DNA of 64,000 bases from Chloroflexota bacterium (GTDB lineage Bacteria > Chloroflexota > Anaerolineae > Anaerolineales > Villigracilaceae). Of the stretch, positions 1 through 64,000 are shown in pieces (the first letter of the stretch is position 1; the number at the start of each line of letters is the position of its first letter). The notes beneath the pieces are model-generated. The model saw nothing but the letters and a program-made list of their open reading frames with translations. It searched no databases and was not told where the DNA came from. Both the position numbers and the translations under genes were made by a program. Where the stretch lies: positions 248,001-312,000 of the forward strand of contig JACPVF010000007.1 of NCBI GenBank assembly GCA_016191845.1. Direction: 5' to 3'.

Positions 1-213
1 ATAGCCTGGAACAGTGACAACTTGTCCGCTGCGCTCGAACTGTGGAACAGGTCGTTATGGTCTTGAGAGATCGGCATGTGGATTTACCTTTGGAGTAGAG
101 AAGATACCAAAAAGTATAGCGAGGCCAGATTAACGCCACATGATGCAGAGCGCCTGTTATTAAAACAAGGGCGCATGAGCGGCGATCGGCGGAGGAATGT
201 TGGCAAAAGATAA
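1..213 (+). pseudogene. possible decayed or unknown small coding remnant
   Basis: One frame from base 1 reads 21 codons and then stops at 64-66. The same frame reopens with ATG at 76 and reads 45 codons to TAA at 211-213 (begins MWIYLWSRED, ends RRNVGKR). The composition looks coding-like, but I recognise no family and no good ribosome site precedes ATG 76. It could be the damaged 3' end of a gene lying left of the window, a small hypothetical gene, or chance. Confidence 0.25.
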
Positions 214-401
214 AGAAGAGAGGGAACGGCGTGTTTAGACATGGCGTCTTTAAAGGCGCGAACAGCGCAAAGTTTGAAAATTTTGGAATTCTTTGCGATT
301 CGAAACCTACTGGTTCTTAAAAACTCTCCACGAAAAAGTCATTTCACGGTTAAGGAATGGTCTGTTCCGTTTTATAATTCATTAACTCGATGGAGGAAAA
401 T
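214..401. other. intergenic leader before the lipoprotein gene
   Basis: AT-rich stretch with no gene I can support. A 61-codon open frame beginning at 241 runs across the start of the next gene and has no ribosome site, so I treat it as chance. The final bases hold the ribosome site GGAGG (392-396) used by the lipoprotein gene. Confidence 0.4.
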
Positions 402-2528
402 ATGTTCAAGAATTTTTTTCGTCTGATCTCAGTTGTTTTTGTGATTGTACTTGTGGCCAGTTGCAGCCCGCTGACGCCTGCCGCGCCTCTGGCTTTGCAA
501 AGCCTGCAAACTTCTACTGCAACGCCGTTGCCGTCGCTGACACCGACGGTAGCTTTCTATGATAATTTCTCCCATTCTTATGTCCCATCTGCAACGCCGA
601 CTTTTATTCCCCTGGGGAACATCTCTCCTGACCTGGAAATCATCTCTCCTGAAAATATTGGGCGGCTGGAATTGATTAATCGCTGGGGAAAAGGTAAATT
701 ACTTGAGTCTAAAGTATCCCCTGACAATACCATTGTTGCAACTGCCACCACTACAGGCGTCTACTTATATGATGCTCAAGATTTAAAGCAAATTGGCTAT
801 CTTGGTGTAAATCCGACTGATAGGCAGTTTATGAAAATTGGTTTTAGCCCAGACAGTAAAGTTTTAGCTGTAGCAGGTGCTGAAGTGAGTATTTGGGATG
901 TCGCCTCGCAGAGAAAATCGGGAATCATTCCAATTGAAAAAATTATGCATCAGCCATGGAGCATAGAATTCACTCCAGATGGCAAACATATTGCGATAGA
1001 AGAAATAACTTACTTTTGTGGAGGAGGCGGTATCTTTGCTTTATACACCATTGAAGGTTATAAGGTTTTTGATGCAGCTGAATGCGGACCTAACGAAGGC
1101 GGAATGGATGGCTATTCTCGCATCGTTGATGGCAAATGGTTTTATTTTTTCACTAATCCTAGGTATTTGGATTCAAAAGCCTTTCCTAACGAAGTAATAA
1201 AAGTTGACCTGATCACAGACAAGATTGTTGATGTAATTCGCAACGACGTCTTGCGAGAATTTTATGACATCAGTCCTGACGGGAAACTAGCGGCCTACTC
1301 AATAGGAACAAAAACTGAAGAAAATAATAGTTACACAATGTCGTTTAAAACAGAAATTGTTGATACAGAAACAGGACAAGTCAAGGGTGACAAAATTACA
1401 TGGCAATCACCCACAAATAATCAACAGTTTCAAACATGGCCTAATTCTTCAAACGATATTGTCAGGAATGACAAATTGGTTTTTGCAAACATAGATTCTG
1501 GTTCGAGGGGATACTATTTTGACAAAAACGGAAATAAACTAATCTTTCCAACGTTTGGTTCAATTTCCGTTTTGGATGTAAGAACAGGCGAATTTGACTA
1601 CTCCATCTCATCAGCCAGCATTGAGGACAGATTTGGTTATATAGGTTTAAATCTAGACGGTTCACGCATGGTTCTAGGCTGGCAGAAAATCGAGCCAGGT
1701 GGCTTTTATATTGATAATTCAAGATTTGTTGGATACACACTGAAAATGGTGGATACCATGACAGGCGAAATAATATGGAGTCATGATCCCAACGGATCAC
1801 GCCTAGAACAGATTCTGCCAGGCGCCGACTCGTCAACAATGTTGGTTGAAGATAATCTTGGGTTGCATGTGTGGAATCTAAAAAGTGGTGCAGAAGAGCG
1901 TTCCATTGCCAATGCGGGCGCCGTTTACCAATCCCCTGATGGGCAGCAATATATTTTTGTTGCAAATAATATAGTTCATTTTTGGGATGTAAAAAACTGG
2001 AAAGACCTAACCACCTTTGCTGGAGGGGAACTTCATTACGTGCGAAAAATCAGTCCAATGTCAAAAAACGGCAGAATCGCAATACTTTACACACTTGGAG
2101 AGGATCCCTGGGCAGACAGACGAGTTGCTGTCTTTGATATTCAAGCAGGGAAAAAAGTTTACGAATTAAATGAGGATAAAAGCAATTTGGGGCTCATAGG
2201 CAGCCAGCCTTATTTTGTTAATACGCGAAACGATGGATATGTCGAATTATGGTCAATCGATCAGAACACCCCCATAAACATTTTTTTGGAAAAGAACGTT
2301 TCAGGCGCTTTATGGTGGGACACAAGTAGTTCCCTTTTATCACCAGATAATCAAATGTTTGTAACACCTACCAATAACAATGAGATTGAATTTTGGGATG
2401 TAAAAAGTGGCAAGTTGCTGGCAAAGGTATTAAAGTGTAACAATCCTATATTTAGCCCAGATGGTCGTACATTGGTAACCGTCGGCGATGACGGAACGTT
2501 TTGGGTCTGGGGCGTGAAAAAACAATAA
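402..2528 (+). CDS. WD40/beta-propeller-like lipoprotein
   Basis: Predicted surface lipoprotein of 708 residues. The first ATG of the open frame (390) overlaps the ribosome site GGAGG at 392-396, so ATG 402 is the better start. The N-terminus (MFKNFFRLISVVFVIVLVAS then Cys) is a lipoprotein signal with lipobox VASC, followed by a Thr/Pro-rich linker. The rest carries scattered WD40/YVTN-like blades: S-P-D-x-K turns followed by IWDV, VWNL, FWDV, EFWDV and a final WVWGV. This predicts one or two beta-propellers of the type that mediate protein contacts outside the cell. The exact role is unknown. The gene stands alone, more AT-rich than its right-hand neighbours, and shares a bidirectional terminator with the convergent acnA. 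Confidence 0.75.
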   Translation: MFKNFFRLISVVFVIVLVASCSPLTPAAPLALQSLQTSTATPLPSLTPTVAFYDNFSHSYVPSATPTFIPLGNISPDLEIISPENIGRLELINRWGKGKLLESKVSPDNTIVATATTTGVYLYDAQDLKQIGYLGVNPTDRQFMKIGFSPDSKVLAVAGAEVSIWDVASQRKSGIIPIEKIMHQPWSIEFTPDGKHIAIEEITYFCGGGGIFALYTIEGYKVFDAAECGPNEGGMDGYSRIVDGKWFYFFTNPRYLDSKAFPNEVIKVDLITDKIVDVIRNDVLREFYDISPDGKLAAYSIGTKTEENNSYTMSFKTEIVDTETGQVKGDKITWQSPTNNQQFQTWPNSSNDIVRNDKLVFANIDSGSRGYYFDKNGNKLIFPTFGSISVLDVRTGEFDYSISSASIEDRFGYIGLNLDGSRMVLGWQKIEPGGFYIDNSRFVGYTLKMVDTMTGEIIWSHDPNGSRLEQILPGADSSTMLVEDNLGLHVWNLKSGAEERSIANAGAVYQSPDGQQYIFVANNIVHFWDVKNWKDLTTFAGGELHYVRKISPMSKNGRIAILYTLGEDPWADRRVAVFDIQAGKKVYELNEDKSNLGLIGSQPYFVNTRNDGYVELWSIDQNTPINIFLEKNVSGALWWDTSSSLLSPDNQMFVTPTNNNEIEFWDVKSGKLLAKVLKCNNPIFSPDGRTLVTVGDDGTFWVWGVKKQ

Positions 2529-2577
2529 GAAACTCATCCTCGCCTTCAGTTACAATGCATTCGCGTTCCAGCAACAA

Positions 2578-2609
2578 AAAAGAGACTCATCTCACGACGA
2601 GTCTCTTTT
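2578..2609. terminator. bidirectional intrinsic terminator
   Basis: An 11-bp perfect stem (AAAAGAGACTC at 2578-2588 with GAGTCTCTTTT at 2599-2609) and a 10-base loop lie between two convergent genes. The A-run on one side and T-run on the other suit termination from both directions. Confidence 0.85.
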
Positions 2610-2630
2610 GATTCACTTACCAATCACCAA

Positions 2631-5327
<2,697 letters not shown>

Positions 5328-5352
5328 GGCTTACTCCTTTGGTGGGTGAGGT

Positions 5353-5415
5353 GCACCACAAAATCACGAAGGATTCAAAGGAGCGCCTTTGCCATCCTTG
5401 GGGTTCTTGTGGTGC
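5353..5415. repeat. imperfect palindromic element (REP/MITE-like)
   Basis: A roughly 63-base imperfect inverted repeat. The outer arms GCACCACAA/TTGTGGTGC and inner arms AAGGAT/ATCCTT and CAAAGG/CCTTTG enclose a short centre. It sits between two minus-strand genes and resembles the dispersed accACAAAG...CTTTGtggt palindromes common in environmental bacterial genomes. It may act in RNA stability or be a non-autonomous mobile remnant. Confidence 0.55.
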
Positions 5416-5468
5416 GGTTTACAATTTTACTGCGAGTTGGGATTTATTTCCAAACTACGGAACGCGAG

Positions 5469-6518
5469 TCACTTGTGCATGCCCGTCAATTCGCCGCGGA
5501 GCGACGCAACCAGTTGCGTCCGTTCGGCTTCGGGCAGGAAGGCCGCTTCGGCGGCAGTGAGGATGGTTCCCTTCAATACGTCGAAGGGGATCTCCAGTTC
5601 GTCGCAAACCATGTGGTACTCGTGGCTGAGCGTGATGCGCGAGACGCTGGGATCGTCGGTATTGACGGTACATTTCAAGCCCTGGTTGAGCATCGAGGCC
5701 AGCGGATGCCTGCCCAAATTTGGGATCACGCCCGACTGGTAATTGCTGGTGACGCACACTTCGAAGATCGTGCCGCGCTCGGCGGCCAGCGCGGTGACCT
5801 CGTCCTCTTCAAGCACACGCACACCATGACCGATGCGCTCCGCGCCCAGCATCTCGATGGCTTCACGGACGTTCGCGGCGGGCCCCCACTCGCCCGCGTG
5901 AATGGTGATGCGCAGCCCCGCCTGGCGCGCCTCGCGAAAGATGCTTTCGAAGGGCGCAGCGGGGAATTCGGCTTCGTTGCCTGCCAAGTCGAGTCCCAAC
6001 AACCCATCCTTGATGTGTTCCGCGGCCAGCCAGGCCACCTGCTCGGCCAACTCGGCGCTCTCGTGGCGGTTGACCGAGGCGATCAATCCCACTTTGATGC
6101 CAAACTCCTCCGCCGCTTCCTGCGCGCTGCGGATGACCCATTCCATCACATCGTGCAGGGGAAAGCCCTCCGCACGGCTGAGGGCTACGGGCGTGAAGCG
6201 CAACTCCATATAGCGGACGTTATCGCGGACGGCGTCCTCCACCGCCTCGCGCGTGATGCGATGAATCACATCGGGCGAGCGGTAGAACAGACGCAAGGTT
6301 TTGAACTTTTCGAGGAAGTTACTGAAGGTCAGCGGGTCCTGGTCTTGCACCTGCACCAGTCCGCTCAGGCGCAGCATGCTGGCAGGGATGGTAATGCCGT
6401 GCGCGCGTGCAATGTCGAGCATGGTGGTCAGGCGCAAAGAGCCCTCCAGGTGGCGGTGTAATTCCACCTTGGGGAGGGCATGATAGACGTTCAATGGCGC
6501 GGTATCGGGTTGGACCAA
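5469..6518 (-). CDS. add: adenosine deaminase family protein
   Basis: Zinc-dependent amidohydrolase of 349 residues that deaminates adenosine or a related purine nucleoside. Family motifs are the metal-binding PKVELHRHLEGS near residue 20, the IHAGEW segment around residue 200, IGHG a little later, and VNTDDPSVS near residue 290. The open frame has no ATG before the first metal motif. The likely start is TTG at 6518, preceded by AGAGG four bases upstream. It lies 60 bases downstream of secA on the same strand and may be co-transcribed with it. The subfamily also includes aminodeoxyfutalosine and adenine deaminases, which sequence reading alone cannot separate, so the symbol is provisional. 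Confidence 0.85.
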   Translation of the reverse strand: MVQPDTAPLNVYHALPKVELHRHLEGSLRLTTMLDIARAHGITIPASMLRLSGLVQVQDQDPLTFSNFLEKFKTLRLFYRSPDVIHRITREAVEDAVRDNVRYMELRFTPVALSRAEGFPLHDVMEWVIRSAQEAAEEFGIKVGLIASVNRHESAELAEQVAWLAAEHIKDGLLGLDLAGNEAEFPAAPFESIFREARQAGLRITIHAGEWGPAANVREAIEMLGAERIGHGVRVLEEDEVTALAAERGTIFEVCVTSNYQSGVIPNLGRHPLASMLNQGLKCTVNTDDPSVSRITLSHEYHMVCDELEIPFDVLKGTILTAAEAAFLPEAERTQLVASLRGELTGMHK

Positions 6519-6578
6519 GAGACCTCTAAATGTCGTCCAAAGGAGGATCGAGACTCACGCTCCGAGATTCTTCGTCGA

Positions 6579-9500
6579 CTAGCGTCGGCGGCGTTTGCGC
6601 TTCTTGCCGTCGCCGTCAGCCTCGGCGGTTTCTTCTTCCGTCTCGACGGCTGTGGCTTCGCCCGCTTCCACAGGCGCGATCTCCACGCGGCGCGGCGTGA
6701 CGGTGAAGATACGTCCCACCACCTGGCTGCGGATGTCGGTGAGCAATTGCTGGAACAGTTCCGAGGCCTTGCTCTTGTATTGTACCAGCGGGTCACGCTG
6801 GGCGTAGGCTTCCAAACCGATGGAAATGCGCAGCGCCTCGACGCGCGTCAAATAATCGACCCACAACTCGGTGATGGACCCGAGCAGGAGCTGGCGATGG
6901 ACTTCGTTCAGGACGTAGCGCCCGATCTCGTTGATTAGCGTCTGCCGGTCCTCGGACCCGAGGCCTGTCACCGTTTCGTTGAGACGTTCCTCGCCGAAGG
7001 CATTCTTCGCCGCGGGGCCGAAGTCCGCCAGACGTTGGGCGTTGGCCGAAATGCGGTTGTATTCGCCCTGGCCCCAGGCCAGTTGCTGGGCCTGTTCGGC
7101 GGCCTCGAGGTGTTCGAGCACTTCGTCGGTCAGGTCTCTGACCTCGCGGCCGTCCAGCAATTGCGCGGCCAGGAAGATGTACGTGAAGCGATTGACCACC
7201 TGCTTGATCTGGCGGTGCGTGCGCTGGTCGAAGGCGGTGCGCGCAGCCTGTGTCAACGAAAGCAACAGGCGCATCTCGGAAGTTTCATTGTCACCCTCGA
7301 GGTTCGCCGAAAGCGATTGCACATCGCGCAGGATCTGGCCGTTCTCGCCGACCAGCCGTTCGCGTTGACGGTCGAGCGCGGTCCGCGAAGCAGACAGGAT
7401 CTGCTCGGCGGCGGCATCCCAATCCGCTGAGTCAAATTTGAGGCCGAGTGATTCGCCCAGGCGGTTCTCGATGCCCGCCACCAGACGGGATGCGTAGGCC
7501 GAGGTCAACATCGCGCCGACCATGTCGAGGATGTCATCCTTGACGCTGTTCGGGTCGTCGCCCAGGGCACGCATCAGGTCATTCGGCAGCTTCAGCGGAT
7601 TGCGCGCCAGCGCGCTGATCTCCTCGAGCATCTTCTGCGGGCGCGGCATTTCTTCCAGATCGCGCAATCCCTGGAAGTATGCATCGATGGCTTCCTCGCG
7701 CTCGGAGATCTGGGCATTGAGAGCCTCCTCGGTCTTCTCGACCGAAGTCTCGATGGCACGCCAGGTGTGGGCCTGCTCGGTCTCCACCGCACGGCGGACG
7801 ATCTCGCGCACGGCGTTGGGCAGGTCCCCGCCCAGGGCGTGGAGTTCGTCGAGCACCAGCGACATGCCGAAGCTGGGGAAGAGTTTCCCATCGGACATAA
7901 AGGGCGGCTGGATCTGCTCGAGCCAGGCGACCAGCTTCCACGGGCCTTCCTCGTCGGCCAGGCCCGCCTCGACACGGCGTTCCGCCTCGGTCTCCAGCAT
8001 CTCGGCCACATCGTCGCTCAGATCATCCTTGACGAAGATGCGGTCGCGCTGCGAGTAGATCTGCATGCGCTGCTTGTTGAGCACGTCATCGTATTCGAGC
8101 AGGTGCTTGCGGACATCGAAGTTCGCGCCCTCGATGCGGTGCTGCGACTGCTCGATGATATTGCCGACCAGCCCCACTTCCAGCGGCAGGGAGTCATCCA
8201 CTTTGAGACGTTCCATCAGGTTGCTGACTTGCGAACCGCCCTGGATGCGCATCAGGTCATCTTCGAGCGACAGGTAGAAGCGCGAAGAACCAGGGTCGCC
8301 CTGACGAGCGGCGCGGCCGCGCAACTGATTATCGATGCGGCGCGCTTCGTGGCGTTCCGAGCCGATGACGTGCAGACCGCCCAGTGATTTGACAGCCTCC
8401 ATCTCATCGAAATATTGCAGGAAAAGTTTGACCTCGGCGTCGTAGATGCCGTGCAGCGATGGGTCCACCTTGAGCAGGGCCTGACGGCGCTCTTCGAGGG
8501 TCATATCGAACGGGTCTTCGTAGCCCGCCTTGCGCAGCACCCGGTTGACCGCCGAGATGACTTCCTCGGCCAGTTCGCCGCCCAGTTTGATGTCCACACC
8601 GCGGCCCGCCATGTTGGTGGCGATGGTCACAGCGCCGAAGGCGCCCGCACCCGCGATGATCTGCGACTCTTCCGTGTGCTTGCGGGCGTTCAACACCTCA
8701 TGCGGGATGCCCGCTTGCAGCACCGCCTTGAGACGGTCCGTATACTTTTCGTCGAGGCGCAGGATGCTGCACAGGGCCAGCAGATTGGACGGGTCCTCGG
8801 GGTTGATATTGGTCATCCCGTACGGCTGGACGAACTTGCGCATCTCGTCGGGCTTGAGGTTTTCGAGCGGCGCATTGAACGGAACCAGCTCCGAGATCAG
8901 GCGGCCGTCTTCTTCGCGGTTGTTGGCCTGGAACCAGGCGTTCCGCACCAGCAAGACCTGGGCCAGGCGGCGGACGGGTTCCGCGCGCATGCGGCTCGAG
9001 ATGCGTTCCGAGGCATCCACCGAGGTGGTGCCCAGCAGGATGGGACGTCCCATCACATGATTGCGCAACACATCCTGCATGATGGCGCGCAGCTTCATTT
9101 CCACGCTGCGGTAGATGACGTCGGGATAATCCTTGCGGCGATAGAAAATCTTGCCGCCCCCGTTGCCAGGCTCGTAATAGGTATACTGATACCCCTCGTC
9201 GTCCTTGGCCTTCTTCTCGACCAGGGTGGCATTGGATTTGAGCGACTGGAATTCGAGGTTGGTCGGGATGGGCGAAACTTCCAGCTTGTAGATCTTGTCG
9301 AATTCCTCCGCTTCGGTCAGGGCGGTACCCGTCATACCCGCCAGCTTCTTATACATGCGGAAGTAATTTTGCAGCGTAATGGTGGCGTAGGTGACGTTCT
9401 CCGGCTCGACCTTGACACCTTCCTTCGCCTCCACAGCTTGATGCAGGCCGTCGCTCCAACGACGCCCAGGCATGAGGCGGCCCGTGAACTCGTCCACGAT

Positions 9501-10592
9501 GACGACCTTGCTGCCCTGAACCAGATATTCCTTGTTGCGATGGAAGAGGAACTGCGCGCGCAATGCTTGTTCAAGAAAACCCGACAGGCGCGCCTGCTCG
9601 GGAGTCAAATCCTCGGGGCGGTCGGGATCCATCAACGGCTGACCAAGCATCTGCTCGACGAGGGCGATGCCCGCCTCGGTCAGGCTGACGTTGCGGTCCT
9701 TTTCATTGATCTCGACATACTCGGGCTTGATCTGGCGCACGATCTGGGCCATCTTGCCATACCACTCCAGGTCGCCCGAGGAGGGTCCCGAAATGATGAG
9801 CGGAGTGCGGGCCTCGTCGATCAGCACGTTGTCCACCTCGTCCACGATGGCGAAGTGATGTCCGCGCTGGACGCGGTCTTCCAGACGCATGGTCATGTTG
9901 TCGCGCAGATAGTCGAAACCGAACTCGGAGTTGGTGCCATACGTGATGTCGGTGACATAAGCCTCGACACGGTCCACCAACCGCAGGTGATGCTGATCCT
10001 CGTGTGGGGATTCGCGCTCGAAATCCACGACGAAAGCCTTCTTGCCATTCTCGGTGGCGGCCGCCATTTGCAGCACGCCAACGGACAAACCAAGCATGTG
10101 AAAGATGGGCGCCATCCAGCGCGCATCGCGGCGGGCCAGGTAATCGTTGACCGTCACCAGGTGCACACCGCGCCCCATGATGGAGTTCAGGTATAGTGGC
10201 AGGGTCGCCACCAGGGTCTTGCCTTCGCCCGTACGCATCTCGGCGATCTCGCCGTGATGCAGGGTGGCCCCGCCGATCAACTGCACATCGTAATGGCGCA
10301 GACCAATGGTCCGCTTGGAGGCCTCACGCACCGCGGCAAAAGCCTCGGGCATGATCTCATCCAGCGCCTCCTGCTCAGCCTTGAATGCTTCCTTCTCATC
10401 GAGGTCCTCCACATTACCGACCAAATCGCGCACACGTTCACGGAACTCATCCGTCTTGGCGCGCAACTGCTCATCGGTCAGCGCCTCGAATTGGGGCTCC
10501 AGGTCATTGACCTGCTTGACCAGATCGCCCAGTTTCTGAACTGTTTTCTTTGTGGGGTCGCCACTGAATAGTTTTACGAAGTTTTTTAGCAT
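6579..10592 (-). CDS. secA: preprotein translocase ATPase SecA, extended
   Basis: Motor ATPase that pushes unfolded preproteins through SecYEG at the inner face of the membrane. Walker A MRTGEGKT lies at residues 119-126, Walker B DEVD at 251-254 followed by LIDEARTPLIISG, and YGTNSEFGFDYLRDNM at about 218-233. The helicase end GRAARQGDPGSSRFYLSLEDDL is intact. At 1337 residues it is about 430 longer than E. coli SecA. There is a short insertion near residues 175-210. A much larger insertion (about 350 residues) separates the conserved DDVLNKQR block from the ELWVDYLTRVEALR...YAQRDPLVQYK block. The usual C-terminal Cys/His zinc motif is absent and the protein ends in a basic KKRKRRRR tail. 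ATG 10592 follows AAAGG, and an extended -10 is visible upstream. Confidence 0.95.
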   Translation of the reverse strand: MLKNFVKLFSGDPTKKTVQKLGDLVKQVNDLEPQFEALTDEQLRAKTDEFRERVRDLVGNVEDLDEKEAFKAEQEALDEIMPEAFAAVREASKRTIGLRHYDVQLIGGATLHHGEIAEMRTGEGKTLVATLPLYLNSIMGRGVHLVTVNDYLARRDARWMAPIFHMLGLSVGVLQMAAATENGKKAFVVDFERESPHEDQHHLRLVDRVEAYVTDITYGTNSEFGFDYLRDNMTMRLEDRVQRGHHFAIVDEVDNVLIDEARTPLIISGPSSGDLEWYGKMAQIVRQIKPEYVEINEKDRNVSLTEAGIALVEQMLGQPLMDPDRPEDLTPEQARLSGFLEQALRAQFLFHRNKEYLVQGSKVVIVDEFTGRLMPGRRWSDGLHQAVEAKEGVKVEPENVTYATITLQNYFRMYKKLAGMTGTALTEAEEFDKIYKLEVSPIPTNLEFQSLKSNATLVEKKAKDDEGYQYTYYEPGNGGGKIFYRRKDYPDVIYRSVEMKLRAIMQDVLRNHVMGRPILLGTTSVDASERISSRMRAEPVRRLAQVLLVRNAWFQANNREEDGRLISELVPFNAPLENLKPDEMRKFVQPYGMTNINPEDPSNLLALCSILRLDEKYTDRLKAVLQAGIPHEVLNARKHTEESQIIAGAGAFGAVTIATNMAGRGVDIKLGGELAEEVISAVNRVLRKAGYEDPFDMTLEERRQALLKVDPSLHGIYDAEVKLFLQYFDEMEAVKSLGGLHVIGSERHEARRIDNQLRGRAARQGDPGSSRFYLSLEDDLMRIQGGSQVSNLMERLKVDDSLPLEVGLVGNIIEQSQHRIEGANFDVRKHLLEYDDVLNKQRMQIYSQRDRIFVKDDLSDDVAEMLETEAERRVEAGLADEEGPWKLVAWLEQIQPPFMSDGKLFPSFGMSLVLDELHALGGDLPNAVREIVRRAVETEQAHTWRAIETSVEKTEEALNAQISEREEAIDAYFQGLRDLEEMPRPQKMLEEISALARNPLKLPNDLMRALGDDPNSVKDDILDMVGAMLTSAYASRLVAGIENRLGESLGLKFDSADWDAAAEQILSASRTALDRQRERLVGENGQILRDVQSLSANLEGDNETSEMRLLLSLTQAARTAFDQRTHRQIKQVVNRFTYIFLAAQLLDGREVRDLTDEVLEHLEAAEQAQQLAWGQGEYNRISANAQRLADFGPAAKNAFGEERLNETVTGLGSEDRQTLINEIGRYVLNEVHRQLLLGSITELWVDYLTRVEALRISIGLEAYAQRDPLVQYKSKASELFQQLLTDIRSQVVGRIFTVTPRRVEIAPVEAGEATAVETEEETAEADGDGKKRKRRRR

Positions 10593-10612
10593 TCCTGAAC
10601 CTTTCGGGCGGA

Positions 10613-10622
10613 ATTATAGCAT
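10613..10622 (-). promoter_or_regulatory. extended -10 promoter element of secA
   Basis: The minus strand reads TGCTATAAT here, an extended -10 (TGnTATAAT), about 20 bases before the secA start codon. No convincing -35 box is visible, as is usual for extended -10 promoters. Confidence 0.55.
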
Positions 10623-10780
10623 GGCGAGGTTGGAGGAATATAAGAGAAACAGCCTGATACTTCAGGAAAAGAATTTATGGATTGTCGGGGATGCTATATA
10701 TCCCACCCACGCGTAAATCCAGGTCGCCTGCGTCTATTTTGCTGGCGAACGCTGCAAAATCGCCCGCGAATTCCGTTCAT

Positions 10781-10814
10781 TAAGCCAGGGATTTTACCGA
10801 AAATCGCTGGCTTA
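10781..10814. repeat. inverted repeat related to neighbouring terminator arms
   Basis: TAAGCCAG (10781-10788) pairs with CTGGCTTA (10807-10814), and inner GATTTT pairs with AAAATC, forming an interrupted hairpin. Its arms share the AGCCAG...TTAA words of the perfect hairpin at 10827-10856, so the two may be duplicated copies. Nothing else recognisable lies in 10623-10780. Confidence 0.5.
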
Positions 10815-10826
10815 ATTCAAACAAAA

Positions 10827-10856
10827 AGCCAGCTTAATTATGCAATTAAGCTGGCT
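10827..10856 (-). terminator. intrinsic terminator of the HU-like gene
   Basis: A perfect 13-bp stem (10827-10839 with 10844-10856) closes an ATGC loop. On the minus strand it is followed by TTTTTGTTTG, giving a standard intrinsic terminator 20 bases after the stop codon of the 10877-11269 gene. Confidence 0.85.
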
Positions 10857-10876
10857 CAATTGGAGAAAATTCCAAG

Positions 10877-11269
10877 CTAGACCTCAATAAGATCCTCGGG
10901 ATGGGCAGCATTCCACAGGGCAATCATGTCAGCTTCTTCCTTACCAATATTCTGGGCGTTCTGCCACTTGCCGCGGAACTCGGCGTTGACCCGTTTCACC
11001 AGGTCGGGGTTCACGCGCACGCTGATCTCGATGGAGCCATCTTTCTTACCGATCGGCCTGAAATGCGTTCCATTCGGCAATTGGATGATACGCCCGGCCT
11101 TGAGGGCCTGTTCCATCACCGCATCCATAAAGGTCAGCACAGACAATACGGAACTCATGCTCTCGTTCGAACCAACCGTGATTTGCTCCACCAGTTCCTT
11201 ATCACCCAAAGGGGTGGCAGGTTCCAGCCGCGGTCCAAACTCGGTCCATGCCTGAATTTTCTTTGCCAT
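10877..11269 (-). CDS. HU/IHF-like DNA-binding domain protein
   Basis: Small protein of 130 residues. Residues about 25-110 have the HU/IHF pattern: an N-terminal helix with LGDKELVEQI, a second helix ending VMEQALKAGRIIQLPNGTHFRP, then ISVRVNPDLVKRVN. The central AGRIIQLPNGTHF matches the helix-to-sheet transition (kG..v.l...G.F) of the fold. It therefore resembles the divergent HU-like group more than true HU, and the DNA-binding arm is not obvious. The first ATG (11278) is only one base from GGAG. The ATG at 11269 is ten bases away and preferred. It is monocistronic with its own terminator. Function is inferred: nucleoid or regulatory DNA binding. Confidence 0.6.
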   Translation of the reverse strand: MAKKIQAWTEFGPRLEPATPLGDKELVEQITVGSNESMSSVLSVLTFMDAVMEQALKAGRIIQLPNGTHFRPIGKKDGSIEISVRVNPDLVKRVNAEFRGKWQNAQNIGKEEADMIALWNAAHPEDLIEV

Positions 11270-11394
11270 TTTGTTCATTCTCCTTTACTATGGAATGTGA
11301 TTACACTGGACATGCCAGAAAATCAAAACGCAAAAAGATTAATCAAAATTGTAGAGTGCCCAACTTTCGCATTAGATTTACATTTCCTATAAAT

Positions 11395-12579
11395 TCATTC
11401 CCGATTTGTAGGTTCATTACTAACATTATCAGCAACCTCATCATCCTTTTTGTACGGGAAAGTGCCTATAGATTCAGCGATTGCTTCAATTCTTTGAGCA
11501 AATTTTTTGGCACTCTCCATTTTTTTTGATGGGTCATAAAACCAATAGAAAGCTAAAAAGCCGATGCCCCCCAAGAATCCCCAAAATACTCTTGCGGCCG
11601 TAGGAATTAAACTCTGCGGAACAAAAAAAGCCAAGGCAAATCCAAACATCATAAAGAAAAAACCAAAAAAAACTATACTCTGCACTATTATCTTTTGAGC
11701 ATCTACTTTATTAAACTCTTTTCTTATCTTGAACCGAACGAAAATGCCAAGTTTATTGGAATCTTCCCTGGCAATAAGCCAAATAAAAGCAATCAATCCT
11801 AATAAGGGAAGAGCTGTCATCAAATTTATAATGCCAAGTAAAGCGTAAACGGAAGCAGTAGCAAAAAACATTACAACCAACAGAATAAGGGATGCCCAAT
11901 AGTCATGACCAAATTGGGTCCACCAACCTGAACTGAAAATTTTATTCTCTTCTTCTTCTTCCATTTTATTATGAATAAGAAAAGTAGATAATAGTACCAA
12001 CGCCAAAATGAAACCATTAGACCAGGGAGGTAACAGAATAATCTCTAGAAAACTATGTTGAAGTGATTTAGGATTCGATTCTTCAATAAAAAATGTCTTT
12101 TTAGCATTTAAAGATACTTCCTCAACTCCCCCAATTCGCAATATAATGCCGGTAACTCTGGTTTTCGTTTGAGCAATAAAAGACATCCTGCCTGTAGCGA
12201 TTGAATGTGGTTCTATTGCAGGAAATTCGACGCCGCTTACGTACACCTTATTGTCATATAAATTAGGTAAAAGCAATGGAGGATTGTTTGAAGGTGTTGT
12301 AGTAATAAGAAATATCTCAACATCATTCAGTGTCTTATCAGATTCATTTTGAGCATGGATAAATAAAGAGCTCGGACCAGAAGAATAAGAATACCGCGGT
12401 ACACGCGCCCAAACCTGCAGGGAATGCTCCTTTTCAAAAGGAATATTAACAAATTGCTCACCATATAACCCCAACAGATAGTCGAACATCAATAGGTAGT
12501 AGAGTAAAAAAACCGTGATTAAATGCACCAAAGCTGCCGACCAGCTGGATCTAAGTTGTGGAATAGGTAGATTATCCAT
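11395..12579 (-). CDS. polytopic membrane protein, unknown function
   Basis: Protein of 394 residues that I do not recognise. It has one hydrophobic segment near residues 13-36, then about 150 residues predicted outside the membrane, then roughly five further segments between 188 and 352 (for example the FFGFFFMMFGFALAFF stretch), and a short polar tail. ATG 12579 follows GAGG with good spacing. It is the last gene of an AT-rich minus-strand cassette with two lipoproteins and another membrane protein, so it may be part of one envelope complex. A-run-rich codons and low GC set the cassette apart from its neighbours. Confidence 0.6.
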   Translation of the reverse strand: MDNLPIPQLRSSWSAALVHLITVFLLYYLLMFDYLLGLYGEQFVNIPFEKEHSLQVWARVPRYSYSSGPSSLFIHAQNESDKTLNDVEIFLITTTPSNNPPLLLPNLYDNKVYVSGVEFPAIEPHSIATGRMSFIAQTKTRVTGIILRIGGVEEVSLNAKKTFFIEESNPKSLQHSFLEIILLPPWSNGFILALVLLSTFLIHNKMEEEEENKIFSSGWWTQFGHDYWASLILLVVMFFATASVYALLGIINLMTALPLLGLIAFIWLIAREDSNKLGIFVRFKIRKEFNKVDAQKIIVQSIVFFGFFFMMFGFALAFFVPQSLIPTAARVFWGFLGGIGFLAFYWFYDPSKKMESAKKFAQRIEAIAESIGTFPYKKDDEVADNVSNEPTNRE

Positions 12580-12619
12580 TTTGACCTCAATTTATTGTTA
12601 TTTCAGAAACAGGTTCACA

Positions 12620-14449
12620 TCACTGACAACCTTTTTCCATTTGATTCACATCGCAATACAAACTTTCAACCTCTGTATTTTCATCCCCCTCCCACACAAA
12701 GATCAATTGGGTAAACCCACAGGTCGATACTATGTAGTTATAAGCATGAAGTGTATAAATGTAATTTTGAGGAGATTGCTCTTCAAATGAGATGCATGCA
12801 CTCTCACCAGACGGAGCGTCTGACGGCATGCATCCCCCTTCATGTATTTGAACTTTGTAAAATTCTTTTCCGCTTTCACTCGTCAATGTATTTGGACATA
12901 ATCCATTTCCACGATCAGATAATTCTTGAGGAGAATAAATAGTAACTAGATAAACGTCTGGGTGAGAGGCGACATAAGAAAAGCTAAAACTTCTATTTAC
13001 TATCTCCTGTGGGAGCGAAGGTGTAGCTAGTGATTTGGGGGTGAAAATAAACACAGCCTTAAGCTTTACAGGCAGATTTGTTACAGCTCCTTCCCAAGTC
13101 GGACCCGTATTTAAATGTGTCCCAAATTTAATCGTTAGATTGACGGTTTGACCCAACTCATGAGATTGAGGGTTCCATCTATTTTCTCCGAATAGAGCAT
13201 CACCGCTGGAGCATAAATAATTTAAATCATCACAAGAGAGGGCTGTTAGGGGGCCACCACCAACTTCTTGTATCTCCATCGTAAAACAATTCGCCCTATT
13301 CCCCAGATCCTTACCAAGTAAAAGATCTCGCACCTCAAACTGAAGATCAACCGTATAGTTATTGACAATCTTGACCGCACCACCATCTTTTAATTGCATC
13401 TTCATCTCTAGGTCTTGAAAAGTTTGAGGTCGCACAAGAAGGACCCAAGTATTAGTTGGAGGAAGAGAAATAATTCTATATAGGTGCGCAGGGCACAACG
13501 GCAAGGCTTTGATGTCGTCTGGAAAGTCTTCGCCGGAAGTCAATGATTTACTCCACGTCTTAAGATCATCAGAGATCGCCAATTTCTGACTAGCATCAGC
13601 ACTCCAGTATGAAAAGGTTACTGATGTGTCATAACCAGCAATAGATATCAAATCTTGATTATCAGCAGGTAAAAAAAGTCTCGTATCTGAAGGAAAAAAA
13701 TCCAACAGTCTATCAAAAAGTTGCCTGGCCACGATGCTTAAATCATCAAAAACTTTTATGTCCTCGCGAAAGCCAAATAGGTTTTCCCAATCATTATAAT
13801 TTTTGGTACAAAGCAATGCAATCAGAATAATCAGATTTGGATCCCTGTGATCTGATGTTTGTTTTTTTAGTTCTTCGTACACGGCATCATGCGAAGAATT
13901 AGGTGTAAAAGTGCCATCCGTAATAACGACAAGATAACGCCTCTCCGCTGGTTGTGCATACATATCATTCAGCGCACCCCTAATACCTTTTTGAAAGTCA
14001 GTATTATCATGAAACATTTGAGGTGAAGCAATGCGAATTGATGTACTAACAATAGTCGGAGGAACAACAGTCATATAATCGTTAGCAAAAGCCCCAACGC
14101 CTACAAACAATCTCTGGGAATAGGATGATTGAATCGAAGCGCGAAAGACCTTTTCGATCATAAATCTCACGAAATCCCATCTTTGTTCACCCAATGCTCC
14201 ACAACCTTTGTTCTCATGCACAGAATCAGACTCGTCAATTAAGAATTCGACCTGAGTAATTGGTAAGCTTAAAGCTTCCATAGGCATTAGTGAAACTATA
14301 ATTGGGTCTTGCTCTTTTTGGGAAATATTTGGAAAAGATGTAGGAGTTGGAGACGGTGGCAACGTACTACATGACACAACTAATAAAACAGACAATACAA
14401 TTTGTACCAATATGTTCTTTTGGCATAGATGATCCCTTCTTTTTTTCAC
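12620..14449 (-). CDS. von Willebrand A domain lipoprotein
   Basis: Predicted lipoprotein of 609 residues. A hydrophobic stretch ends in lipobox VVSC near residue 27, followed by a Pro/Thr-rich linker (LPPSPTPTSFP). From about residue 65 to 240 there is a vWA domain. VEFLIDESDS supplies the metal-binding DxSxS, TDGT follows YLVVI as the later metal-site loop, and many Ser/Thr positions agree with an adhesion-type fold. The C-terminal 350 residues look beta-rich and contain paired cysteines but no family I can name. The best start is GTG 14449, with GGGAG nine bases before. It lies 38 bases downstream of the 14488-15525 membrane gene, so it is probably in the same transcript. Role inferred: metal-dependent contact at the cell surface. 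Confidence 0.7.
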   Translation of the reverse strand: MKKRRDHLCQKNILVQIVLSVLLVVSCSTLPPSPTPTSFPNISQKEQDPIIVSLMPMEALSLPITQVEFLIDESDSVHENKGCGALGEQRWDFVRFMIEKVFRASIQSSYSQRLFVGVGAFANDYMTVVPPTIVSTSIRIASPQMFHDNTDFQKGIRGALNDMYAQPAERRYLVVITDGTFTPNSSHDAVYEELKKQTSDHRDPNLIILIALLCTKNYNDWENLFGFREDIKVFDDLSIVARQLFDRLLDFFPSDTRLFLPADNQDLISIAGYDTSVTFSYWSADASQKLAISDDLKTWSKSLTSGEDFPDDIKALPLCPAHLYRIISLPPTNTWVLLVRPQTFQDLEMKMQLKDGGAVKIVNNYTVDLQFEVRDLLLGKDLGNRANCFTMEIQEVGGGPLTALSCDDLNYLCSSGDALFGENRWNPQSHELGQTVNLTIKFGTHLNTGPTWEGAVTNLPVKLKAVFIFTPKSLATPSLPQEIVNRSFSFSYVASHPDVYLVTIYSPQELSDRGNGLCPNTLTSESGKEFYKVQIHEGGCMPSDAPSGESACISFEEQSPQNYIYTLHAYNYIVSTCGFTQLIFVWEGDENTEVESLYCDVNQMEKGCQ

Positions 14450-14487
14450 AACAATATATCTCCCTTTTCGATGAAGTTCTCACAATA

Positions 14488-15525
14488 TTAAGGTTTACCC
14501 TCAGGTTTATTAGCTTCTGTTCTACTACCCACAAAGATAGTTGCAATCAATCGGAATGGCAGCAATACTGCATGTATTGGGGTCGAGATAAACCACTGCA
14601 AAATATCGAACACAATATAGATCACCCTATAGACCAAGTCAAAGATAAATGGAACCAGGGTGCCCAATATCGTCACGCCATAGTCTAGCAGATACAAAAG
14701 TCCGATAAGGATCCAACCAATCAGCAGGAATAAAACCAAGACGCCACGCATCGCTTCGAAAAAAGTAATCGCAGCAGCAAGAGCACTATTTATAGGCACC
14801 AGGCCAAACAAAACCCAGTTGAGCAAGCCATCCAAAAATGGATTTGATTCCAATCTGCCCAACTCTATCAGTCTAAATAATGCCCAGGCGATTAGGGTAA
14901 GAAAAGAAAGTAACGTTACTAAAAGTGCTATCCCTAAAGCTAGTGCTTTAGTCTGCGCATCGCGTTCAGACCACGGTGTAAACTCGCTCCTATCGCTTCG
15001 CATTTCAAATACCAGGGCCAGGCCAATAATCAGAGCAAGCAGTGAGCCGCCAAAGACAGCAAAATCAAACCTTCCCAGCAAGTCTGGTAAAGTTCCAGCC
15101 CACAAATTCAAAACGACTAGAGTATTTGCCACCGCAATCGCATCTGCCAGTACAAAGAATGAAAAACAACCCAACAGTAGGAGAAAACCTAACGTTCTAA
15201 AAGGATGATCTTTGCTATAAATCAGGCTGGCTAATTTAGTAAACCAGTTAGAGACAACGACAATAACATCAGCAAAGGGCTTCCGCAAAGTATCGCGAAA
15301 TCCATTAGCGCTATCTTCAATCAAGCTCCTTGGATAGAATGGCACATTATTTGGTTCAGAGTCTTTTTTAAAGATGACAGGCTTGACGACCAACTTTCCA
15401 AGCCTTTCCAAGAGAGGTCGCCAACGCTCGACCCATGCTATACAAATAAAAAAACAAACAGCAAGAACCACCCAAAAGGCCTGGGCATTGAGAAGATTAT
15501 AGAAAAACTCTGCCATGTTATTCAT
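14488..15525 (-). CDS. polytopic membrane protein of the vWA cassette
   Basis: Protein of 345 residues with a hydrophobic segment near residues 14-32, a cytoplasmic or periplasmic stretch to about 108, then around six membrane segments. The last of these (FDLVYRVIYIVFDILQWFI region) is followed by a short tail. I recognise no family. Its ATG overlaps the TAA of the upstream lipoprotein gene (TAATG), and AGGAG lies eight bases before it, so the two are translationally coupled. This supports a shared complex with the lipoproteins at 15525-16580 and 12620-14449. Confidence 0.6.
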   Translation of the reverse strand: MNNMAEFFYNLLNAQAFWVVLAVCFFICIAWVERWRPLLERLGKLVVKPVIFKKDSEPNNVPFYPRSLIEDSANGFRDTLRKPFADVIVVVSNWFTKLASLIYSKDHPFRTLGFLLLLGCFSFFVLADAIAVANTLVVLNLWAGTLPDLLGRFDFAVFGGSLLALIIGLALVFEMRSDRSEFTPWSERDAQTKALALGIALLVTLLSFLTLIAWALFRLIELGRLESNPFLDGLLNWVLFGLVPINSALAAAITFFEAMRGVLVLFLLIGWILIGLLYLLDYGVTILGTLVPFIFDLVYRVIYIVFDILQWFISTPIHAVLLPFRLIATIFVGSRTEANKPEGKP

Positions 15526-16580
15526 TATTTATCTCCTATGAAATTGACAAGAAATTCTTCAAGATCATCGCCATTGTGATACTCTACTGTATTTGCGCCG
15601 AAGGCAAGGATCTCATCTGTCCATAAATTTTGGGTATTCACGCAACTCGGTTGAATAATATCTACACACTGAGGCATCACAGCAATAACATCCACGCCTT
15701 TTAGATTAATGGGAAGATCAGGAATTTTGTTTCCAGGGCCAGCATTACGCCAATCTACAAGGTCATCAATTATGATTAAAATACATCGGTCATAATTCTT
15801 ACATTGACTTTCAAAATCCACAGTTACATGTGAAAGACCTTCGTAAACATTATTTATAACAAAAGGTGTCTCTAAAACAGAAACAGTATTACCCCTTTCC
15901 TCTTTTGCCAGGCCTATCTGTGTTGAAATTTCGTTAGCCTCAGCCTGCTTGGTAACGCTCCATTGAGTAGCAGTTACTTTGTAACTATCTTCATAATTCA
16001 TTACTTCACAGTTATATTCAAATGCAAGTTGAGTTTCAGTTGCCTTCTGCGCATCAACCGCCGCCACATACTGATTTTTTGCTACTTGATTAGCAAGCAC
16101 GGCATCTGATTGGGTCGGGGTTGGAATTGGCGTCAGTGTCGAATACAAGAATGGGGTCTCAACAATTTTAGGAGCGTCTAATATCTTAGAGGTATATCTA
16201 TCTAATTTTGCTGCCTCATAACCACGATATCCTAATGAAAAGATAGAATATTGATCGCCAGGGCCAAGCACTTTAGGCAGAAAGGTTTCCGTAAAATCCA
16301 GAGCATTCGAAGCAATTTGTCCATTTAGCAATTCAAGATGATCGGTCGCTAAAAAAGGATCGTACAGCACAACAATGAAAGTGTGTGAAATACTCAGATC
16401 TTCCAATGAATTAAGATCAGTATTTGATAAACATATACGAGGTGTTGGAGATGGTGTTACTGGAGTTGCTGTAATACCTGTTACCGTTGCGCCTATGTTA
16501 CAGCCAGAAATGATAAGGCTCAAAATGATCACGCCCAGCATAGAAGAAAGAATTATTTTTGAAAAAAATTTATATTGCAT
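15525..16580 (-). CDS. lipoprotein, possible degenerate vWA-like fold
   Basis: Predicted lipoprotein of 351 residues. The signal peptide ends in lipobox ISGC, followed by a linker with repeated Thr-Pro (TATPVTPSPTP). The mature part starts with HTFIVVLYDPF and later has RCILIIIDDLVDW, alternating hydrophobic strands with acidic ends that recall a Rossmann or vWA-like sheet, but a full metal site is not visible. A central segment (about 165-215) is rich in Glu, Ala and Gln and may be helical. The frame opens with TTG 16583, but ATG 16580 lies eight bases from GGGAG and is preferred. It is the first gene of the four-gene AT-rich cassette. Confidence 0.6.
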   Translation of the reverse strand: MQYKFFSKIILSSMLGVIILSLIISGCNIGATVTGITATPVTPSPTPRICLSNTDLNSLEDLSISHTFIVVLYDPFLATDHLELLNGQIASNALDFTETFLPKVLGPGDQYSIFSLGYRGYEAAKLDRYTSKILDAPKIVETPFLYSTLTPIPTPTQSDAVLANQVAKNQYVAAVDAQKATETQLAFEYNCEVMNYEDSYKVTATQWSVTKQAEANEISTQIGLAKEERGNTVSVLETPFVINNVYEGLSHVTVDFESQCKNYDRCILIIIDDLVDWRNAGPGNKIPDLPINLKGVDVIAVMPQCVDIIQPSCVNTQNLWTDEILAFGANTVEYHNGDDLEEFLVNFIGDK

Positions 16581-16942
16581 CAATTTTTCTCCCTAATCAG
16601 AGAATATGGTCCTTGCATAAATATGCACTTTCAAAACAATTTCTCATACGACTTATCTTTTCTGTAGAAAAAGGTAAGTCACCTAACATTTGTCATATCG
16701 GTCAGGATGAGTATTGCATAATTACCCATCCTGACCACGAACAATTCCTACCCCCTTGGCGCCCCCATACCAAGACCCCGCATAATACCTAGTGAATAAA
16801 CTATGAATAGTTTATGTGAAACACATACATACAACAATAGACTGATGTTTGTTCTGTATAGACATTTGTACTTATGACTACAAAGGGTCTTGCGGTCATT
16901 TTCTTTTTTTGCTACCCTAGTAGTGATAAACAAAGGAGTGGC
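16581..16942. other. divergent intergenic region before the comA-like gene
   Basis: A 362-base AT-rich gap between a minus-strand lipoprotein gene and the plus-strand response regulator. It must hold divergent promoters, but I see no clear -35/-10 pair. The only strong structure is the inverted repeat at 16700-16736. The ribosome site AAAGGAG at 16933-16939 serves the ATG at 16943. No convincing small gene is present. Confidence 0.5.
16700..16736. repeat. inverted repeat upstream of the comA-like gene
   Basis: GGTCAGGATG (16700-16709) and CATCCTGACC (16727-16736) form a perfect 10-bp dyad separated by 17 bases. There is no T-run on either side, so an operator or an RNA structure is as likely as a terminator. 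Confidence 0.5.
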
Positions 16943-17662
16943 ATGACTATCCCAAAAATACGCGTGACAATTGTCGACGATCATCAAAGCATTGTGGATG
17001 GGTATCGTTTTCGCCTGCACAACTTTTCACAAGTCGAGGTTGTGGCTGCCGTCAGCTACGGGGACAATCTGGAACCAGCTTTAAAGTCTCATCCCACAGA
17101 TGTTTTGCTGTTGGATGTCAACGTCCCCACGTCTCCCGAAAACCCCAACCAATACCCCGTCTTGCACATGGTGCCCAGCCTGCTGCAGCAATATCCAGAC
17201 ATGGATATTCTTATGATCAGCATGCACAGCGAACGCAGCCTAGTCCGCGCCGTCATGGAGGCGGGAGCAAGCGGCTACATCCTCAAAGATGACAGCCAGG
17301 CCATTCAGGAATTGGGAAGCATCATTCTACTGGTAGCAAATGGCGGAATCTATTTAAGCGAGAAAGTGCGTCACAACTTGTTCAAATCCTCTACAGACAA
17401 AGAAGAAATCGCCCTGTCTACTCGTCAGAAGGAAGTCATCTCACTTTCGGCGGCCTACCCCAACAACACCACGCACGAACTGGCGGAGAAGATGCGGGTG
17501 GCCAACTCCACGGTGAGAAATCTGCTCTCGGGCGCCTACCTGAAACTGGGCGTCAACAACCGTGCGGCCGCCATTGCCAAGAGCCGTCAGATGGGAATCA
17601 TTCCAAGCGAGACAACCGACGTCACTCTGCCCATTCCCAAGAAGAAAGAAAAATCGAATTAA
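16943..17662 (+). CDS. LuxR/NarL response regulator, ComA-like
   Basis: Response regulator of 239 residues. The receiver domain has the acidic pair in VTIVDDHQS (residues 12-13) and phospho-acceptor Asp58 in LLLDVNVP. Ser95 (in MISMHS) and the lysine of YILKDDS complete the switch. A LuxR-type helix-turn-helix occupies about residues 160-215, with LSTRQKEV and STVRNLLSGAYLKLGV. The open frame begins at 16874, but ATG 16943 has AAAGGAG four bases away. Its stop codon overlaps the stop of the convergent isoprenyl-synthase gene by four bases. The neighbours (isoprenyl transferase, Trp-containing peptide, PDZ/HisKA_3 kinase) make it the likely ComA equivalent, phosphorylated by the 18901-21147 kinase. 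Target promoters are unknown. Confidence 0.85.
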   Translation: MTIPKIRVTIVDDHQSIVDGYRFRLHNFSQVEVVAAVSYGDNLEPALKSHPTDVLLLDVNVPTSPENPNQYPVLHMVPSLLQQYPDMDILMISMHSERSLVRAVMEAGASGYILKDDSQAIQELGSIILLVANGGIYLSEKVRHNLFKSSTDKEEIALSTRQKEVISLSAAYPNNTTHELAEKMRVANSTVRNLLSGAYLKLGVNNRAAAIAKSRQMGIIPSETTDVTLPIPKKKEKSN

Positions 17663-18585
17663 TCCTGACAGCTCGCCAGAAGCGTTTGAACGGGAGCAGT
17701 CACAGACTCCAACAGAGTCACCAATGGCTCACGATCAGCAAGGGGCAATCCTGCCAGAATATCCTGGGCCATCTGGTTGCGTGACAGGATGTGATCGACA
17801 CAATAGCTGACCGCTCCGCAACTGAGGAGGATTTCCTGAGCCTTCTGCAAAGCCCCGGGAACCTCGATTTGGCTCAACAACTCGAGGAAACGCGCCTGAT
17901 GTGGATGTCTGACCGTCACCGCAAACAGGATTGGCAAGGAGCGACGCCCTTGCAACCAATCTGGGTTAGCGGGTATTTCCATGGCATCATGCAAATCATC
18001 ATGCACCTGAACTGTCTCACCATACACACATCCCAGGCGCCCCGCCTCCCGAGCTACCTGCAAAGAAGCTCCGCCTGCTAGGGCTCCAAGATATAACGAT
18101 GCGCCAAAAAACGGGGAACTCTTAGCATGTGTCACCCGCCAATACTCCTCCTCATCCAATGGCAAATGGACATCCAGAAACTGTCCCCAAGCTGTGGAAA
18201 GAAACATTGCATTGAAACGGAAGGCCACTTCTCCACGTGCAATTGGCTCGTCCACTGCCCGTTCGAGTGCAGATAAAGCCGCAGACTGGAAAGCACAAGC
18301 CAGGTCCGAGATGATCGGCATACCCAGGCGGTGATGTGCGCCACGCGGGTCAGAATCCAACATATCGTCCACTAACAGAATGCTGATGTGTGCACAAGCC
18401 ACAGCCGTCATGGCAGGGACAGCCCGCTCCAGGCTTCCGCCCACTGCCTGACAGGCACGCAGTGGTAAATTCCAATGGACGGGCCGACGGGCGGCAGCAC
18501 GACGATACAGGTCTTGCATATCCTGCCAGACTGAAACGACCGGCAAAGACAGGAAGAAATCCAGGGATTGTTGATAAATATCCAT
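17659..18585 (-). CDS. isoprenyl diphosphate synthase fold protein, ComQ-like
   Basis: Protein of 308 residues with the all-helical trans-isoprenyl diphosphate synthase fold. Both Asp-rich motifs are intact: DDMLD at residues 73-77 and DDLHD at 196-200, suggesting Mg-dependent binding of an allylic diphosphate. Length agrees with ComQ (near 300). The frame opens at GTG 18627, inside a hairpin, but ATG 18585 has GGAG six bases upstream and is preferred. It lies 57 bases downstream of a 48-codon peptide gene on the same strand and next to a two-component pair. I infer that it prenylates a Trp of that peptide, as ComQ does. Against this, the motifs alone also fit an ordinary farnesyl or geranylgeranyl diphosphate synthase. 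Confidence 0.75.
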   Translation of the reverse strand: MDIYQQSLDFFLSLPVVSVWQDMQDLYRRAAARRPVHWNLPLRACQAVGGSLERAVPAMTAVACAHISILLVDDMLDSDPRGAHHRLGMPIISDLACAFQSAALSALERAVDEPIARGEVAFRFNAMFLSTAWGQFLDVHLPLDEEEYWRVTHAKSSPFFGASLYLGALAGGASLQVAREAGRLGCVYGETVQVHDDLHDAMEIPANPDWLQGRRSLPILFAVTVRHPHQARFLELLSQIEVPGALQKAQEILLSCGAVSYCVDHILSRNQMAQDILAGLPLADREPLVTLLESVTAPVQTLLASCQD

Positions 18586-18597
18586 GATTGTCTCCAT

Positions 18598-18629
18598 CTG
18601 TGTCGGACGGGAAAACCCGTCCGACACAG
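18598..18629. repeat. perfect hairpin between peptide gene and ComQ-like gene
   Basis: A perfect 14-bp GC-rich stem (18598-18611 with 18616-18629) closes a four-base loop. On the minus strand it begins 13 bases after the peptide stop and ends just before the ribosome site of the ComQ-like gene. No T-run follows, so it looks less like a full terminator than like an attenuator or RNA-stabilising structure, which could give more peptide than enzyme. Confidence 0.7.
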
Positions 18630-18642
18630 TGTTATTTGTGGA

Positions 18643-18789
18643 TCAGTCCTGGGACATGTCCCAGAGCATCCAGGTGGAGTCGCGCGTGGCATCCATGATC
18701 TGGGTGCGGCTGGCCCGGGACAGGGCCGTGAGCAGATTGGCGCTGTCGCTGGCAGAAATCTGTTCGTAAAAAGCTTGCATTGCTGACAT
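18643..18789 (-). CDS. 48-residue peptide, putative ComX-like pheromone precursor
   Basis: A small gene of 48 codons plus TGA, beginning MSAMQAFYEQ and ending RDSTWMLWDMSQD. AGGAG (796-800 of the 18,000s) lies six bases before ATG 18789, a textbook ribosome site, so I consider it real despite its size. Trp40 and Trp43 lie near the C-terminus. Bacillus ComX precursors are about 55 residues long, with the prenylated Trp within the last few residues. The N-terminal part is polar and helical (ISASDSANLLTALSRAS) and recalls short RiPP leader peptides. It is immediately upstream of the ComQ-like gene and divergent from the receptor-kinase gene. I infer a secreted, prenylated signal peptide. Alternatives are a prenylated RiPP with another role or an unrelated small protein. 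Confidence 0.7.
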   Translation of the reverse strand: MSAMQAFYEQISASDSANLLTALSRASRTQIMDATRDSTWMLWDMSQD

Positions 18790-18900
18790 GGAAATCTCCT
18801 TTTTGGGTTAGGTGGATACAACAATAGGACAGAAAGGGACTGTTTGTTTTACGCTATAATGAAACCACCTCCTTTCACAACTCATACATAGTGGTTTGCC
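18790..18900. promoter_or_regulatory. divergent promoter region of comX-like and comP-like genes
   Basis: A 111-base gap between two genes reading away from each other. For the plus strand, TATAAT at 18855-18860 is a good -10, without a clear -35, and would place the kinase mRNA start about 34 bases before its ATG. The kinase ribosome site is poor (only GTGG). For the minus strand, TTGTGA...TATAGC is a weak candidate. The plus strand at 18864-18873 reads CACCTCCTTT, identical to the 3' tail of 16S rRNA, an oddity noted in the findings. Confidence 0.55.
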
Positions 18901-21147
18901 ATGAAAGATATTTCTTTCAAAAATCATAGTTTTTTCGACTGGTTAGTCACAGGGCTGGTTTGGTTCTGCGTCCTGCTCAACACCTATGGTCTTCTCGTCC
19001 AGGCGCCCTATATTGGGTTCTATTTCAATCCGTCCAATGGCAAGGTAACCGACGTTTTCATGCCCCAATCTGGTGATCTTCGAGAAAATGACATCTTAAA
19101 ACGCATCGGTCCAGTTGCATGGGATGCATTCAGGAGCAACAAACTACAAAGTCTTTTTTACGGGGCACAAAAGGGCCAGATATATGAGATCGATGTTCTA
19201 CGGGAAGGTCAGCCAGTCACCGTGCAATGGAAATATCCTGGCTTCAATAGCGAGGAGTTTTCGGGGCGTTTTTTCAGTACTTGGTGGCTATCCTTTGTTT
19301 TCCTGCTATTTGGTTACTTTACCCAGCAGTTCATCCGCCCAAGGGATCTGAGTTGGGGATTATTACTGGCAGTCAATTACTTTTTAGCCATCTTTATCGC
19401 CGCCGGAAATCTTTCCTCGTCTCACATTTTGGGTAGCGCAATTCAGATGCGTGTTGCGGCCTGGTTGTTGGTCCCTGTCTTCCTGCAACTGCACTGGATT
19501 ATTCCAATCCCTTTGGCCCGCATTCCCAGATGGTCGACAGGCTTGCTCTATGCAGTTCCCATTGCTCTGGCAACGACGGAGGCTTTGCAGTTGCCACCCA
19601 ACATCCCGTATGGTCTGGGGCTGATCCTGGCTTTCGTTGGAAGCCTGGTTGTACTATTGTTACATGGTATTTTCCAACCCAAGTACCGTAGCGATGTTTA
19701 CCTAATAGGCTCGTCAATGGGATTGGCTTTTCTCCCTATTGCCATTACCATTATCATAACTTTGTTCGGAAATTTACCGGAAAGTGGCCCCCTTTCCTTC
19801 TTTGCGTTGCCAGTTATGCCTGCGGCCTATTTCTACGCAATTAACCGCCGCCGCATGGGGAACATGGAAATGCGTGCGAGTCGTGTAGTCTCTGCCCTGG
19901 CATATACGGCCCTGTTATCCGCCACGCTTCCGTTCGTTGTTTTGTTGGCTGCCAACTTGACGCCACAGGGATCGCAAGCTCCTTTTTTCGTCATGTTCAC
20001 GCTGGCCACAATCATTTTCACGATTTTGGTCTTTCCGTTTTTCCAAAGTTATCTGGAACAGCACTTGCTGGGTATCACACTTCCTCATAAAAAAATCCTA
20101 GAGACTTACTCGACCCAGATTACAGCCAGCGCCACGTTAAACGATCTGCTGTCTCTGCTGAAAAACGAAATCTTCAACAGTTTACAGGTACAGCAATATG
20201 CCTTTCTCACCAAAACAGACGAGGCAGACAATATCCTGCTGTCCAAAGGTGTGGAGCCAGACTCTCTCCAGGTGGACAACATTCTGGAATTGCTAGGCAC
20301 TGATCACCCCTATCGATTGAGCCCACCATCGAGGGAGGTTTCTCCCCTAAGTTGGGTACGCCTTATCATCCCTCTCGAGGTAGATGCCAACACTATCGGC
20401 ATCTGGCTTCTTGGCAAACGGGATCCGGATGATCTGTACCCACAGGCGGATCTGCCCATCATCCAGGCATTGGCTAACCAAACCGCCATCGTTCTTGACA
20501 ATCTACTTCAGGCCCAACGGCTTAAGTCCATGCACCAGGCCAACGTGGACCGTTACGAAACGGAGCGGCATAACTTGGGGCGGGAATTGCATGACGTGGT
20601 TCTCAACGATCTGGCTGCATTGTTAATGACCCTCGACGACAATGCCAAAACGCCATCCGTCCTCAAGCAATACGATAGCCTGGCCCAACATCTGCGCGAG
20701 ATCGTCAGCGAATTGCGTCCGCCTTTGTTGAGCTATGGCCTTAAACTCGGCTTGGAGGAGCTAGCCGACAACTTGATGGAACGCAATCAAGAGGTTTCTA
20801 TCCACATAAGGGTCGAAGGCCAAGACACGCGTTACGGCAGCAATATGGAAAGTCACATCTATCGTATGGCGCAGGAGGCATGCGAAAACGCCATGCGACA
20901 TGGGCATGCCAGCCGCATCGAGATTCTCGGCAACCTGCAACCTGACGATCTCGAGTTAATGGTGGTCGATAACGGAAACGGGTTTGATACCCATTCCATG
21001 CTTCATATGGACTATCTGCTGGAGCATAAGCACTTCGGGTTGGCGGGAATGGTGGAACGTGCCTTGTTAATTGGAGCCAAACTTAAGGTCAACTCGGCTC
21101 GTGGAACAGGCACTCAGGTCACCATTCAGTGGAAGCCTCAAAAATGA
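18901..21147 (+). CDS. polytopic PDZ-HisKA_3 sensor histidine kinase, ComP-like
   Basis: Membrane histidine kinase of 748 residues. One membrane segment lies near residues 14-34. A PDZ-like domain outside the membrane follows (about 40-115: GKVTDVFMPQSGDLRENDIL, then DVLREGQPVTVQW), and then about nine hydrophobic segments between 126 and 383. A GAF-like region spans about 405-535. The HisKA_3 box RELHDVVLNDLA puts the phosphorylated His at 564. The ATPase domain has EACENAMRHGHAS, VVDNGNGFD and HFGLAGMVERA. One membrane helix, a PDZ-like loop, a helix bundle and a HisKA_3 kinase make up the ComP layout. It is divergent from the peptide gene and near a LuxR-type regulator, so it is the probable receptor for the prenylated peptide. 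The ligand is inferred, not shown. Confidence 0.85.
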   Translation: MKDISFKNHSFFDWLVTGLVWFCVLLNTYGLLVQAPYIGFYFNPSNGKVTDVFMPQSGDLRENDILKRIGPVAWDAFRSNKLQSLFYGAQKGQIYEIDVLREGQPVTVQWKYPGFNSEEFSGRFFSTWWLSFVFLLFGYFTQQFIRPRDLSWGLLLAVNYFLAIFIAAGNLSSSHILGSAIQMRVAAWLLVPVFLQLHWIIPIPLARIPRWSTGLLYAVPIALATTEALQLPPNIPYGLGLILAFVGSLVVLLLHGIFQPKYRSDVYLIGSSMGLAFLPIAITIIITLFGNLPESGPLSFFALPVMPAAYFYAINRRRMGNMEMRASRVVSALAYTALLSATLPFVVLLAANLTPQGSQAPFFVMFTLATIIFTILVFPFFQSYLEQHLLGITLPHKKILETYSTQITASATLNDLLSLLKNEIFNSLQVQQYAFLTKTDEADNILLSKGVEPDSLQVDNILELLGTDHPYRLSPPSREVSPLSWVRLIIPLEVDANTIGIWLLGKRDPDDLYPQADLPIIQALANQTAIVLDNLLQAQRLKSMHQANVDRYETERHNLGRELHDVVLNDLAALLMTLDDNAKTPSVLKQYDSLAQHLREIVSELRPPLLSYGLKLGLEELADNLMERNQEVSIHIRVEGQDTRYGSNMESHIYRMAQEACENAMRHGHASRIEILGNLQPDDLELMVVDNGNGFDTHSMLHMDYLLEHKHFGLAGMVERALLIGAKLKVNSARGTGTQVTIQWKPQK

Positions 21148-21232
21148 TTCTGTTGTTAAGGTGCAAACTGTAGCATTCAAATTCAGTTGCCATTGTTATA
21201 AGATCAGCAAAGAGCAATGTCCACCGGGTATC

Positions 21233-21261
21233 GCTTGAATCCGCTTAAGTGTTGCTTGAAT
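21233..21261 (+). promoter_or_regulatory. three phased GCTTGAAT repeats before the XRE gene
   Basis: GCTTGAAT (21233-21240), GCTTAAGT (21243-21250) and GCTTGAAT (21254-21261) start 10 and 11 bases apart, one helical turn each, and end ten bases before ATG 21272. The spacing suggests cooperative protein binding on one DNA face. The binder could be the encoded XRE protein itself or the ComA-like regulator. Confidence 0.45.
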
Positions 21262-21271
21262 TAAAAAAACA

Positions 21272-22375
21272 ATGACTGAATTCGGGAAACGTCTTCGCAT
21301 CTGCCGTAAAAAGGGCGGCCTGACCCAGGAGAAATTGGGCGGGCTGATTGGCGAAGCCTTGGGAGACCACGGTTTCAGCGGAGCAGCGGTAAGCGATTGG
21401 GAGCGCGGCGCCAGTAAAATTCACGCCGACAACCGCATCGTGCTGGTCAGTTTATTGCGCGTGCTGTACCAACACGGCAGCATCCAAACGCTCGAAGAGG
21501 CCGACGAACTGCTGGAGGCAGGTAACTACCGCGCGCTAGACCCCGAAGAGCAGCAACGCATCTTCTCTTACCAGGCAGCATCCCACGGTCGAAACGGAGA
21601 AAAGGCTCCCATTCCCGTGATGTGGATTTGGCTGTTTAATGTCTCCATTGAAGATTGGCAAACCCTCGTTCGAAAAGCTCAACCTGGACCCGAACCTGCC
21701 TGGCCACGAATCCTGGTCGCCTTCCTGCGTCAGAGATTGGATCGGCTGCACGCGACTCACGTTTTGCGCGCTCTCCTTTGGCTTTGGATTGGTCTGGCAG
21801 CCTGGATTTTGCTTATCCCCTCCTGGCGCTGGCCGTTTGAGGATCGCGGATCAGCACAACTGGCGTTGGTCGCCTATGCAGTTGGGACACTAATCCTACC
21901 CGCCTGTATTGCCGCGCTGGTCAATACCCGCGATAATCCTTTCTGGCAGGAACATGGTCTGGCCAATTCCTGGGTAACGCGTCTGTATGTTCATCAAGGC
22001 GCTAGCATTGGCTTTCAGGTGGGATATTTTGGGGCCTTCGTTTTGGGGTTGTTTCGCTACAACTTAGGTCTACCTTTCTCCAATCTGGCCAATCTCTTGG
22101 TATTGGCTTTTCCCCTGCTGCTCAGTTATGCCAGTGCCCATCTGGTGCCGCACAATCTTTTTACGGCATATAAACGCCTGCGCTTATCCGACGGTGCCAT
22201 TTTCTTCGTTTTCCCACTGGCCGGACCTGGTTGGGGATATTTTTTATTCGAGTATTACCCGATCCTCCTGCGGCACAACCTGGGGCTGACTCTCTTTTTA
22301 GCCTCCGCGACTCTACTGGCAGCCGTCACAATTCTGCGCAAACGCAATTCGAAGGAACAGGACACCGTTTTTTAA
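21272..22375 (+). CDS. XRE-type helix-turn-helix membrane protein
   Basis: Protein of 367 residues. The first 75 or so form an XRE/Cro-like helix-turn-helix (FGKRLRICRKKGGLTQEKLGGLI...GAAVSDWERG). A linker of about 90 residues follows, and then six hydrophobic segments, for example WLWIGLAAWILLIPSW and LGLTLFLASATLLAAV. It is thus a membrane-tethered DNA-binding protein. No good ribosome site precedes ATG 21272. Instead, three phased repeats sit there. It follows the ComP-like kinase gene by 124 bases on the same strand and may be an output of that system or simply a neighbour. The membrane half resembles nothing I can name. Confidence 0.65.
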   Translation: MTEFGKRLRICRKKGGLTQEKLGGLIGEALGDHGFSGAAVSDWERGASKIHADNRIVLVSLLRVLYQHGSIQTLEEADELLEAGNYRALDPEEQQRIFSYQAASHGRNGEKAPIPVMWIWLFNVSIEDWQTLVRKAQPGPEPAWPRILVAFLRQRLDRLHATHVLRALLWLWIGLAAWILLIPSWRWPFEDRGSAQLALVAYAVGTLILPACIAALVNTRDNPFWQEHGLANSWVTRLYVHQGASIGFQVGYFGAFVLGLFRYNLGLPFSNLANLLVLAFPLLLSYASAHLVPHNLFTAYKRLRLSDGAIFFVFPLAGPGWGYFLFEYYPILLRHNLGLTLFLASATLLAAVTILRKRNSKEQDTVF

Positions 22376-22406
22376 GCGAAGCGTACGGTTCCTACTTGAA
22401 CATGCG

Positions 22407-22415
22407 TGCTATAAT
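22407..22415 (+). promoter_or_regulatory. extended -10 promoter element upstream of dnaE
   Basis: TGCTATAAT matches the extended -10 consensus. It lies 78 bases before the dnaE start, so the hairpin at 22432-22457 would be inside the dnaE leader RNA. Confidence 0.5.
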
Positions 22416-22431
22416 TTCAAATCATCGCCGT

Positions 22432-22457
22432 CGTTAGCCGGGATCGCCCGGCTAACG
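22432..22457 (+). terminator. GC-rich hairpin between XRE gene and dnaE
   Basis: A perfect 11-bp stem (CGTTAGCCGGG with CCCGGCTAACG) closes a four-base loop, followed by ATTTATC. It may end the upstream transcript. Because a promoter-like -10 lies before it, it could instead act as an attenuator or leader structure for dnaE. Confidence 0.5.
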
Positions 22458-22492
22458 ATTTATCATCCACCCACCCATCCCGAACACAATCC

Positions 22493-25400
22493 ATGTCCTT
22501 TGCCCACCTGCATGTCCACACCGAATATTCGATGCTCGACGGCTTCTCGAACATCAAGAAGCTGGTCAAACGCGTCAAGGAAATGGACATGCCCGCCGTG
22601 GCCATCACCGATCATGGCACGATGTTCGGGGTGATCGACTTCTACAACGCCGCCACCGCCGCAGGGGTTAAGCCCATCATCGGGCTGGAGGCTTACATGG
22701 CGGCGCGCGGCATGACCGACCGCGATCCCAAGCTCGACAAGAAATCCTTCCACCTGCTACTGCTGGCCGAGAATGAGACGGGCTACCGCAACCTGCTGAG
22801 CATCGCCTCGGCGGCACAACTCAACGGCTTTTATTACTACCCGCGCATCGACCACGACTTCCTGGCAGCTCACTCCGAGGGGCTGATCTGTACCTCGGGC
22901 TGTATGTCGGCTGAAATTCCGCGCGCCCTGCTGGAGGAGAATCCGCAGGAAGCGGTGCGGCGCATGAACTGGTACTACGACGTCTTCGGCAAGGACCGCT
23001 TCTTCGTCGAGTTACAGCATCACAATATCAAAGAGATCACCGACCTCAACCGCCGCCTGCTCGAACTGGGTGTGCGCTATGAGTCACGTTACATCGCCAC
23101 CAACGACGTCCACTATATCAACCAGACCGATGCGCGCTTGCAGGATGTGCTGCTGGCCATCCAGACCAACACCACGCTCAACGATCCAGACCGCATGCGC
23201 ATGACGGACGACTCGTACTACCTGCGCACCCCGCAGGAGATGTCCACCCTGTTCGCGGAAGTACCCGAGTCGCTCAGCAATACGTTGATGATCGCCGAGC
23301 GCTGCAACGTGGACCTCTCGTTCAAGGGCTATCACCTGCCCGAGTTCCCTGTCCCCGAGGGATACACCGCCGAGACCTATCTGCGTCACCTGTGCGAACG
23401 CGGATTGGAAAAGCGTTACCACGAGGACGCCACCAGTGCCCGCGTGCTCGACCGTCTCAATTACGAGTTGGGTGTCATCCATACCATGGGGTTCGATGCC
23501 TACTTCCTGATCGTATGGGACCTGTGCCGTCACGCCAAGGATCATGGCATCTGGTTCAACGCGCGCGGATCGGCGGCGGGCTCCATCGTGGCCTACGCGC
23601 TCGAGATCACCATGGTCGACCCGCTCGAACATGACCTGATCTTCGAACGCTTCCTCAACCCGGGCCGCATCTCCATGCCTGATATCGACCTCGACTTCCG
23701 CGACGACCGCCGCAGCGAGATGCTCGAATACTGCGCCCGCAAATATGGCGACGACAAAGTAGCACAGATCATCACCTTCGGCACGATGGGCACCAAGGCC
23801 GCCCTGCGCGATGTGGCCCGCGTGATGGAAATTCCCCTGCCCGATGTGGACCGCCTCGCCAAACTGGTGCCCTTTGTCTCGGGCAAAGGCGCGACCATGG
23901 AAGACGCCCTGGCTGTGCCCGACTTCAAGAAGATCTACGAGTCCTCTCCGCAAATGCGTGAACTGGTGGACACAGCCGCCAAGATGGAAGGCACCGTCCG
24001 CAATGCCGGCACGCACGCCGCGGGCGTCGTTATCGCCGATAAGCCATTGATTGAGTACCTGCCGCTGCACCGCCCCACCTCAGGCGCGGAAGACACCGCC
24101 GTCAAATCGGTGACGCAATTCGAAATGGGCATCCTCGACTCGCTGGGCATGCTCAAGGTCGACTTCCTCGGTCTGGCGACGCTCTCCGTTATGGCGCGCG
24201 CCTGCGACCTGATCGAGAAGCGGCATGGCATCCACTTCGACCTGAGCAATATCCCGCTCGACGATAAGAAATCCTTCGAACTGATGGGCGCGGGACACAC
24301 TCTGGGCGTGTTCCAGCTCGAAGGCGGCGGCATGACCCGCTGGCTGGTCCAGATGAAGCCGCAGACGCTGGACAACGTCATCGCGATGGTGGCGCTTTAC
24401 CGTCCGGGCCCGATGGCCTTCATCCCCGACTACATCGCGCGCATGCATGGCGAGGCCGAGGTCGAGTATCGCCATGAGGCGCTCAAGCCCATCTTCCAGG
24501 ACACCTACGGCATCCCCGTCTATCAGGAACAACTGATGAACGCCGCCGTGCAACTGGCGGGCTACACCCAGTCCGAGGCCGACGACCTGCGCAAGGCGAT
24601 CTCGAAGAAGATTGCAGACAAGATCCAGAAACATCGGCACAAATTCGTCGAGGGTGCCAGCAAGAAGGGCATGCTAAGCGAAACAGCCGAACTGATCTTC
24701 TCGGACTGGGAAGAGTTCGCGCGCTATGGCTTCAACAAATCACACGCTGCCGATTACGGCGTGATCGCCGTGCAGACGGCCTACCTCAAGGCACATTATC
24801 CCGCCGAATACATGAGTGCGCTCATGTCGGTCACGCGCAACGAGACCGAGAAGGTGGCGCTCTACATCGCAGACGCGCGCGCCATGGGCGTGCCCGTGCT
24901 GGCGCCCGACGTCAACGCCTCGGAATGGGACTTCGCCATCGAGGACAGCGATGGGAAACCCAGCATCCGTTTCGGCTTTGGCGCGATCAAGAACGTGGGC
25001 GAGAATGCCGTCACGCCGATCATCGAAGCGCGCAAGCAGAGCCGCTTCACGGACCTGAACGACTTCGCCCGCCGCGTGGACCTGCGCACCGTGGGGAAGC
25101 GCGCGCTGGAATGTCTTATCAAGGTCGGCGCAATGGACTCGTTCGGCGACCGCGCCGCCCTGCTTGACTCGCTCGATACCATCACCGCCTCCAGCGCCAG
25201 CCATTTCCGCGCTGCCGATGCGGGCCAGATGTCGCTCTTCGGCGGCTCGACCGGCGTGGCCGACGAGATCCGCCTGGTCAGGACCTCGAAGATCGAGAAG
25301 CGTGAGATGCTCAACTGGGAGCGCGAGTTGATCGGCCTGTACATCTCCGACCACCCGCTCTCCGAATACCAGGCCACGCTTGCGCAGCTTGTCTCCTATT

Positions 25401-26560
25401 TCTCGGCGCAATTGCCCGAGGCCCAACACGAGGAGAAGGTCCGTGTGGCAGGCCTGGTCACGGTGGTGCGTCCCTACGTCACCAAGCAGGGCAAGCCGAT
25501 GGGATTTGCCACCATCGAGGACATCCAGGGCAACATCGAATTGGTGCTCTTCCCCAAGACCTGGACGCAGTTCCAGCCTGTGCTCGAAACGGGCAAGGTC
25601 ATCCTGGTCGAGGGCAAGGTGGATGCGCAGTCCACGCCGCCCAAGATTTTAGTGGATGCGATCAAGACCGAGTTCAAATATCTCGTTTCGGTGGATGGGA
25701 CGTCACAGCCGCCTGCTGCCCCTGCGACGTTGAAGCCGCGCAGTGAAGCGGAAGCCCCGCGCCGACCGAATGCGGCACCGCCCGCCTCCGCACCGAAGCC
25801 TGCTCCCACGCCGGCAGCGACCTCTCAGCCCAAGCCGACTCCCGCCGCTCCCAAGGCCACGCCGCCTGCCCCGGTCAAAAAGGTTGCGGAGCCTGCTCCT
25901 GTTTACCCCCCCGCTTCCCCCCCATTTTCGGGGAAAATGGGGGGGACTGAGGGGGGGGCCAACGACTGGAATGACGATGGCATGCCGCCCCCACCCGATA
26001 ATTTCCCCGCAGGCTGGGAAAATGAGTGGCAGCCTTCCTTCGAAGTCGCCGAGATCGCCGCGCGTCCCGAGCCGAAGCACACCGCCGCCAAAGTCACACC
26101 GCCGCGCAGTGAGGCCGCGCCCGTCCTGCCCGAGACGGAAGTGGACGAACCCATTACGGAACCCGCTCCGGGTCCGGTCAAAGAAGAGTCGAGGCTGGCC
26201 GTCGCGCCCGTCGAGCCGACTCCCATCCCCGCCCAGCCGAGCGCGCCGCGCATCCCGCCGACAGTGCCCGCCCCTGTTCCGCTCAAGGAAGAGACGGACC
26301 ATGCGCCGCAGCAGGTCACCATCATCCTGCGCCCGACGGGTGACAAGGACCTCGACCGCCGCCGCATCAAGGTGGTGTACGGCACGCTGATCTCCTTCCA
26401 CGGCAAGGACCGCTTCTCGCTACAGATCTTCGAGGCAGGCAAGGGCCACCTGATCGACTTCCCCAGCGACTCGACCCGCATCTGCGCCGACCTGCTCAAT
26501 CGCCTGCGCATCGTCCTGGGCGAAGAGACTTGGAGCATCGAACCGATCGTGTATCAGTAA
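22493..26560 (+). CDS. dnaE: DNA polymerase III alpha subunit
   Basis: Replicative polymerase subunit of 1355 residues. The N-terminal PHP domain starts HLHVHTEYSMLDG and has ITDHGTM. The palm holds catalytic Asp residues in MPDIDLDF (near 398-402) and KVDFLGL (near 556). The fingers include LYRPGPM, and tandem helix-hairpin elements lie near 820-850. An OB-fold domain spans about 985-1070 (VRVAGLVTVVRPYVTKQGKP). An unusual Pro/Ala-rich linker of about 185 residues then leads to a C-terminal domain of about 80 residues (QVTIILRPTGDKDLDRRRI...). A long DNA palindrome is embedded in the linker. ATG 22493 has no clear ribosome site. The alternatives DnaE1 and DnaE2 differ in context; length and domains favour the replicative DnaE1. 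Confidence 0.95.
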   Translation: MSFAHLHVHTEYSMLDGFSNIKKLVKRVKEMDMPAVAITDHGTMFGVIDFYNAATAAGVKPIIGLEAYMAARGMTDRDPKLDKKSFHLLLLAENETGYRNLLSIASAAQLNGFYYYPRIDHDFLAAHSEGLICTSGCMSAEIPRALLEENPQEAVRRMNWYYDVFGKDRFFVELQHHNIKEITDLNRRLLELGVRYESRYIATNDVHYINQTDARLQDVLLAIQTNTTLNDPDRMRMTDDSYYLRTPQEMSTLFAEVPESLSNTLMIAERCNVDLSFKGYHLPEFPVPEGYTAETYLRHLCERGLEKRYHEDATSARVLDRLNYELGVIHTMGFDAYFLIVWDLCRHAKDHGIWFNARGSAAGSIVAYALEITMVDPLEHDLIFERFLNPGRISMPDIDLDFRDDRRSEMLEYCARKYGDDKVAQIITFGTMGTKAALRDVARVMEIPLPDVDRLAKLVPFVSGKGATMEDALAVPDFKKIYESSPQMRELVDTAAKMEGTVRNAGTHAAGVVIADKPLIEYLPLHRPTSGAEDTAVKSVTQFEMGILDSLGMLKVDFLGLATLSVMARACDLIEKRHGIHFDLSNIPLDDKKSFELMGAGHTLGVFQLEGGGMTRWLVQMKPQTLDNVIAMVALYRPGPMAFIPDYIARMHGEAEVEYRHEALKPIFQDTYGIPVYQEQLMNAAVQLAGYTQSEADDLRKAISKKIADKIQKHRHKFVEGASKKGMLSETAELIFSDWEEFARYGFNKSHAADYGVIAVQTAYLKAHYPAEYMSALMSVTRNETEKVALYIADARAMGVPVLAPDVNASEWDFAIEDSDGKPSIRFGFGAIKNVGENAVTPIIEARKQSRFTDLNDFARRVDLRTVGKRALECLIKVGAMDSFGDRAALLDSLDTITASSASHFRAADAGQMSLFGGSTGVADEIRLVRTSKIEKREMLNWERELIGLYISDHPLSEYQATLAQLVSYFSAQLPEAQHEEKVRVAGLVTVVRPYVTKQGKPMGFATIEDIQGNIELVLFPKTWTQFQPVLETGKVILVEGKVDAQSTPPKILVDAIKTEFKYLVSVDGTSQPPAAPATLKPRSEAEAPRRPNAAPPASAPKPAPTPAATSQPKPTPAAPKATPPAPVKKVAEPAPVYPPASPPFSGKMGGTEGGANDWNDDGMPPPPDNFPAGWENEWQPSFEVAEIAARPEPKHTAAKVTPPRSEAAPVLPETEVDEPITEPAPGPVKEESRLAVAPVEPTPIPAQPSAPRIPPTVPAPVPLKEETDHAPQQVTIILRPTGDKDLDRRRIKVVYGTLISFHGKDRFSLQIFEAGKGHLIDFPSDSTRICADLLNRLRIVLGEETWSIEPIVYQ
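25906..25958. repeat. palindromic element inside the dnaE coding sequence
   Basis: The inner stem is perfect: 13 bases at 25917-25929 (CCCCCCCATTTTC) pair with 25933-25945, with a GGG loop. An outer C7 run (25906-25912) faces a G8 run (25951-25958). It is read through in frame as Pro/Gly-rich codons of the linker. Its composition is unlike the surrounding codons, which suggests insertion of a dispersed palindrome. Confidence 0.7.
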
Positions 26561-26580
26561 AGGACTGGAAACAGTCCTTT
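26559..26580 (+). terminator. dnaE intrinsic terminator
   Basis: A 9-bp stem AAAGGACTG/CAGTCCTTT with a GAAA loop, overlapping the dnaE stop codon and followed by a T-rich run. Confidence 0.85.
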
Positions 26581-26610
26581 TATTTTTCCCTTTCGGCAAC
26601 GGGGACTCCC

Positions 26611-26619
26611 TGATATGAT
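26611..26619 (+). promoter_or_regulatory. extended -10 element of the SpeD-like gene
   Basis: TGATATGAT fits the extended -10 pattern TGnTATnAT. Transcription would start near 26626, which excludes the in-frame ATG at 26615 as a start codon. Confidence 0.45.
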
Positions 26620-26662
26620 GTCCGCCTATTCCCAGCACAGAAGAAAGGCGTTTGACTCACGA

Positions 26663-27028
26663 ATGGAAGAACCGACAACTCATTGGGGGCTATCCTCCTG
26701 CATCGACCTGTATGAGTGCGACCTCGGACTCATGCAGGACGCCGAAGCGATCCGCACCTTCACCGCCCAGTTATGCGACCGAATCAAGATGAAGCGCTAT
26801 GGGAAAACGCAGGTGGTCCACTTTGGGGACGATCCGCGCGTGAACGGGTTCAGCATGACCCAGTTGATCGAGACCTCGCTGGTCTCGGCGCATTTTGCGG
26901 AGAACAGCCGCGCCATCTACCTGGATGTGTTCAGCTGCGCCCCCTACGATCCGCAGGATGCCGCGGAGTTCGCCCTGGAGTATTTCAAGGGCAGGCATTA
27001 TCACCTGCACGTCGTCCAAAGGAATTAG
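26663..27028 (+). CDS. S-adenosylmethionine decarboxylase (SpeD)-like protein
   Basis: Protein of 121 residues, close to the usual size of bacterial SpeD. SSCIDLYECD matches the first strand (LLLDLYGCD in SpeD), and SLVSAHFAENSRAIYLDVFSC aligns with the active-site stretch where SpeD has ESHISIHTWPE...DVFTCG. SpeD is made as a proenzyme that cuts itself before a Ser to form a pyruvoyl group. Here the equivalent dipeptide is Thr-Ser instead of Glu-Ser, and the next His is Leu, so normal processing is uncertain. No polyamine genes lie nearby. Start chosen at ATG 26663 because the -10 element covers the earlier ATG. It could be a neofunctionalised SpeD homologue. Confidence 0.65.
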   Translation: MEEPTTHWGLSSCIDLYECDLGLMQDAEAIRTFTAQLCDRIKMKRYGKTQVVHFGDDPRVNGFSMTQLIETSLVSAHFAENSRAIYLDVFSCAPYDPQDAAEFALEYFKGRHYHLHVVQRN

Positions 27029-27029
27029 C

Positions 27030-27059
27030 AAAAGAGCAGGCCATCCGGCCTGCTCTTTT
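27030..27059. terminator. bidirectional intrinsic terminator
   Basis: A perfect 13-bp stem (AAAAGAGCAGGCC with GGCCTGCTCTTTT) and a four-base loop lie between the convergent SpeD-like gene and threonine synthase. It closes the long minus-strand signalling operon. Confidence 0.9.
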
Positions 27060-27076
27060 CTTTTCATGGGAAGTTT

Positions 27077-28291
27077 TTAGGCAGCGTGATCGAGATATTT
27101 CAGCCCCGAGCCCGTGTTGAAGAGCACCACGCGCTCGTCGGGCTGGATCCACTTCTGCTCGACCAGGGCCGCCAGGGCGGCCAGGGTGGCGGCGCCCTCG
27201 GGTGCGGCAAAGATGCCTTCCTGCGCGGCCAGTTTCTTTTGATACTCGACGATGGACTCGTCACTGACGGCCACCGCCGTGCCCTTGCTCTCGCGAATGG
27301 CGGAGAGGATCAGGCGGTCGGCAAAACTCTTGGGTACGCGCAATCCTGAGGCCAGGGTCTGCGCCCCCAGCCAGAAATCGCAGAAGTCTGCGCCCGCCAG
27401 GAAAGCCTTGACCACGGGGGCACAGCCATCCGCCTGGACCGAGACCATGCGCGGGCGTTTGGTGTTCTTCAGCCAGCCGAGCTTCTCTAGTTCGTCGAAG
27501 GCTTTCCACATCCCCACGAGACCCGTGCCGCCGCCTGTGGGATAGATGATCACATCGGGCAGGGACCAGTCGAAATGCTCGGCCAATTCATAGCCCATAA
27601 CCTTCTTGCCTTCCATGCGGTATGGTTCCTTGAAAGTCGAGACATCGAACCAGCCTTCTTCGCGGGCCTTGAGGCCCGCCATGCCCGCCGCGTCACTGAT
27701 CAGGCCGTCCACCAAGATTACCTCGGCCCCCGCAATGCGGCTCTCGAGAATATTGGCGATAGGCGTGTCCTTGGGCATGTAGATGAGCGCCCTCATGCCC
27801 GCCCGAGCGGCATACGCAGCCATCGCCCCGCCCGCGTTCCCCGCGGTGGGGATGATGACCTTTTCGACGCCCAACTCTTTGGCCTTCGAGACCGCAGCGG
27901 ACAATCCGCGCGCCTTGAAGGACCCGGTCGGGTTGCTGCTCTCGTCCTTAACGTATAGATTCGAGAGGCCGAGCATCCCGCCGACGTGCGGCAGGCTCAG
28001 CAGGGCGCAGTCCCCTTCGCCCAGGGTGATCATATTTTGCGGGTCGAGCACGGGCAACAGTTCGCGCCAGCGCCACATGCCCTTGGAGCGTTTGTGGACC
28101 TCTTCCCGGTCCACGCGGCGGGCCGCCTGCTCCAGGTCATAGCGGACGAGGAGCGGCGCCTGACAATCGGGGCAATAGGTGTGGATTTCGGCGGCGGAAT
28201 AATGTGTCCCGCAATCAGAACACACCAGATCAATCAGGTAGGATCGGGGCTCGGAGGTTGACTGTTTAACGGCCATGGGTTTCGTCTGCAT
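27077..28291 (-). CDS. thrC: threonine synthase
   Basis: PLP enzyme of 404 residues that converts O-phosphohomoserine to threonine. An N-terminal zinc-ribbon-like segment (CSDCGTHY...CPDC) precedes the fold. NPTGSFKARG contains the PLP-binding Lys, and PTAGNAGGAMAAYAA is the phosphate/substrate loop. GGGTGLVGMWKAF binds the PLP phosphate. The frame extends to TTG 28333 inside the preceding receiver gene. ATG 28291, four bases after that gene's stop, is the reasonable start, and 28276 is also possible. It is the last gene of the signalling run and is followed by a strong terminator. It may also be a threonine-synthase-like cysteate or other PLP lyase, but motif order fits ThrC. Confidence 0.88.
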   Translation of the reverse strand: MQTKPMAVKQSTSEPRSYLIDLVCSDCGTHYSAAEIHTYCPDCQAPLLVRYDLEQAARRVDREEVHKRSKGMWRWRELLPVLDPQNMITLGEGDCALLSLPHVGGMLGLSNLYVKDESSNPTGSFKARGLSAAVSKAKELGVEKVIIPTAGNAGGAMAAYAARAGMRALIYMPKDTPIANILESRIAGAEVILVDGLISDAAGMAGLKAREEGWFDVSTFKEPYRMEGKKVMGYELAEHFDWSLPDVIIYPTGGGTGLVGMWKAFDELEKLGWLKNTKRPRMVSVQADGCAPVVKAFLAGADFCDFWLGAQTLASGLRVPKSFADRLILSAIRESKGTAVAVSDESIVEYQKKLAAQEGIFAAPEGAATLAALAALVEQKWIQPDERVVLFNTGSGLKYLDHAA

Positions 28292-28295
28292 CACA

Positions 28296-28694
28296 TCAGC
28301 CTGCGTGCCCGCCGGCTTTCGGCGAAGGGACAAAGGCCTCTACGCGCGCCCACAGCTCGCGAATGTTGATCGGCTTGGACATGTACACGTCGCAACCCGC
28401 GGCCAGGGCCTTCTCAGCATCGCCCTTGAGCGCGTTGGCGGTGATGGCGATGATGGGCACATAAGCCAGTTTGTTCTTTCCGCTGCTGCGGATGCGGCGG
28501 GCTACTTCGTACCCATCGATATCGGGCAGGTTGATATCCAGCAGGATCAGGTCCACCTCATCCTGCTCGGCGCGGGCCACCCCGTTCAGGCCGTTGAAGG
28601 CCTCCAGCAGAACATATCCGCGCGACTCGAGCGCACGCTTCACCAGCGTCATGTTATCGGGGTTATCCTCGATATATAAAACATTACTTCCCAT
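28296..28694 (-). CDS. stand-alone receiver domain (CheY-like)
   Basis: Single receiver domain of 132 residues without an output domain. Glu9 and Asp10 (YIEDN) form the acidic pair, Asp53 (LLDINLP) is the phospho-acceptor, and Thr85 and Lys107 (MSKP) complete the switch. ATG 28694 has AAGGAG six bases before it. It lies 11 bases after the threonine-synthase/receiver fusion gene and four bases before thrC. The type is common downstream of multi-PAS hybrid kinases, probably as a phosphorelay shuttle for the 30349-35334 kinase. Confidence 0.9.
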   Translation of the reverse strand: MGSNVLYIEDNPDNMTLVKRALESRGYVLLEAFNGLNGVARAEQDEVDLILLDINLPDIDGYEVARRIRSSGKNKLAYVPIIAITANALKGDAEKALAAGCDVYMSKPINIRELWARVEAFVPSPKAGGHAG

Positions 28695-28705
28695 GTGTGT
28701 CTCCT

Positions 28706-30349
28706 TTATACTCCATTCTTTTCTTCGATAGCCTGAATGACCTGGTCTACGAATTTTCTGGTGGGCAGTGAGCCCTTCTGGTAGAGCGCCTCGATATGAC
28801 CGTTCAGGCGCTTGCGTTCCTCTGCCGAAATATCCTTGGCGCTGACGACCACCACCGGGATGTCCTTCGTGCGCGGATCGAGCTTGAGTTCCTCGACCAG
28901 GCCAAAGCCGTCGATACCGGGCATGGTCAGGTCGCTGATGATCAGGTCGGGCAGGCTTTGACGCGCCATGGAAAGGCCCTCCCAGCCATCCTTGGCATGC
29001 AAGACGCGATAAGCCTTCTTGCCCTCCAACAGGCGGCGGATGAGCAGCGCGTCGTCGGGGTTGTCGTCGATCAGCAGAACGGTGGTGGTCTTCTCGTCCA
29101 GGTTTTCGAGCGCGGCCTGCAGGCCCTCTCGCGGAGCGGGCGACTGGTCCTTGCTCAAATGGACGTCCACGGCAAACTGATCTTCGAGGACATGTTTCTC
29201 GACCGGGAAGGTGTGTCCCGTGCAATTGACGACCACCGACTCGTCCTTCGAGATGATCCCGTTATGAAGCAGTTTTTCCAGGCCCGCAAAAGCCACAGCA
29301 GTGGCAGGCTCGACGGCCATACCTTCGCTCTTGGCCAGCGCGCGCATGGCGGCGAAGGCCTCGGCATCGGTGACGGATTCCATGGTGCCGCCGTGTCGTT
29401 GGACCAGGTTCCACAGATAAGTATAGGTCTTGCCCGGGTCGCCGGTGGACAGGATGATGATGCGTGTGTCGGGGACGACCGCCTCAGCCACATCCTTGCC
29501 GGCTTTGAAAGCCTGCACCATTGGCGAGCAGCCTTCGGCCTGGATGATGGCCAGCTTGGGGATGCGCTCGATCAGGCCCATGCGATATAACTCGGTAAAG
29601 CCCTGATACACGCCCAATGGGCCCAACCCACCGCTGACGGCCTGGATGTACCAATCGGGCGCGCGCCAGCCGAGTTGCTCGACGATCTCATAGGCAATGG
29701 TCTTCATCGACTCACGCGCAGGGATGGAATTGGAGCCACGGTCAAGCCACAGGTGTTTGCGCTGGGCAAACTGGGCCGCGATCTGTTTGGTCTGGTCGTA
29801 GTTGCCGCTGACGCGGATGACCTCTGCGCCAAAGAGGGCCGCCTCGCGCAGTTTCTCCTGCGGGACCAGGCTGGTCATAAAGACCCACAGCTTGATCCCT
29901 GCACGGGCACAGGCAGCGGCATATGCCACAGCAGCGTTGCCCGTCGAGGCAATGACCGCCTCGCGGATTCCGCCTTCGAGCATGGCAGCCACGGCGCCCG
30001 CCGCCTGGCGGTCCTTGAAGGAACTGGTCGGCCCGTAGCGCTCATCCTTGATGTAAACGGAGGCATGTCCCAGCCCGGGCGCGAAGCGCTGGGAGAGCCA
30101 GAGCGGGGTCCCGCCGGCAGGATAAAGATCGAGCGCAAAGGGACTCTTGAGCGGCAGAACGTCGGCATAGCGCCACATATTGGCAGGGCGGCCGGGCAAC
30201 CCGCGCAGGATTTCGCGCTTGAAAGCAACATAGTCATAGCGGGCTTCCATCCACTGCGAGCCGCATTTGGCGCACAGCGGCAGGACGAACGGCTCGTAGG
30301 GCTGTTGTGCACCGCAACTGTTGCATTCAAGGACAATGGGCGTAGCCAT
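28706..30349 (-). CDS. threonine-synthase-like PLP enzyme fused to receiver domain
   Basis: Fusion protein of 547 residues. Residues 1-30 form a zinc-ribbon-like segment (Cys9, Cys12, Cys26, Cys29). Residues about 60-395 are a threonine-synthase/fold-type II PLP domain with GPTSSFKDR (Lys112 as PLP Lys), STGNAAVAYAAA and AVSGGLGPLG. Residues 423-545 are a complete receiver domain: Asp428/Asp429, phospho-acceptor Asp473 in SDLTMPG, Ser503 and Lys525. The ATG overlaps the TAA of the upstream kinase gene (TAATG), implying coupled translation and a close partnership. I know of no established family with this architecture. I infer that phosphorylation of the receiver may control the enzyme, or that the enzyme domain serves as a metabolite sensor. 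Sequence shows no frameshift that would make the fusion artificial. Confidence 0.85.
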   Translation of the reverse strand: MATPIVLECNSCGAQQPYEPFVLPLCAKCGSQWMEARYDYVAFKREILRGLPGRPANMWRYADVLPLKSPFALDLYPAGGTPLWLSQRFAPGLGHASVYIKDERYGPTSSFKDRQAAGAVAAMLEGGIREAVIASTGNAAVAYAAACARAGIKLWVFMTSLVPQEKLREAALFGAEVIRVSGNYDQTKQIAAQFAQRKHLWLDRGSNSIPARESMKTIAYEIVEQLGWRAPDWYIQAVSGGLGPLGVYQGFTELYRMGLIERIPKLAIIQAEGCSPMVQAFKAGKDVAEAVVPDTRIIILSTGDPGKTYTYLWNLVQRHGGTMESVTDAEAFAAMRALAKSEGMAVEPATAVAFAGLEKLLHNGIISKDESVVVNCTGHTFPVEKHVLEDQFAVDVHLSKDQSPAPREGLQAALENLDEKTTTVLLIDDNPDDALLIRRLLEGKKAYRVLHAKDGWEGLSMARQSLPDLIISDLTMPGIDGFGLVEELKLDPRTKDIPVVVVSAKDISAEERKRLNGHIEALYQKGSLPTRKFVDQVIQAIEEKNGV

Positions 30350-33300
30350 TATTTCTCCGTTTTCTCGACGGGTTCAGCCAGCCTGGCTTCGATGGGCAGT
30401 TCCACAAAGAAGGTGGAACCTTCGCCTTCGACACCACTGCTCTCAGCCCACAGGCGTCCGCCGTGCATTTCGACCAGGCGGCGGCTGATGGGCAGGCCCA
30501 GGCCGGTGCCGCCGGTCTTGCGCGTGGAGGAGGTATCCACCTGGGTAAATTCCTGGAAGATGGTCTCCAGGTTTTCCGGCGGGATGCTGATTCCCGTGTC
30601 GCGCACGCAAATGAGCACACGGTCATCGTTGCGTCCAGCGTGAATGGAAACCCAGCCTGCCTCGGTGAACTTGATGGCGTTGTTGACAATGTTGAGCATC
30701 ACCTGACGGATACGCGTGCGATCAGCCGTGATGTCCACGTTACGGTCGGAGTCGGCTTCAATGAAGACCGCCAGCGACTTGGAGTTGGCCAACGGCTGGG
30801 TGATGCTGGTCACATCTTCGAGAATATCCTGGACGTTGAACCGCTCGAGAGAGAGGTTCATCTTGCCAGCCTCGATCTTGGCCATGTCAAGCACATCGTT
30901 GATGAGGTGCAGCAAGTGTTTGCCGTTCTTCTGGATGAGAGCCAGATCGGTCTGCATGTTCTCGGTCAACGGACCGTCCAGTTCTTCGAGCATTACATCG
31001 GCAAAGCCAAGGATAGAATTGAGCGGGGTGCGCAACTCGTGCGACATGTTGGCGAGGAAGGAAGATTTGAGACGGTCCAGTTCGCGCAATTGGGTCAGTG
31101 TGGCAGCTTGCTCCATGTACAGACGGGCATTCTGCAAGGCAATGGCCACCTGCGCGGCAAGCGTGGTATAGATTTTAGCATCCTCTTCCGAGAAGTAGCC
31201 AGACATGGAGGATTGCACGTCAAACACGCCCAGCACCTTGTCGCCCGCGATCATGGGGACGGCCATTTCGGAACGGGTATCTGGCAGGAGGCGATTCGAC
31301 AGGAATGGCGAGTCGGTGGAATGGCGCACATCCGAAGCGATGACCGAGGTCTTTTCCCTTGCGGCAGTGGCGACGATGGAGCTCGGGTGATCCAGCGGGA
31401 TGTTCCAACCGTCTGCCACCATTTGCTTTCCAACCTCGCCAGCGCCCGCCGCCAGCAAGAGGGTCTTCCAGGCTTCATCCACTACATAAATGTGAGCATG
31501 ATAAAGGGCAAATCGCTCCCTGGTGAGGTCCACCACGGTTTGCAGCAGGGCGTCCGGGTCGAGCATGGTCGAGGTCACGGTACTTACCGTGGCCACGGTC
31601 TGCAATTCTGCGGCGCGTCTTTGCGTCTGTTCGAAGAGGCGGGCTGCCTCCAAAGCCTGGGCCACCTGCCCTGAGATCGATTCGAGCAGCTCCTGCTCTT
31701 CGGGAGATAGCGGTTTCCCATCGTCTTCATAGACGCCAAGGGCACCGATCACCTCATCACGGATGGTGATGGGGGCAATAGCCGCCTGAACGCCGGCAGA
31801 AGAGAGGGCCGTCTCCGCTTCGGCCAGCGGGCGGACGGAAGCTTCTTCATACACATACGCGGTCACATCCTTGGCCTGGGCAAGAACCTGCCATCCTTCG
31901 CGACTGCTGGCACGCTGCAGGGCATTCAATTCAAGCAACTGGTCATTCAGGCTACTGCGCAGGCGCGTCCCTTCGATGGCGATGGCGATCTGACCACAGA
32001 GACCTTCGAGGAGCAATTGATCGTCCGCGCCCAGTGCATCTTCTGCGCTGCTTTGTACGTCGAGCACGCCCAGCACTTCGTCGCCCAATTTGATCGGGAC
32101 CGCAATTTCGCCCCTGGTCTCGGGAAGCAAAGGATTCGGCTTCCAGTCCGGGTCGTTCTTGAGGTTCGGGCGCAGCATCACCTGGCCGGTTTCGGCCGCG
32201 GTCCCGATGAGACCGATCCCCATGGGCATGCGGTGGCGCATGGATTTCATGCGTGCCCCCATCTCACCGTATCCCTCGATCAACGCCACTTCATTGACGG
32301 TGGGATCATAACGCAAGAGTTGAACATGATAGTAACCCAACTCTTCTTTCACCAGCTTCACAGCTATCTTGTAGAGTTCGTTCAGATCGGTAGCCGAAGC
32401 AATCTGTTGCGAGATCTGCGTACTGACACGCACCTGGTAACCGCGGCGTTCAAGCGCGGCACGAATTTGTTGTTCCAGGCGTTTTCGTTCGGTAACATCG
32501 CGATCCGTTCCGCGGTAGCCCCTGAACTGGCCCTGGGCATCGTAGAAGGGAACGCCGCTGGTTTCAAGAACGACAGGGTGTCCATCCTTATGCAGGTTTA
32601 CGTTTTCCAAAGACACCAAAGGCTTTTGTGCCGAAAGCAGCGGACCAAACACTCCCGCCACCCGCTGTGCTTCTTCAGCGGGCATCAGGTCAAACGGCGT
32701 CTTGCCCAGCAATTCCTCCGGTTCATAGCCCAACATATCCTTTACTTTAGGGCTGATGTATGTGTATGCGCCATTTGGATTGACTTCCCAGATCCAGTCA
32801 CTCAACGTTTCAACCAGACCCTGGAATCTTGCCTGGCTTTCGAAGACGACCTGCTCAGCGCGTTTTCGGTCGGTGATATCTTCGTACATACCGAGCACGG
32901 CATAAACCTTGCCGCTTGTGTTCACCAGCGGGATCTTGCTGGTGCGCAACCAGGTAGTGTAACCATCAGGAGTGGTTTGCGGCTCCTCATAATTGAGCTT
33001 GGCATTCCTCTGTTCCATCACGAGGCGGTCATCAGCCCGATAGAGTTCGGCCTGTTCCTTCCAAGGCATATCCCAATCGGTCTTGCCAACGATATCTGAC
33101 GGGGAAGCCAACCCCGCATCATCGGCAAAGGCGCGGTTACAACCCAGGTAAGTCAGGTTCTCATCTTTCCAGAAGATGCTTTCTGGGATGTTATCCATGA
33201 TGGTTTGCAGGAATTCCTGGCTGTCACGCAGAACGATTTCCATACGTTTGCGTTCTGTAATATCGCGGATCAAACCCACATCAGCGGGCTCACCATTCAG

Positions 33301-35334
33301 TTCAGTAATGCCAGCCGACAATTCTGCATCGAAGGTAGTCCCGTCCTTGCGCAACAGACGCGTCTCGTACAGGTCAGGGACCTCTTCCCCAGCTAAGCGG
33401 GCTTTGATGCGTGCAACGACCAATGCCTGACTCTCTGCAGCAATGTACTTGATAATGGGCGTGTTTTCAATCTCCTCAGGGCGATCATAGCCAAGCATGG
33501 ACGCCAGGGCCTGATTGGCGAACTTGATGACATTGTCCTGAATGAGGATAATCCCATCGCTAGCCTGCTTAACCACCGCCGAATACCTGGCCTCGGACTC
33601 ATGCAAGGATTGTTCGATGCGTTTGAAGTCGGTAATATCGCGGGCCGTTCCGATCATACCCACAGGGGCACCGTTCTGATCCTTTTGAACGGTCACAGAC
33701 ATTAAGGTGGGGAACGCCGTACCATCTTTACGAACGTGGCCGACCTCGGCGGTATTGGAGCCGTTCGACATCACCTTCTTGTTGAACGGCATTACCTCTT
33801 TCTCCAACTGCTCCTGAGTATGGAAGATGCTCAGGTAATTGCCAGGGATCTCTTCCGTAGTATATCCATGCATCTTCGCCCAGGCCGGGTTGGAGTAAAT
33901 GAGGTTGCCGTTCAGATCGGCCAGCGCGATGCCTTCTTCCGTTTGTTCCACTGCACTTTGCAGGCGGAGCAGATTCTCTTCGACCCGTTTGCGCTCGGTG
34001 ATGTCTTCATACATACCGAATACTGCATACACCTTGCCAGATGCATCCTTTAGCGGGACCTTGCTGGTACGGAGCCAGGTGGTCGAGCCATCGGGGGTGG
34101 TCTGTGGTTCCTCGTAATTAAGCTTGGGCTCTTGCCTGTCCATCACAAGGCGATCATCGGCACGGTAGAGTTCAGCCTGATCTTTCCAAGGCATATCCCA
34201 GTCAGTCTTGCCGATGATCTCCGCCGGGGACGCAAGGCCCGCATCCTTCGCGAACGCGCGGTTGCAGCCAAGGTAGGTAAGGCTTTCATTCTTCCAGAAA
34301 ATACTTTCTGGGATGTTGTCCATCACCGTCTGGAGGAACCCTTGATTGGCCAACAAGGTTTCCTCAGCGCGTTTGCGATTGGTAATATCAGTGGCGCTGA
34401 AGCGGACTTTGTGGTTCTGCGCCCCCGTCATACCCACGAGGCGAACTTCGCAGGGAATGCTTTCACCAGCGGAATTGATGTGCATCCATTCGAACACGGG
34501 GCGACCACCCTTGAGCGCCTCACCAAGCTTCTCCATGGCCTTTTCAAGGGATGGGCGACCATCCGGCTGAAATTCGGGACTCAGTTGTGCGGGCCCAACC
34601 TTGACCAATTGTTCGCGCGACAAGCCGTACAATTTTTGAGCCGCCTCATTAACGCTTTCGAACAAACCGGTCTGGGTATTTACGACACCGATGGCTTCTG
34701 CCGCAAACTTGAGCAAACTGTCCACTTCATTCCCGGCTTCGACCTGTTCGGTAATGTCGCGGAAATTCCAAAGGCGGCCATAATATTTCCCGTCCAAGCC
34801 GGCCAACGGGCGGGTATGGCGTTCAAAGACACGGCCATCCTTCAGGTAGATCTCGTCGCGACCGGTTTCATCAGGATGCTGGTAAAAATAGTTGACCTTT
34901 GCCAGAAACTCATCCGGGTTCTGAAGAAGGCTAAAAATTGCGTTCAAGGCCTGCTCGTCAGAACGGGAATCGATCACCTCCTGCGGAATCATCCACATTT
35001 TCACGAACTGCGGATTAAAGGAGAGAATCTTACCTTCAGGTGAGATCACCAAAATGCCATCCGGCGATGACGCGTTCAAAGCCTCCAGGATAGTCTGATG
35101 GAATCGAGACTCCTCTGCATCCCCGTGAGCAGGTTCTTTCGCCCTGGATGGCTTCACATCCGCTGGCTGAACATCGACATCGCTCATCTTCCAGATACGC
35201 TTGATCTGAACGATCTCATCGTCGGCCTGTTTGTAATACTCATCAACTGCCTCAAAAAATTTTCGGTCTTGCTCAGTGATGAGGCTCTCATCGGGAAAAT
35301 ATTTCTTGATCTGTTTTCTTAACTGGTTATGCAT
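30349..35334 (-). CDS. multi-PAS, multi-GAF sensor histidine kinase
   Basis: Soluble-looking kinase of 1661 residues without clear membrane segments. In order: about seven PAS domains (residues about 80-945), three GAF domains (about 970-1110, 1130-1240 and 1265-1410), HisKA with SHELRTPLNSILGF (about 1430) and an HATPase with NNAIKFTEAG, DTGISIPPE and GTGLGLPISRR. Two PAS domains (near 330-450 and 700-820) are almost identical, both starting NIPESIFWK. The start ATG 35334 has AGGTGA upstream. It is co-directional with kinase-less receptors upstream and with the receiver fusion and stand-alone receiver downstream, its likely phosphoryl acceptors. The ligand or signals cannot be told. Confidence 0.93.
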   Translation of the reverse strand: MHNQLRKQIKKYFPDESLITEQDRKFFEAVDEYYKQADDEIVQIKRIWKMSDVDVQPADVKPSRAKEPAHGDAEESRFHQTILEALNASSPDGILVISPEGKILSFNPQFVKMWMIPQEVIDSRSDEQALNAIFSLLQNPDEFLAKVNYFYQHPDETGRDEIYLKDGRVFERHTRPLAGLDGKYYGRLWNFRDITEQVEAGNEVDSLLKFAAEAIGVVNTQTGLFESVNEAAQKLYGLSREQLVKVGPAQLSPEFQPDGRPSLEKAMEKLGEALKGGRPVFEWMHINSAGESIPCEVRLVGMTGAQNHKVRFSATDITNRKRAEETLLANQGFLQTVMDNIPESIFWKNESLTYLGCNRAFAKDAGLASPAEIIGKTDWDMPWKDQAELYRADDRLVMDRQEPKLNYEEPQTTPDGSTTWLRTSKVPLKDASGKVYAVFGMYEDITERKRVEENLLRLQSAVEQTEEGIALADLNGNLIYSNPAWAKMHGYTTEEIPGNYLSIFHTQEQLEKEVMPFNKKVMSNGSNTAEVGHVRKDGTAFPTLMSVTVQKDQNGAPVGMIGTARDITDFKRIEQSLHESEARYSAVVKQASDGIILIQDNVIKFANQALASMLGYDRPEEIENTPIIKYIAAESQALVVARIKARLAGEEVPDLYETRLLRKDGTTFDAELSAGITELNGEPADVGLIRDITERKRMEIVLRDSQEFLQTIMDNIPESIFWKDENLTYLGCNRAFADDAGLASPSDIVGKTDWDMPWKEQAELYRADDRLVMEQRNAKLNYEEPQTTPDGYTTWLRTSKIPLVNTSGKVYAVLGMYEDITDRKRAEQVVFESQARFQGLVETLSDWIWEVNPNGAYTYISPKVKDMLGYEPEELLGKTPFDLMPAEEAQRVAGVFGPLLSAQKPLVSLENVNLHKDGHPVVLETSGVPFYDAQGQFRGYRGTDRDVTERKRLEQQIRAALERRGYQVRVSTQISQQIASATDLNELYKIAVKLVKEELGYYHVQLLRYDPTVNEVALIEGYGEMGARMKSMRHRMPMGIGLIGTAAETGQVMLRPNLKNDPDWKPNPLLPETRGEIAVPIKLGDEVLGVLDVQSSAEDALGADDQLLLEGLCGQIAIAIEGTRLRSSLNDQLLELNALQRASSREGWQVLAQAKDVTAYVYEEASVRPLAEAETALSSAGVQAAIAPITIRDEVIGALGVYEDDGKPLSPEEQELLESISGQVAQALEAARLFEQTQRRAAELQTVATVSTVTSTMLDPDALLQTVVDLTRERFALYHAHIYVVDEAWKTLLLAAGAGEVGKQMVADGWNIPLDHPSSIVATAAREKTSVIASDVRHSTDSPFLSNRLLPDTRSEMAVPMIAGDKVLGVFDVQSSMSGYFSEEDAKIYTTLAAQVAIALQNARLYMEQAATLTQLRELDRLKSSFLANMSHELRTPLNSILGFADVMLEELDGPLTENMQTDLALIQKNGKHLLHLINDVLDMAKIEAGKMNLSLERFNVQDILEDVTSITQPLANSKSLAVFIEADSDRNVDITADRTRIRQVMLNIVNNAIKFTEAGWVSIHAGRNDDRVLICVRDTGISIPPENLETIFQEFTQVDTSSTRKTGGTGLGLPISRRLVEMHGGRLWAESSGVEGEGSTFFVELPIEARLAEPVEKTEK

Positions 35335-35376
35335 GGCTCACCTCTGGCATTCCAGACACTCGTTTAAGTCCGTTTT

Positions 35377-37959
35377 TCATTGAGCATCCTCCTGGGACGC
35401 GGCGCCCTTGTCCAAGGTCTCTTTCTCGGTCAGCTTGATGAAAGCCTTGCGCCCCATTAGGCGGCCCACTTCTTCCACCGCTCGACGCATGGCCGTCTCT
35501 ACGGTCACGCTGCTGGAGACGCGGCTGGTAACCTCTTGCAGGATGCGTTCATGGTGGGCACGTTTTTCGATCTGGCTGGAGAGTCTCAAATTTTCGATGT
35601 GCGCACTCAGGCGTTCTGCGACCGCATCCGCCAATTCCCTGATTTCCTGATCCTCAGGCTCGACTCCTTGAATAACCATCTTTCCAACAGACTCGTCGCG
35701 AACCTTAAGCGGAAGGATTAGTCCCTGTTCTTCATCTATCTCCGTATTCCCAACTGGCTGGACGCTATTGGTGTCGTACAGGAAACCAAGGCCTTCTTCA
35801 ACCTTGTCTTCCATAAAATCCTTCCAGCCTTCGCGTGTCAAACGGCGACTGGCCTGTTCAGCCTCGGCGCGATACCGCTCCGCGCTTTCAATGATGCGAA
35901 GATTTTCAATTTGTTGCGCTACCTGGCGAGCAACCGCATGGACGAGTTCCGCTTCTTCAGGGCTCTGATTCTCGCTCTCCATGATAAGCATGCCAAGTGG
36001 TTCACCAGTAACCGTAATAGGAGCTGTAACCGTTTTTTCGGGCTGACGTGGCCAGGCGGCTTCAGCAGAAGCAATCGTCGAAACTTGATTTTCTTCGAAA
36101 ACAAAACCAAGGGATTCGGGAGCGTGTATTGCATCAAGATATTCGCTCCAATTTCTACGCACCAACTGGCGGGCCTGACGCTCCACTTCGGCGCGGGCGC
36201 TTTCCGTTTCTCCGAGCAGGCTGGCATTCTGGATGGCAATGGCTAGTTGACCGGCCAGTGCTTCGAAGGCAGGCAGGGTCTCTTGACTCAAGGAACCTGC
36301 ATGTGCGCTTTGCATATCCAGCACGCCCACCACTTTTTCACCTACAAGCAACGGCACAGCCATTTCGGAACGAGTATGGGGCAGGAGTGGATTGGGTTTA
36401 AAGGTTGCACTCGTGGAAGTATCTGCTACAACCATGGAGCGTTTTTCAATTGCAGCCCGTCCATTGATCGAGGTCGCGTTCAATGGCAATTTATGGTTAC
36501 GATTGAGCAATTCCACACCAACTGTTCCCGTGCCAGCTTTGAGAGCCAGGGAAGTGTGGGTCGGGTCGATCAAATATACTTGGACATAATACAGATCAAA
36601 TCGCGAGCGGATAAGCTCCGCTGCATCTTTCAACATGATATCCAAGGCGCGCACTTGTGACACGACGCGTCCTACCTCAGCTGCCAGTTGCAGGCTGTGC
36701 GTGCGGGTAGCAACTTTTTCCTCCATGGTCTCGAAGGCGGTTACCAAGTTCTTTGCCATTAGATTAAAGGAATTTGCCAGATCTTCCAGTTCATCATGAG
36801 TTTGCAAGTGTATCGGACGAGCCTCAATACCTTTTTTCAATTGCTCCTGTGAGAAATGGGAAGTATAGGATGCTAATTCTTGCAGTGGTCGTGTAATGGT
36901 CCGGGTAAAGAAGAACAAAATAACAGCAAAGATCACTGCCACAAAAATGGAGAATAGGATCAAAGAATTCCTCAACTGCGTGACAGGCTGTAACAATTCC
37001 GCTTGGGGATATACCAAACCTAGCGACCAGTCGGTATCCAGGCCAATTGGTTGATAGGCAACAAACACCGAACTTCCGCTTGGATCAGTTACCATGGTGA
37101 ACCCAGAATCGCCCTTCACCATGGCATTAATCAGTGCATTCCACGCAGTGTCCTGGTCCTGGGCGTCTTTAATCAACATCGAGTCAATCATAATTTGATA
37201 TTGACCTCCATTCTCGCCGATACCTAGAAGCGTTCCTTGCTTATCAATCAAGAACGCGTACCCCTGTTTGCCCACTGCAATTTGGTGGACGATATCCTGT
37301 GTTTGTGAGAAGGCGATATCGGCGGTTGCCACACCTTTGACCTTTCCATTAGCATCGAAGAACGGCACGCTCCAGGTAACCATCCATATTTCACCACCGC
37401 CCGCATCATAATAGGGAGGCGAGAGGACCGGCTTGCGCTGTTCTTTGGGCAGGGTATACCAGTCCCATTTAAAATAGTTGTAATCAGGATTACCCAATTG
37501 GGTAAAACGCAGTTTACCATCCGGTGTACGGCTGTAATAAGGCGACCAATAATACAAGTCCGTCTGAAAACGGTAAGGCTCATAGGCAATCGTGGAACCA
37601 AAAATCTGGTCATTATTTGCCAGGGTCGATTCGATAACCTTGAGTTGATTGCTTTCATTGGAATCAACAGTTGCAGCCTGGGCAGCCAAGTCCACCGCCA
37701 TACTGCGTGTCCATATCAAGTGCGAGCGGATAAGGTCAGCTTGCGAAACGGCCTGCGCCGCCAATGCTTCCTGAAGGTGTCCGATCAAAGCAGTCTCAGA
37801 GGTCTGAACGCTCAGGAATGTGGAAATTAAGAACGCCACTGTCGCCAGCGCAATCACAATCATCGGAAGCTTTACACCCAAGCTTATCCGGCGGAAAGTG
37901 CCCAAGAGGCGATTCGGAAAGGCGGCAGGCTTTTCATTTGAAAGATTGTTGTAATCCAT
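35377..37959 (-). CDS. dCache-HAMP-GAF receptor lacking a kinase domain
   Basis: Membrane receptor of 860 residues. TM1 lies near residues 30-50. A large extracytoplasmic double-Cache domain follows to about 315 (with DLYYWSPYYSRTPDGK and KGVATADIAF typical of dCache), then TM2 near 320-342. HAMP spans about 343-400, then GAF (about 420-575) and two or more weaker GAF-like segments. The C-terminus (EKETLDKGAASQEDAQ) has no HisKA, ATPase, cyclase or methyl-accepting domain. ATG 37959 has AGGAG seven bases upstream. It must act through a partner, most simply the neighbouring 30349-35334 kinase. The gene lies 42 bases before that kinase gene on the same strand. Confidence 0.85.
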   Translation of the reverse strand: MDYNNLSNEKPAAFPNRLLGTFRRISLGVKLPMIVIALATVAFLISTFLSVQTSETALIGHLQEALAAQAVSQADLIRSHLIWTRSMAVDLAAQAATVDSNESNQLKVIESTLANNDQIFGSTIAYEPYRFQTDLYYWSPYYSRTPDGKLRFTQLGNPDYNYFKWDWYTLPKEQRKPVLSPPYYDAGGGEIWMVTWSVPFFDANGKVKGVATADIAFSQTQDIVHQIAVGKQGYAFLIDKQGTLLGIGENGGQYQIMIDSMLIKDAQDQDTAWNALINAMVKGDSGFTMVTDPSGSSVFVAYQPIGLDTDWSLGLVYPQAELLQPVTQLRNSLILFSIFVAVIFAVILFFFTRTITRPLQELASYTSHFSQEQLKKGIEARPIHLQTHDELEDLANSFNLMAKNLVTAFETMEEKVATRTHSLQLAAEVGRVVSQVRALDIMLKDAAELIRSRFDLYYVQVYLIDPTHTSLALKAGTGTVGVELLNRNHKLPLNATSINGRAAIEKRSMVVADTSTSATFKPNPLLPHTRSEMAVPLLVGEKVVGVLDMQSAHAGSLSQETLPAFEALAGQLAIAIQNASLLGETESARAEVERQARQLVRRNWSEYLDAIHAPESLGFVFEENQVSTIASAEAAWPRQPEKTVTAPITVTGEPLGMLIMESENQSPEEAELVHAVARQVAQQIENLRIIESAERYRAEAEQASRRLTREGWKDFMEDKVEEGLGFLYDTNSVQPVGNTEIDEEQGLILPLKVRDESVGKMVIQGVEPEDQEIRELADAVAERLSAHIENLRLSSQIEKRAHHERILQEVTSRVSSSVTVETAMRRAVEEVGRLMGRKAFIKLTEKETLDKGAASQEDAQ

Positions 37960-37991
37960 ATGACAACTCCTAAACTATCGTCGAGTTCGCC

Positions 37992-39869
37992 TCATTTGGC
38001 GTTTTGCTCATCCCGTTGTAATGTCAACACAGGAGACTCCAAGACTACGCGGGTGTTGCGAGCGTCCATTGCCATGCCCAGTTCGCGAACAGCGATCGCT
38101 AGCGTCTCTTCTATCGTAGCAGCACGCTGAATTTTCTGACTGATGGTATTAATCATTGATTCCAAGTTAGCCTGCGATTTGGACTGCTCGAACGAGCGTA
38201 CATTTTGCAGGGATACCGCCACTTGTGCCGCCAGTGTGGTCTGAATATTGATATCCGAATCTGCAAAACGGCCAACCTGATCGGACTGCACATCGAATAC
38301 GCCAATCACCTTGCCACCAACGATCATGGGCACAGCCAGTTCAGAGCGCGTGTCTGGCAATAGTGGATTAGACAGGAAGTCCGGGGCCAGAGTCACATCA
38401 TTGACAGTAACACCCTTTTGCTCACGAGCAGCACGGGCCACCAGCGATTGACGGCTAAGCGGAATGGAGCGTTTTTCAGCAGCCATAATGCGACCCGGCT
38501 CTCCTGCACCCGCGGTCAGTACCAGGTTTTCGCCTTTTTCATCCAAAAGGTAGATGTGCGAGTGATACAGATTGAAACGTTCCTTGGTCAGGTCGACCAC
38601 TTCCTGTAAGAGTCTGCCCGTTTCCAAAACGGTGGCCGTGGCCGTTCCCACTTCCGCCACAGTGGCAAGCTCAACAGCACGGCGGTTCACATCTGCAAAA
38701 GCCCGACCCAATTGAGCGGTCATGGCATTGAATGTTTGAGCCAGAACACCGACTTCATCGGCTGAGCTGACCTGTGCTTGAATTTCAAAGTTTCCTGCCG
38801 AAATTTCCTGTGCGGTATTAGTCAACGATAGAATCGGTTTGGTTAGCTGTCTCGATAATACGAGCGCCAGCATGAAAGAAATGGCAAGAACGATCAACAC
38901 TGTAATAATTGAAAAGGTAAAGGTTCGGGTACTGTTTGTCTGTGCCGCGTTGAGGTCATCTGTGGCGAGCTGTTGACCTAACAAATTGATTTTTGTTGAC
39001 GAGGCATCCACGGCAAGAGCAGCGCTTGCCAATTCCGCGTAGTGTTTATCAATCTCCTGATCAACGGCTATGATCTCATCAAAGGTCTGTAGATAAGCAC
39101 CCGCCTGAGTAAGCATCTCAGTTTTTACCGCAGAGTCAAGCTGATCACTATTCGCGATCTGATTTTTCAATTGAGATACTAATGAATGGACATTGTCAAT
39201 ATATAGTTGGTCTCTGCGGTTGATATAGTCTTTTTCATTGCGGCGAATCTGAAGCAATGTAATTTCCAATTGCTCCAAGCCAGTCGTGCTACTAATTTTT
39301 CCTTCAAGATCGTGAGCGTGGGTACGCAAATCACCTTCCAGGCCAGTTTGCTCATCTGACCCTCTTTTTTCTATTGCAGAAACCATCGCAAAAAAGCTTT
39401 GATTATAAGTGTCTGCATTTTTTTCCAAGGTCGCAATATCAGTCTCATATTGTTCCCGTGTGTAATCACCGGTTGAAAGGGTCTCAACCACATCACCAAA
39501 GGGAGCAAGTTGCTGAATGCTTTCGCGCAAAGCAGCGACATCCTGCTTGTAAGGCGTTACATAGTTTGCATATGCCTGGTCATAACCTTCGGTTTCCCAA
39601 CGCAGCAAGAAATCCTTACCGTCACGACGGGCACGCAGGAGGTTGATTTCCACCTGGTCGGATAATCTTCGAATTTCAATGCCTTGAACCAACGCATCTT
39701 TATAAGCTGTCGTTGTACTATTCAGACCCAGCAAGGTGACAATCGCGATGATTACCGAAAAAACGAACAGCACGCCAAATGCAAGCAACATTTTTTGTAA
39801 AAGTGGCAGGTTACGCCAAAAGGCGCCCCATTGTTCTGATATAGATTTGGAATTTGAGGTTATGTTCAT
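37992..39869 (-). CDS. HAMP-GAF membrane receptor without output domain
   Basis: Receptor of 625 residues. TM1 lies near residues 25-48, then a mostly helical extracytoplasmic region (about 49-300) of the four-helix type, with repeated RR and coiled segments like the bimodular helical sensor domains. TM2 is near 308-328 and HAMP at about 330-385. One GAF domain (about 400-560, with RSELAVPMIVGGKVIGVFDVQS) is followed by a short coiled tail. No kinase or other effector is present. The first ATG (39875) is one base from GGAG. ATG 39869, seven bases away, is preferred. Its GAF is a close paralogue of those in the genes on either side. Confidence 0.82.
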   Translation of the reverse strand: MNITSNSKSISEQWGAFWRNLPLLQKMLLAFGVLFVFSVIIAIVTLLGLNSTTTAYKDALVQGIEIRRLSDQVEINLLRARRDGKDFLLRWETEGYDQAYANYVTPYKQDVAALRESIQQLAPFGDVVETLSTGDYTREQYETDIATLEKNADTYNQSFFAMVSAIEKRGSDEQTGLEGDLRTHAHDLEGKISSTTGLEQLEITLLQIRRNEKDYINRRDQLYIDNVHSLVSQLKNQIANSDQLDSAVKTEMLTQAGAYLQTFDEIIAVDQEIDKHYAELASAALAVDASSTKINLLGQQLATDDLNAAQTNSTRTFTFSIITVLIVLAISFMLALVLSRQLTKPILSLTNTAQEISAGNFEIQAQVSSADEVGVLAQTFNAMTAQLGRAFADVNRRAVELATVAEVGTATATVLETGRLLQEVVDLTKERFNLYHSHIYLLDEKGENLVLTAGAGEPGRIMAAEKRSIPLSRQSLVARAAREQKGVTVNDVTLAPDFLSNPLLPDTRSELAVPMIVGGKVIGVFDVQSDQVGRFADSDINIQTTLAAQVAVSLQNVRSFEQSKSQANLESMINTISQKIQRAATIEETLAIAVRELGMAMDARNTRVVLESPVLTLQRDEQNAK

Positions 39870-39887
39870 TTGCATACTCCAAGGGCA

Positions 39888-42800
39888 TTAATTGCCTTCA
39901 GGCTCACTAACCAGAGTCCCCGGCTCCAGCGCCACCAGAGTGGGTTTCATCCCAAGTGCATGGCCCATCTCACGCGCTGTGATCTGCATGGCCTCTTCAA
40001 TGGTCGTCGCGCTTTGAATCTTTTGGGTGATCACGTTCAAAGTTTCCTGTTGGATCGCGCGTTTACGATTGATCTCTTCAAGGCGATGACGCTCGGTAAT
40101 ATCTTGATTCGCGCCGTACCAACGCACAATCTTTCCATTTTCATCACGTTCTACATTGATTCGGACAGCCATATAGCCTATCTCACCGTCAGCAAAGATG
40201 GTGCGGTGTTCCACTGCGGCCTTGAAGGAACGCTCCTTTGCGTCGAGGGCTTTTTGAATCTCGATCCCCACAAGAGGTGCATCCTCAGGATGGACAAATC
40301 TACGGGCATAATCGGCCGAAGACATCCTGTAACCGCCGACATTTTCAGCGGATGTGCGGAAAATCGAATAGAAATTATCGTTAAAGGTGAACAGATCCTG
40401 TTCCAGATCATATTCCCAGTTTGCAAGGCGGGAAATGTTCAAGGCATCGGACAGAAGGGCCTCATTCCGCTGGACTTCTGTGTAGGAACGGGCAGTCTGC
40501 ACAGCAGAGGCGATCTGGGACGCGAGCGTGGTTTGGATGGCGATATCCTCATCTGTGAAACGCCCAATGACATCCGATTGCACATCAAAGACACCGATCA
40601 CCACATCGCCGGCTGTCATCGGCACCGCCATTTCGGACCGGGTTTCAGGGAGGAGCGGGTGAGGCAAAAAGCCCGGGTCGGCATACACATCGTTCACGAT
40701 CACGCCCGTACGAGTGCGGGCGGCGCGAGCCACAAGAGACTGCTCTCGGTCCAGTGGAATGGAGCGCTGTTCGGCCACCATCTGCCTTCCAACTTCACCG
40801 GCACCATAGGTAAGGACCAGGGTATCTTTCGCCTCGTTCAACAAATAGATATGGGCATGATACAGGTTGAACGCAGCCTTGGCCCGGTCCACCACCTGTT
40901 GAAGCTGAGTATCGGTATTGGTAGTTTGCATGGCCTCAGTACTGACCTGGGCCACTGCCGCCAGCTCTGAGGCACGGCGGATCAGTTTTCCGGTCATTTC
41001 ATTGAAGACCTGAGCCAGGGCACCAAACTCATCCTTGGAGGTTACATTTGCCTGCACGGTCAAGTCGCCTGCAGCAATCTTCCCCGTAACGTCTGTCAGA
41101 TCCACCAACGGTTGGGCAATGTATCTCGCGAGAAGGACAGTGGCAATCACAATCAAAACTGCGATAGCCAGCGTATAGACTATGTATGTGCGGCGCAGAT
41201 CCACCACCGGGGTCAGGAATATCGATTGCGGCTGTGCAAAGATGACCACCCAAGGTTGGGTTTTCATCTGGAAAACACCAACTTCCTCTACGCCCTTATC
41301 AATTGCAGCTTCCTCATCGAAGGTTTCAGCGGTGAAAATGGGTTGGCTTGTAATTTGGTTTAGACCCAGGTTTAAATCTGGCAGGTTAACCGACAGATCA
41401 TTCGCCGATTGTCCTTCAGGTAAGCGTCCGTTGGTCTGGAGTTTCGCCAGCATATCTTGTGAAAAAGGCACAACAGACTTCAGGATGGCCTGCGGCTGGG
41501 TGGAGTGCGCCAGGAAAATCTGATTCTCATCCAGCAAGGCCGCTGAAGATTCAGGCAAATTCAGATCATTCGCAGTGTCCGTCAATATTTGCTGAAGCAC
41601 AGAAGCATCATAGCGGACGCGCAACACACCGATAATATTTTCATTGGCATCGCGCACGGGAGCGCTGAAATACAGGGAGAACTTATGGGATGTAGGCGAG
41701 ATCTGTATGGTCGAATAGGGTATTCCCGTTTGCAGAGGCTGAGAGACATAAATATGGGTTGCTTTATTTGTTCCTATATCACTCTTTACAGTATCCGCCA
41801 CATCGATGCCGTCTTTATCCATCAAACCGACGGAGTTGATGAAAGTATTACTGTTGGCAATGGCTTGCAAGTCGGTATAAAGAACAGATTCAGTTTCGCT
41901 ACCCGGTCGATCAGCAGGTGATAGGTCCAGGTATTCTTTCAGAATATGGATACGAGACGAAGTATCTACAAGAGTAAGGCTGTTTGAAATAAATGTATCC
42001 AATTCCCTTCCCGCCCCAGCTGCTGAATTTAACAGTTGGGCATCAGCATTCTCTGTCACGGCTCGCGTATTGACAGCAATGGTGTAGGTCGTTGCCAGCA
42101 CTGTAGGGATGAGCATCGCATTCATCGCAACGATTACCATCTTCGCGCTGAGTGAATAGTTACGAATCTGTGAAAATACGATCACCAAGAGCAAAATACC
42201 AAAAACCGCCATGAGGATGTTGACGGCCGCTTGAAAACCCGGCAACACCAAACGCTCGGTGGGAATATACAAATCCACCAGGAGCGCAATCACGCCTATT
42301 CCAAGACCTGCAACCGTGAACCACAATCGTGACCGATCCTCCGGCAACGCAATCGTGACTGCCATGATAGTCAATACTGCAGCACTGACCAGAAGGGCAA
42401 TTCCCTGTCCAGCGACCAGTGCAGATGACAATACGAAGACAAGGAATAGGGGACCGAAGACGATATAGATACCCGTCTGCGGTTTTCCCTCAAAGACGAA
42501 GTTGACCCCAAATACAACAAAACCCAGCACCGTCGCCGTTGCCCCGGCCATGACTGTCAATTGCCAGGACGGATTCAAGACGGATGCACGAAGTAACACC
42601 GTTTCCACAAGGGCTGCCCCCACGCTGACGCCGAAAATCATGAATAAAGAATTACGGGTGCGCGACGGCAGTGTATGTAAATGCGCCAACAAAGAGCGGA
42701 TATTCAGCAGGCCAATGGTTACGAGGACGGCAACCAGAAGCCCAATGACCACCGGGATGTATGCGCTCAGGAATTCTGGCGCAGGGATGCGGGTGGGGCC

Positions 42801-43247
42801 AATCAGGTCGTATACGATCAATACGGCGAATGTGAAAATGCCATCACTAACCAGCCAGGCGATATCACGCGAGGATAAACGTAACACCGCTGCCAAAATA
42901 ACGCTAAAAATGATAATTGGCAGGCCAACCAACAATCCCAAGCCGGAGAGAACGAACACAGGGATCGCGAGCGTTATGATCAATCCAGGAGCGATCAACC
43001 AGGCCGCCAGGCGGGCCTTTCCGCGCCAGCTCAAGGCCATACCCACGAGACACACCAGGGCGTAAAGAACCGCGCCTATGCCAACGATAAGGGCTTGGCG
43101 GAAAATATCCAATGCACCTGAGCGAAAGACAGTTATGAACGGATAGATATTTGTCGCCAGAACGAACACGAACAGGAACGTTGCGGTGCCAAAGACCCGG
43201 CGGGCCTCCGGCGACATATCTTTCCAGGAATGAGATGAATTCTTCAT
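39888..43247 (-). CDS. polytopic-Cache-HAMP-GAF-PAS receptor without kinase
   Basis: Receptor of 1119 residues. The first about 360 residues hold ten or so membrane segments, then a segment near 365-385 leads into an extracytoplasmic dCache-like domain (about 390-655, with SLYFSAPVRDANENIIGVLRV). TM near 665-690, HAMP, GAF (about 745-905, with RSEMAVPMTAGDVVIGVFDVQSD) and a PAS domain (about 925-1050, ending QDITERHRLEEI) follow. The protein ends in a short helical tail with no catalytic domain. ATG 43247 has AAGGA upstream. It is part of the same packed minus-strand run. The polytopic N-terminus could sense a membrane-soluble signal; this is inference. Confidence 0.82.
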   Translation of the reverse strand: MKNSSHSWKDMSPEARRVFGTATFLFVFVLATNIYPFITVFRSGALDIFRQALIVGIGAVLYALVCLVGMALSWRGKARLAAWLIAPGLIITLAIPVFVLSGLGLLVGLPIIIFSVILAAVLRLSSRDIAWLVSDGIFTFAVLIVYDLIGPTRIPAPEFLSAYIPVVIGLLVAVLVTIGLLNIRSLLAHLHTLPSRTRNSLFMIFGVSVGAALVETVLLRASVLNPSWQLTVMAGATATVLGFVVFGVNFVFEGKPQTGIYIVFGPLFLVFVLSSALVAGQGIALLVSAAVLTIMAVTIALPEDRSRLWFTVAGLGIGVIALLVDLYIPTERLVLPGFQAAVNILMAVFGILLLVIVFSQIRNYSLSAKMVIVAMNAMLIPTVLATTYTIAVNTRAVTENADAQLLNSAAGAGRELDTFISNSLTLVDTSSRIHILKEYLDLSPADRPGSETESVLYTDLQAIANSNTFINSVGLMDKDGIDVADTVKSDIGTNKATHIYVSQPLQTGIPYSTIQISPTSHKFSLYFSAPVRDANENIIGVLRVRYDASVLQQILTDTANDLNLPESSAALLDENQIFLAHSTQPQAILKSVVPFSQDMLAKLQTNGRLPEGQSANDLSVNLPDLNLGLNQITSQPIFTAETFDEEAAIDKGVEEVGVFQMKTQPWVVIFAQPQSIFLTPVVDLRRTYIVYTLAIAVLIVIATVLLARYIAQPLVDLTDVTGKIAAGDLTVQANVTSKDEFGALAQVFNEMTGKLIRRASELAAVAQVSTEAMQTTNTDTQLQQVVDRAKAAFNLYHAHIYLLNEAKDTLVLTYGAGEVGRQMVAEQRSIPLDREQSLVARAARTRTGVIVNDVYADPGFLPHPLLPETRSEMAVPMTAGDVVIGVFDVQSDVIGRFTDEDIAIQTTLASQIASAVQTARSYTEVQRNEALLSDALNISRLANWEYDLEQDLFTFNDNFYSIFRTSAENVGGYRMSSADYARRFVHPEDAPLVGIEIQKALDAKERSFKAAVEHRTIFADGEIGYMAVRINVERDENGKIVRWYGANQDITERHRLEEINRKRAIQQETLNVITQKIQSATTIEEAMQITAREMGHALGMKPTLVALEPGTLVSEPEGN

Positions 43248-43318
43248 GGCGTTGTCCTTAATCTATTTCGAATTCACAAGAGGAGAATAAAAATGTCTGC
43301 ATATGGTTCTTCTTTGTT

Positions 43319-45646
43319 TTACGCTGGATTTTCAACAGGCAGGATCACGGTGAAGCGTGACCCCTTCCCGGGCTCGCTCCGCACGCTCACGGACCCGCCA
43401 TGCCGCTCTGCAATGGATTTGACAATGGACAATCCCAATCCATTCCCCTCGACCCCGGAGTCGGTGTGCGCCCGATAAAAACGATCGAAAATAAAGGGCA
43501 GGTCGGCGGCTGGGATCCCAAAGCCGTTATCCTGCACGCCCACGGTTAGATATCCATCCGCCACCCGCGCATCCACTTGAATGGTCCCGCCGTCCTGGGT
43601 GTACTTGATGGCATTATTCACCAGGTTGCGGAACAACTGTCGGAGTTGTAGCGGATCACCTTCCACATGCATAAGCTGCAAAAGGGGTATAAAGTCGAGC
43701 GTCTGTTTGCGAATGGAAGCCTGGTCTTTGAATTCGTCCACAATTTCCACCAACAGAGAACTCATCTCGACGCTTTCGTTCTTTTGCTCCGCATTCATGT
43801 CGGCCCGTGCCAGTTGCAGCATGTCCTGCACCAATTCGCTCATGGATTTGGCCGCATTCTGGATGCGGTGTACAAAACCAGACTGCAGGTCTGTCAGCGG
43901 GCCAGCCTTGATCAACAAATCGCTGTACCCTGAAATGGACATGATGGGATTCTTCAGGTCATGCGAGGCGACAGCGATAAACTCGTTTTTGACCTGCTCG
44001 ACCTGCTTGAAATAGGTCACATCGTGCAAGACCGCCACCACACTGCCGCCTTCGATGGGTGTGATGAGCGCATCGAAGGTACGTCCATCAGGCCACTGAA
44101 GCTCCCCTGTTTTCAATCCGCCGGATAGCCGGGCCTGCTCCAGCAGGTTGATCAGCATGTCATATTGGCCCCGTGCAAGCGGTTGATTTAAATTGGAATT
44201 GAAATCGGTAAACAATTTCTCGCCGGCCGGGTTGACCAGCCGCAGGCAGCTCTCCGCATCGAAGAGGAAGATGGCTTCAGCAGCGCTCTCCAACACCACC
44301 GAGAGACGCCTCTGTTGATGGGAGAGGTCTTCGTACAGCAAGGCGTTCTCCATGGCAATGGCCGCCTGGCTGGTAATGGCTTGCAGCAACAGGAGATGAT
44401 CCGTTTGAAAGTATCCCGCGTGCTCATGTGCGAGGACCAGCAGACCCAGCAGATGATCCCTGCCGAACATCGGAACGATCACCGCCGAACGGGTGGGATC
44501 CTCGACATGCAACTGCCAGCGCGGTTCAGCGGTTACATCATTCACGATCAAACCCGCATGAGATTCGTTGAGTTCGTCCAGGAAACTATCCATACGCGGA
44601 CATTCCACCATCGGTCCGTGGTGGGAATCTGCGCGATGGGATTTTTGCAGGACGTGCCGTGGGTCCACCAGGATGACATGTCCTACCAGGGCGCCCAGCG
44701 TTTCGACCGTGTGGCGCAAGATCACATTGGACAGTTCATCCAGATCGAGACGCGCGCTCAACTCCTTGCCGATCTCGGGCAGGATGCTCAACTGCCGATT
44801 GTGGCGGCGGATGGCGTCCTCGAAGGATTTGGCGCGCAATTTGGCGCGGATGCGTGCAAGCAGCTCACGGCGGTCAAAGGGTTTGGTGACGTAGTCGTCC
44901 GCACCCAGGTTCAGGCCGACCTGCACATCGTTGGGATGCAAACGGGCAGCGGTGAGGATGATGACCGGAATGTGTTCCAATACCGGGTCGGAACGCATTT
45001 CCGCCAGTACGGCGAACCCGTCTTTGTCGGGCATGTTCACATCGAGCAGCACCAGGTCGGGCAATTCAGTGCGGACCTTGAGCAGCGTTTCAATACCGGT
45101 AGCGGAAGTAGTAAATGAATAGCCCTCATTATGCATGTATCGGGAAAGCAGAGTGACATTGTCAGGCACGTCGTCCGCGATCAGAATCTTGAACGGCTGT
45201 TTGGACACCTCAGGCTCGACCGCAGCCGGGGCGGGCCCCATGGAGCTGATGATATTGCTCACGATCTGACAGATATGTTCAGGATGAACCGGCTTGAGGA
45301 TGGTCTCGTCCACCTTCAACCGACGGGCCGTCTCCCTTAAGCCCGGCACGTCGTAGGCGGTCACCAGGATGGTGTGTGCAGGACGCCCGCCAGGATTGGA
45401 CTGCATCTTGTCGATCAACTCCAGCCCATTCATGCCGGGCATCATCATATCAGTAATGAGCACGTCCACCGAGTCGGCGGACGCCTGTTCGAGCGCTTCC
45501 TTGCCGCTGGTGGCGTGGGTGACGTCGACCTGGGGGCCGAGTTGGGCAATGGCGCGTGCAAGAGTTTTTGCGGTACTGGGGTGGTCATCCACCACCAGGA
45601 CACGGACGGTTGAATGGGGCTGAAGATAAGTGTCCATCGGTCCCAT
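43319..45646 (-). CDS. hybrid histidine kinase with two N-terminal receivers
   Basis: Cytoplasmic kinase of about 775 residues. In order: receiver 1 (VLVVDDHPS, ITDMMMPG), receiver 2 (ILIADDVPDN, LLDVNMPDKDG, YVTKPF), GAF (about 310-470), PAS (about 480-590), HisKA with ASHDLKNPIMSISGY, and an HATPase with NNAIKYTQDG, GFGIPAADLPFIFDRFYR and GNGLGLSIVKS. The frame is open back to 45787, through a terminator, so the first 47 codons are unlikely. ATG 45646 or 45637 is the probable start. Neither has a strong ribosome site. It is the first gene of the packed run after the terminator at 45716-45748. Confidence 0.88.
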   Translation of the reverse strand: MGPMDTYLQPHSTVRVLVVDDHPSTAKTLARAIAQLGPQVDVTHATSGKEALEQASADSVDVLITDMMMPGMNGLELIDKMQSNPGGRPAHTILVTAYDVPGLRETARRLKVDETILKPVHPEHICQIVSNIISSMGPAPAAVEPEVSKQPFKILIADDVPDNVTLLSRYMHNEGYSFTTSATGIETLLKVRTELPDLVLLDVNMPDKDGFAVLAEMRSDPVLEHIPVIILTAARLHPNDVQVGLNLGADDYVTKPFDRRELLARIRAKLRAKSFEDAIRRHNRQLSILPEIGKELSARLDLDELSNVILRHTVETLGALVGHVILVDPRHVLQKSHRADSHHGPMVECPRMDSFLDELNESHAGLIVNDVTAEPRWQLHVEDPTRSAVIVPMFGRDHLLGLLVLAHEHAGYFQTDHLLLLQAITSQAAIAMENALLYEDLSHQQRRLSVVLESAAEAIFLFDAESCLRLVNPAGEKLFTDFNSNLNQPLARGQYDMLINLLEQARLSGGLKTGELQWPDGRTFDALITPIEGGSVVAVLHDVTYFKQVEQVKNEFIAVASHDLKNPIMSISGYSDLLIKAGPLTDLQSGFVHRIQNAAKSMSELVQDMLQLARADMNAEQKNESVEMSSLLVEIVDEFKDQASIRKQTLDFIPLLQLMHVEGDPLQLRQLFRNLVNNAIKYTQDGGTIQVDARVADGYLTVGVQDNGFGIPAADLPFIFDRFYRAHTDSGVEGNGLGLSIVKSIAERHGGSVSVRSEPGKGSRFTVILPVENPA

Positions 45647-45715
45647 TTTCCACGATTCGCCGTCCAGAGCGGTTGGGATGAGTCGCCAAAAGGTTGGGAA
45701 AAGTTGGCAAAACGA

Positions 45716-45748
45716 AACCAGCCCCCGGTCCTGGACCGAGGGCTGGTT
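45716..45748 (-). terminator. intrinsic terminator after the OmpR-type regulator
   Basis: A stem of 15 pairs with one mismatch (AACCAGCCC + CGGTCC pairing GGACCG + GGGCTGGTT). On the minus strand it is followed by a T-rich stretch. It separates the kinase/regulator pair from the long signalling run. Confidence 0.75.
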
Positions 45749-45783
45749 CCACGCAAAAAGCGGAATCCTGGCTGTGGGTGGGA

Positions 45784-46584
45784 TCAATCCGCCACGAGGC
45801 GATAGCCCGTCCCGCGCACGGTAATCACACGCGACGGGCGATGGGCATCCTCCTCCACCGCCTGTCGCACCTGGTGAATATGATATTTGGCAAGTTCCTG
45901 GGCCTCACGCAGGTCCGCCTGGTAGCCTTGAGCCTCAGCCACCAGGGTCTGAAATCCGACCACCTCGGGAGCATGACGCACCAACACGAGCAGATATTCG
46001 AAGGATGTGGGCGCCAGGTTGATGGCGCGCTCACCCACCAAAACCCGCCGCGTATGCAGGTCCAGGCTGATCTGGCCGCGGCGGACGAAGCGTTCGGAGG
46101 CGGGCATGGCTTGCGGGGGCACGACTTCGATTTCGCCGCCGTTTTCCAGGCTTTTCAACTCGGTGCGCAATGACTCGATCTGATCGGTGAGCTCGCGTTT
46201 GCGCCGCTCACGCTGTTGGCTGGCAAGCACAATCTTGGTGCGTTCGATGATGACTTCCGGCTTGAGCGGTTTGAGCAGGTAGTCGGTGGCACCGCGACGC
46301 AGGGCCTCCACTGCCGAGCTGACGTCGGGCTGGGCGGTGAAGAGTAACACCGGCAGGGTGGGATAACGGGTATGGATCAGGTTGAGCACGTCCAGCCCGT
46401 TCAATCCGGGCATGCGCAGATCCATGTAAACGAGGTCGAAACCCGCGCCTTCGAGAAAGGCCAGTCCCTGCTCGCCATTTTCAGCCGTGGTAACCTCGAA
46501 CCCCGCCTGTTGTAAAATGCGCGCCAGGGTCGTGCGCACCACGGACTCGTCATCAATGACCAATATGTGACCGCTGATCTTCAT
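45784..46584 (-). CDS. OmpR-type winged-helix response regulator
   Basis: Response regulator of 266 residues. The receiver domain has Asp11/Asp12 (VIDDES), phospho-acceptor Asp55 (YMDLRMPG) and LLKPLKP. A charged coiled linker (about 120-165: QQRERRKRELTDQIESLRTE) leads to a C-terminal winged helix (about 175-262: LDLHTRRVLVGERAINLAPTSFEYLLVL ... VRGTGYRL; given in parts). The long linker is unusual for the family. The ATG overlaps the TGA of the upstream kinase gene (ATGA), so the pair is translationally coupled. It is the cognate regulator of the 46581-49223 kinase. Confidence 0.92.
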   Translation of the reverse strand: MKISGHILVIDDESVVRTTLARILQQAGFEVTTAENGEQGLAFLEGAGFDLVYMDLRMPGLNGLDVLNLIHTRYPTLPVLLFTAQPDVSSAVEALRRGATDYLLKPLKPEVIIERTKIVLASQQRERRKRELTDQIESLRTELKSLENGGEIEVVPPQAMPASERFVRRGQISLDLHTRRVLVGERAINLAPTSFEYLLVLVRHAPEVVGFQTLVAEAQGYQADLREAQELAKYHIHQVRQAVEEDAHRPSRVITVRGTGYRLVAD

Positions 46585-49223
46585 GCCTGTTTCTCCTGCG
46601 TTGGCAGCCAGATATTGAAGACTGCCCCGCCCTCTGGATCATTCCCAGCCTGGATACGCCCATGATGTTTGTGGATGATGTCATAGGAGATGGTCAGCCC
46701 CAGACCGGTGCCATAATCCTTGCTGGTGACAAAGGGGTCGAAGATGGTGGATAGGATGGATGGGTCAATACCGGGGCCGGTGTCGGCCACGCGCAAGAGC
46801 ACTTCCTGGGCCTGATCAAAATAGGCCGTAGAGACCATCAGGCGTCCGCCCTCGGTCATGGCCTCGACGGCATTCATCAACAGATTGAGCACCACCTGAC
46901 GAATCTGATGAGGCAGGCCAGGGACTTGAGGCAGGGACGGATCGGGATGGAACTCAAAGGAGATCTGGTTATGGCGCAGGTGAGTAGCGACCAGGGCATG
47001 CACATCCTCGACGATGTCGTTGACCTGCATGAGATGAAAAGCCTCGGTGTGTGCCGGGCGGTATGTGGCGCGCAGGCGGGCGAGCAGGGCAGCCATGCGC
47101 TCCGATTCAGACAGGACAATGTCGAGGTCCTGGCGACCTTGTTCGGAAAGCCCCTGCTCCTCACGCAGGAGGAAAAGCGCATTCTGGATGGCCTGCAAGG
47201 GATTGTTCAACTCATGCGAAACCGAGGCCAGCAGGCGTCCCATCGTGGACAGGCGGTCGGCCAGCAGAAGCTGGTTACGCATGGACTTTTCCATTTGCAG
47301 GGAGGATTGCAAATCGGCGTACAGGTTGGCCTTTTGGAGTGCAAGCGCCAATTGGTCGGCCACTGCGCTGACCAGTTGCAGGTCGCGTTGGGTAAGTTGA
47401 CGGGGCGGCAGTTGCTGGATGTCCAGCAAACCCAGGATGTGTCCCTCGACCCTGACCGGCACGGTTAATTTTGATTGGATCTCAGGCAGGAACGGATTTC
47501 GAACAAAGGTAACCACCTTGTCCGCATTATTGGTAAAGAAGGGGTTGCCTGTCTCGGCAGTGTAACCCACGATGCCCTCACCAGCCCGCAAACGATATTC
47601 CTGCTGGCGCAATTGACGTCCAATCTCACCACTGCCAGCGCGCATCACAAAATCACCCGTGGCGGAATCAGCGACAAAGATCTGGACATAGGAATACTCG
47701 AAAGTCTCGCTGAGGAACTCCACCACATCCTGCATCAACTCCTGGGGATCGAGCACGGCCAATAACTTCTGGTTGACCAGATACAAAGCATTGGTTTCCT
47801 TCAACGCATACTGGATATCTTCCAGCATGTGGGCGTTCTCGATGGCGATGGCGGCACGGATACCCAGCGAAGTGAGCAACGAGATCTCATCCGGGTGGAA
47901 CGCGCCCACCCCCTGTCTATGGACACTGATCGTCCCCAGGCGGCGGTCGTTGATCTGGACCGGCGCAACGATCAGAGAACGATAGGAAACCGGCAGAGAC
48001 TGATGCAAATAGCGGGAGTCCGTCCGAACATCGGAGATGGCAATGGGCTGACCAGATTCCATCACCTGGCCTGCGACCCCCTCCCCCAGACGCATCTTCA
48101 ATGGGGTCCTGGCCCCATCCCCCGTATCATCCATTGCGGTTGTCGCCCGCGGGGTCAGGATCTGTTGCTCTGGGTCGAGCAAATGCAACACGACGTTCGT
48201 GGCATTTGGGATCAGTTCCTTGGCTGAATCCACAATCAATTGGAGCACTAGATTCAACCCCACTTTTTCGGATTCACTCAGTGCACGTTCGATTGCAGAC
48301 AGAATCTGGGATTCCTTGAGTTGTTTTTCGATCTTCCTTTCCTGAAGGATGCTATTCAATGCCAGTGTGATCTGCGCGCCCGTCAGTTCGAAATAAGAAA
48401 TTTCTTCCCGATTGAAGTGTTGAGCCTCATCAAAAACAAGAATCACGGTTCCCAGTTTATGTTCTCTTGTCGCCAGTGGAACAACAATGGCGGACTTCGT
48501 AATTTGTTGAAATTCTCGGAAAGGCGCGGGATTCACCATATAGGGCGAATTCTGGGCATCCTCGATGAACAGGACCTGTCCACTGTCCAGCACAAACCGC
48601 GTAGTCGCAGCATCTTCGGAGTCCAGGACATTGCCCAAAAGAGGCTGATTTGGGTTACGCGTGGAGGCGACCAGGGTGACTTGCTGCAATGCGGGGTCCC
48701 ACAGGGTCAAGTAGGCGTAGTCGGCTACAAACAAGTTTTCAAGAATAAGCAGCAGGCGGAAATAAAGATCGGCGGGATCCCTGCTCTCCAAAATGGTGCG
48801 AGTCGCCATATTCACCAAAGTGAGATGGCGGTCCCGAAAAAGAAGCTTCGTCTGAACCAAATACAATTTCTCGATTTCACGGCGCAGATACCCCACGCCA
48901 AAGCTGGTAAGCAGAATAAAGAAATGCCCTGCCAGAATGCCATTCGACAACTGAAATAATTGATTTGGTTCGAAAACATGGAACTTATCGATCAGAAATA
49001 GATTGACGAAAAAAACCGCCACCCCCGCGATAAACCCGCCTCGCTTGTAGTAAAACCATCCCGCAATAATAGACGGTATCGCGATCAGGGCGGGAATCCG
49101 AAGAAAAGGAAAAGTACCAAGATATAAAAGGGAAACACCAGCCAATATCCAGAAATAGTTGCGACTCCACTTTCGTATTGCAACTTTTTCCATGAAGCTT
49201 GAAAAACGAAAATTGCTATCCAA
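46581..49223 (-). CDS. membrane GAF-rich sensor histidine kinase
   Basis: Kinase of 880 residues. Three to four membrane segments lie between about residues 23 and 112. Three GAF domains follow (about 145-295, 315-465 and 485-635), then HisKA with VSHELNNPLQAIQNA and an HATPase with LLMNAVEAMTEGGRL, DTGPGIDPS and YGTGLGLTISYDIIHKHHG. The start is probably TTG 49223, with AAGGA eight bases upstream. An in-frame ATG at 49193 has no ribosome site. It is coupled to the OmpR-type regulator 45784-46584. GAF domains suggest cytoplasmic ligand sensing, ligand unknown. Confidence 0.92.
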   Translation of the reverse strand: MDSNFRFSSFMEKVAIRKWSRNYFWILAGVSLLYLGTFPFLRIPALIAIPSIIAGWFYYKRGGFIAGVAVFFVNLFLIDKFHVFEPNQLFQLSNGILAGHFFILLTSFGVGYLRREIEKLYLVQTKLLFRDRHLTLVNMATRTILESRDPADLYFRLLLILENLFVADYAYLTLWDPALQQVTLVASTRNPNQPLLGNVLDSEDAATTRFVLDSGQVLFIEDAQNSPYMVNPAPFREFQQITKSAIVVPLATREHKLGTVILVFDEAQHFNREEISYFELTGAQITLALNSILQERKIEKQLKESQILSAIERALSESEKVGLNLVLQLIVDSAKELIPNATNVVLHLLDPEQQILTPRATTAMDDTGDGARTPLKMRLGEGVAGQVMESGQPIAISDVRTDSRYLHQSLPVSYRSLIVAPVQINDRRLGTISVHRQGVGAFHPDEISLLTSLGIRAAIAIENAHMLEDIQYALKETNALYLVNQKLLAVLDPQELMQDVVEFLSETFEYSYVQIFVADSATGDFVMRAGSGEIGRQLRQQEYRLRAGEGIVGYTAETGNPFFTNNADKVVTFVRNPFLPEIQSKLTVPVRVEGHILGLLDIQQLPPRQLTQRDLQLVSAVADQLALALQKANLYADLQSSLQMEKSMRNQLLLADRLSTMGRLLASVSHELNNPLQAIQNALFLLREEQGLSEQGRQDLDIVLSESERMAALLARLRATYRPAHTEAFHLMQVNDIVEDVHALVATHLRHNQISFEFHPDPSLPQVPGLPHQIRQVVLNLLMNAVEAMTEGGRLMVSTAYFDQAQEVLLRVADTGPGIDPSILSTIFDPFVTSKDYGTGLGLTISYDIIHKHHGRIQAGNDPEGGAVFNIWLPTQEKQA

Positions 49224-49354
49224 AGGATGTTCCTTGTGCCTGTTTCCACAGGAATGAATTCAGATTCATTTTATTGTAGCATCGGCAGGGCGCTCTTCCA
49301 TTTCAATTCGGCGATAAAAATCAGGGCGGAGCCCTCCGCCCGCCCTCTTCCATC

Positions 49355-49363
49355 TGCTATAAT
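49355..49363 (+). promoter_or_regulatory. extended -10 immediately before the epimerase gene
   Basis: TGCTATAAT (extended -10) ends seven bases before ATG 49371, so transcription should begin at or beside the start codon and the mRNA is probably leaderless. Confidence 0.6.
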
Positions 49364-49370
49364 CCTCCGC

Positions 49371-50333
49371 ATGATTCTGGTCACTGGCGCCACGGGATTC
49401 ATCGGACGGGCCTTGGTTCGGCAGCTTTTCGAGACAGGACACCCGGTGCGGGTGCTGATCCGCCCTTCGCGGCGCACTCCGCTCCTGCCCAAGGGCGTTC
49501 CCGTGGAAGTGGCCGTAGTCAGTCTGGCGGATACGCGCGGTCTGCGCGCCGCGCTCAACGGCGTGGACACGATCATCCACCTGGCGGGGGCCGAATCCCA
49601 GGGCCGCGACGCCAACCTGCGTGTCACCGACATCGAAGGCACCCGCAACCTGGTCGAAGCAGCGCGGGATGCAGGCGTACAGCATTTCATCTACTTAAGC
49701 CATCTCGACGCGGCACGCGCCTCGGCCTACCCCGTTTTCAAGGCCAAGGGCATCGCCGAGGAGACCATCCGCCGCTCGGGTGTGCCCTACACCATCCTGC
49801 GTTCGGCGGTTGTGTACGGTCCCGAAGACCATTTCACCACTGGCCTGGCACGCATGATCCGCTCCTTCCCGGGCATTTTCTTCCTGCCGGCCAACGAAGC
49901 CAAGGTCGTGCCGCTCATCCAGCCCATCTGGGTCGAGGATTTGGTGGCCTGCCTGCTGTGGACCTATGACAATCCCGAGACCCTCAACCAGGTCTACGAA
50001 GTGGGCGGCAGTGAGTACTTCACCGTGAGGCAGGTGGTCGAGATCATCATGAACGCCATCCACGCGCCGCGCCTGCTGATCGAGATTCCGCCCGTGGTGT
50101 TGCGCGCGTTGACCATCTTCCTCGAAAGTGTGGTCCCCAACTTCCCCGCCTCCTCCTTTTGGATTGACTACATCTTCGTCAGCCGCACCTGTCCCGCCGA
50201 CTCGACCTCGCGCGCCTTCGGACTGATGCCCGCCCGCTTCACCTACCGCCTTGACTACCTGGCGACCAAGCCCTGGTGGCAGCGCTTCACCGAGTGGGCC
50301 TCCAACCTGCGACCTGCCCGCATGCGCAAATAA
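49371..50333 (+). CDS. NAD(P)-binding epimerase/dehydratase (atypical SDR)
   Basis: Rossmann-fold protein of 320 residues. The nucleotide-binding motif is VTGATGFIGRALVRQL at the N-terminus. The usual Tyr-x3-Lys is replaced by YPVFKAKGIAE around residue 120, and YTILRSAVVYGPEDHF follows, as in the NDUFA9-like/complex I-associated atypical SDR group. The open frame starts earlier (49227), but the -10 element and the first Rossmann strand place the start at ATG 49371. Substrate is unknown. It is followed seven bases later by a GNAT gene on the same strand. Confidence 0.85.
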   Translation: MILVTGATGFIGRALVRQLFETGHPVRVLIRPSRRTPLLPKGVPVEVAVVSLADTRGLRAALNGVDTIIHLAGAESQGRDANLRVTDIEGTRNLVEAARDAGVQHFIYLSHLDAARASAYPVFKAKGIAEETIRRSGVPYTILRSAVVYGPEDHFTTGLARMIRSFPGIFFLPANEAKVVPLIQPIWVEDLVACLLWTYDNPETLNQVYEVGGSEYFTVRQVVEIIMNAIHAPRLLIEIPPVVLRALTIFLESVVPNFPASSFWIDYIFVSRTCPADSTSRAFGLMPARFTYRLDYLATKPWWQRFTEWASNLRPARMRK

Positions 50334-50340
50334 CCCGCAC

Positions 50341-51216
50341 ATGGCTCCCCTCATCCGTCTGATCGAAACTCCCGAAGAAATGACCGCTGTCGAAGACCTG
50401 CAGCGCGCCGTCTGGCCGGGCAGCGAAACTGATGTGGTGCCCGCCCATATGCTCATCACCGCCGTCCACAACGGCGGACTGGTGCTGGGCGCCTTCGCCG
50501 ACGATCAGTTGGTCGGCTTCGTCTTCGGCTTCCCCGGGCTGGAGACCACGCCCGACGGTCCGCGCGCCAAGCATTGTTCGCACATGATGGGCATCCATCC
50601 CGATCATCGCGATAGCGGACTCGGCTTTGCCCTCAAACGGGCCCAGTGGCAGATGGTCCGTCACCAGGGGCTCGACCACATCACCTGGACCTACGATCCG
50701 CTGATGAGCCGCAATGCCCATCTCAACATTGCGCGCCTCGGCGCGGTCTGCAATACCTACCGTCGCTCCGAATACGGCGACATGCGCGACGGTCTGAACG
50801 CAGGCCTGCCTTCCGACCGATTCCAGGTCGACTGGTGGGTCAACACCCGCCGCGTCGAGCGCCGGCTCGGCAAACGCGCCCGCCCAACCCTCAAGCTGCA
50901 CGACTTCACCGAAGCCGAGCTGCATCCGCTCTACACCCTGCAGCGCGGACCCTCGGCCTGGTCCCGCCCGCCCGAGCATGTCCCGCCCTTCGAGGAGCAT
51001 CTGTTGCTGGCTGAAATCCCCAGCGACTTTTTGGCCCTCAAGGATGCCGACTTCGCCCTGGCCCGCGACTGGCGATTCTTCACCCGTGAAGTCTTCGAGA
51101 CGGCCTTCGCCGCAGGCTACATCATCACCGACTTCATTTTCGAGCGCGGCGATGCTCCACGCAGTTTCTACGTCCTTACCCACGGCGAAACACCCTTCGG
51201 AAAGATCCTCTCATGA
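50341..51216 (+). CDS. GNAT-like acetyltransferase domain protein
   Basis: Protein of 291 residues. The N-terminal half resembles GNAT: LQRAVWPGSE..., GGLVLGAFADDQLVGFVFGFPG, CSHMMGIHPDHRDSGLGFAL (acyl-CoA loop H-x-x-x-x-D-S-G-L-G instead of the usual R/Q-x-x-G-x-G/A) and ITWTYDPLMSRNAHLNIARLG. The C-terminal 130 residues hold a less conserved region. The open frame starts at 50251 inside the epimerase gene, but ATG 50341 agrees with the family start. Its TGA overlaps the ATG of the next gene (ATGA). Substrate not known. Confidence 0.75.
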   Translation: MAPLIRLIETPEEMTAVEDLQRAVWPGSETDVVPAHMLITAVHNGGLVLGAFADDQLVGFVFGFPGLETTPDGPRAKHCSHMMGIHPDHRDSGLGFALKRAQWQMVRHQGLDHITWTYDPLMSRNAHLNIARLGAVCNTYRRSEYGDMRDGLNAGLPSDRFQVDWWVNTRRVERRLGKRARPTLKLHDFTEAELHPLYTLQRGPSAWSRPPEHVPPFEEHLLLAEIPSDFLALKDADFALARDWRFFTREVFETAFAAGYIITDFIFERGDAPRSFYVLTHGETPFGKILS

Positions 51217-52748
51217 ACACACTCCGCATCGGCTTGATTCTGCCCGCTGAAACGGTTCCCACCTGGGCCGTGCGTCTGGTCGAGCGGTTGCGTTCCCAGC
51301 CCGAGACCGAACTGGTGACGGCACTCATCCTGCCGCAGCCCGAGCTCACCCATGGCCTCTTCCGCGCCTACTTCGCCCTCGATCGCCGCGTCTTCCGCCC
51401 CAAGCCCAGCCCGTGGGACCTGACCTCCCTGCCCGCCGACCTGCCGCGTCTGCATGGCGAAGTCTCAGCGCAACTCCAGGCCCTGCGGCTGGACGTACTG
51501 CTTAACCTGGCCCTGGACACGGTCCCGCAAGAGTTGCCGCCGCTGGCCCGCTTCGGCGTCTGGAGCGTGCGCCGCGTTCGCATTGGCTCCCAGCCTGGCT
51601 GGCTTGAACTCTGGAATAACGACCCGATCACAGCCTGCCACCTCGAAGTGGTCCGCACAGGCCAGCCTCCCTGCATCGTAGCCCGCTCGCTGATGGTCAG
51701 CGACCTGCAATCCCTCTCACGCAATCAGATGCATCTGTTCTGGCGGACGGCTTCGCTGGTGCCGCGTGCCCTGCGTCAACTGGCCCAGCGCGGCGAAGCG
51801 GATTTCTTCTCCGCCACGACCGCCCTGCCCGTGTCCCTGCCTGCCATTCCGCCGAATCCGCTGCAGATCGGTGAACTGGGATTCAAACAAGCCTTCCGCT
51901 GGTTGCGCGCCAGACTCCCAAAACTCTATAGCATCGATCAGTGGATGCTGATGCTGGCTCCGCGTGGAAGCGACTCCGCGCTGAGTTGGAATGGCTTCAC
52001 CCCGCTCCAGCCGCCGCGCGACCGCTTCTGGGCCGACCCGTTCCTGGTCGAGCGCGATGGCCGCCGCTACATCTTCCTGGAAGAGTTACCTTTCGCCCTC
52101 AAGCGCGGCATCCTCGCCTGTATCACGCTCGACGAGCACAACCGCATCGCGCGCAAAGACATCATCCTCGAACGGCCCTATCATCTCTCGTATCCATTCG
52201 TGTTCGAGCATGGCGGTCAGTGGTACATGATCCCCGAGACGGGCGGAAACCGCACCATCGAGATTTATCGCTGCGAACATTTCCCCGACCAATGGGCTTT
52301 TGAGAAAACCCTGATGAGCGGATTCCGCGCCGTGGACTCGACCTTGATCGAGCATGACGGCCGCTGGTGGCTGTTCGCCAACCTCGCCGACGACGAGAAT
52401 AACGCCACCTGGGATTCGCTGCACCTGTTCTACGCCGACAATCCCCTCTCCGAGGCCTGGACCCCACATCCGCTCAACCCCATCGTGGCGGACGTGTGCA
52501 CCGCGCGTCCCGCGGGTCGCATCTTCCGCCGCGGCGGACAGTTGATCCGCCCCGCGCAGGATTCTTCGCGCCGGTATGGCGGCGCTCTGCACCTTCAACG
52601 CATCGACAAACTGTCCACCACCGAATACGCCGAAACTACCGTGGAGACTCTCGATCCGCTCGAGAAGGGGTTCCTCGCCACGCACACCATCAATTTCCTC
52701 GACGACCTGACCGTCATCGACGTCCAGGCACGGCGCAGGAAATGGTAA
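51213..52748 (+). CDS. formyltransferase-like N-domain with glycan-related propeller
   Basis: Protein of 511 residues. The N-terminal about 200 residues resemble the formyltransferase/Rossmann fold (LRIGLILPAETVPTWAVRLVERL; VLLNLALDTVPQELPPLARFGVWSV). The C-terminal about 280 residues contain RDRFWADPFLVERDGRRYIFLEE and WYMIPETGGNRTIEIYRCEHFP. These are typical of the five-bladed propeller found in glucosamine inositolphosphorylceramide transferase N-domains and levansucrase-like proteins. A role in surface glycan or lipid-sugar synthesis is inferred. Its start overlaps the end of the GNAT gene, so the three plus-strand genes form an operon ending at the terminator 52752-52782. Confidence 0.6.
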   Translation: MNTLRIGLILPAETVPTWAVRLVERLRSQPETELVTALILPQPELTHGLFRAYFALDRRVFRPKPSPWDLTSLPADLPRLHGEVSAQLQALRLDVLLNLALDTVPQELPPLARFGVWSVRRVRIGSQPGWLELWNNDPITACHLEVVRTGQPPCIVARSLMVSDLQSLSRNQMHLFWRTASLVPRALRQLAQRGEADFFSATTALPVSLPAIPPNPLQIGELGFKQAFRWLRARLPKLYSIDQWMLMLAPRGSDSALSWNGFTPLQPPRDRFWADPFLVERDGRRYIFLEELPFALKRGILACITLDEHNRIARKDIILERPYHLSYPFVFEHGGQWYMIPETGGNRTIEIYRCEHFPDQWAFEKTLMSGFRAVDSTLIEHDGRWWLFANLADDENNATWDSLHLFYADNPLSEAWTPHPLNPIVADVCTARPAGRIFRRGGQLIRPAQDSSRRYGGALHLQRIDKLSTTEYAETTVETLDPLEKGFLATHTINFLDDLTVIDVQARRRKW

Positions 52749-52751
52749 AAA

Positions 52752-52782
52752 AGAGACGGCCACCTTGAAGGTGACCGTCTCT
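52752..52782. terminator. bidirectional intrinsic terminator
   Basis: A 15-base stem with one mismatch (752-766 with 768-782 of the 52,000s). It lies between the convergent 51213-52748 gene and the creatininase-like gene, with an A-run before and T-rich sequence after. Confidence 0.8.
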
Positions 52783-52790
52783 TCGTTTCG

Positions 52791-53480
52791 TTATTCTCCA
52801 AACTTCAACAACATCAAAATATCTTCCAGTGCAGCAGCGAAGAGTTCGTGCATGATCTCCTTGCTGGCTTTGTACGGACCGCCAAAGGAGCCGTCGCCAT
52901 ACACCTGGCGCGCGGTCTTCGCGTCCATGATCGGGCTGGGGACCTTGGGCGGCACCTTGGGCTGGCTGGGCGGTTCCTCGACGATGGTAAACGGAAAGGC
53001 CTCCAGCCAGTTGGCATGGGTCGGCTTGATGTTGTGCCGTTCAGCCACCGCCTCGGTGGAGTGCGACAGCCACCAGTCATACCAGTTCAGACGTACGCCG
53101 GGCAGTTGGTTGATCAAATCGTTGAGGTGGACGCGCGCGGGCGCGTTCCCGCCGTGGCCGTTCAACACCAGGATGCGCCGAAAGCCATAGCCGACCGCCG
53201 AGCGGACCACGTCTTCGACCACGGCGTTGAGCGTGGAGACGCGCAGGCTGAGCGTGCCGGGGTAGGCCAGGAAGTACGGCGAGACCCCGAAGTTGAGCGG
53301 CGGTGCGACCAGCACGCCCGTCTGCTGGGAGGCGGCGTCCGCCAGGGCCAGGGGAATCTTGACGTCCGTGAGCAGGCTGAGGGTGGCGTGTTGTTCCGTC
53401 GAGCCGAGGACCAGCATCAGGCGGTCATCCTGCTCGAGGTAACGCTCTACATCCATCCAGGTCAGGTCTTCGAAGCGCAT
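52791..53480 (-). CDS. creatininase family amidohydrolase
   Basis: Protein of 229 residues of the creatininase/MftE fold. Metal-site motifs are LGSTEQHATLSLLTDV near residue 26 (Glu, His and Asp ligands) and VLNGHGGNAPA near residue 105. A Glu-rich segment around 170 is present in place of the last ligand. The family hydrolyses creatinine, formamides or peptide precursors, and the substrate here is unknown. It starts two bases after the PBP stop and is the last gene of a MaoC-PBP-creatininase run. Confidence 0.85.
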   Translation of the reverse strand: MRFEDLTWMDVERYLEQDDRLMLVLGSTEQHATLSLLTDVKIPLALADAASQQTGVLVAPPLNFGVSPYFLAYPGTLSLRVSTLNAVVEDVVRSAVGYGFRRILVLNGHGGNAPARVHLNDLINQLPGVRLNWYDWWLSHSTEAVAERHNIKPTHANWLEAFPFTIVEEPPSQPKVPPKVPSPIMDAKTARQVYGDGSFGGPYKASKEIMHELFAAALEDILMLLKFGE

Positions 53481-53482
53481 GG

Positions 53483-56400
53483 TTAAGGTCCCGTGGTGGG
53501 AGTCTCCGTGGGGGTGGGCGTGGGGGTCGGCGTCTCCGTAGCAGGAGGCGGCGGAGAGGTCGGTGTGTCGGTGGCGGGCGGCGGCAGCGTCGGCGGAGGC
53601 AGGGTAGGCGGCAGTTCGGTCGATGTGGGCGGCGGGGTGGGCGTGGCCAGGTCAAGGTTCAGGCGCACAGACTTGCTGACCTCGCCATTCTTGCCCACGA
53701 CAGTCAACTTCAGGGTAAAGACTCCGTTCGGCAGGTTGGATAAATCCACCAGGTGCAGGGTTCCATTCTTGACCGGGGAGTTGCCGCCGTTCAGCAGCAC
53801 CCAGTTGTTCGGGTCCGCACCGAGGCCGAGTTCCAACTTCCAGGATTCGAACAAGCCCGTGGCATCGGCCGTACCCTTGATCTCCAGGATGGGCGAGGTG
53901 ATCTGCTGCCCGTCAGAGAGAGCCAGCTCGAGCTGCGGGTGCGGATCGTCGGCGCGGCACTCGCGCTCAGGAGCATAGACCGGCCTGCGCGGCATGTCAT
54001 GCTGGTCGAGCCAGTCGCGTCCCTCGCCGCTTTCGAGCCATTTGCGCGCCCACGGGTCGGTCACATTGAACACGTTCTCACTGTCGGTGAAATCCTTGCA
54101 GGCGTTCGAGGCTTCGAGCAAAGTCCACAGGTCCAGGTTGATGCGGCGCAGCAGGTCCTGGCTGGCGGGCAGCGGAGGCTGGTCCGAGGCAAAGACTTCG
54201 GTGTATTGCTGCTTGCAGGTGTTGGAAGGCTGCGTGCCCGAAAGCGAGCAGACCACGGTATCCACCACGCCGGGCGGACGATTGAAGGGCGTGGGGTTGT
54301 TATTGGTGAGATACGGCACGGCAAAGGTCATGAACTGCGACCAGATGGGGGCCGCACCGGTCAGGCCGGTGGTATTGACCATCGGGGTGTAGTCGGCGTT
54401 ACCGACCCATACTCCCGTGACCAGGTCGGGGGTGTAGCCGAGAGTCCAGTTATCGCGGAAGTCGTTGGTGGTACCGGTCTTGGCGGCCACAGGGAAGGGC
54501 AGGCTCAGGACCGAGTTGCGGCCGAACATCCAGGAGCGGGCATCGTTGTCCGAGAGGATGGAGGAGATCAGGTAGGCGTGTTCTGCGCGGATGACCTGTT
54601 CGCCGGGCTGGGGCTTGTACTCGTACACCACGTTGCCCGCGTAGTCGGTGATCTTGAGGATTGCCACCGGCGGCACACGCTGTCCGCTGTTGGCAAAGAC
54701 GGAGAATGCACCCGTCATCTCCAGCAGGGACACATCGCCGCCGCCAAGGGTCAGGGCCAGGCCGTAGTCGTCGCGGGTCAACGAGGTGATGCCAAGACGT
54801 TTGGCCATCTCGACCATGCCGCCCTTGCCGTAGATGCCGATGAAGTTCAGCGCCTTGACAGCCGGGATGTTGAACGAGTTGGAGAGCGCCACGCGCACGG
54901 TGACCGGTCCATGCGACCTACCATCATAGTTGACCGGGATATAGGGTGGGCGTGTGTCGTTGGGGTCGCCCGAGGGCGGGAACTCGGAAGGCACATCCCA
55001 GATCAAGGTGGACGGGGTCCAGCCTTTTTCGAAAGCGGCCACGTAGGTGATGGGCTTGATGGACGAACCGGGCTGGCGCGTCTGGCTGAGCGCCATGTTG
55101 ACCTGGCCCGAGATGGCATCGTTATTGAAATCGGGCGAACCGACCATGGCCAGAATCTCACCGGTCGAGGGGCGGATGGCTACCAGCGCACCGTTGTGAG
55201 CGTTCTTGTCCACCAGGGTCGCGATCTGCTCGGTGACCAGGCGCTGGGCTTCGTCCTGCAGTGTGGGATCGAGCGTGGTGTAGATGGTGAAACCCGAGCG
55301 GTAGATGGTCTGCGCGTCGTACTGCTCTTCCAACAACGAACGTACGTAATTGACCCAGTGCGGGTAGTGCGTATCGATGTTGGGCGAGTTGAAGGTACGA
55401 TTCTTCATGTCGTCCGCAGCAGTGGATGCGGCCAGGGCATCCACACACACGGGCGAGGGACTGTTACTGACCGGGATGCAGTTCTGCGACTGGCTGTCCT
55501 CGTACATCAACACCAACACTTGCTGCTGACGCAACAGGGTGGTCTCGCGGTTGGTGTAGATGTCGTACACCGCCGGGGACTGCGGCAGGCCCGCCAGGAA
55601 GGAAGCCTCCGCCAGAGTCAACTGATCGGCGGGTTTGCCGAAGTAGGTCTCGGAGGCGGCTTCGATTCCGTAGGCCAGATTGCCGTAGTAGATTTCGTTC
55701 AGGTACAGTTCGAGGATCTCATCCTTGGAATAACGGCGCGTGATCTCGGCGGCCAGGATGATCTCGCGCGCCTTGCGCGTCACCGTGCGCTGACTGCGCT
55801 CTTCAGGCGAGAGCAAGAGCGCACGCGCCAACTGTTGCGTGATGGTGGACGCGCCGCCGCTCTGTCCGCCTGTGAGGTAGTTCTGCCACAGGGCGCGGAC
55901 GATGGCCCAGAAGTCGAAGCCGGGGTGACTGTAGAAGTCCTTGTCTTCGGTGGCGATGGTGGCCGCCACCAGGTTGGGCGAGATCTTGCTGAGCGGGACG
56001 TAGGTGCGGCGGCCCGCGCTGGGGTCGAGGATCTCGTATAGCAGGTTGCCGTTGCGGTCGAGGATGCGCGTGGTCTCGAATTGCGAGGCGCGGTTCTTCA
56101 AGTCCGCGACGCTGGGCAGGGTCCGCGCGATGGAGTAATACTCGTACACCGCAACGGACCCCAGGCACAAGCCAAGGATGACGACCAGAAAGATCGAGGC
56201 GATCAACCCGCGTACCAGGCAGCCCATGCTCCCGCGCCAGTCGATGTTGCTCCAGAATGGAAGGGCGGGCGGAGCCGGGGGCGGGGCGTAGGCAGGCGGC
56301 GGCTGGGTGACGTACGTCTGCTGCGCAGGGCGGCGGCCCGTGCTGGGCGGCTCATACGCCGCACGGGTGACGCGCGTGCCGGCCATGTCGATCTGGTCCA

Positions 56401-56731
56401 CACGGCGCGGCAGGGGCATGTTGTTCTCGTCCAGGGCGGGACGCGCCAGCGGGGTGGGCGTCGAGGACGAGTCGAAGATGGGCGGAGGTGTGGGGGTGGG
56501 AGTCGGCGTGCGGGCACGCTGCGGCTCGGGCGGCAGGATCAGGGTCGAGTCGGCAGGGGCGGGAGATTCTTCGGACGCAGGCTGCGGTTCGGGTTCGGGA
56601 TCAGGCTCCGTCTCGGGGATGAGGTCCGAGGCGGGTTCGAATCCCGTCGGCAGGTCGGGGAGGGTTTCATCCTCCGAGCGCAGCAGGCGGCGCAATCGTT
56701 CGCGGGAGTCTTCGTGTTCGGGTTGGGACAT
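53483..56731 (-). CDS. class A penicillin-binding protein (PBP1-type)
   Basis: Bifunctional peptidoglycan glycosyltransferase/transpeptidase of 1082 residues. A Pro/Thr-rich cytoplasmic tail covers about 1-165. One membrane segment lies near 172-196. The GT51 domain follows, with ATEDKDFYSHPGFD (catalytic Glu262) and GGASTITQQLAR. The transpeptidase domain has SSIK (in RQPGSSIKPITYVAAFE), SNSFN and KTGTT. An Ig/Big-like C-terminal region (about 970-1060) and a 45-residue Thr/Pro-rich tail end the protein. ATG 56731 lies five bases after the MaoC stop. The coding repeat of the tail makes the plus strand strongly G-rich at about 53490-53640. The gene implies a cell wall with peptidoglycan, relevant in a phylum with varied envelopes. 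Confidence 0.93.
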   Translation of the reverse strand: MSQPEHEDSRERLRRLLRSEDETLPDLPTGFEPASDLIPETEPDPEPEPQPASEESPAPADSTLILPPEPQRARTPTPTPTPPPIFDSSSTPTPLARPALDENNMPLPRRVDQIDMAGTRVTRAAYEPPSTGRRPAQQTYVTQPPPAYAPPPAPPALPFWSNIDWRGSMGCLVRGLIASIFLVVILGLCLGSVAVYEYYSIARTLPSVADLKNRASQFETTRILDRNGNLLYEILDPSAGRRTYVPLSKISPNLVAATIATEDKDFYSHPGFDFWAIVRALWQNYLTGGQSGGASTITQQLARALLLSPEERSQRTVTRKAREIILAAEITRRYSKDEILELYLNEIYYGNLAYGIEAASETYFGKPADQLTLAEASFLAGLPQSPAVYDIYTNRETTLLRQQQVLVLMYEDSQSQNCIPVSNSPSPVCVDALAASTAADDMKNRTFNSPNIDTHYPHWVNYVRSLLEEQYDAQTIYRSGFTIYTTLDPTLQDEAQRLVTEQIATLVDKNAHNGALVAIRPSTGEILAMVGSPDFNNDAISGQVNMALSQTRQPGSSIKPITYVAAFEKGWTPSTLIWDVPSEFPPSGDPNDTRPPYIPVNYDGRSHGPVTVRVALSNSFNIPAVKALNFIGIYGKGGMVEMAKRLGITSLTRDDYGLALTLGGGDVSLLEMTGAFSVFANSGQRVPPVAILKITDYAGNVVYEYKPQPGEQVIRAEHAYLISSILSDNDARSWMFGRNSVLSLPFPVAAKTGTTNDFRDNWTLGYTPDLVTGVWVGNADYTPMVNTTGLTGAAPIWSQFMTFAVPYLTNNNPTPFNRPPGVVDTVVCSLSGTQPSNTCKQQYTEVFASDQPPLPASQDLLRRINLDLWTLLEASNACKDFTDSENVFNVTDPWARKWLESGEGRDWLDQHDMPRRPVYAPERECRADDPHPQLELALSDGQQITSPILEIKGTADATGLFESWKLELGLGADPNNWVLLNGGNSPVKNGTLHLVDLSNLPNGVFTLKLTVVGKNGEVSKSVRLNLDLATPTPPPTSTELPPTLPPPTLPPPATDTPTSPPPPATETPTPTPTPTETPTTGP

Positions 56732-56736
56732 GGCGT

Positions 56737-57186
56737 TTACTGTGGTTTGGACGCCACCAGAACCACCCAGGTTCCCTTCATCACGGTTTCGTCCTTTTGA
56801 TTTTTCACGTCGAAGACGATGGTGACGGAACCACCGCCCAACCGCGGAAGAGGCTTGGTCTCGGTGACGGTCATCTCGGCGTGGATGGTGTCACCGATGA
56901 AGACGGGCTTGCTGAACTTCCACTCGTTGATCTCGCGGAAGGCGATGACAGTGCCTTCGAGCACACCCGTGCGCATGGCCAGGCCCGAGGTAATGGCCAC
57001 GCCCAGCAGGCCATGCGCCACGCGCTGACCGAACGGGGTGGTTTTGGCGAACTCGGCGTCGGTGTGGATCTGGTTGAAATCGCCCGAGAGCCCGGCGAAG
57101 GTAAAGATGTCGCTCTCGGCGATGGTGCGGCCCACGGTGACGATCTTCTGGCCGACGGTGAACTCCTCGAAATACAAACCTGGCAT
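56737..57186 (-). CDS. MaoC-like hotdog dehydratase
   Basis: Protein of 149 residues with the MaoC/R-hydratase hotdog fold. The active-site segment AGLSGDFNQIHTDAEFAKTTPFGQRVAHGLLGV has Asp and His of the hydratase dyad (given here only as FNQIHTDAEFAK and VAHGLL). It probably hydrates trans-2-enoyl-CoA thioesters. The frame opens at 57237, but ATG 57186 has GAGGAG before it. It is the first gene of the MaoC-PBP-creatininase run; the metabolic link to the wall gene is not evident. Confidence 0.88.
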   Translation of the reverse strand: MPGLYFEEFTVGQKIVTVGRTIAESDIFTFAGLSGDFNQIHTDAEFAKTTPFGQRVAHGLLGVAITSGLAMRTGVLEGTVIAFREINEWKFSKPVFIGDTIHAEMTVTETKPLPRLGGGSVTIVFDVKNQKDETVMKGTWVVLVASKPQ

Positions 57187-57318
57187 GGTCTTCTCCTCTT
57201 TTTCGTAAACGATGCTTTCCTGACAGTTTAACAACAAAAACGGACGATGGGTTCAGTTTTTTGGACGAGCGGATTCTTTCCCTGGAATTTCGGCGGGTTG
57301 CTGTCCGAATTATACCCT

Positions 57319-57347
57319 TTGACCTTCCGCCCATCTGCCCGTACAAT
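57319..57347 (+). promoter_or_regulatory. sigma-70-type promoter of a leaderless gene
   Basis: TTGACC (57319-57324), a 17-base spacer and TACAAT (57342-57347) form a complete promoter. ATG 57354 starts only six bases later, so the mRNA should be leaderless. Confidence 0.75.
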
Positions 57348-57353
57348 AGAACC

Positions 57354-59726
57354 ATGCGCAATTGGTCTCTTGGCCCCGGCGACCCGCTGTTTTTGACCCT
57401 GGCAGCGGATTCCCGCCTGTGCACCCCCGATTACCTCAACGACCACATCTGGGAACTCGATCTGGGCGGCGGCGAGCCGGCCGCCCTGTCGCTGCGCACC
57501 ACCTATGGTCTGCGCGCGCGCTCGATGCGCCTGTTCCTGCGCTTCACCGAAAACGGACAATCCATCACCGACCCTTCGGCCTTCGCGGTCGGTCCACGCC
57601 TGAAACGCTTCCACCCCAATTTCCTCTGGCTCGAATTCTCCCCCATCGAAGGCCTCGATGCCGACGCCGAATTCTGGGTGCCCGACTCCAACTCTCTGGC
57701 CGGGCGGGTGACCCTGGTCAACCGCAGCACCGCCACCCGCCAGATCCGCCTGGAGGTGTGTGCCGCGTTGGTCCACCTGGGCGGGCAGAACATGATGCCG
57801 GTCCAACAGCAGATGGTCAACGTGTTGGCCGGCGGCACGGGGGGACTCTTCCCGGTCCTGTTCATGACCGGCGGCCCCAAGCCCGGGCCGGGTCCGCACC
57901 CCTCACTGGCCCTGGACCTGGAGCTGGGTCCCGGGGCGACCCGCCGGGTCGCTTTTGCCCAGGCCGCCCGTGAAAGCCTGCCCACCTCCTTCGAACTGGC
58001 ACGTCACACCGCTGCCCGCCCGTGGGAGGCCGAGCGCGCCCGCATCGAGCGCACCTGCGAGTCCAGCCTGTACGACATCCACACCGGCGACTCAGACTGG
58101 GACGCCGCCCTGGCCCTCTCGCAGACCGCCGCCTTCGGCCTGCTCCTGCGCGGCACCGACCACCTTCCGCGCACCACGTTCGTCCTCTCGCGCCAGCCCG
58201 ACCACGGCTACTCTCACAAGGGCGACGGCACCGACTATCCCCCCGCCTGGAACGGACAGACTCCGCTCGAAGCGCATTATCTTTCCAGCCTGCTGCCCGG
58301 CGCACCCGCCACAGGACGCGAATTCCTGCTCAATTTCCTGGCCGCACAAGGCGAGAACGGCGAGATCGACAACAAGCCCGGGCTCGGCGGTCAGCGCGGA
58401 AAACTGCTGGCCGCTCCCCTGCTGGCCTCCCTGGCCTGGAGCCTGCACCAGTCCAACCCCGACCCCGCCTTCCTCGAACGGGTCTTCCCCAAACTCCAAA
58501 AATTCTTCTGGTCGTGGTTCTCCCCTGACCATGATCCCCAACGCGACGGCGTCCCCGAATGGACGCACCTGCTCCAAACCGGCTTCGAAGACAACCCGCT
58601 CTTCGACGTCTGGCATCCCTGGTCCCAAGGCGTGGACATTGGCACCGTCCACAGCCCGGCTTTGTGCGCCATGCTCTACCGCGAGTCTCGCTGCCTGCTC
58701 CTGATGGCGAAGGCGCTCGGCTCGACGGAGGATTTCAGCCTGCTCGAACTCCAGGCGGAGAAACTGCACGCGTTGGTCGAAGCCAGTTGGGATGCCTCCT
58801 CCGCCCTGTACACCTACACCGACCGCGACACCCATCTGAGCCCGCGCGGCAAGATCCTCGTGCGCGGCAAGGAGGGCGCGGGCTCCTTCCGCCCGAAGGC
58901 TGAGTTCGAGAATCCCGTCCGCCTGCAGATCGAGATTCGGACCAAGAGTCACACCACGAAGCGCCCCGAGGCGGAGATCGGCGAGTATGCCCTCAAGGGT
59001 GAACCCGAGATCATCGAAGGCCATCGCTTCCAGTGGCAGAGCGGCGGGTTGGTGGCGACCAGCCAAAAGGTCTATACCCAGGTGGGACGCGTGCGCGTGC
59101 GCGGCTTGGACCCGAAGGACAAGGTCATCGTCCGCACCGTGGATTTGACCTCTGAGGATCAGACCCTGCTCCTGCCGCTTTGGGCGGGCATGTCGGACCC
59201 ACAGCACGCCCAGGCCATGATCGGGCGCACCATCCTGGCGGCGGATCGCTTCGACCGCCCCTTCGGGCTGCCCGCCCTGCCATCCCTGCCGACGCCTGAA
59301 GCGGATTCCGTTGGGATGAGCGTGCACCTGCCCTGGAATCATCTGATCGGCGAGGGGCTGCTGGCTTACGGCTTCCGCGATGAAGCCGCCCGCCTGACAG
59401 CCCACCTGATGAACGCCGTCATCCAGAACCTCAAGCAGATGCGCGCCTTCTACCAGCGCTATCATGCTGAGCGCGGGACGGGCATCGGCGAGCGCAACGC
59501 CCTGAGCGGACTCGCCCCTGTGGGCTTGTTTCTGCATGCCCTGGGTGTGACGGTCTTCTCGCCCACGCGCGTGCGCCTGGAAGGGCGCAATCCCTACCCC
59601 TGGCCGGTCACCGTCAAATATCGCGGCCTGACCGTGGTCCGCAACCTGGAGGACACGGTCGTCACCTTCCCGAACGGCTCCACCGTCCGCGTGACGGATA
59701 CGGCGCCCGTGATCGTCACCCCTTAA
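57354..59726 (+). CDS. six-hairpin glycosidase-like protein (GH63/debranching type)
   Basis: Protein of 790 residues. An N-terminal beta-rich domain (about 1-220) is followed by an (alpha/alpha)6-type barrel. PAWNGQTPLEAHYLSSLLPG and ENGEIDNKPG precede VPEWTHLLQTGFEDNPLFDVW, then WSQGVDIGTVHSPALCAMLYRES, as in glycogen debranching and GH63-like enzymes. A beta-like insertion (about 510-610) interrupts the barrel before the MSVHLPWNHLIGEGLLAYGF and RNALSGLAPVGLFL end. The open frame begins at 57261, but the promoter fixes the start at ATG 57354 and the mRNA is likely leaderless. Substrate unknown; the catalytic Asp and Glu cannot be assigned with confidence. Confidence 0.75.
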   Translation: MRNWSLGPGDPLFLTLAADSRLCTPDYLNDHIWELDLGGGEPAALSLRTTYGLRARSMRLFLRFTENGQSITDPSAFAVGPRLKRFHPNFLWLEFSPIEGLDADAEFWVPDSNSLAGRVTLVNRSTATRQIRLEVCAALVHLGGQNMMPVQQQMVNVLAGGTGGLFPVLFMTGGPKPGPGPHPSLALDLELGPGATRRVAFAQAARESLPTSFELARHTAARPWEAERARIERTCESSLYDIHTGDSDWDAALALSQTAAFGLLLRGTDHLPRTTFVLSRQPDHGYSHKGDGTDYPPAWNGQTPLEAHYLSSLLPGAPATGREFLLNFLAAQGENGEIDNKPGLGGQRGKLLAAPLLASLAWSLHQSNPDPAFLERVFPKLQKFFWSWFSPDHDPQRDGVPEWTHLLQTGFEDNPLFDVWHPWSQGVDIGTVHSPALCAMLYRESRCLLLMAKALGSTEDFSLLELQAEKLHALVEASWDASSALYTYTDRDTHLSPRGKILVRGKEGAGSFRPKAEFENPVRLQIEIRTKSHTTKRPEAEIGEYALKGEPEIIEGHRFQWQSGGLVATSQKVYTQVGRVRVRGLDPKDKVIVRTVDLTSEDQTLLLPLWAGMSDPQHAQAMIGRTILAADRFDRPFGLPALPSLPTPEADSVGMSVHLPWNHLIGEGLLAYGFRDEAARLTAHLMNAVIQNLKQMRAFYQRYHAERGTGIGERNALSGLAPVGLFLHALGVTVFSPTRVRLEGRNPYPWPVTVKYRGLTVVRNLEDTVVTFPNGSTVRVTDTAPVIVTP

Positions 59727-59729
59727 ACA

Positions 59730-59758
59730 AAAACGCCTTCCATTCAGGAAGGCGTTTT
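59730..59758. terminator. bidirectional intrinsic terminator
   Basis: A perfect 12-bp stem (AAAACGCCTTCC with GGAAGGCGTTTT) and a five-base loop lie between the convergent glycosidase-like gene and the small membrane protein gene. Confidence 0.9.
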
Positions 59759-59774
59759 GATTCGTGATTGCGTG

Positions 59775-60173
59775 TTACCGCGCCCAGCCGCCCGGCAGGC
59801 GGGACACACCCACGTACACGAAGAAGAGCGCGAACAAGACCGCGAACAACGCATTGCGAAAGCGCATCTTGTCCGTGGCGTTCTTCCAGCGTGCAGGCAG
59901 GTGAGCCACCACAGCGGCCACCAACATCACGGCCATGTGCTCGAAGCGATACGGAGGCCAGGCCGAGGTCGCGATCCCTGACCAGACGAAATAGATCAAA
60001 CCGAGCAGCACCTGCAGGTCCATCAGACCGCTGAAGCCCGAGGACAGGCCGCGGTCCATGGACTTGAACGCACCGCCTGTGAACGCGCCAATGGCAAACT
60101 TGATGATGGCCACAAAGGCCACGAGCACGATCAGCCAGCGCACGATGGAATGGATCATCAACAAAATACTCAT
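59775..60173 (-). CDS. small four-helix membrane protein
   Basis: Protein of 132 residues with four hydrophobic segments (about 8-30, 47-65, 78-92 and 107-125). It starts MSILLMIHSIVRWLIVLVAF, with a conserved-looking His8 and Arg12 in the first helix and His79 in the third. The His-Ser-x-x-R-W start resembles small membrane proteins often labelled cytochrome-b-like, but heme binding cannot be claimed. ATG 60173 has AAGGAG seven bases upstream. It follows the topoisomerase gene by 43 bases on the same strand. Confidence 0.65.
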   Translation of the reverse strand: MSILLMIHSIVRWLIVLVAFVAIIKFAIGAFTGGAFKSMDRGLSSGFSGLMDLQVLLGLIYFVWSGIATSAWPPYRFEHMAVMLVAAVVAHLPARWKNATDKMRFRNALFAVLFALFFVYVGVSRLPGGWAR

Positions 60174-60216
60174 CGAATGTCTCCTTGTCGTCGTGTAGTA
60201 TTTTCGATAAAAATTC

Positions 60217-62766
60217 TTACTTCTTCTTCGCAGGCTTGGACTTCGCCGCAGGCTTCTTAGCCGTTTTAGCGGGAGCGGACTTCTTTGCAGCCGCGGGTTT
60301 CTTCTTCGGCTCTTCAGCCTTCTTCGAGACGTACTTCTCGACCTGCCAGCCGAGCGTGACGCTGGTCACCGCATCGCCAGCCTTGACCTCGACCAGCGCG
60401 TCGCCGCGGGTGGCGGCGCGTTTGCGCAGTTGTGCCTCGTCCAGGCGGTGCGACTTGGCGGCGGCTTTTAGCAAATGGACCGTGGCGATCCAGTTGCCCT
60501 TGCCCATTACCATGCCCGCCAGCTTGACGCCGCGCGGCATATCCCAGGCGATAACGCCCTTGCCGTAGCGGCCCTGGGCGGGGAAATCCTTCGGTTCGAC
60601 GCGCTTGGCCTTGCCATCCGTGCCCATCAGGAAGATCTCACCCTGCGCAGGGATGACCTCCGCGCCGATGACCTCCTGGCCGACATCCAGCTTGATGCCG
60701 TTGACGCCCGCCGCAATCAAGCCCATCGCGCGGACTTCGTCCTCCTTGAAGCGGATGGCCATGCCTGAGGACGTGGCCAACAGAATATCCTTCTTGCCGT
60801 CGGTCAACGCCACCCATCCGAGGGCGTCGCCGTCGTTGACGCGCGCCAACACGAAGGTCTGCGCCGAGGGACCGGGCAGTTCGCTGATGGCGCTCTTCTT
60901 GACCATGCCGCCGCGCGTGACGGTCAGCACGCAGGTTTCTTCGGGGAAGTCCGCGCGTTTGGCGGGCAGAGAGAAGACCGCAGCCAGTTCGTCGCTTTCC
61001 TTGAGCGGCGAGACCTTGAAGTAGGGCGCGCCATCCGAAAGTTTCTCGGCCTCGGGCACGGTGTGGACTCCGACTGCAGCGGCGGTCCCGTTCGTCGAAA
61101 CGAGATACAGCACATCGGTCGTGTTGACACGCACCAGCCACTTGGGGGCGTCGGTGCCGCTCGGGCGCGGGGCCTTGTCGTCGTGGGTGCGGGCGGCCAA
61201 TCCGTCGGCGGTGATTCCCACCCAGACGGTCTGATCGGGGATCAGGTCGGTGGCGGTCAACAGCTTGGCGGCCTTGCCTGCCTTGACGCTCACGATCTGT
61301 GTGCGGCGGCGGTCGCCATAAGCGGCCCTGACCTTGAGCAGTTCCTCCGAGACCACGCCGCGCATCTTCTTCGGCGACTTGAGCAGCTCGGTCAGTTCCT
61401 TGATGAGTGCGCTGACTTCCTTGTACTCAGTCTCGATCTTCTTGCGTTCGAGCGCAGCCAGGCGACGCAACTGCATATCGAGGATGGCATTGGCCTGGAG
61501 TTCGGTCAGCTTGTAGCGCTTCATCAACCTGGTGCGCGCGGCGTCCACGTCGGCGGCGGAGCGGATGAGTTCGATGATCTCGTCCAGATTCTTGAGCGCG
61601 ACCAGATAACCTTCGAGGATGTGGGCGCGGGCTTTGGCCTTTTCGAGATCATATTCAGCACGGCGCTTGATGACCGTCAGGCGGTGTTCGAGGTAGACGC
61701 GCAGGGCCTGCTTGAGGGTCAGGGTGCGGGGTTCGCCGTCGACCAACGCCAGCAGGTTGATGCTGAAGGCTGACTGCATCGGTGTGCGTTTGTAGAGCGC
61801 GGCCAACACCTTCTCGGGCTCGGCGTTCTTGGTCAGTTCGATGACGATGCGCATGCCCTGGCGGTCGGATTCATCGCGCAGGTCCGAGAGACCTTCGAGC
61901 TGACCGTCTCGCACCAACTCCGCAATACGCTCGATCAGGCTGGATTTGTTGACCTGATACGGCAACTCGGTGACGATGATGCGGCTCTTGCCGCGTTCCA
62001 TTTCTTCGATATGGGCCTTGGCCTGGATGGTGACACGGCCGCGCCCCTTGCCATAGGCCTCCTCGATGGCCTCCTCGCCCTTCTGCTCGACGATGATCCC
62101 ACCCGTGGGGAAATCTGGACCCTGGACGAATTCCATTAAATCTTCGACGTTGATGTCGTCGAGTTTTTCCCATTTTTCGAGCATGTACACGAGCGCATCC
62201 ACCACCTCGCCCAAATTGTGCGGCGGGATGGAGGTGGCCATGCCGACGGCGATACCCGTCGCGCCGTTTACCAGCAGGTTGGGGATGGCGGCAGGCAACA
62301 CGGACGGTTCTTCGAGCGTGTCGTCGAAGTTGCCCGTGAAATCGACCGTGTCCTTGTTGATGTCGCCCAGCATGTCCATGGCAGGGTTGGCCAGGCGGGC
62401 CTCGGTATAACGCATCGCAGCGGGCGGATCTCCATCCACCGAGCCAAAGTTACCCTGTCCATCGACGAGCATGGTGCGCATCGAGAAATCCTGCGCAAGG
62501 CGCGCCATGGCCTCGTACACGGACGCGTCGCCGTGCGGATGATATTTGCCCAGCACCTCGCCGACGATACGAGCGGATTTCTTGTAAGCGCTGTCGGCGC
62601 GGATGCCCATGTCGTACATGGCGTACAGGATGCGGCGTTGCACGGGCTTGAGTCCGTCACGGGCGTCGGGCAGGGCGCGCGAGACGATCACGGACATGGC
62701 GTAATCGAGGTACGCCTGCTGCATCTCGTGGTCGATGTCAATTTTGCGGATCGCGTGGGTGGCCAT
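60217..62766 (-). CDS. gyrA: type IIA topoisomerase A subunit (GyrA/ParC)
   Basis: DNA-breaking subunit of 849 residues. It starts [20 protein letters not shown] in the usual way. Tyr120 in AMRYTEARL is the catalytic Tyr. [12 protein letters not shown] carries Ala81 where E. coli GyrA has the quinolone-contact Ser83. The C-terminal beta-pinwheel is present (about 500-805), but the GyrA box (QRRGGKG type) expected near 525-540 is replaced by a segment reading [15 protein letters not shown]. The protein ends in a Lys/Ala/Pro-rich histone-like tail. The open frame begins at 62853 inside a palindrome. ATG 62766 with GGAG is the true start. Symbol provisional: it may be ParC. Confidence 0.88.
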
Positions 62767-62779
62767 AAAACTCCAATAC

Positions 62780-62827
62780 CTCTCACCCCATCCGCTCTCC
62801 CTGAAGGAGAGAGACAAGAGGCGAGGG
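62780..62827. repeat. imperfect palindrome upstream of the topoisomerase gene
   Basis: The arms CTCTCACCCC...CTCTCCCT and AGGAGAGAG...GGCGAGGG form a long imperfect hairpin, 14 bases before the start codon. It has the look of dispersed repetitive palindromes and would fold in the leader RNA. Confidence 0.45.
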
Positions 62828-62920
62828 AAAATATGTTCTAAGTTGCGGGGCAATCTTACGGGGAAAGGGGCGGGGCGTCAAGTGCGGTTTGAGTTAAGGA
62901 GGGGGAAATTCAATCATTAT

Positions 62921-64000
62921 TTATTTTTTATTTCCTTCCAAGGCAAGAAAAACAAATAATGGCTGTTTTCTGGTTTCTTTTATCCTTTCTGAAGTTCCAG
63001 AATATCCACCCAGAAAATTTTCTTTGATCACTCCGGCCCCTAATCCAGATACTGCACTTAAAGTTAAATCAATATTTCCAAAAACAAAAGCTGCCCCGGC
63101 AGAAAGGCCAATAATCACGCCACTTGCAATTGCCTTCATTCGCAGGTCAGATTTTATACTTTCCCATTCCTGTTGTAAAACAGAATACTCTGCCTTTAGT
63201 CTATCAATAAAATCAAAAGTTTTCGCTTCAAGTGTATGCAAATTTTGTTTTTCTGAACTTAGCATCCACATATCTCTTAGATAAACTCTAAACCTACTCA
63301 AGTAACCCTTTTTTCTAAGCATTAATGCATCTTGCAACGAAACATTGTGTAAAAATGGAAAATCTAATTGTTGAAATGAGATACCTAATTGCTGAAATAT
63401 ATCTGTTTGAGTCTCCCTACCTCTTTCGATCTCGGATAGTTCTTGATAAATGAATTGGTGTTCAAAAATAAGAAATGCACCAATAGTATCTGCAATATCA
63501 TTTGCTACTAAAAGTGATGTGCCAAAACTAAAATCAATTATTTGCCCTCTCTGAGAGCTCTTAAAATATTTATCATAAAACTCCTGATTTAATCTAAAAC
63601 GTATTGGGTACTTTTCTTCATAATCTTTTGCTAAACTTAGCAATTCATCTTTATCCTCAAGAGAATATTTATCACCCATTTTATCCAATACGTCTAACAC
63701 AGAGAAACGGTTTACTTCTTCCACACTTAGCAGGAGTCTCAAAGTCATGAATTTACCGTAATCTTCATTGACTTTTTTCTTTGTCAAGATAGGCAACAGC
63801 ATAGACCATTTACGCAAAATTGAATCCCGTAGTTCTGGCTTGTAATAAAGCAAGCTTGGTATAACAATAACAATTTCTTCCCTAATCCACTCCTCCAGTG
63901 CACAAAGGCCCAGAGCTCTATTTACTAAAACTTCTACCCATGCTGCCGGACGTTCTGCGATTTGGTTATATGGCAAATCATTAAAAGGATCTATTAATAC
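62921..64000 (-). CDS. hypothetical membrane-anchored protein, 5' end outside the window
   Basis: The frame stays open to the last base of the window (360 codons), so the start lies beyond 64000 and the protein is partial. I recognise no family. Most of it is helical and charged. A predicted coiled segment (AKTFDFIDRLKAEYSVLQQEWESIKSDL; given only as FDFIDRLKAEY and LQQEWESIK) precedes two hydrophobic stretches (MKAIASGVIIGLSAGAAFVFG and DLTLSAVSGLGAGVI). The C-terminal tail is basic. Low GC and A/T-ending codons contrast with the topoisomerase gene. Possibly part of a transferred segment. Confidence 0.6.
   Translation of the reverse strand, partial: VLIDPFNDLPYNQIAERPAAWVEVLVNRALGLCALEEWIREEIVIVIPSLLYYKPELRDSILRKWSMLLPILTKKKVNEDYGKFMTLRLLLSVEEVNRFSVLDVLDKMGDKYSLEDKDELLSLAKDYEEKYPIRFRLNQEFYDKYFKSSQRGQIIDFSFGTSLLVANDIADTIGAFLIFEHQFIYQELSEIERGRETQTDIFQQLGISFQQLDFPFLHNVSLQDALMLRKKGYLSRFRVYLRDMWMLSSEKQNLHTLEAKTFDFIDRLKAEYSVLQQEWESIKSDLRMKAIASGVIIGLSAGAAFVFGNIDLTLSAVSGLGAGVIKENFLGGYSGTSERIKETRKQPLFVFLALEGNKK

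Follow-up and report, generated by a model that had tools for sequence, protein, structure and literature searches.

We conclude, judging by sequence comparison, that a ComQXPA-like system exists outside the Firmicutes, because linked loci recur, their sensor is homologous to ComP, and their enzyme branches apart from housekeeping synthases. The window (the whole 64,000-nucleotide stretch analyzed, from contig JACPVF010000007.1 of a Chloroflexota bacterium) contains, within 16943-21147, four genes, whose products are a response regulator of the NarL type, an enzyme with the prenyltransferase fold, a peptide of 48 residues, and a kinase. This locus probably mediates cell-to-cell signaling by an isoprenylated peptide and works like ComQXPA, although prenylation and signaling are themselves inferred. 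The features are as follows.

16943-17662, plus strand: ComA-like (NarL/FixJ-type) response regulator, 239 aa (Pfam Response_reg E 4e-13, GerE E 5e-6).
17659-18585, minus strand: ComQ-like prenyltransferase-fold enzyme, 308 aa from its ATG (polyprenyl_synt E 5e-16; tree; AlphaFold).
18598-18629, no strand: 14-bp perfect stem-loop between the peptide and enzyme genes (sequence).
18643-18789, minus strand: ComX-like precursor peptide, 48 aa, leader MQAFY..., end TWMLWDMSQD (sequence, recurrence, ribosome-binding site AGGAGA before the ATG).
18646-18675, minus strand: proposed core region with W40 and W43, boundaries putative (sequence position).
18790-18900, no strand: divergent intergenic region between the peptide and receptor genes (sequence), with a TATAAT upstream of the latter.
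18901-21147, plus strand: ComP-like receptor histidine kinase, 748 aa (HisKA_3, HATPase_c, weak GAF; sensor homology to Firmicute ComP; AlphaFold model).
18901-20505, plus strand: sensor module, residues 1-535, with TM1, PDZ-like loop, further membrane helices, and GAF-like domain (profile and model).
21272-22375, plus strand: HTH and membrane-helix protein, possible accessory gene (HTH_31 E 1e-5, just short of Pfam's cut-off; recurrence 3' of the receptor gene).

An earlier note on this DNA had claimed a LuxR-type regulator, an isoprenyl-synthase protein with both Asp-rich motifs, and a 48-residue peptide with two Trp near its C terminus; the profile matches listed above, the motifs VDDMLD and HDDLHD, and W40 and W43 bear out all three. 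The regulator and receptor genes lie on the plus strand and the peptide and enzyme genes on the minus strand, an arrangement identical in all 24 distinct class A loci, each of which has the regulator gene at the same place, convergent to the enzyme gene. In 26 of 45 distinct loci, a stem of at least 10 bp separates the peptide gene from the enzyme gene. The possible accessory gene follows the receptor gene in half of the class A loci (12/24) and in none of 13 receiver-only loci, some of which are incomplete. Longer enzyme frames could start at 18597 or 18627 (the GTG-start version, 17659-18627), but the ATG at 18585 (MDIYQQ) is the most likely start, since it is near there that the orthologues begin and since a GTG start would carry the frame through the hairpin.

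In the 2014 census (PMC4008528), canonical ComQXPA comprises four adjacent genes on one strand: ComQ (286-309 aa in B. subtilis, polyprenyl-synthetase fold), ComX (52-73 aa in B. subtilis, PF05952, with a Trp within 5-10 residues of the C terminus), ComP (a multi-TM sensor with PF07730 and PF02518), and ComA (PF00072 and PF00196). All four roles are present in our locus. The enzyme (PF00348 E 5e-16) has the length and fold of ComQ, the regulator has both ComA domains, the kinase combines ComP's domains with an N-terminal TM, a PDZ-like loop, and many further TM, and the tryptophans of the short precursor fall in the stated C-terminal range. In contrast to ComQXPA, the peptide and enzyme genes, inverted as a pair, lie between the regulator and receptor genes (in the census, loci whose comX is on the opposite strand are listed among the unusual cases), the precursor is shorter than ComX and usually carries two Trp (W-x-x-W), the Chloroflexota enzymes keep a second Asp-rich motif, DDxxD, class B receptors have swapped outputs, and the phylum is not Firmicutes. 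The earlier note read the locus as a rearranged comQXPA in another phylum; a system of the same kind it is, with a ComP-homologous sensor and further loci mostly from Chloroflexota, but strictly speaking it is not ComQXPA, because there is no ComX-family match, gene order and strands differ, and the second Asp-rich motif is kept. It is broader than a rearranged copy. The note's statement that comQXPA was found only in Firmicutes agrees with the census, whose abstract reports none elsewhere. The available part of PMC12352652, where comQ and Chloroflexota are both mentioned, simply cites a Bacillus comQ paper.

To follow the neighborhood beyond the window, 47 further loci, 44 of them titled Chloroflexota, were added for a set of 48. 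The receptor adjoins the enzyme gene in 45/48 loci, namely in the window and in all 44 further loci whose contig runs beyond the enzyme gene; the three without it (L090, L102, and L104) lie on contigs ending inside or at the enzyme gene. Among 101 related genomes, the two genes are neighbors in all 17 that bear the enzyme, including one (G095) whose enzyme gene is split over two contigs, so that no relative was found to keep the enzyme without the receptor. The neighborhood recurs across the order and beyond. A phylum-wide search, which scored at most 5 candidates per genome, was positive at E ≤ 1e-40 in 6 of 400 genomes, our own included; thus, the system is patchy in the phylum. Two Acidobacteria-labeled contigs (L085 and L088), both short and of low coverage according to their titles, nest in Chloroflexota clade B of the enzyme tree and are probably binning errors.

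Could the enzyme be a housekeeping FPP or GGPP synthase that lies beside a two-component system by chance? The fold is identical, and the best PDB matches of the AlphaFold model (pLDDT 93.8) are geranylgeranyl diphosphate synthases. We nevertheless give this reading almost no weight: the neighborhood recurs widely, and the host genome has a separate housekeeping synthase gene (L002), which groups with those of its relatives. In the enzyme tree, which has long branches and few outgroups, the 12 housekeeping genes cluster in a clade to themselves (97/98 support); the grouping with housekeeping synthases that had been named in advance as fatal to the idea is not seen, and the claim survives that test. 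Among the sequence motifs, GK..R is present in 12/12 housekeeping genes and missing at that place from 44/44 window-type enzymes and 5/5 Firmicute ComQ, while the motif listing places an acidic residue two positions past the first motif (DDxxDx[DE]) in all 44 enzymes and all 5 ComQ and in 0/12 housekeeping genes. The fold, the missing GK..R, and DDxxDxD are thus shared with ComQ. ComQ enzymes have the first Asp-rich motif and lack the second (PMC10853753, PMC13290415), as do 5/5 Firmicute ComQ here; both are kept in 44/44 Chloroflexota enzymes, which makes other chemistry possible. ComQ is not the closest branch in the tree; distant enzyme types L019 and L021 lie nearer to the window-type enzymes.

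The precursor gene lies upstream of the enzyme gene on the same strand in 46/48 loci (45 of the 47 further ones), and in the two exceptions the contig offers 475 nt (L088) or nothing (L100) upstream. The precursors have a common leader and a C-terminal W-x-x-W (42/46), WxW (2), or single W (2), with Trp in the last 17 residues of all 46; the tail is variable, and nothing in it is as constant as the C-terminal tryptophans. Sixteen peptides served to train a profile, which matched 38 of the 46 at E < 0.01 and nothing else at that level among 5,274 ORFs. Of the 34 precursors outside the training set, 26 were matched at E < 0.01 and another 3, in the expected position, weakly (E 0.09-2.7); the remaining 5 form a group of close relatives and were recognized by eye. 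A peptide next to the enzyme recurs more than chance allows. W-x-x-W alone is a weak signal and is not used as proof, because a chance upstream ORF shows it in 3 of 14 control loci (3 of 12 true housekeeping ones); the background in the window is 12/465 short ORFs. Among 15 close pairs, which are not mutually independent, pS clearly exceeds pN in 14; the 15th is out of register and carries no information.

None of the 16 peptides matches ComX family PF05952 (E up to 10, although filters drop most hits above 0.1), shows an NHLP-type Pfam match, or convincingly matches another Pfam or NCBIfam family, and profile comparison with 5 Firmicute ComX detected no homology of leader or peptide. The ComX Pfam model is uninformative as a genome search, since even the Bacillus subtilis control falls below its cut-off. 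We consider it very unlikely that the enzyme instead prenylates free tryptophan or another small molecule, with the short ORF being a regulatory peptide or a signal that stays unmodified. A review (PMC13290415) describes a related enzyme, Ord1, that farnesylates tryptophan in its free form, and with both Asp-rich motifs intact, our enzyme could also make prenyl diphosphates; against such a substrate stand the adjoining precursor and enzyme genes, the constancy of the C-terminal Trp, and the missing GK..R.

The kinase matches HisKA_3 (E 2e-5), HATPase_c (E 4e-10), and, weakly, GAF. Its AlphaFold model begins with a single helix at the N terminus; residues 40-111 form a beta-rich loop, after which come about nine further membrane-type helices and then the GAF-like and kinase parts. 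The earlier note had described a HisKA_3 kinase with a PDZ-like loop and about ten membrane segments: the kinase type is confirmed, and the loop and helix number hold in the model, on which "about ten" rests, because a strict hydropathy scan gives just 7 segments. No PDZ family matches the window kinase at E ≤ 1, PDZ_2 is detected in 5/23 class A receptors (best E 0.0018), and Foldseek matched the kinase parts, with no PDZ structure among the 50 matches listed. When a sensor profile was run against 5,293 ORFs, the sole nonmember matches were Firmicute ComP (4e-18, 1e-8, and 9e-8; a broken one, 0.01), and the next E value was 1.2; reversed ComP sequences gave zero matches. With its last ~20 positions the profile extends as far as the beginning of the HisKA_3 box, and two of the three ComP matches are independent of that part. 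These profile matches indicate that the sensor region is homologous to Firmicute ComP over its length. The Firmicute reference was Anoxybacillus amylolyticus plasmid NZ_CP015439.1. In relatives, one sensor type is joined to HisKA_3, HisKA, or HD-GYP outputs, the swapped outputs being found in class B. Between the window and a congener, DnaE is 89% identical versus 41.5% for the sensor; such fast divergence, also a ComQXPA trait, is what a signal-receptor pair should show.

LuxR solos and other receiver-only signaling genes keep a receptor, lack the signal synthase, and are scattered over the tree. Our relatives show the same pattern, except that the receiver is a ComPA-type membrane kinase plus regulator with a putative ligand. 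The receptor occurs without a detectable enzyme orthologue in 11 of the 101 genomes, 7 of them with uncut receptor loci, making this reverse case common, and one instance is a congener (L117) at the same chromosomal site. No missed peptide carrying the leader was found in the receiver-only regulator-receptor gaps; a 35-aa ORF with W..W in L117 overlaps the end of the regulator gene and was taken as chance.

This repeated occurrence of receptor and regulator without peptide and enzyme fits cells that sense signals made by others better than cells that autoregulate a product they have lost. It therefore argues against a mainly antibacterial or membrane-acting prenylated peptide for which the kinase and regulator would serve just to autoregulate its synthesis, as happens in certain lantibiotic systems, and none of the eight window proteins scanned with Pfam-type profiles is an exporter, immunity protein, or protease. 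We regard that alternative as improbable, though it has a precedent: PalX is a prenylated peptide from a Paenibacillus alvei RiPP cluster with an adjoining kinase gene (PMC10853753), and more distant enzyme homologues in our genomes also adjoin ComP-like sensors, with other precursor types. PalQ/PalX/PalP resembles our locus in linking an isoprenoid-synthase-fold Trp prenyltransferase to precursor and histidine kinase genes, and PalQ keeps the Asp residues of the second motif (PMC10853753). PalX differs in having an NHLP leader and a C-terminal Trp, whereas our precursor starts with a short leader, MQAFY. Judged by eye, some distant loci, L113 among them, may resemble PalQ more closely.

Under the favored signaling reading, the enzyme would prenylate one or both C-terminal tryptophans of the precursor, the leader would be removed, and the modified tail would leave the cell; how ComX does so is not known according to PMC4008528. 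The receptor would detect the tail via its PDZ-like loop and membrane helices and, as the conserved pairing suggests, pass phosphate to the regulator, and the hairpin probably raises the precursor-to-enzyme ratio.

What is new here is probable peptide quorum sensing of the ComQXPA kind beyond the Firmicutes, where the census had none, in little-studied bacteria several of which appear to have kept just the receiver half. More tentatively, and short of expecting it to hold in full, we propose a modular isoprenyl-peptide language of a second phylum, in which one ComP-type sensor feeds HisKA_3-plus-regulator, hybrid-kinase, or c-di-GMP-degrading (HD-GYP) outputs, the signal has two prenylatable Trp, and lineages repeatedly dropped the peptide-enzyme pair, kept the receptor, and became listeners to their neighbors' signals. 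If true, a single pheromone sensor is able to control either transcription or the turnover of c-di-GMP, and diverse candidate tryptophan prenyltransferases with matched substrates are added to those known. Mostly uncultured Anaerolineae would gain a concrete signal that can be synthesized and tried out on communities from sludge and sediment, and related producers and receiver-only strains would form a natural set for testing eavesdropping on a lipopeptide signal.

The four genes that the earlier note had read in 4.2 kb of the window are all present, and the host genome (4.6 Mb) is 99% complete. The genes of the locus (16943-21147) and its neighbors, the latter described from sequence and Pfam, are as follows.

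Within 12620-16583, minus strand: VWA-domain protein with a lipoprotein-like start
Within 12620-16583, minus strand: membrane protein, no Pfam match
Within 12620-16583, minus strand: second lipoprotein-like protein, no significant Pfam match
16943-17662, plus strand: NarL-type response regulator (ComA-like)
17659-18585, minus strand: polyprenyl-synthetase-fold enzyme (ComQ-like), start probably at 18585
18643-18789, minus strand: 48-residue peptide (ComX-like precursor)
18901-21147, plus strand: HisKA_3 kinase (ComP-like receptor)
21272-22375, 3' of the receptor gene: HTH and membrane-helix protein, a possible accessory gene

The regulator and enzyme genes are convergent, and the peptide and enzyme genes are codirectional, pointing away from the kinase gene; the three minus-strand genes at 12620-16583 lie upstream of the regulator. 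The enzyme model is confident (pLDDT 93.8), with GGPP synthases as the best structural matches. The kinase model (mean pLDDT 78.8) begins with an N-terminal helix and a beta-rich loop (residues 40 to 111), followed by about nine more membrane-type helices, a GAF-like domain, and the kinase core.

As the earlier note stated, the census of comQXPA confines the system to Firmicutes; it also describes unusual loci with comX on the opposite strand (PMC4008528). A ComP-ComA pair in Chloroflexi has been noted from KEGG, with no peptide or enzyme noted in the accessible part of that report (PMC8895600). Full-text literature searches, which covered few subscription journals and no bioRxiv preprints, gave no account of such a peptide-enzyme pair from Chloroflexota.

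The window locus is one of many. Among 101 relatives, the enzyme has strong orthologues in 17, the window's own genome included (E ≤ 2.1e-35; the remaining matches begin at 2e-16). The refuting case named in the earlier note included relatives that keep the enzyme without the peptide gene and kinase; a ComP-like receptor adjoins the enzyme gene in all 17; in one of them (G095), the enzyme gene is split across two contigs, with the receptor on one. A scan of a wider contig collection added 47 loci, 44 titled as Chloroflexota or a subgroup, two as Acidobacteria, and one as an unnamed bacterium; 10 of the 47 are on contigs already among the 101 relatives, and two (L068 and L069) have identical enzymes and peptides. 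Together with the window, these make 48 loci, of two classes. In class A, with 24 distinct loci, the order is that of the window, the regulator convergent to the enzyme and the receptor divergent from the peptide, and 12 of the 24 have the HTH-membrane gene after the receptor. In class B (20 loci in the enzyme tree), peptide, enzyme, and receptor are codirectional on one strand; one locus, L081, has a sensor-type protein on either side of the peptide-enzyme pair. The short Acidobacteria-labeled contigs (L085 and L088) carry class B systems nested in Chloroflexota in the enzyme tree, which probably reflects a binning error, or else transfer.

At E < 0.01, a profile built from 16 aligned precursors detects the precursor in 38 of the 48 loci, always upstream of the enzyme gene and in the same orientation, and matches nothing else among 5,274 ORFs. 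Of 34 precursors outside the training set, 26 reached E < 0.01 and 3 gave weaker matches; the other 5, mutually close relatives, were identified by eye from leader and tail. In total, precursors are present in 46 loci; of the two without, L100 has no upstream sequence and L088 just 475 nt. Near the C terminus, 42 have W-x-x-W, two WxW, and two a single Trp. A WxxW ORF occurred upstream by chance in 3 of 14 control loci, so leader and position carry the argument, not the Trp pair alone. Synonymous changes per site clearly exceed replacement changes in 14 of 15 close peptide pairs (three groups); in the remaining pair, L073/L079 (0.77 versus 0.76), the alignment is out of register. A perfect stem of at least 10 bp, which no more than 1 of 50 shuffles equaled, lies between the peptide and enzyme genes in 26 of 45 distinct loci. 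Such a hairpin would plausibly favor the precursor transcript. The stems are mostly unlike each other between loci. A GTGTGG...CCACAC core, perhaps a repeat element or a site bound by a regulator, is common to eight loci, class B among them (L080, L081, L089, L091, L093, L101, L103, and L104).

Grouping of the enzyme with housekeeping synthases, the other part of the refuting case in the earlier note, was not observed: 12 housekeeping synthases form their own clade (97/98), and a second clade (100/98) holds the 44 class A and B enzymes along with L048. GK..R, part of the IPP-binding site, is found in 12/12 housekeeping proteins and, at that place, in 0/44 class A/B enzymes and 0/5 Firmicute ComQ proteins (L103 has one distal chance match). 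An acidic residue two positions past the first Asp-rich motif is shared by class A/B enzymes and Firmicute ComQ and absent from the 12 housekeeping genes. Unlike ComQ, all 44 enzymes keep the second DDxxD; according to PMC10853753, this motif is absent in ComQ and its Asp residues are retained in PalQ, the Paenibacillus alvei Trp prenyltransferase. Tryptophan is the substrate of all characterized enzymes of this type, according to PMC13290415. Two distant enzyme types, L019 and L021, are nearer the 44 than ComQ is, and branches are long, so the enzyme alone does not show common origin with ComQ. More distant homologues, possibly a PalQ-like branch, also adjoin ComP-like sensors in five of six loci inspected (L049, L111, L112, L113, and L115, but not L114). 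Some of these loci have other ORFs that resemble precursors; in L113, two 71-aa ORFs lie in tandem, nearly identical and both ending HRGWM.

A plasmid search with the window kinase retrieved a comQXPA locus annotated in Anoxybacillus amylolyticus, in which ComX matches PF05952 (E = 3e-20) and ComP gives a match to PDZ. A sensor profile spans about the first 540 to 575 residues and reaches just into the HisKA_3 box. In a search of 5,293 ORFs drawn from these loci, it matched three complete ComP proteins of Firmicutes (4e-18, 1e-8, and 9e-8); a broken ComP followed at 0.01 and the next match at 1.2, and reversed ComP sequences gave no matches. Anoxybacillus ComP aligns over residues 4 to 570; in the other two, the main match is the loop and membrane part. 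These matches are the strongest evidence that the window kinase is truly related to ComP. A plasmid labeled Stenotrophomonas rhizophila (L109; CP031730.1) also has a comQXPA locus, and its ComX is nearly identical to the one encoded on a Lysinibacillus plasmid; this record may be mislabeled or contaminated.

In class B, the same sensor runs on into other output domains. Among 16 receptors scanned, from 20 class B-type loci with a receptor, 13 have a HisKA kinase, in one case together with a receiver domain, two have HD-GYP-type HD domains, and one has HisKA_3 plus its own regulator. HD-GYP domains are c-di-GMP phosphodiesterases. Overall, there are four distinct HD-GYP cases, L040/L077 and L043/L082 from Pfam and L044 and L045 from an HHEKWDG(S/T)GYP motif recognized by eye.

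The sensor also occurs without the pair. Of the 101 relatives, 28 have the sensor (the divergent receptor of G082 scores under the threshold): 16 of these have the enzyme, one (G083) has a distant enzyme type only, and 11, 92 to 100% complete, have no enzyme match above housekeeping level. Each of two more receiver-only loci shares its genome with a complete system. Among the 13 loci examined, the regulator adjoins the receptor in eight, with no recognizable peptide or enzyme in the gap; four (L120, L121, L124, and L128) are truncated at the end of a contig, which leaves room for an enzyme gene in the assembly gap; in L123, the frame is broken, with no regulator found nearby. None of the 13, some cut short, has the HTH-membrane gene. 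In G001, a congener of the window genome, regulator and receptor adjoin dnaE as in the window, with no peptide, enzyme, or HTH gene at that site; identity to the window is 89% for DnaE, 63% for the regulator, 51% for the kinase part, and 41.5% for the sensor. The 12 placeable receiver-only loci are scattered over the receptor tree, requiring at least eight changes, seven forced by well-supported branches. Repeated gain of the peptide-enzyme pair could also produce this scatter; we infer that receiver-only loci are listeners.

The earlier view of the window locus as the same kind of system as comQXPA is supported for how it probably works but not for strict membership. We consider it likely that the locus works like ComQXPA: the peptide would be prenylated, processed, exported, and bound by the receptor, giving a quorum response.
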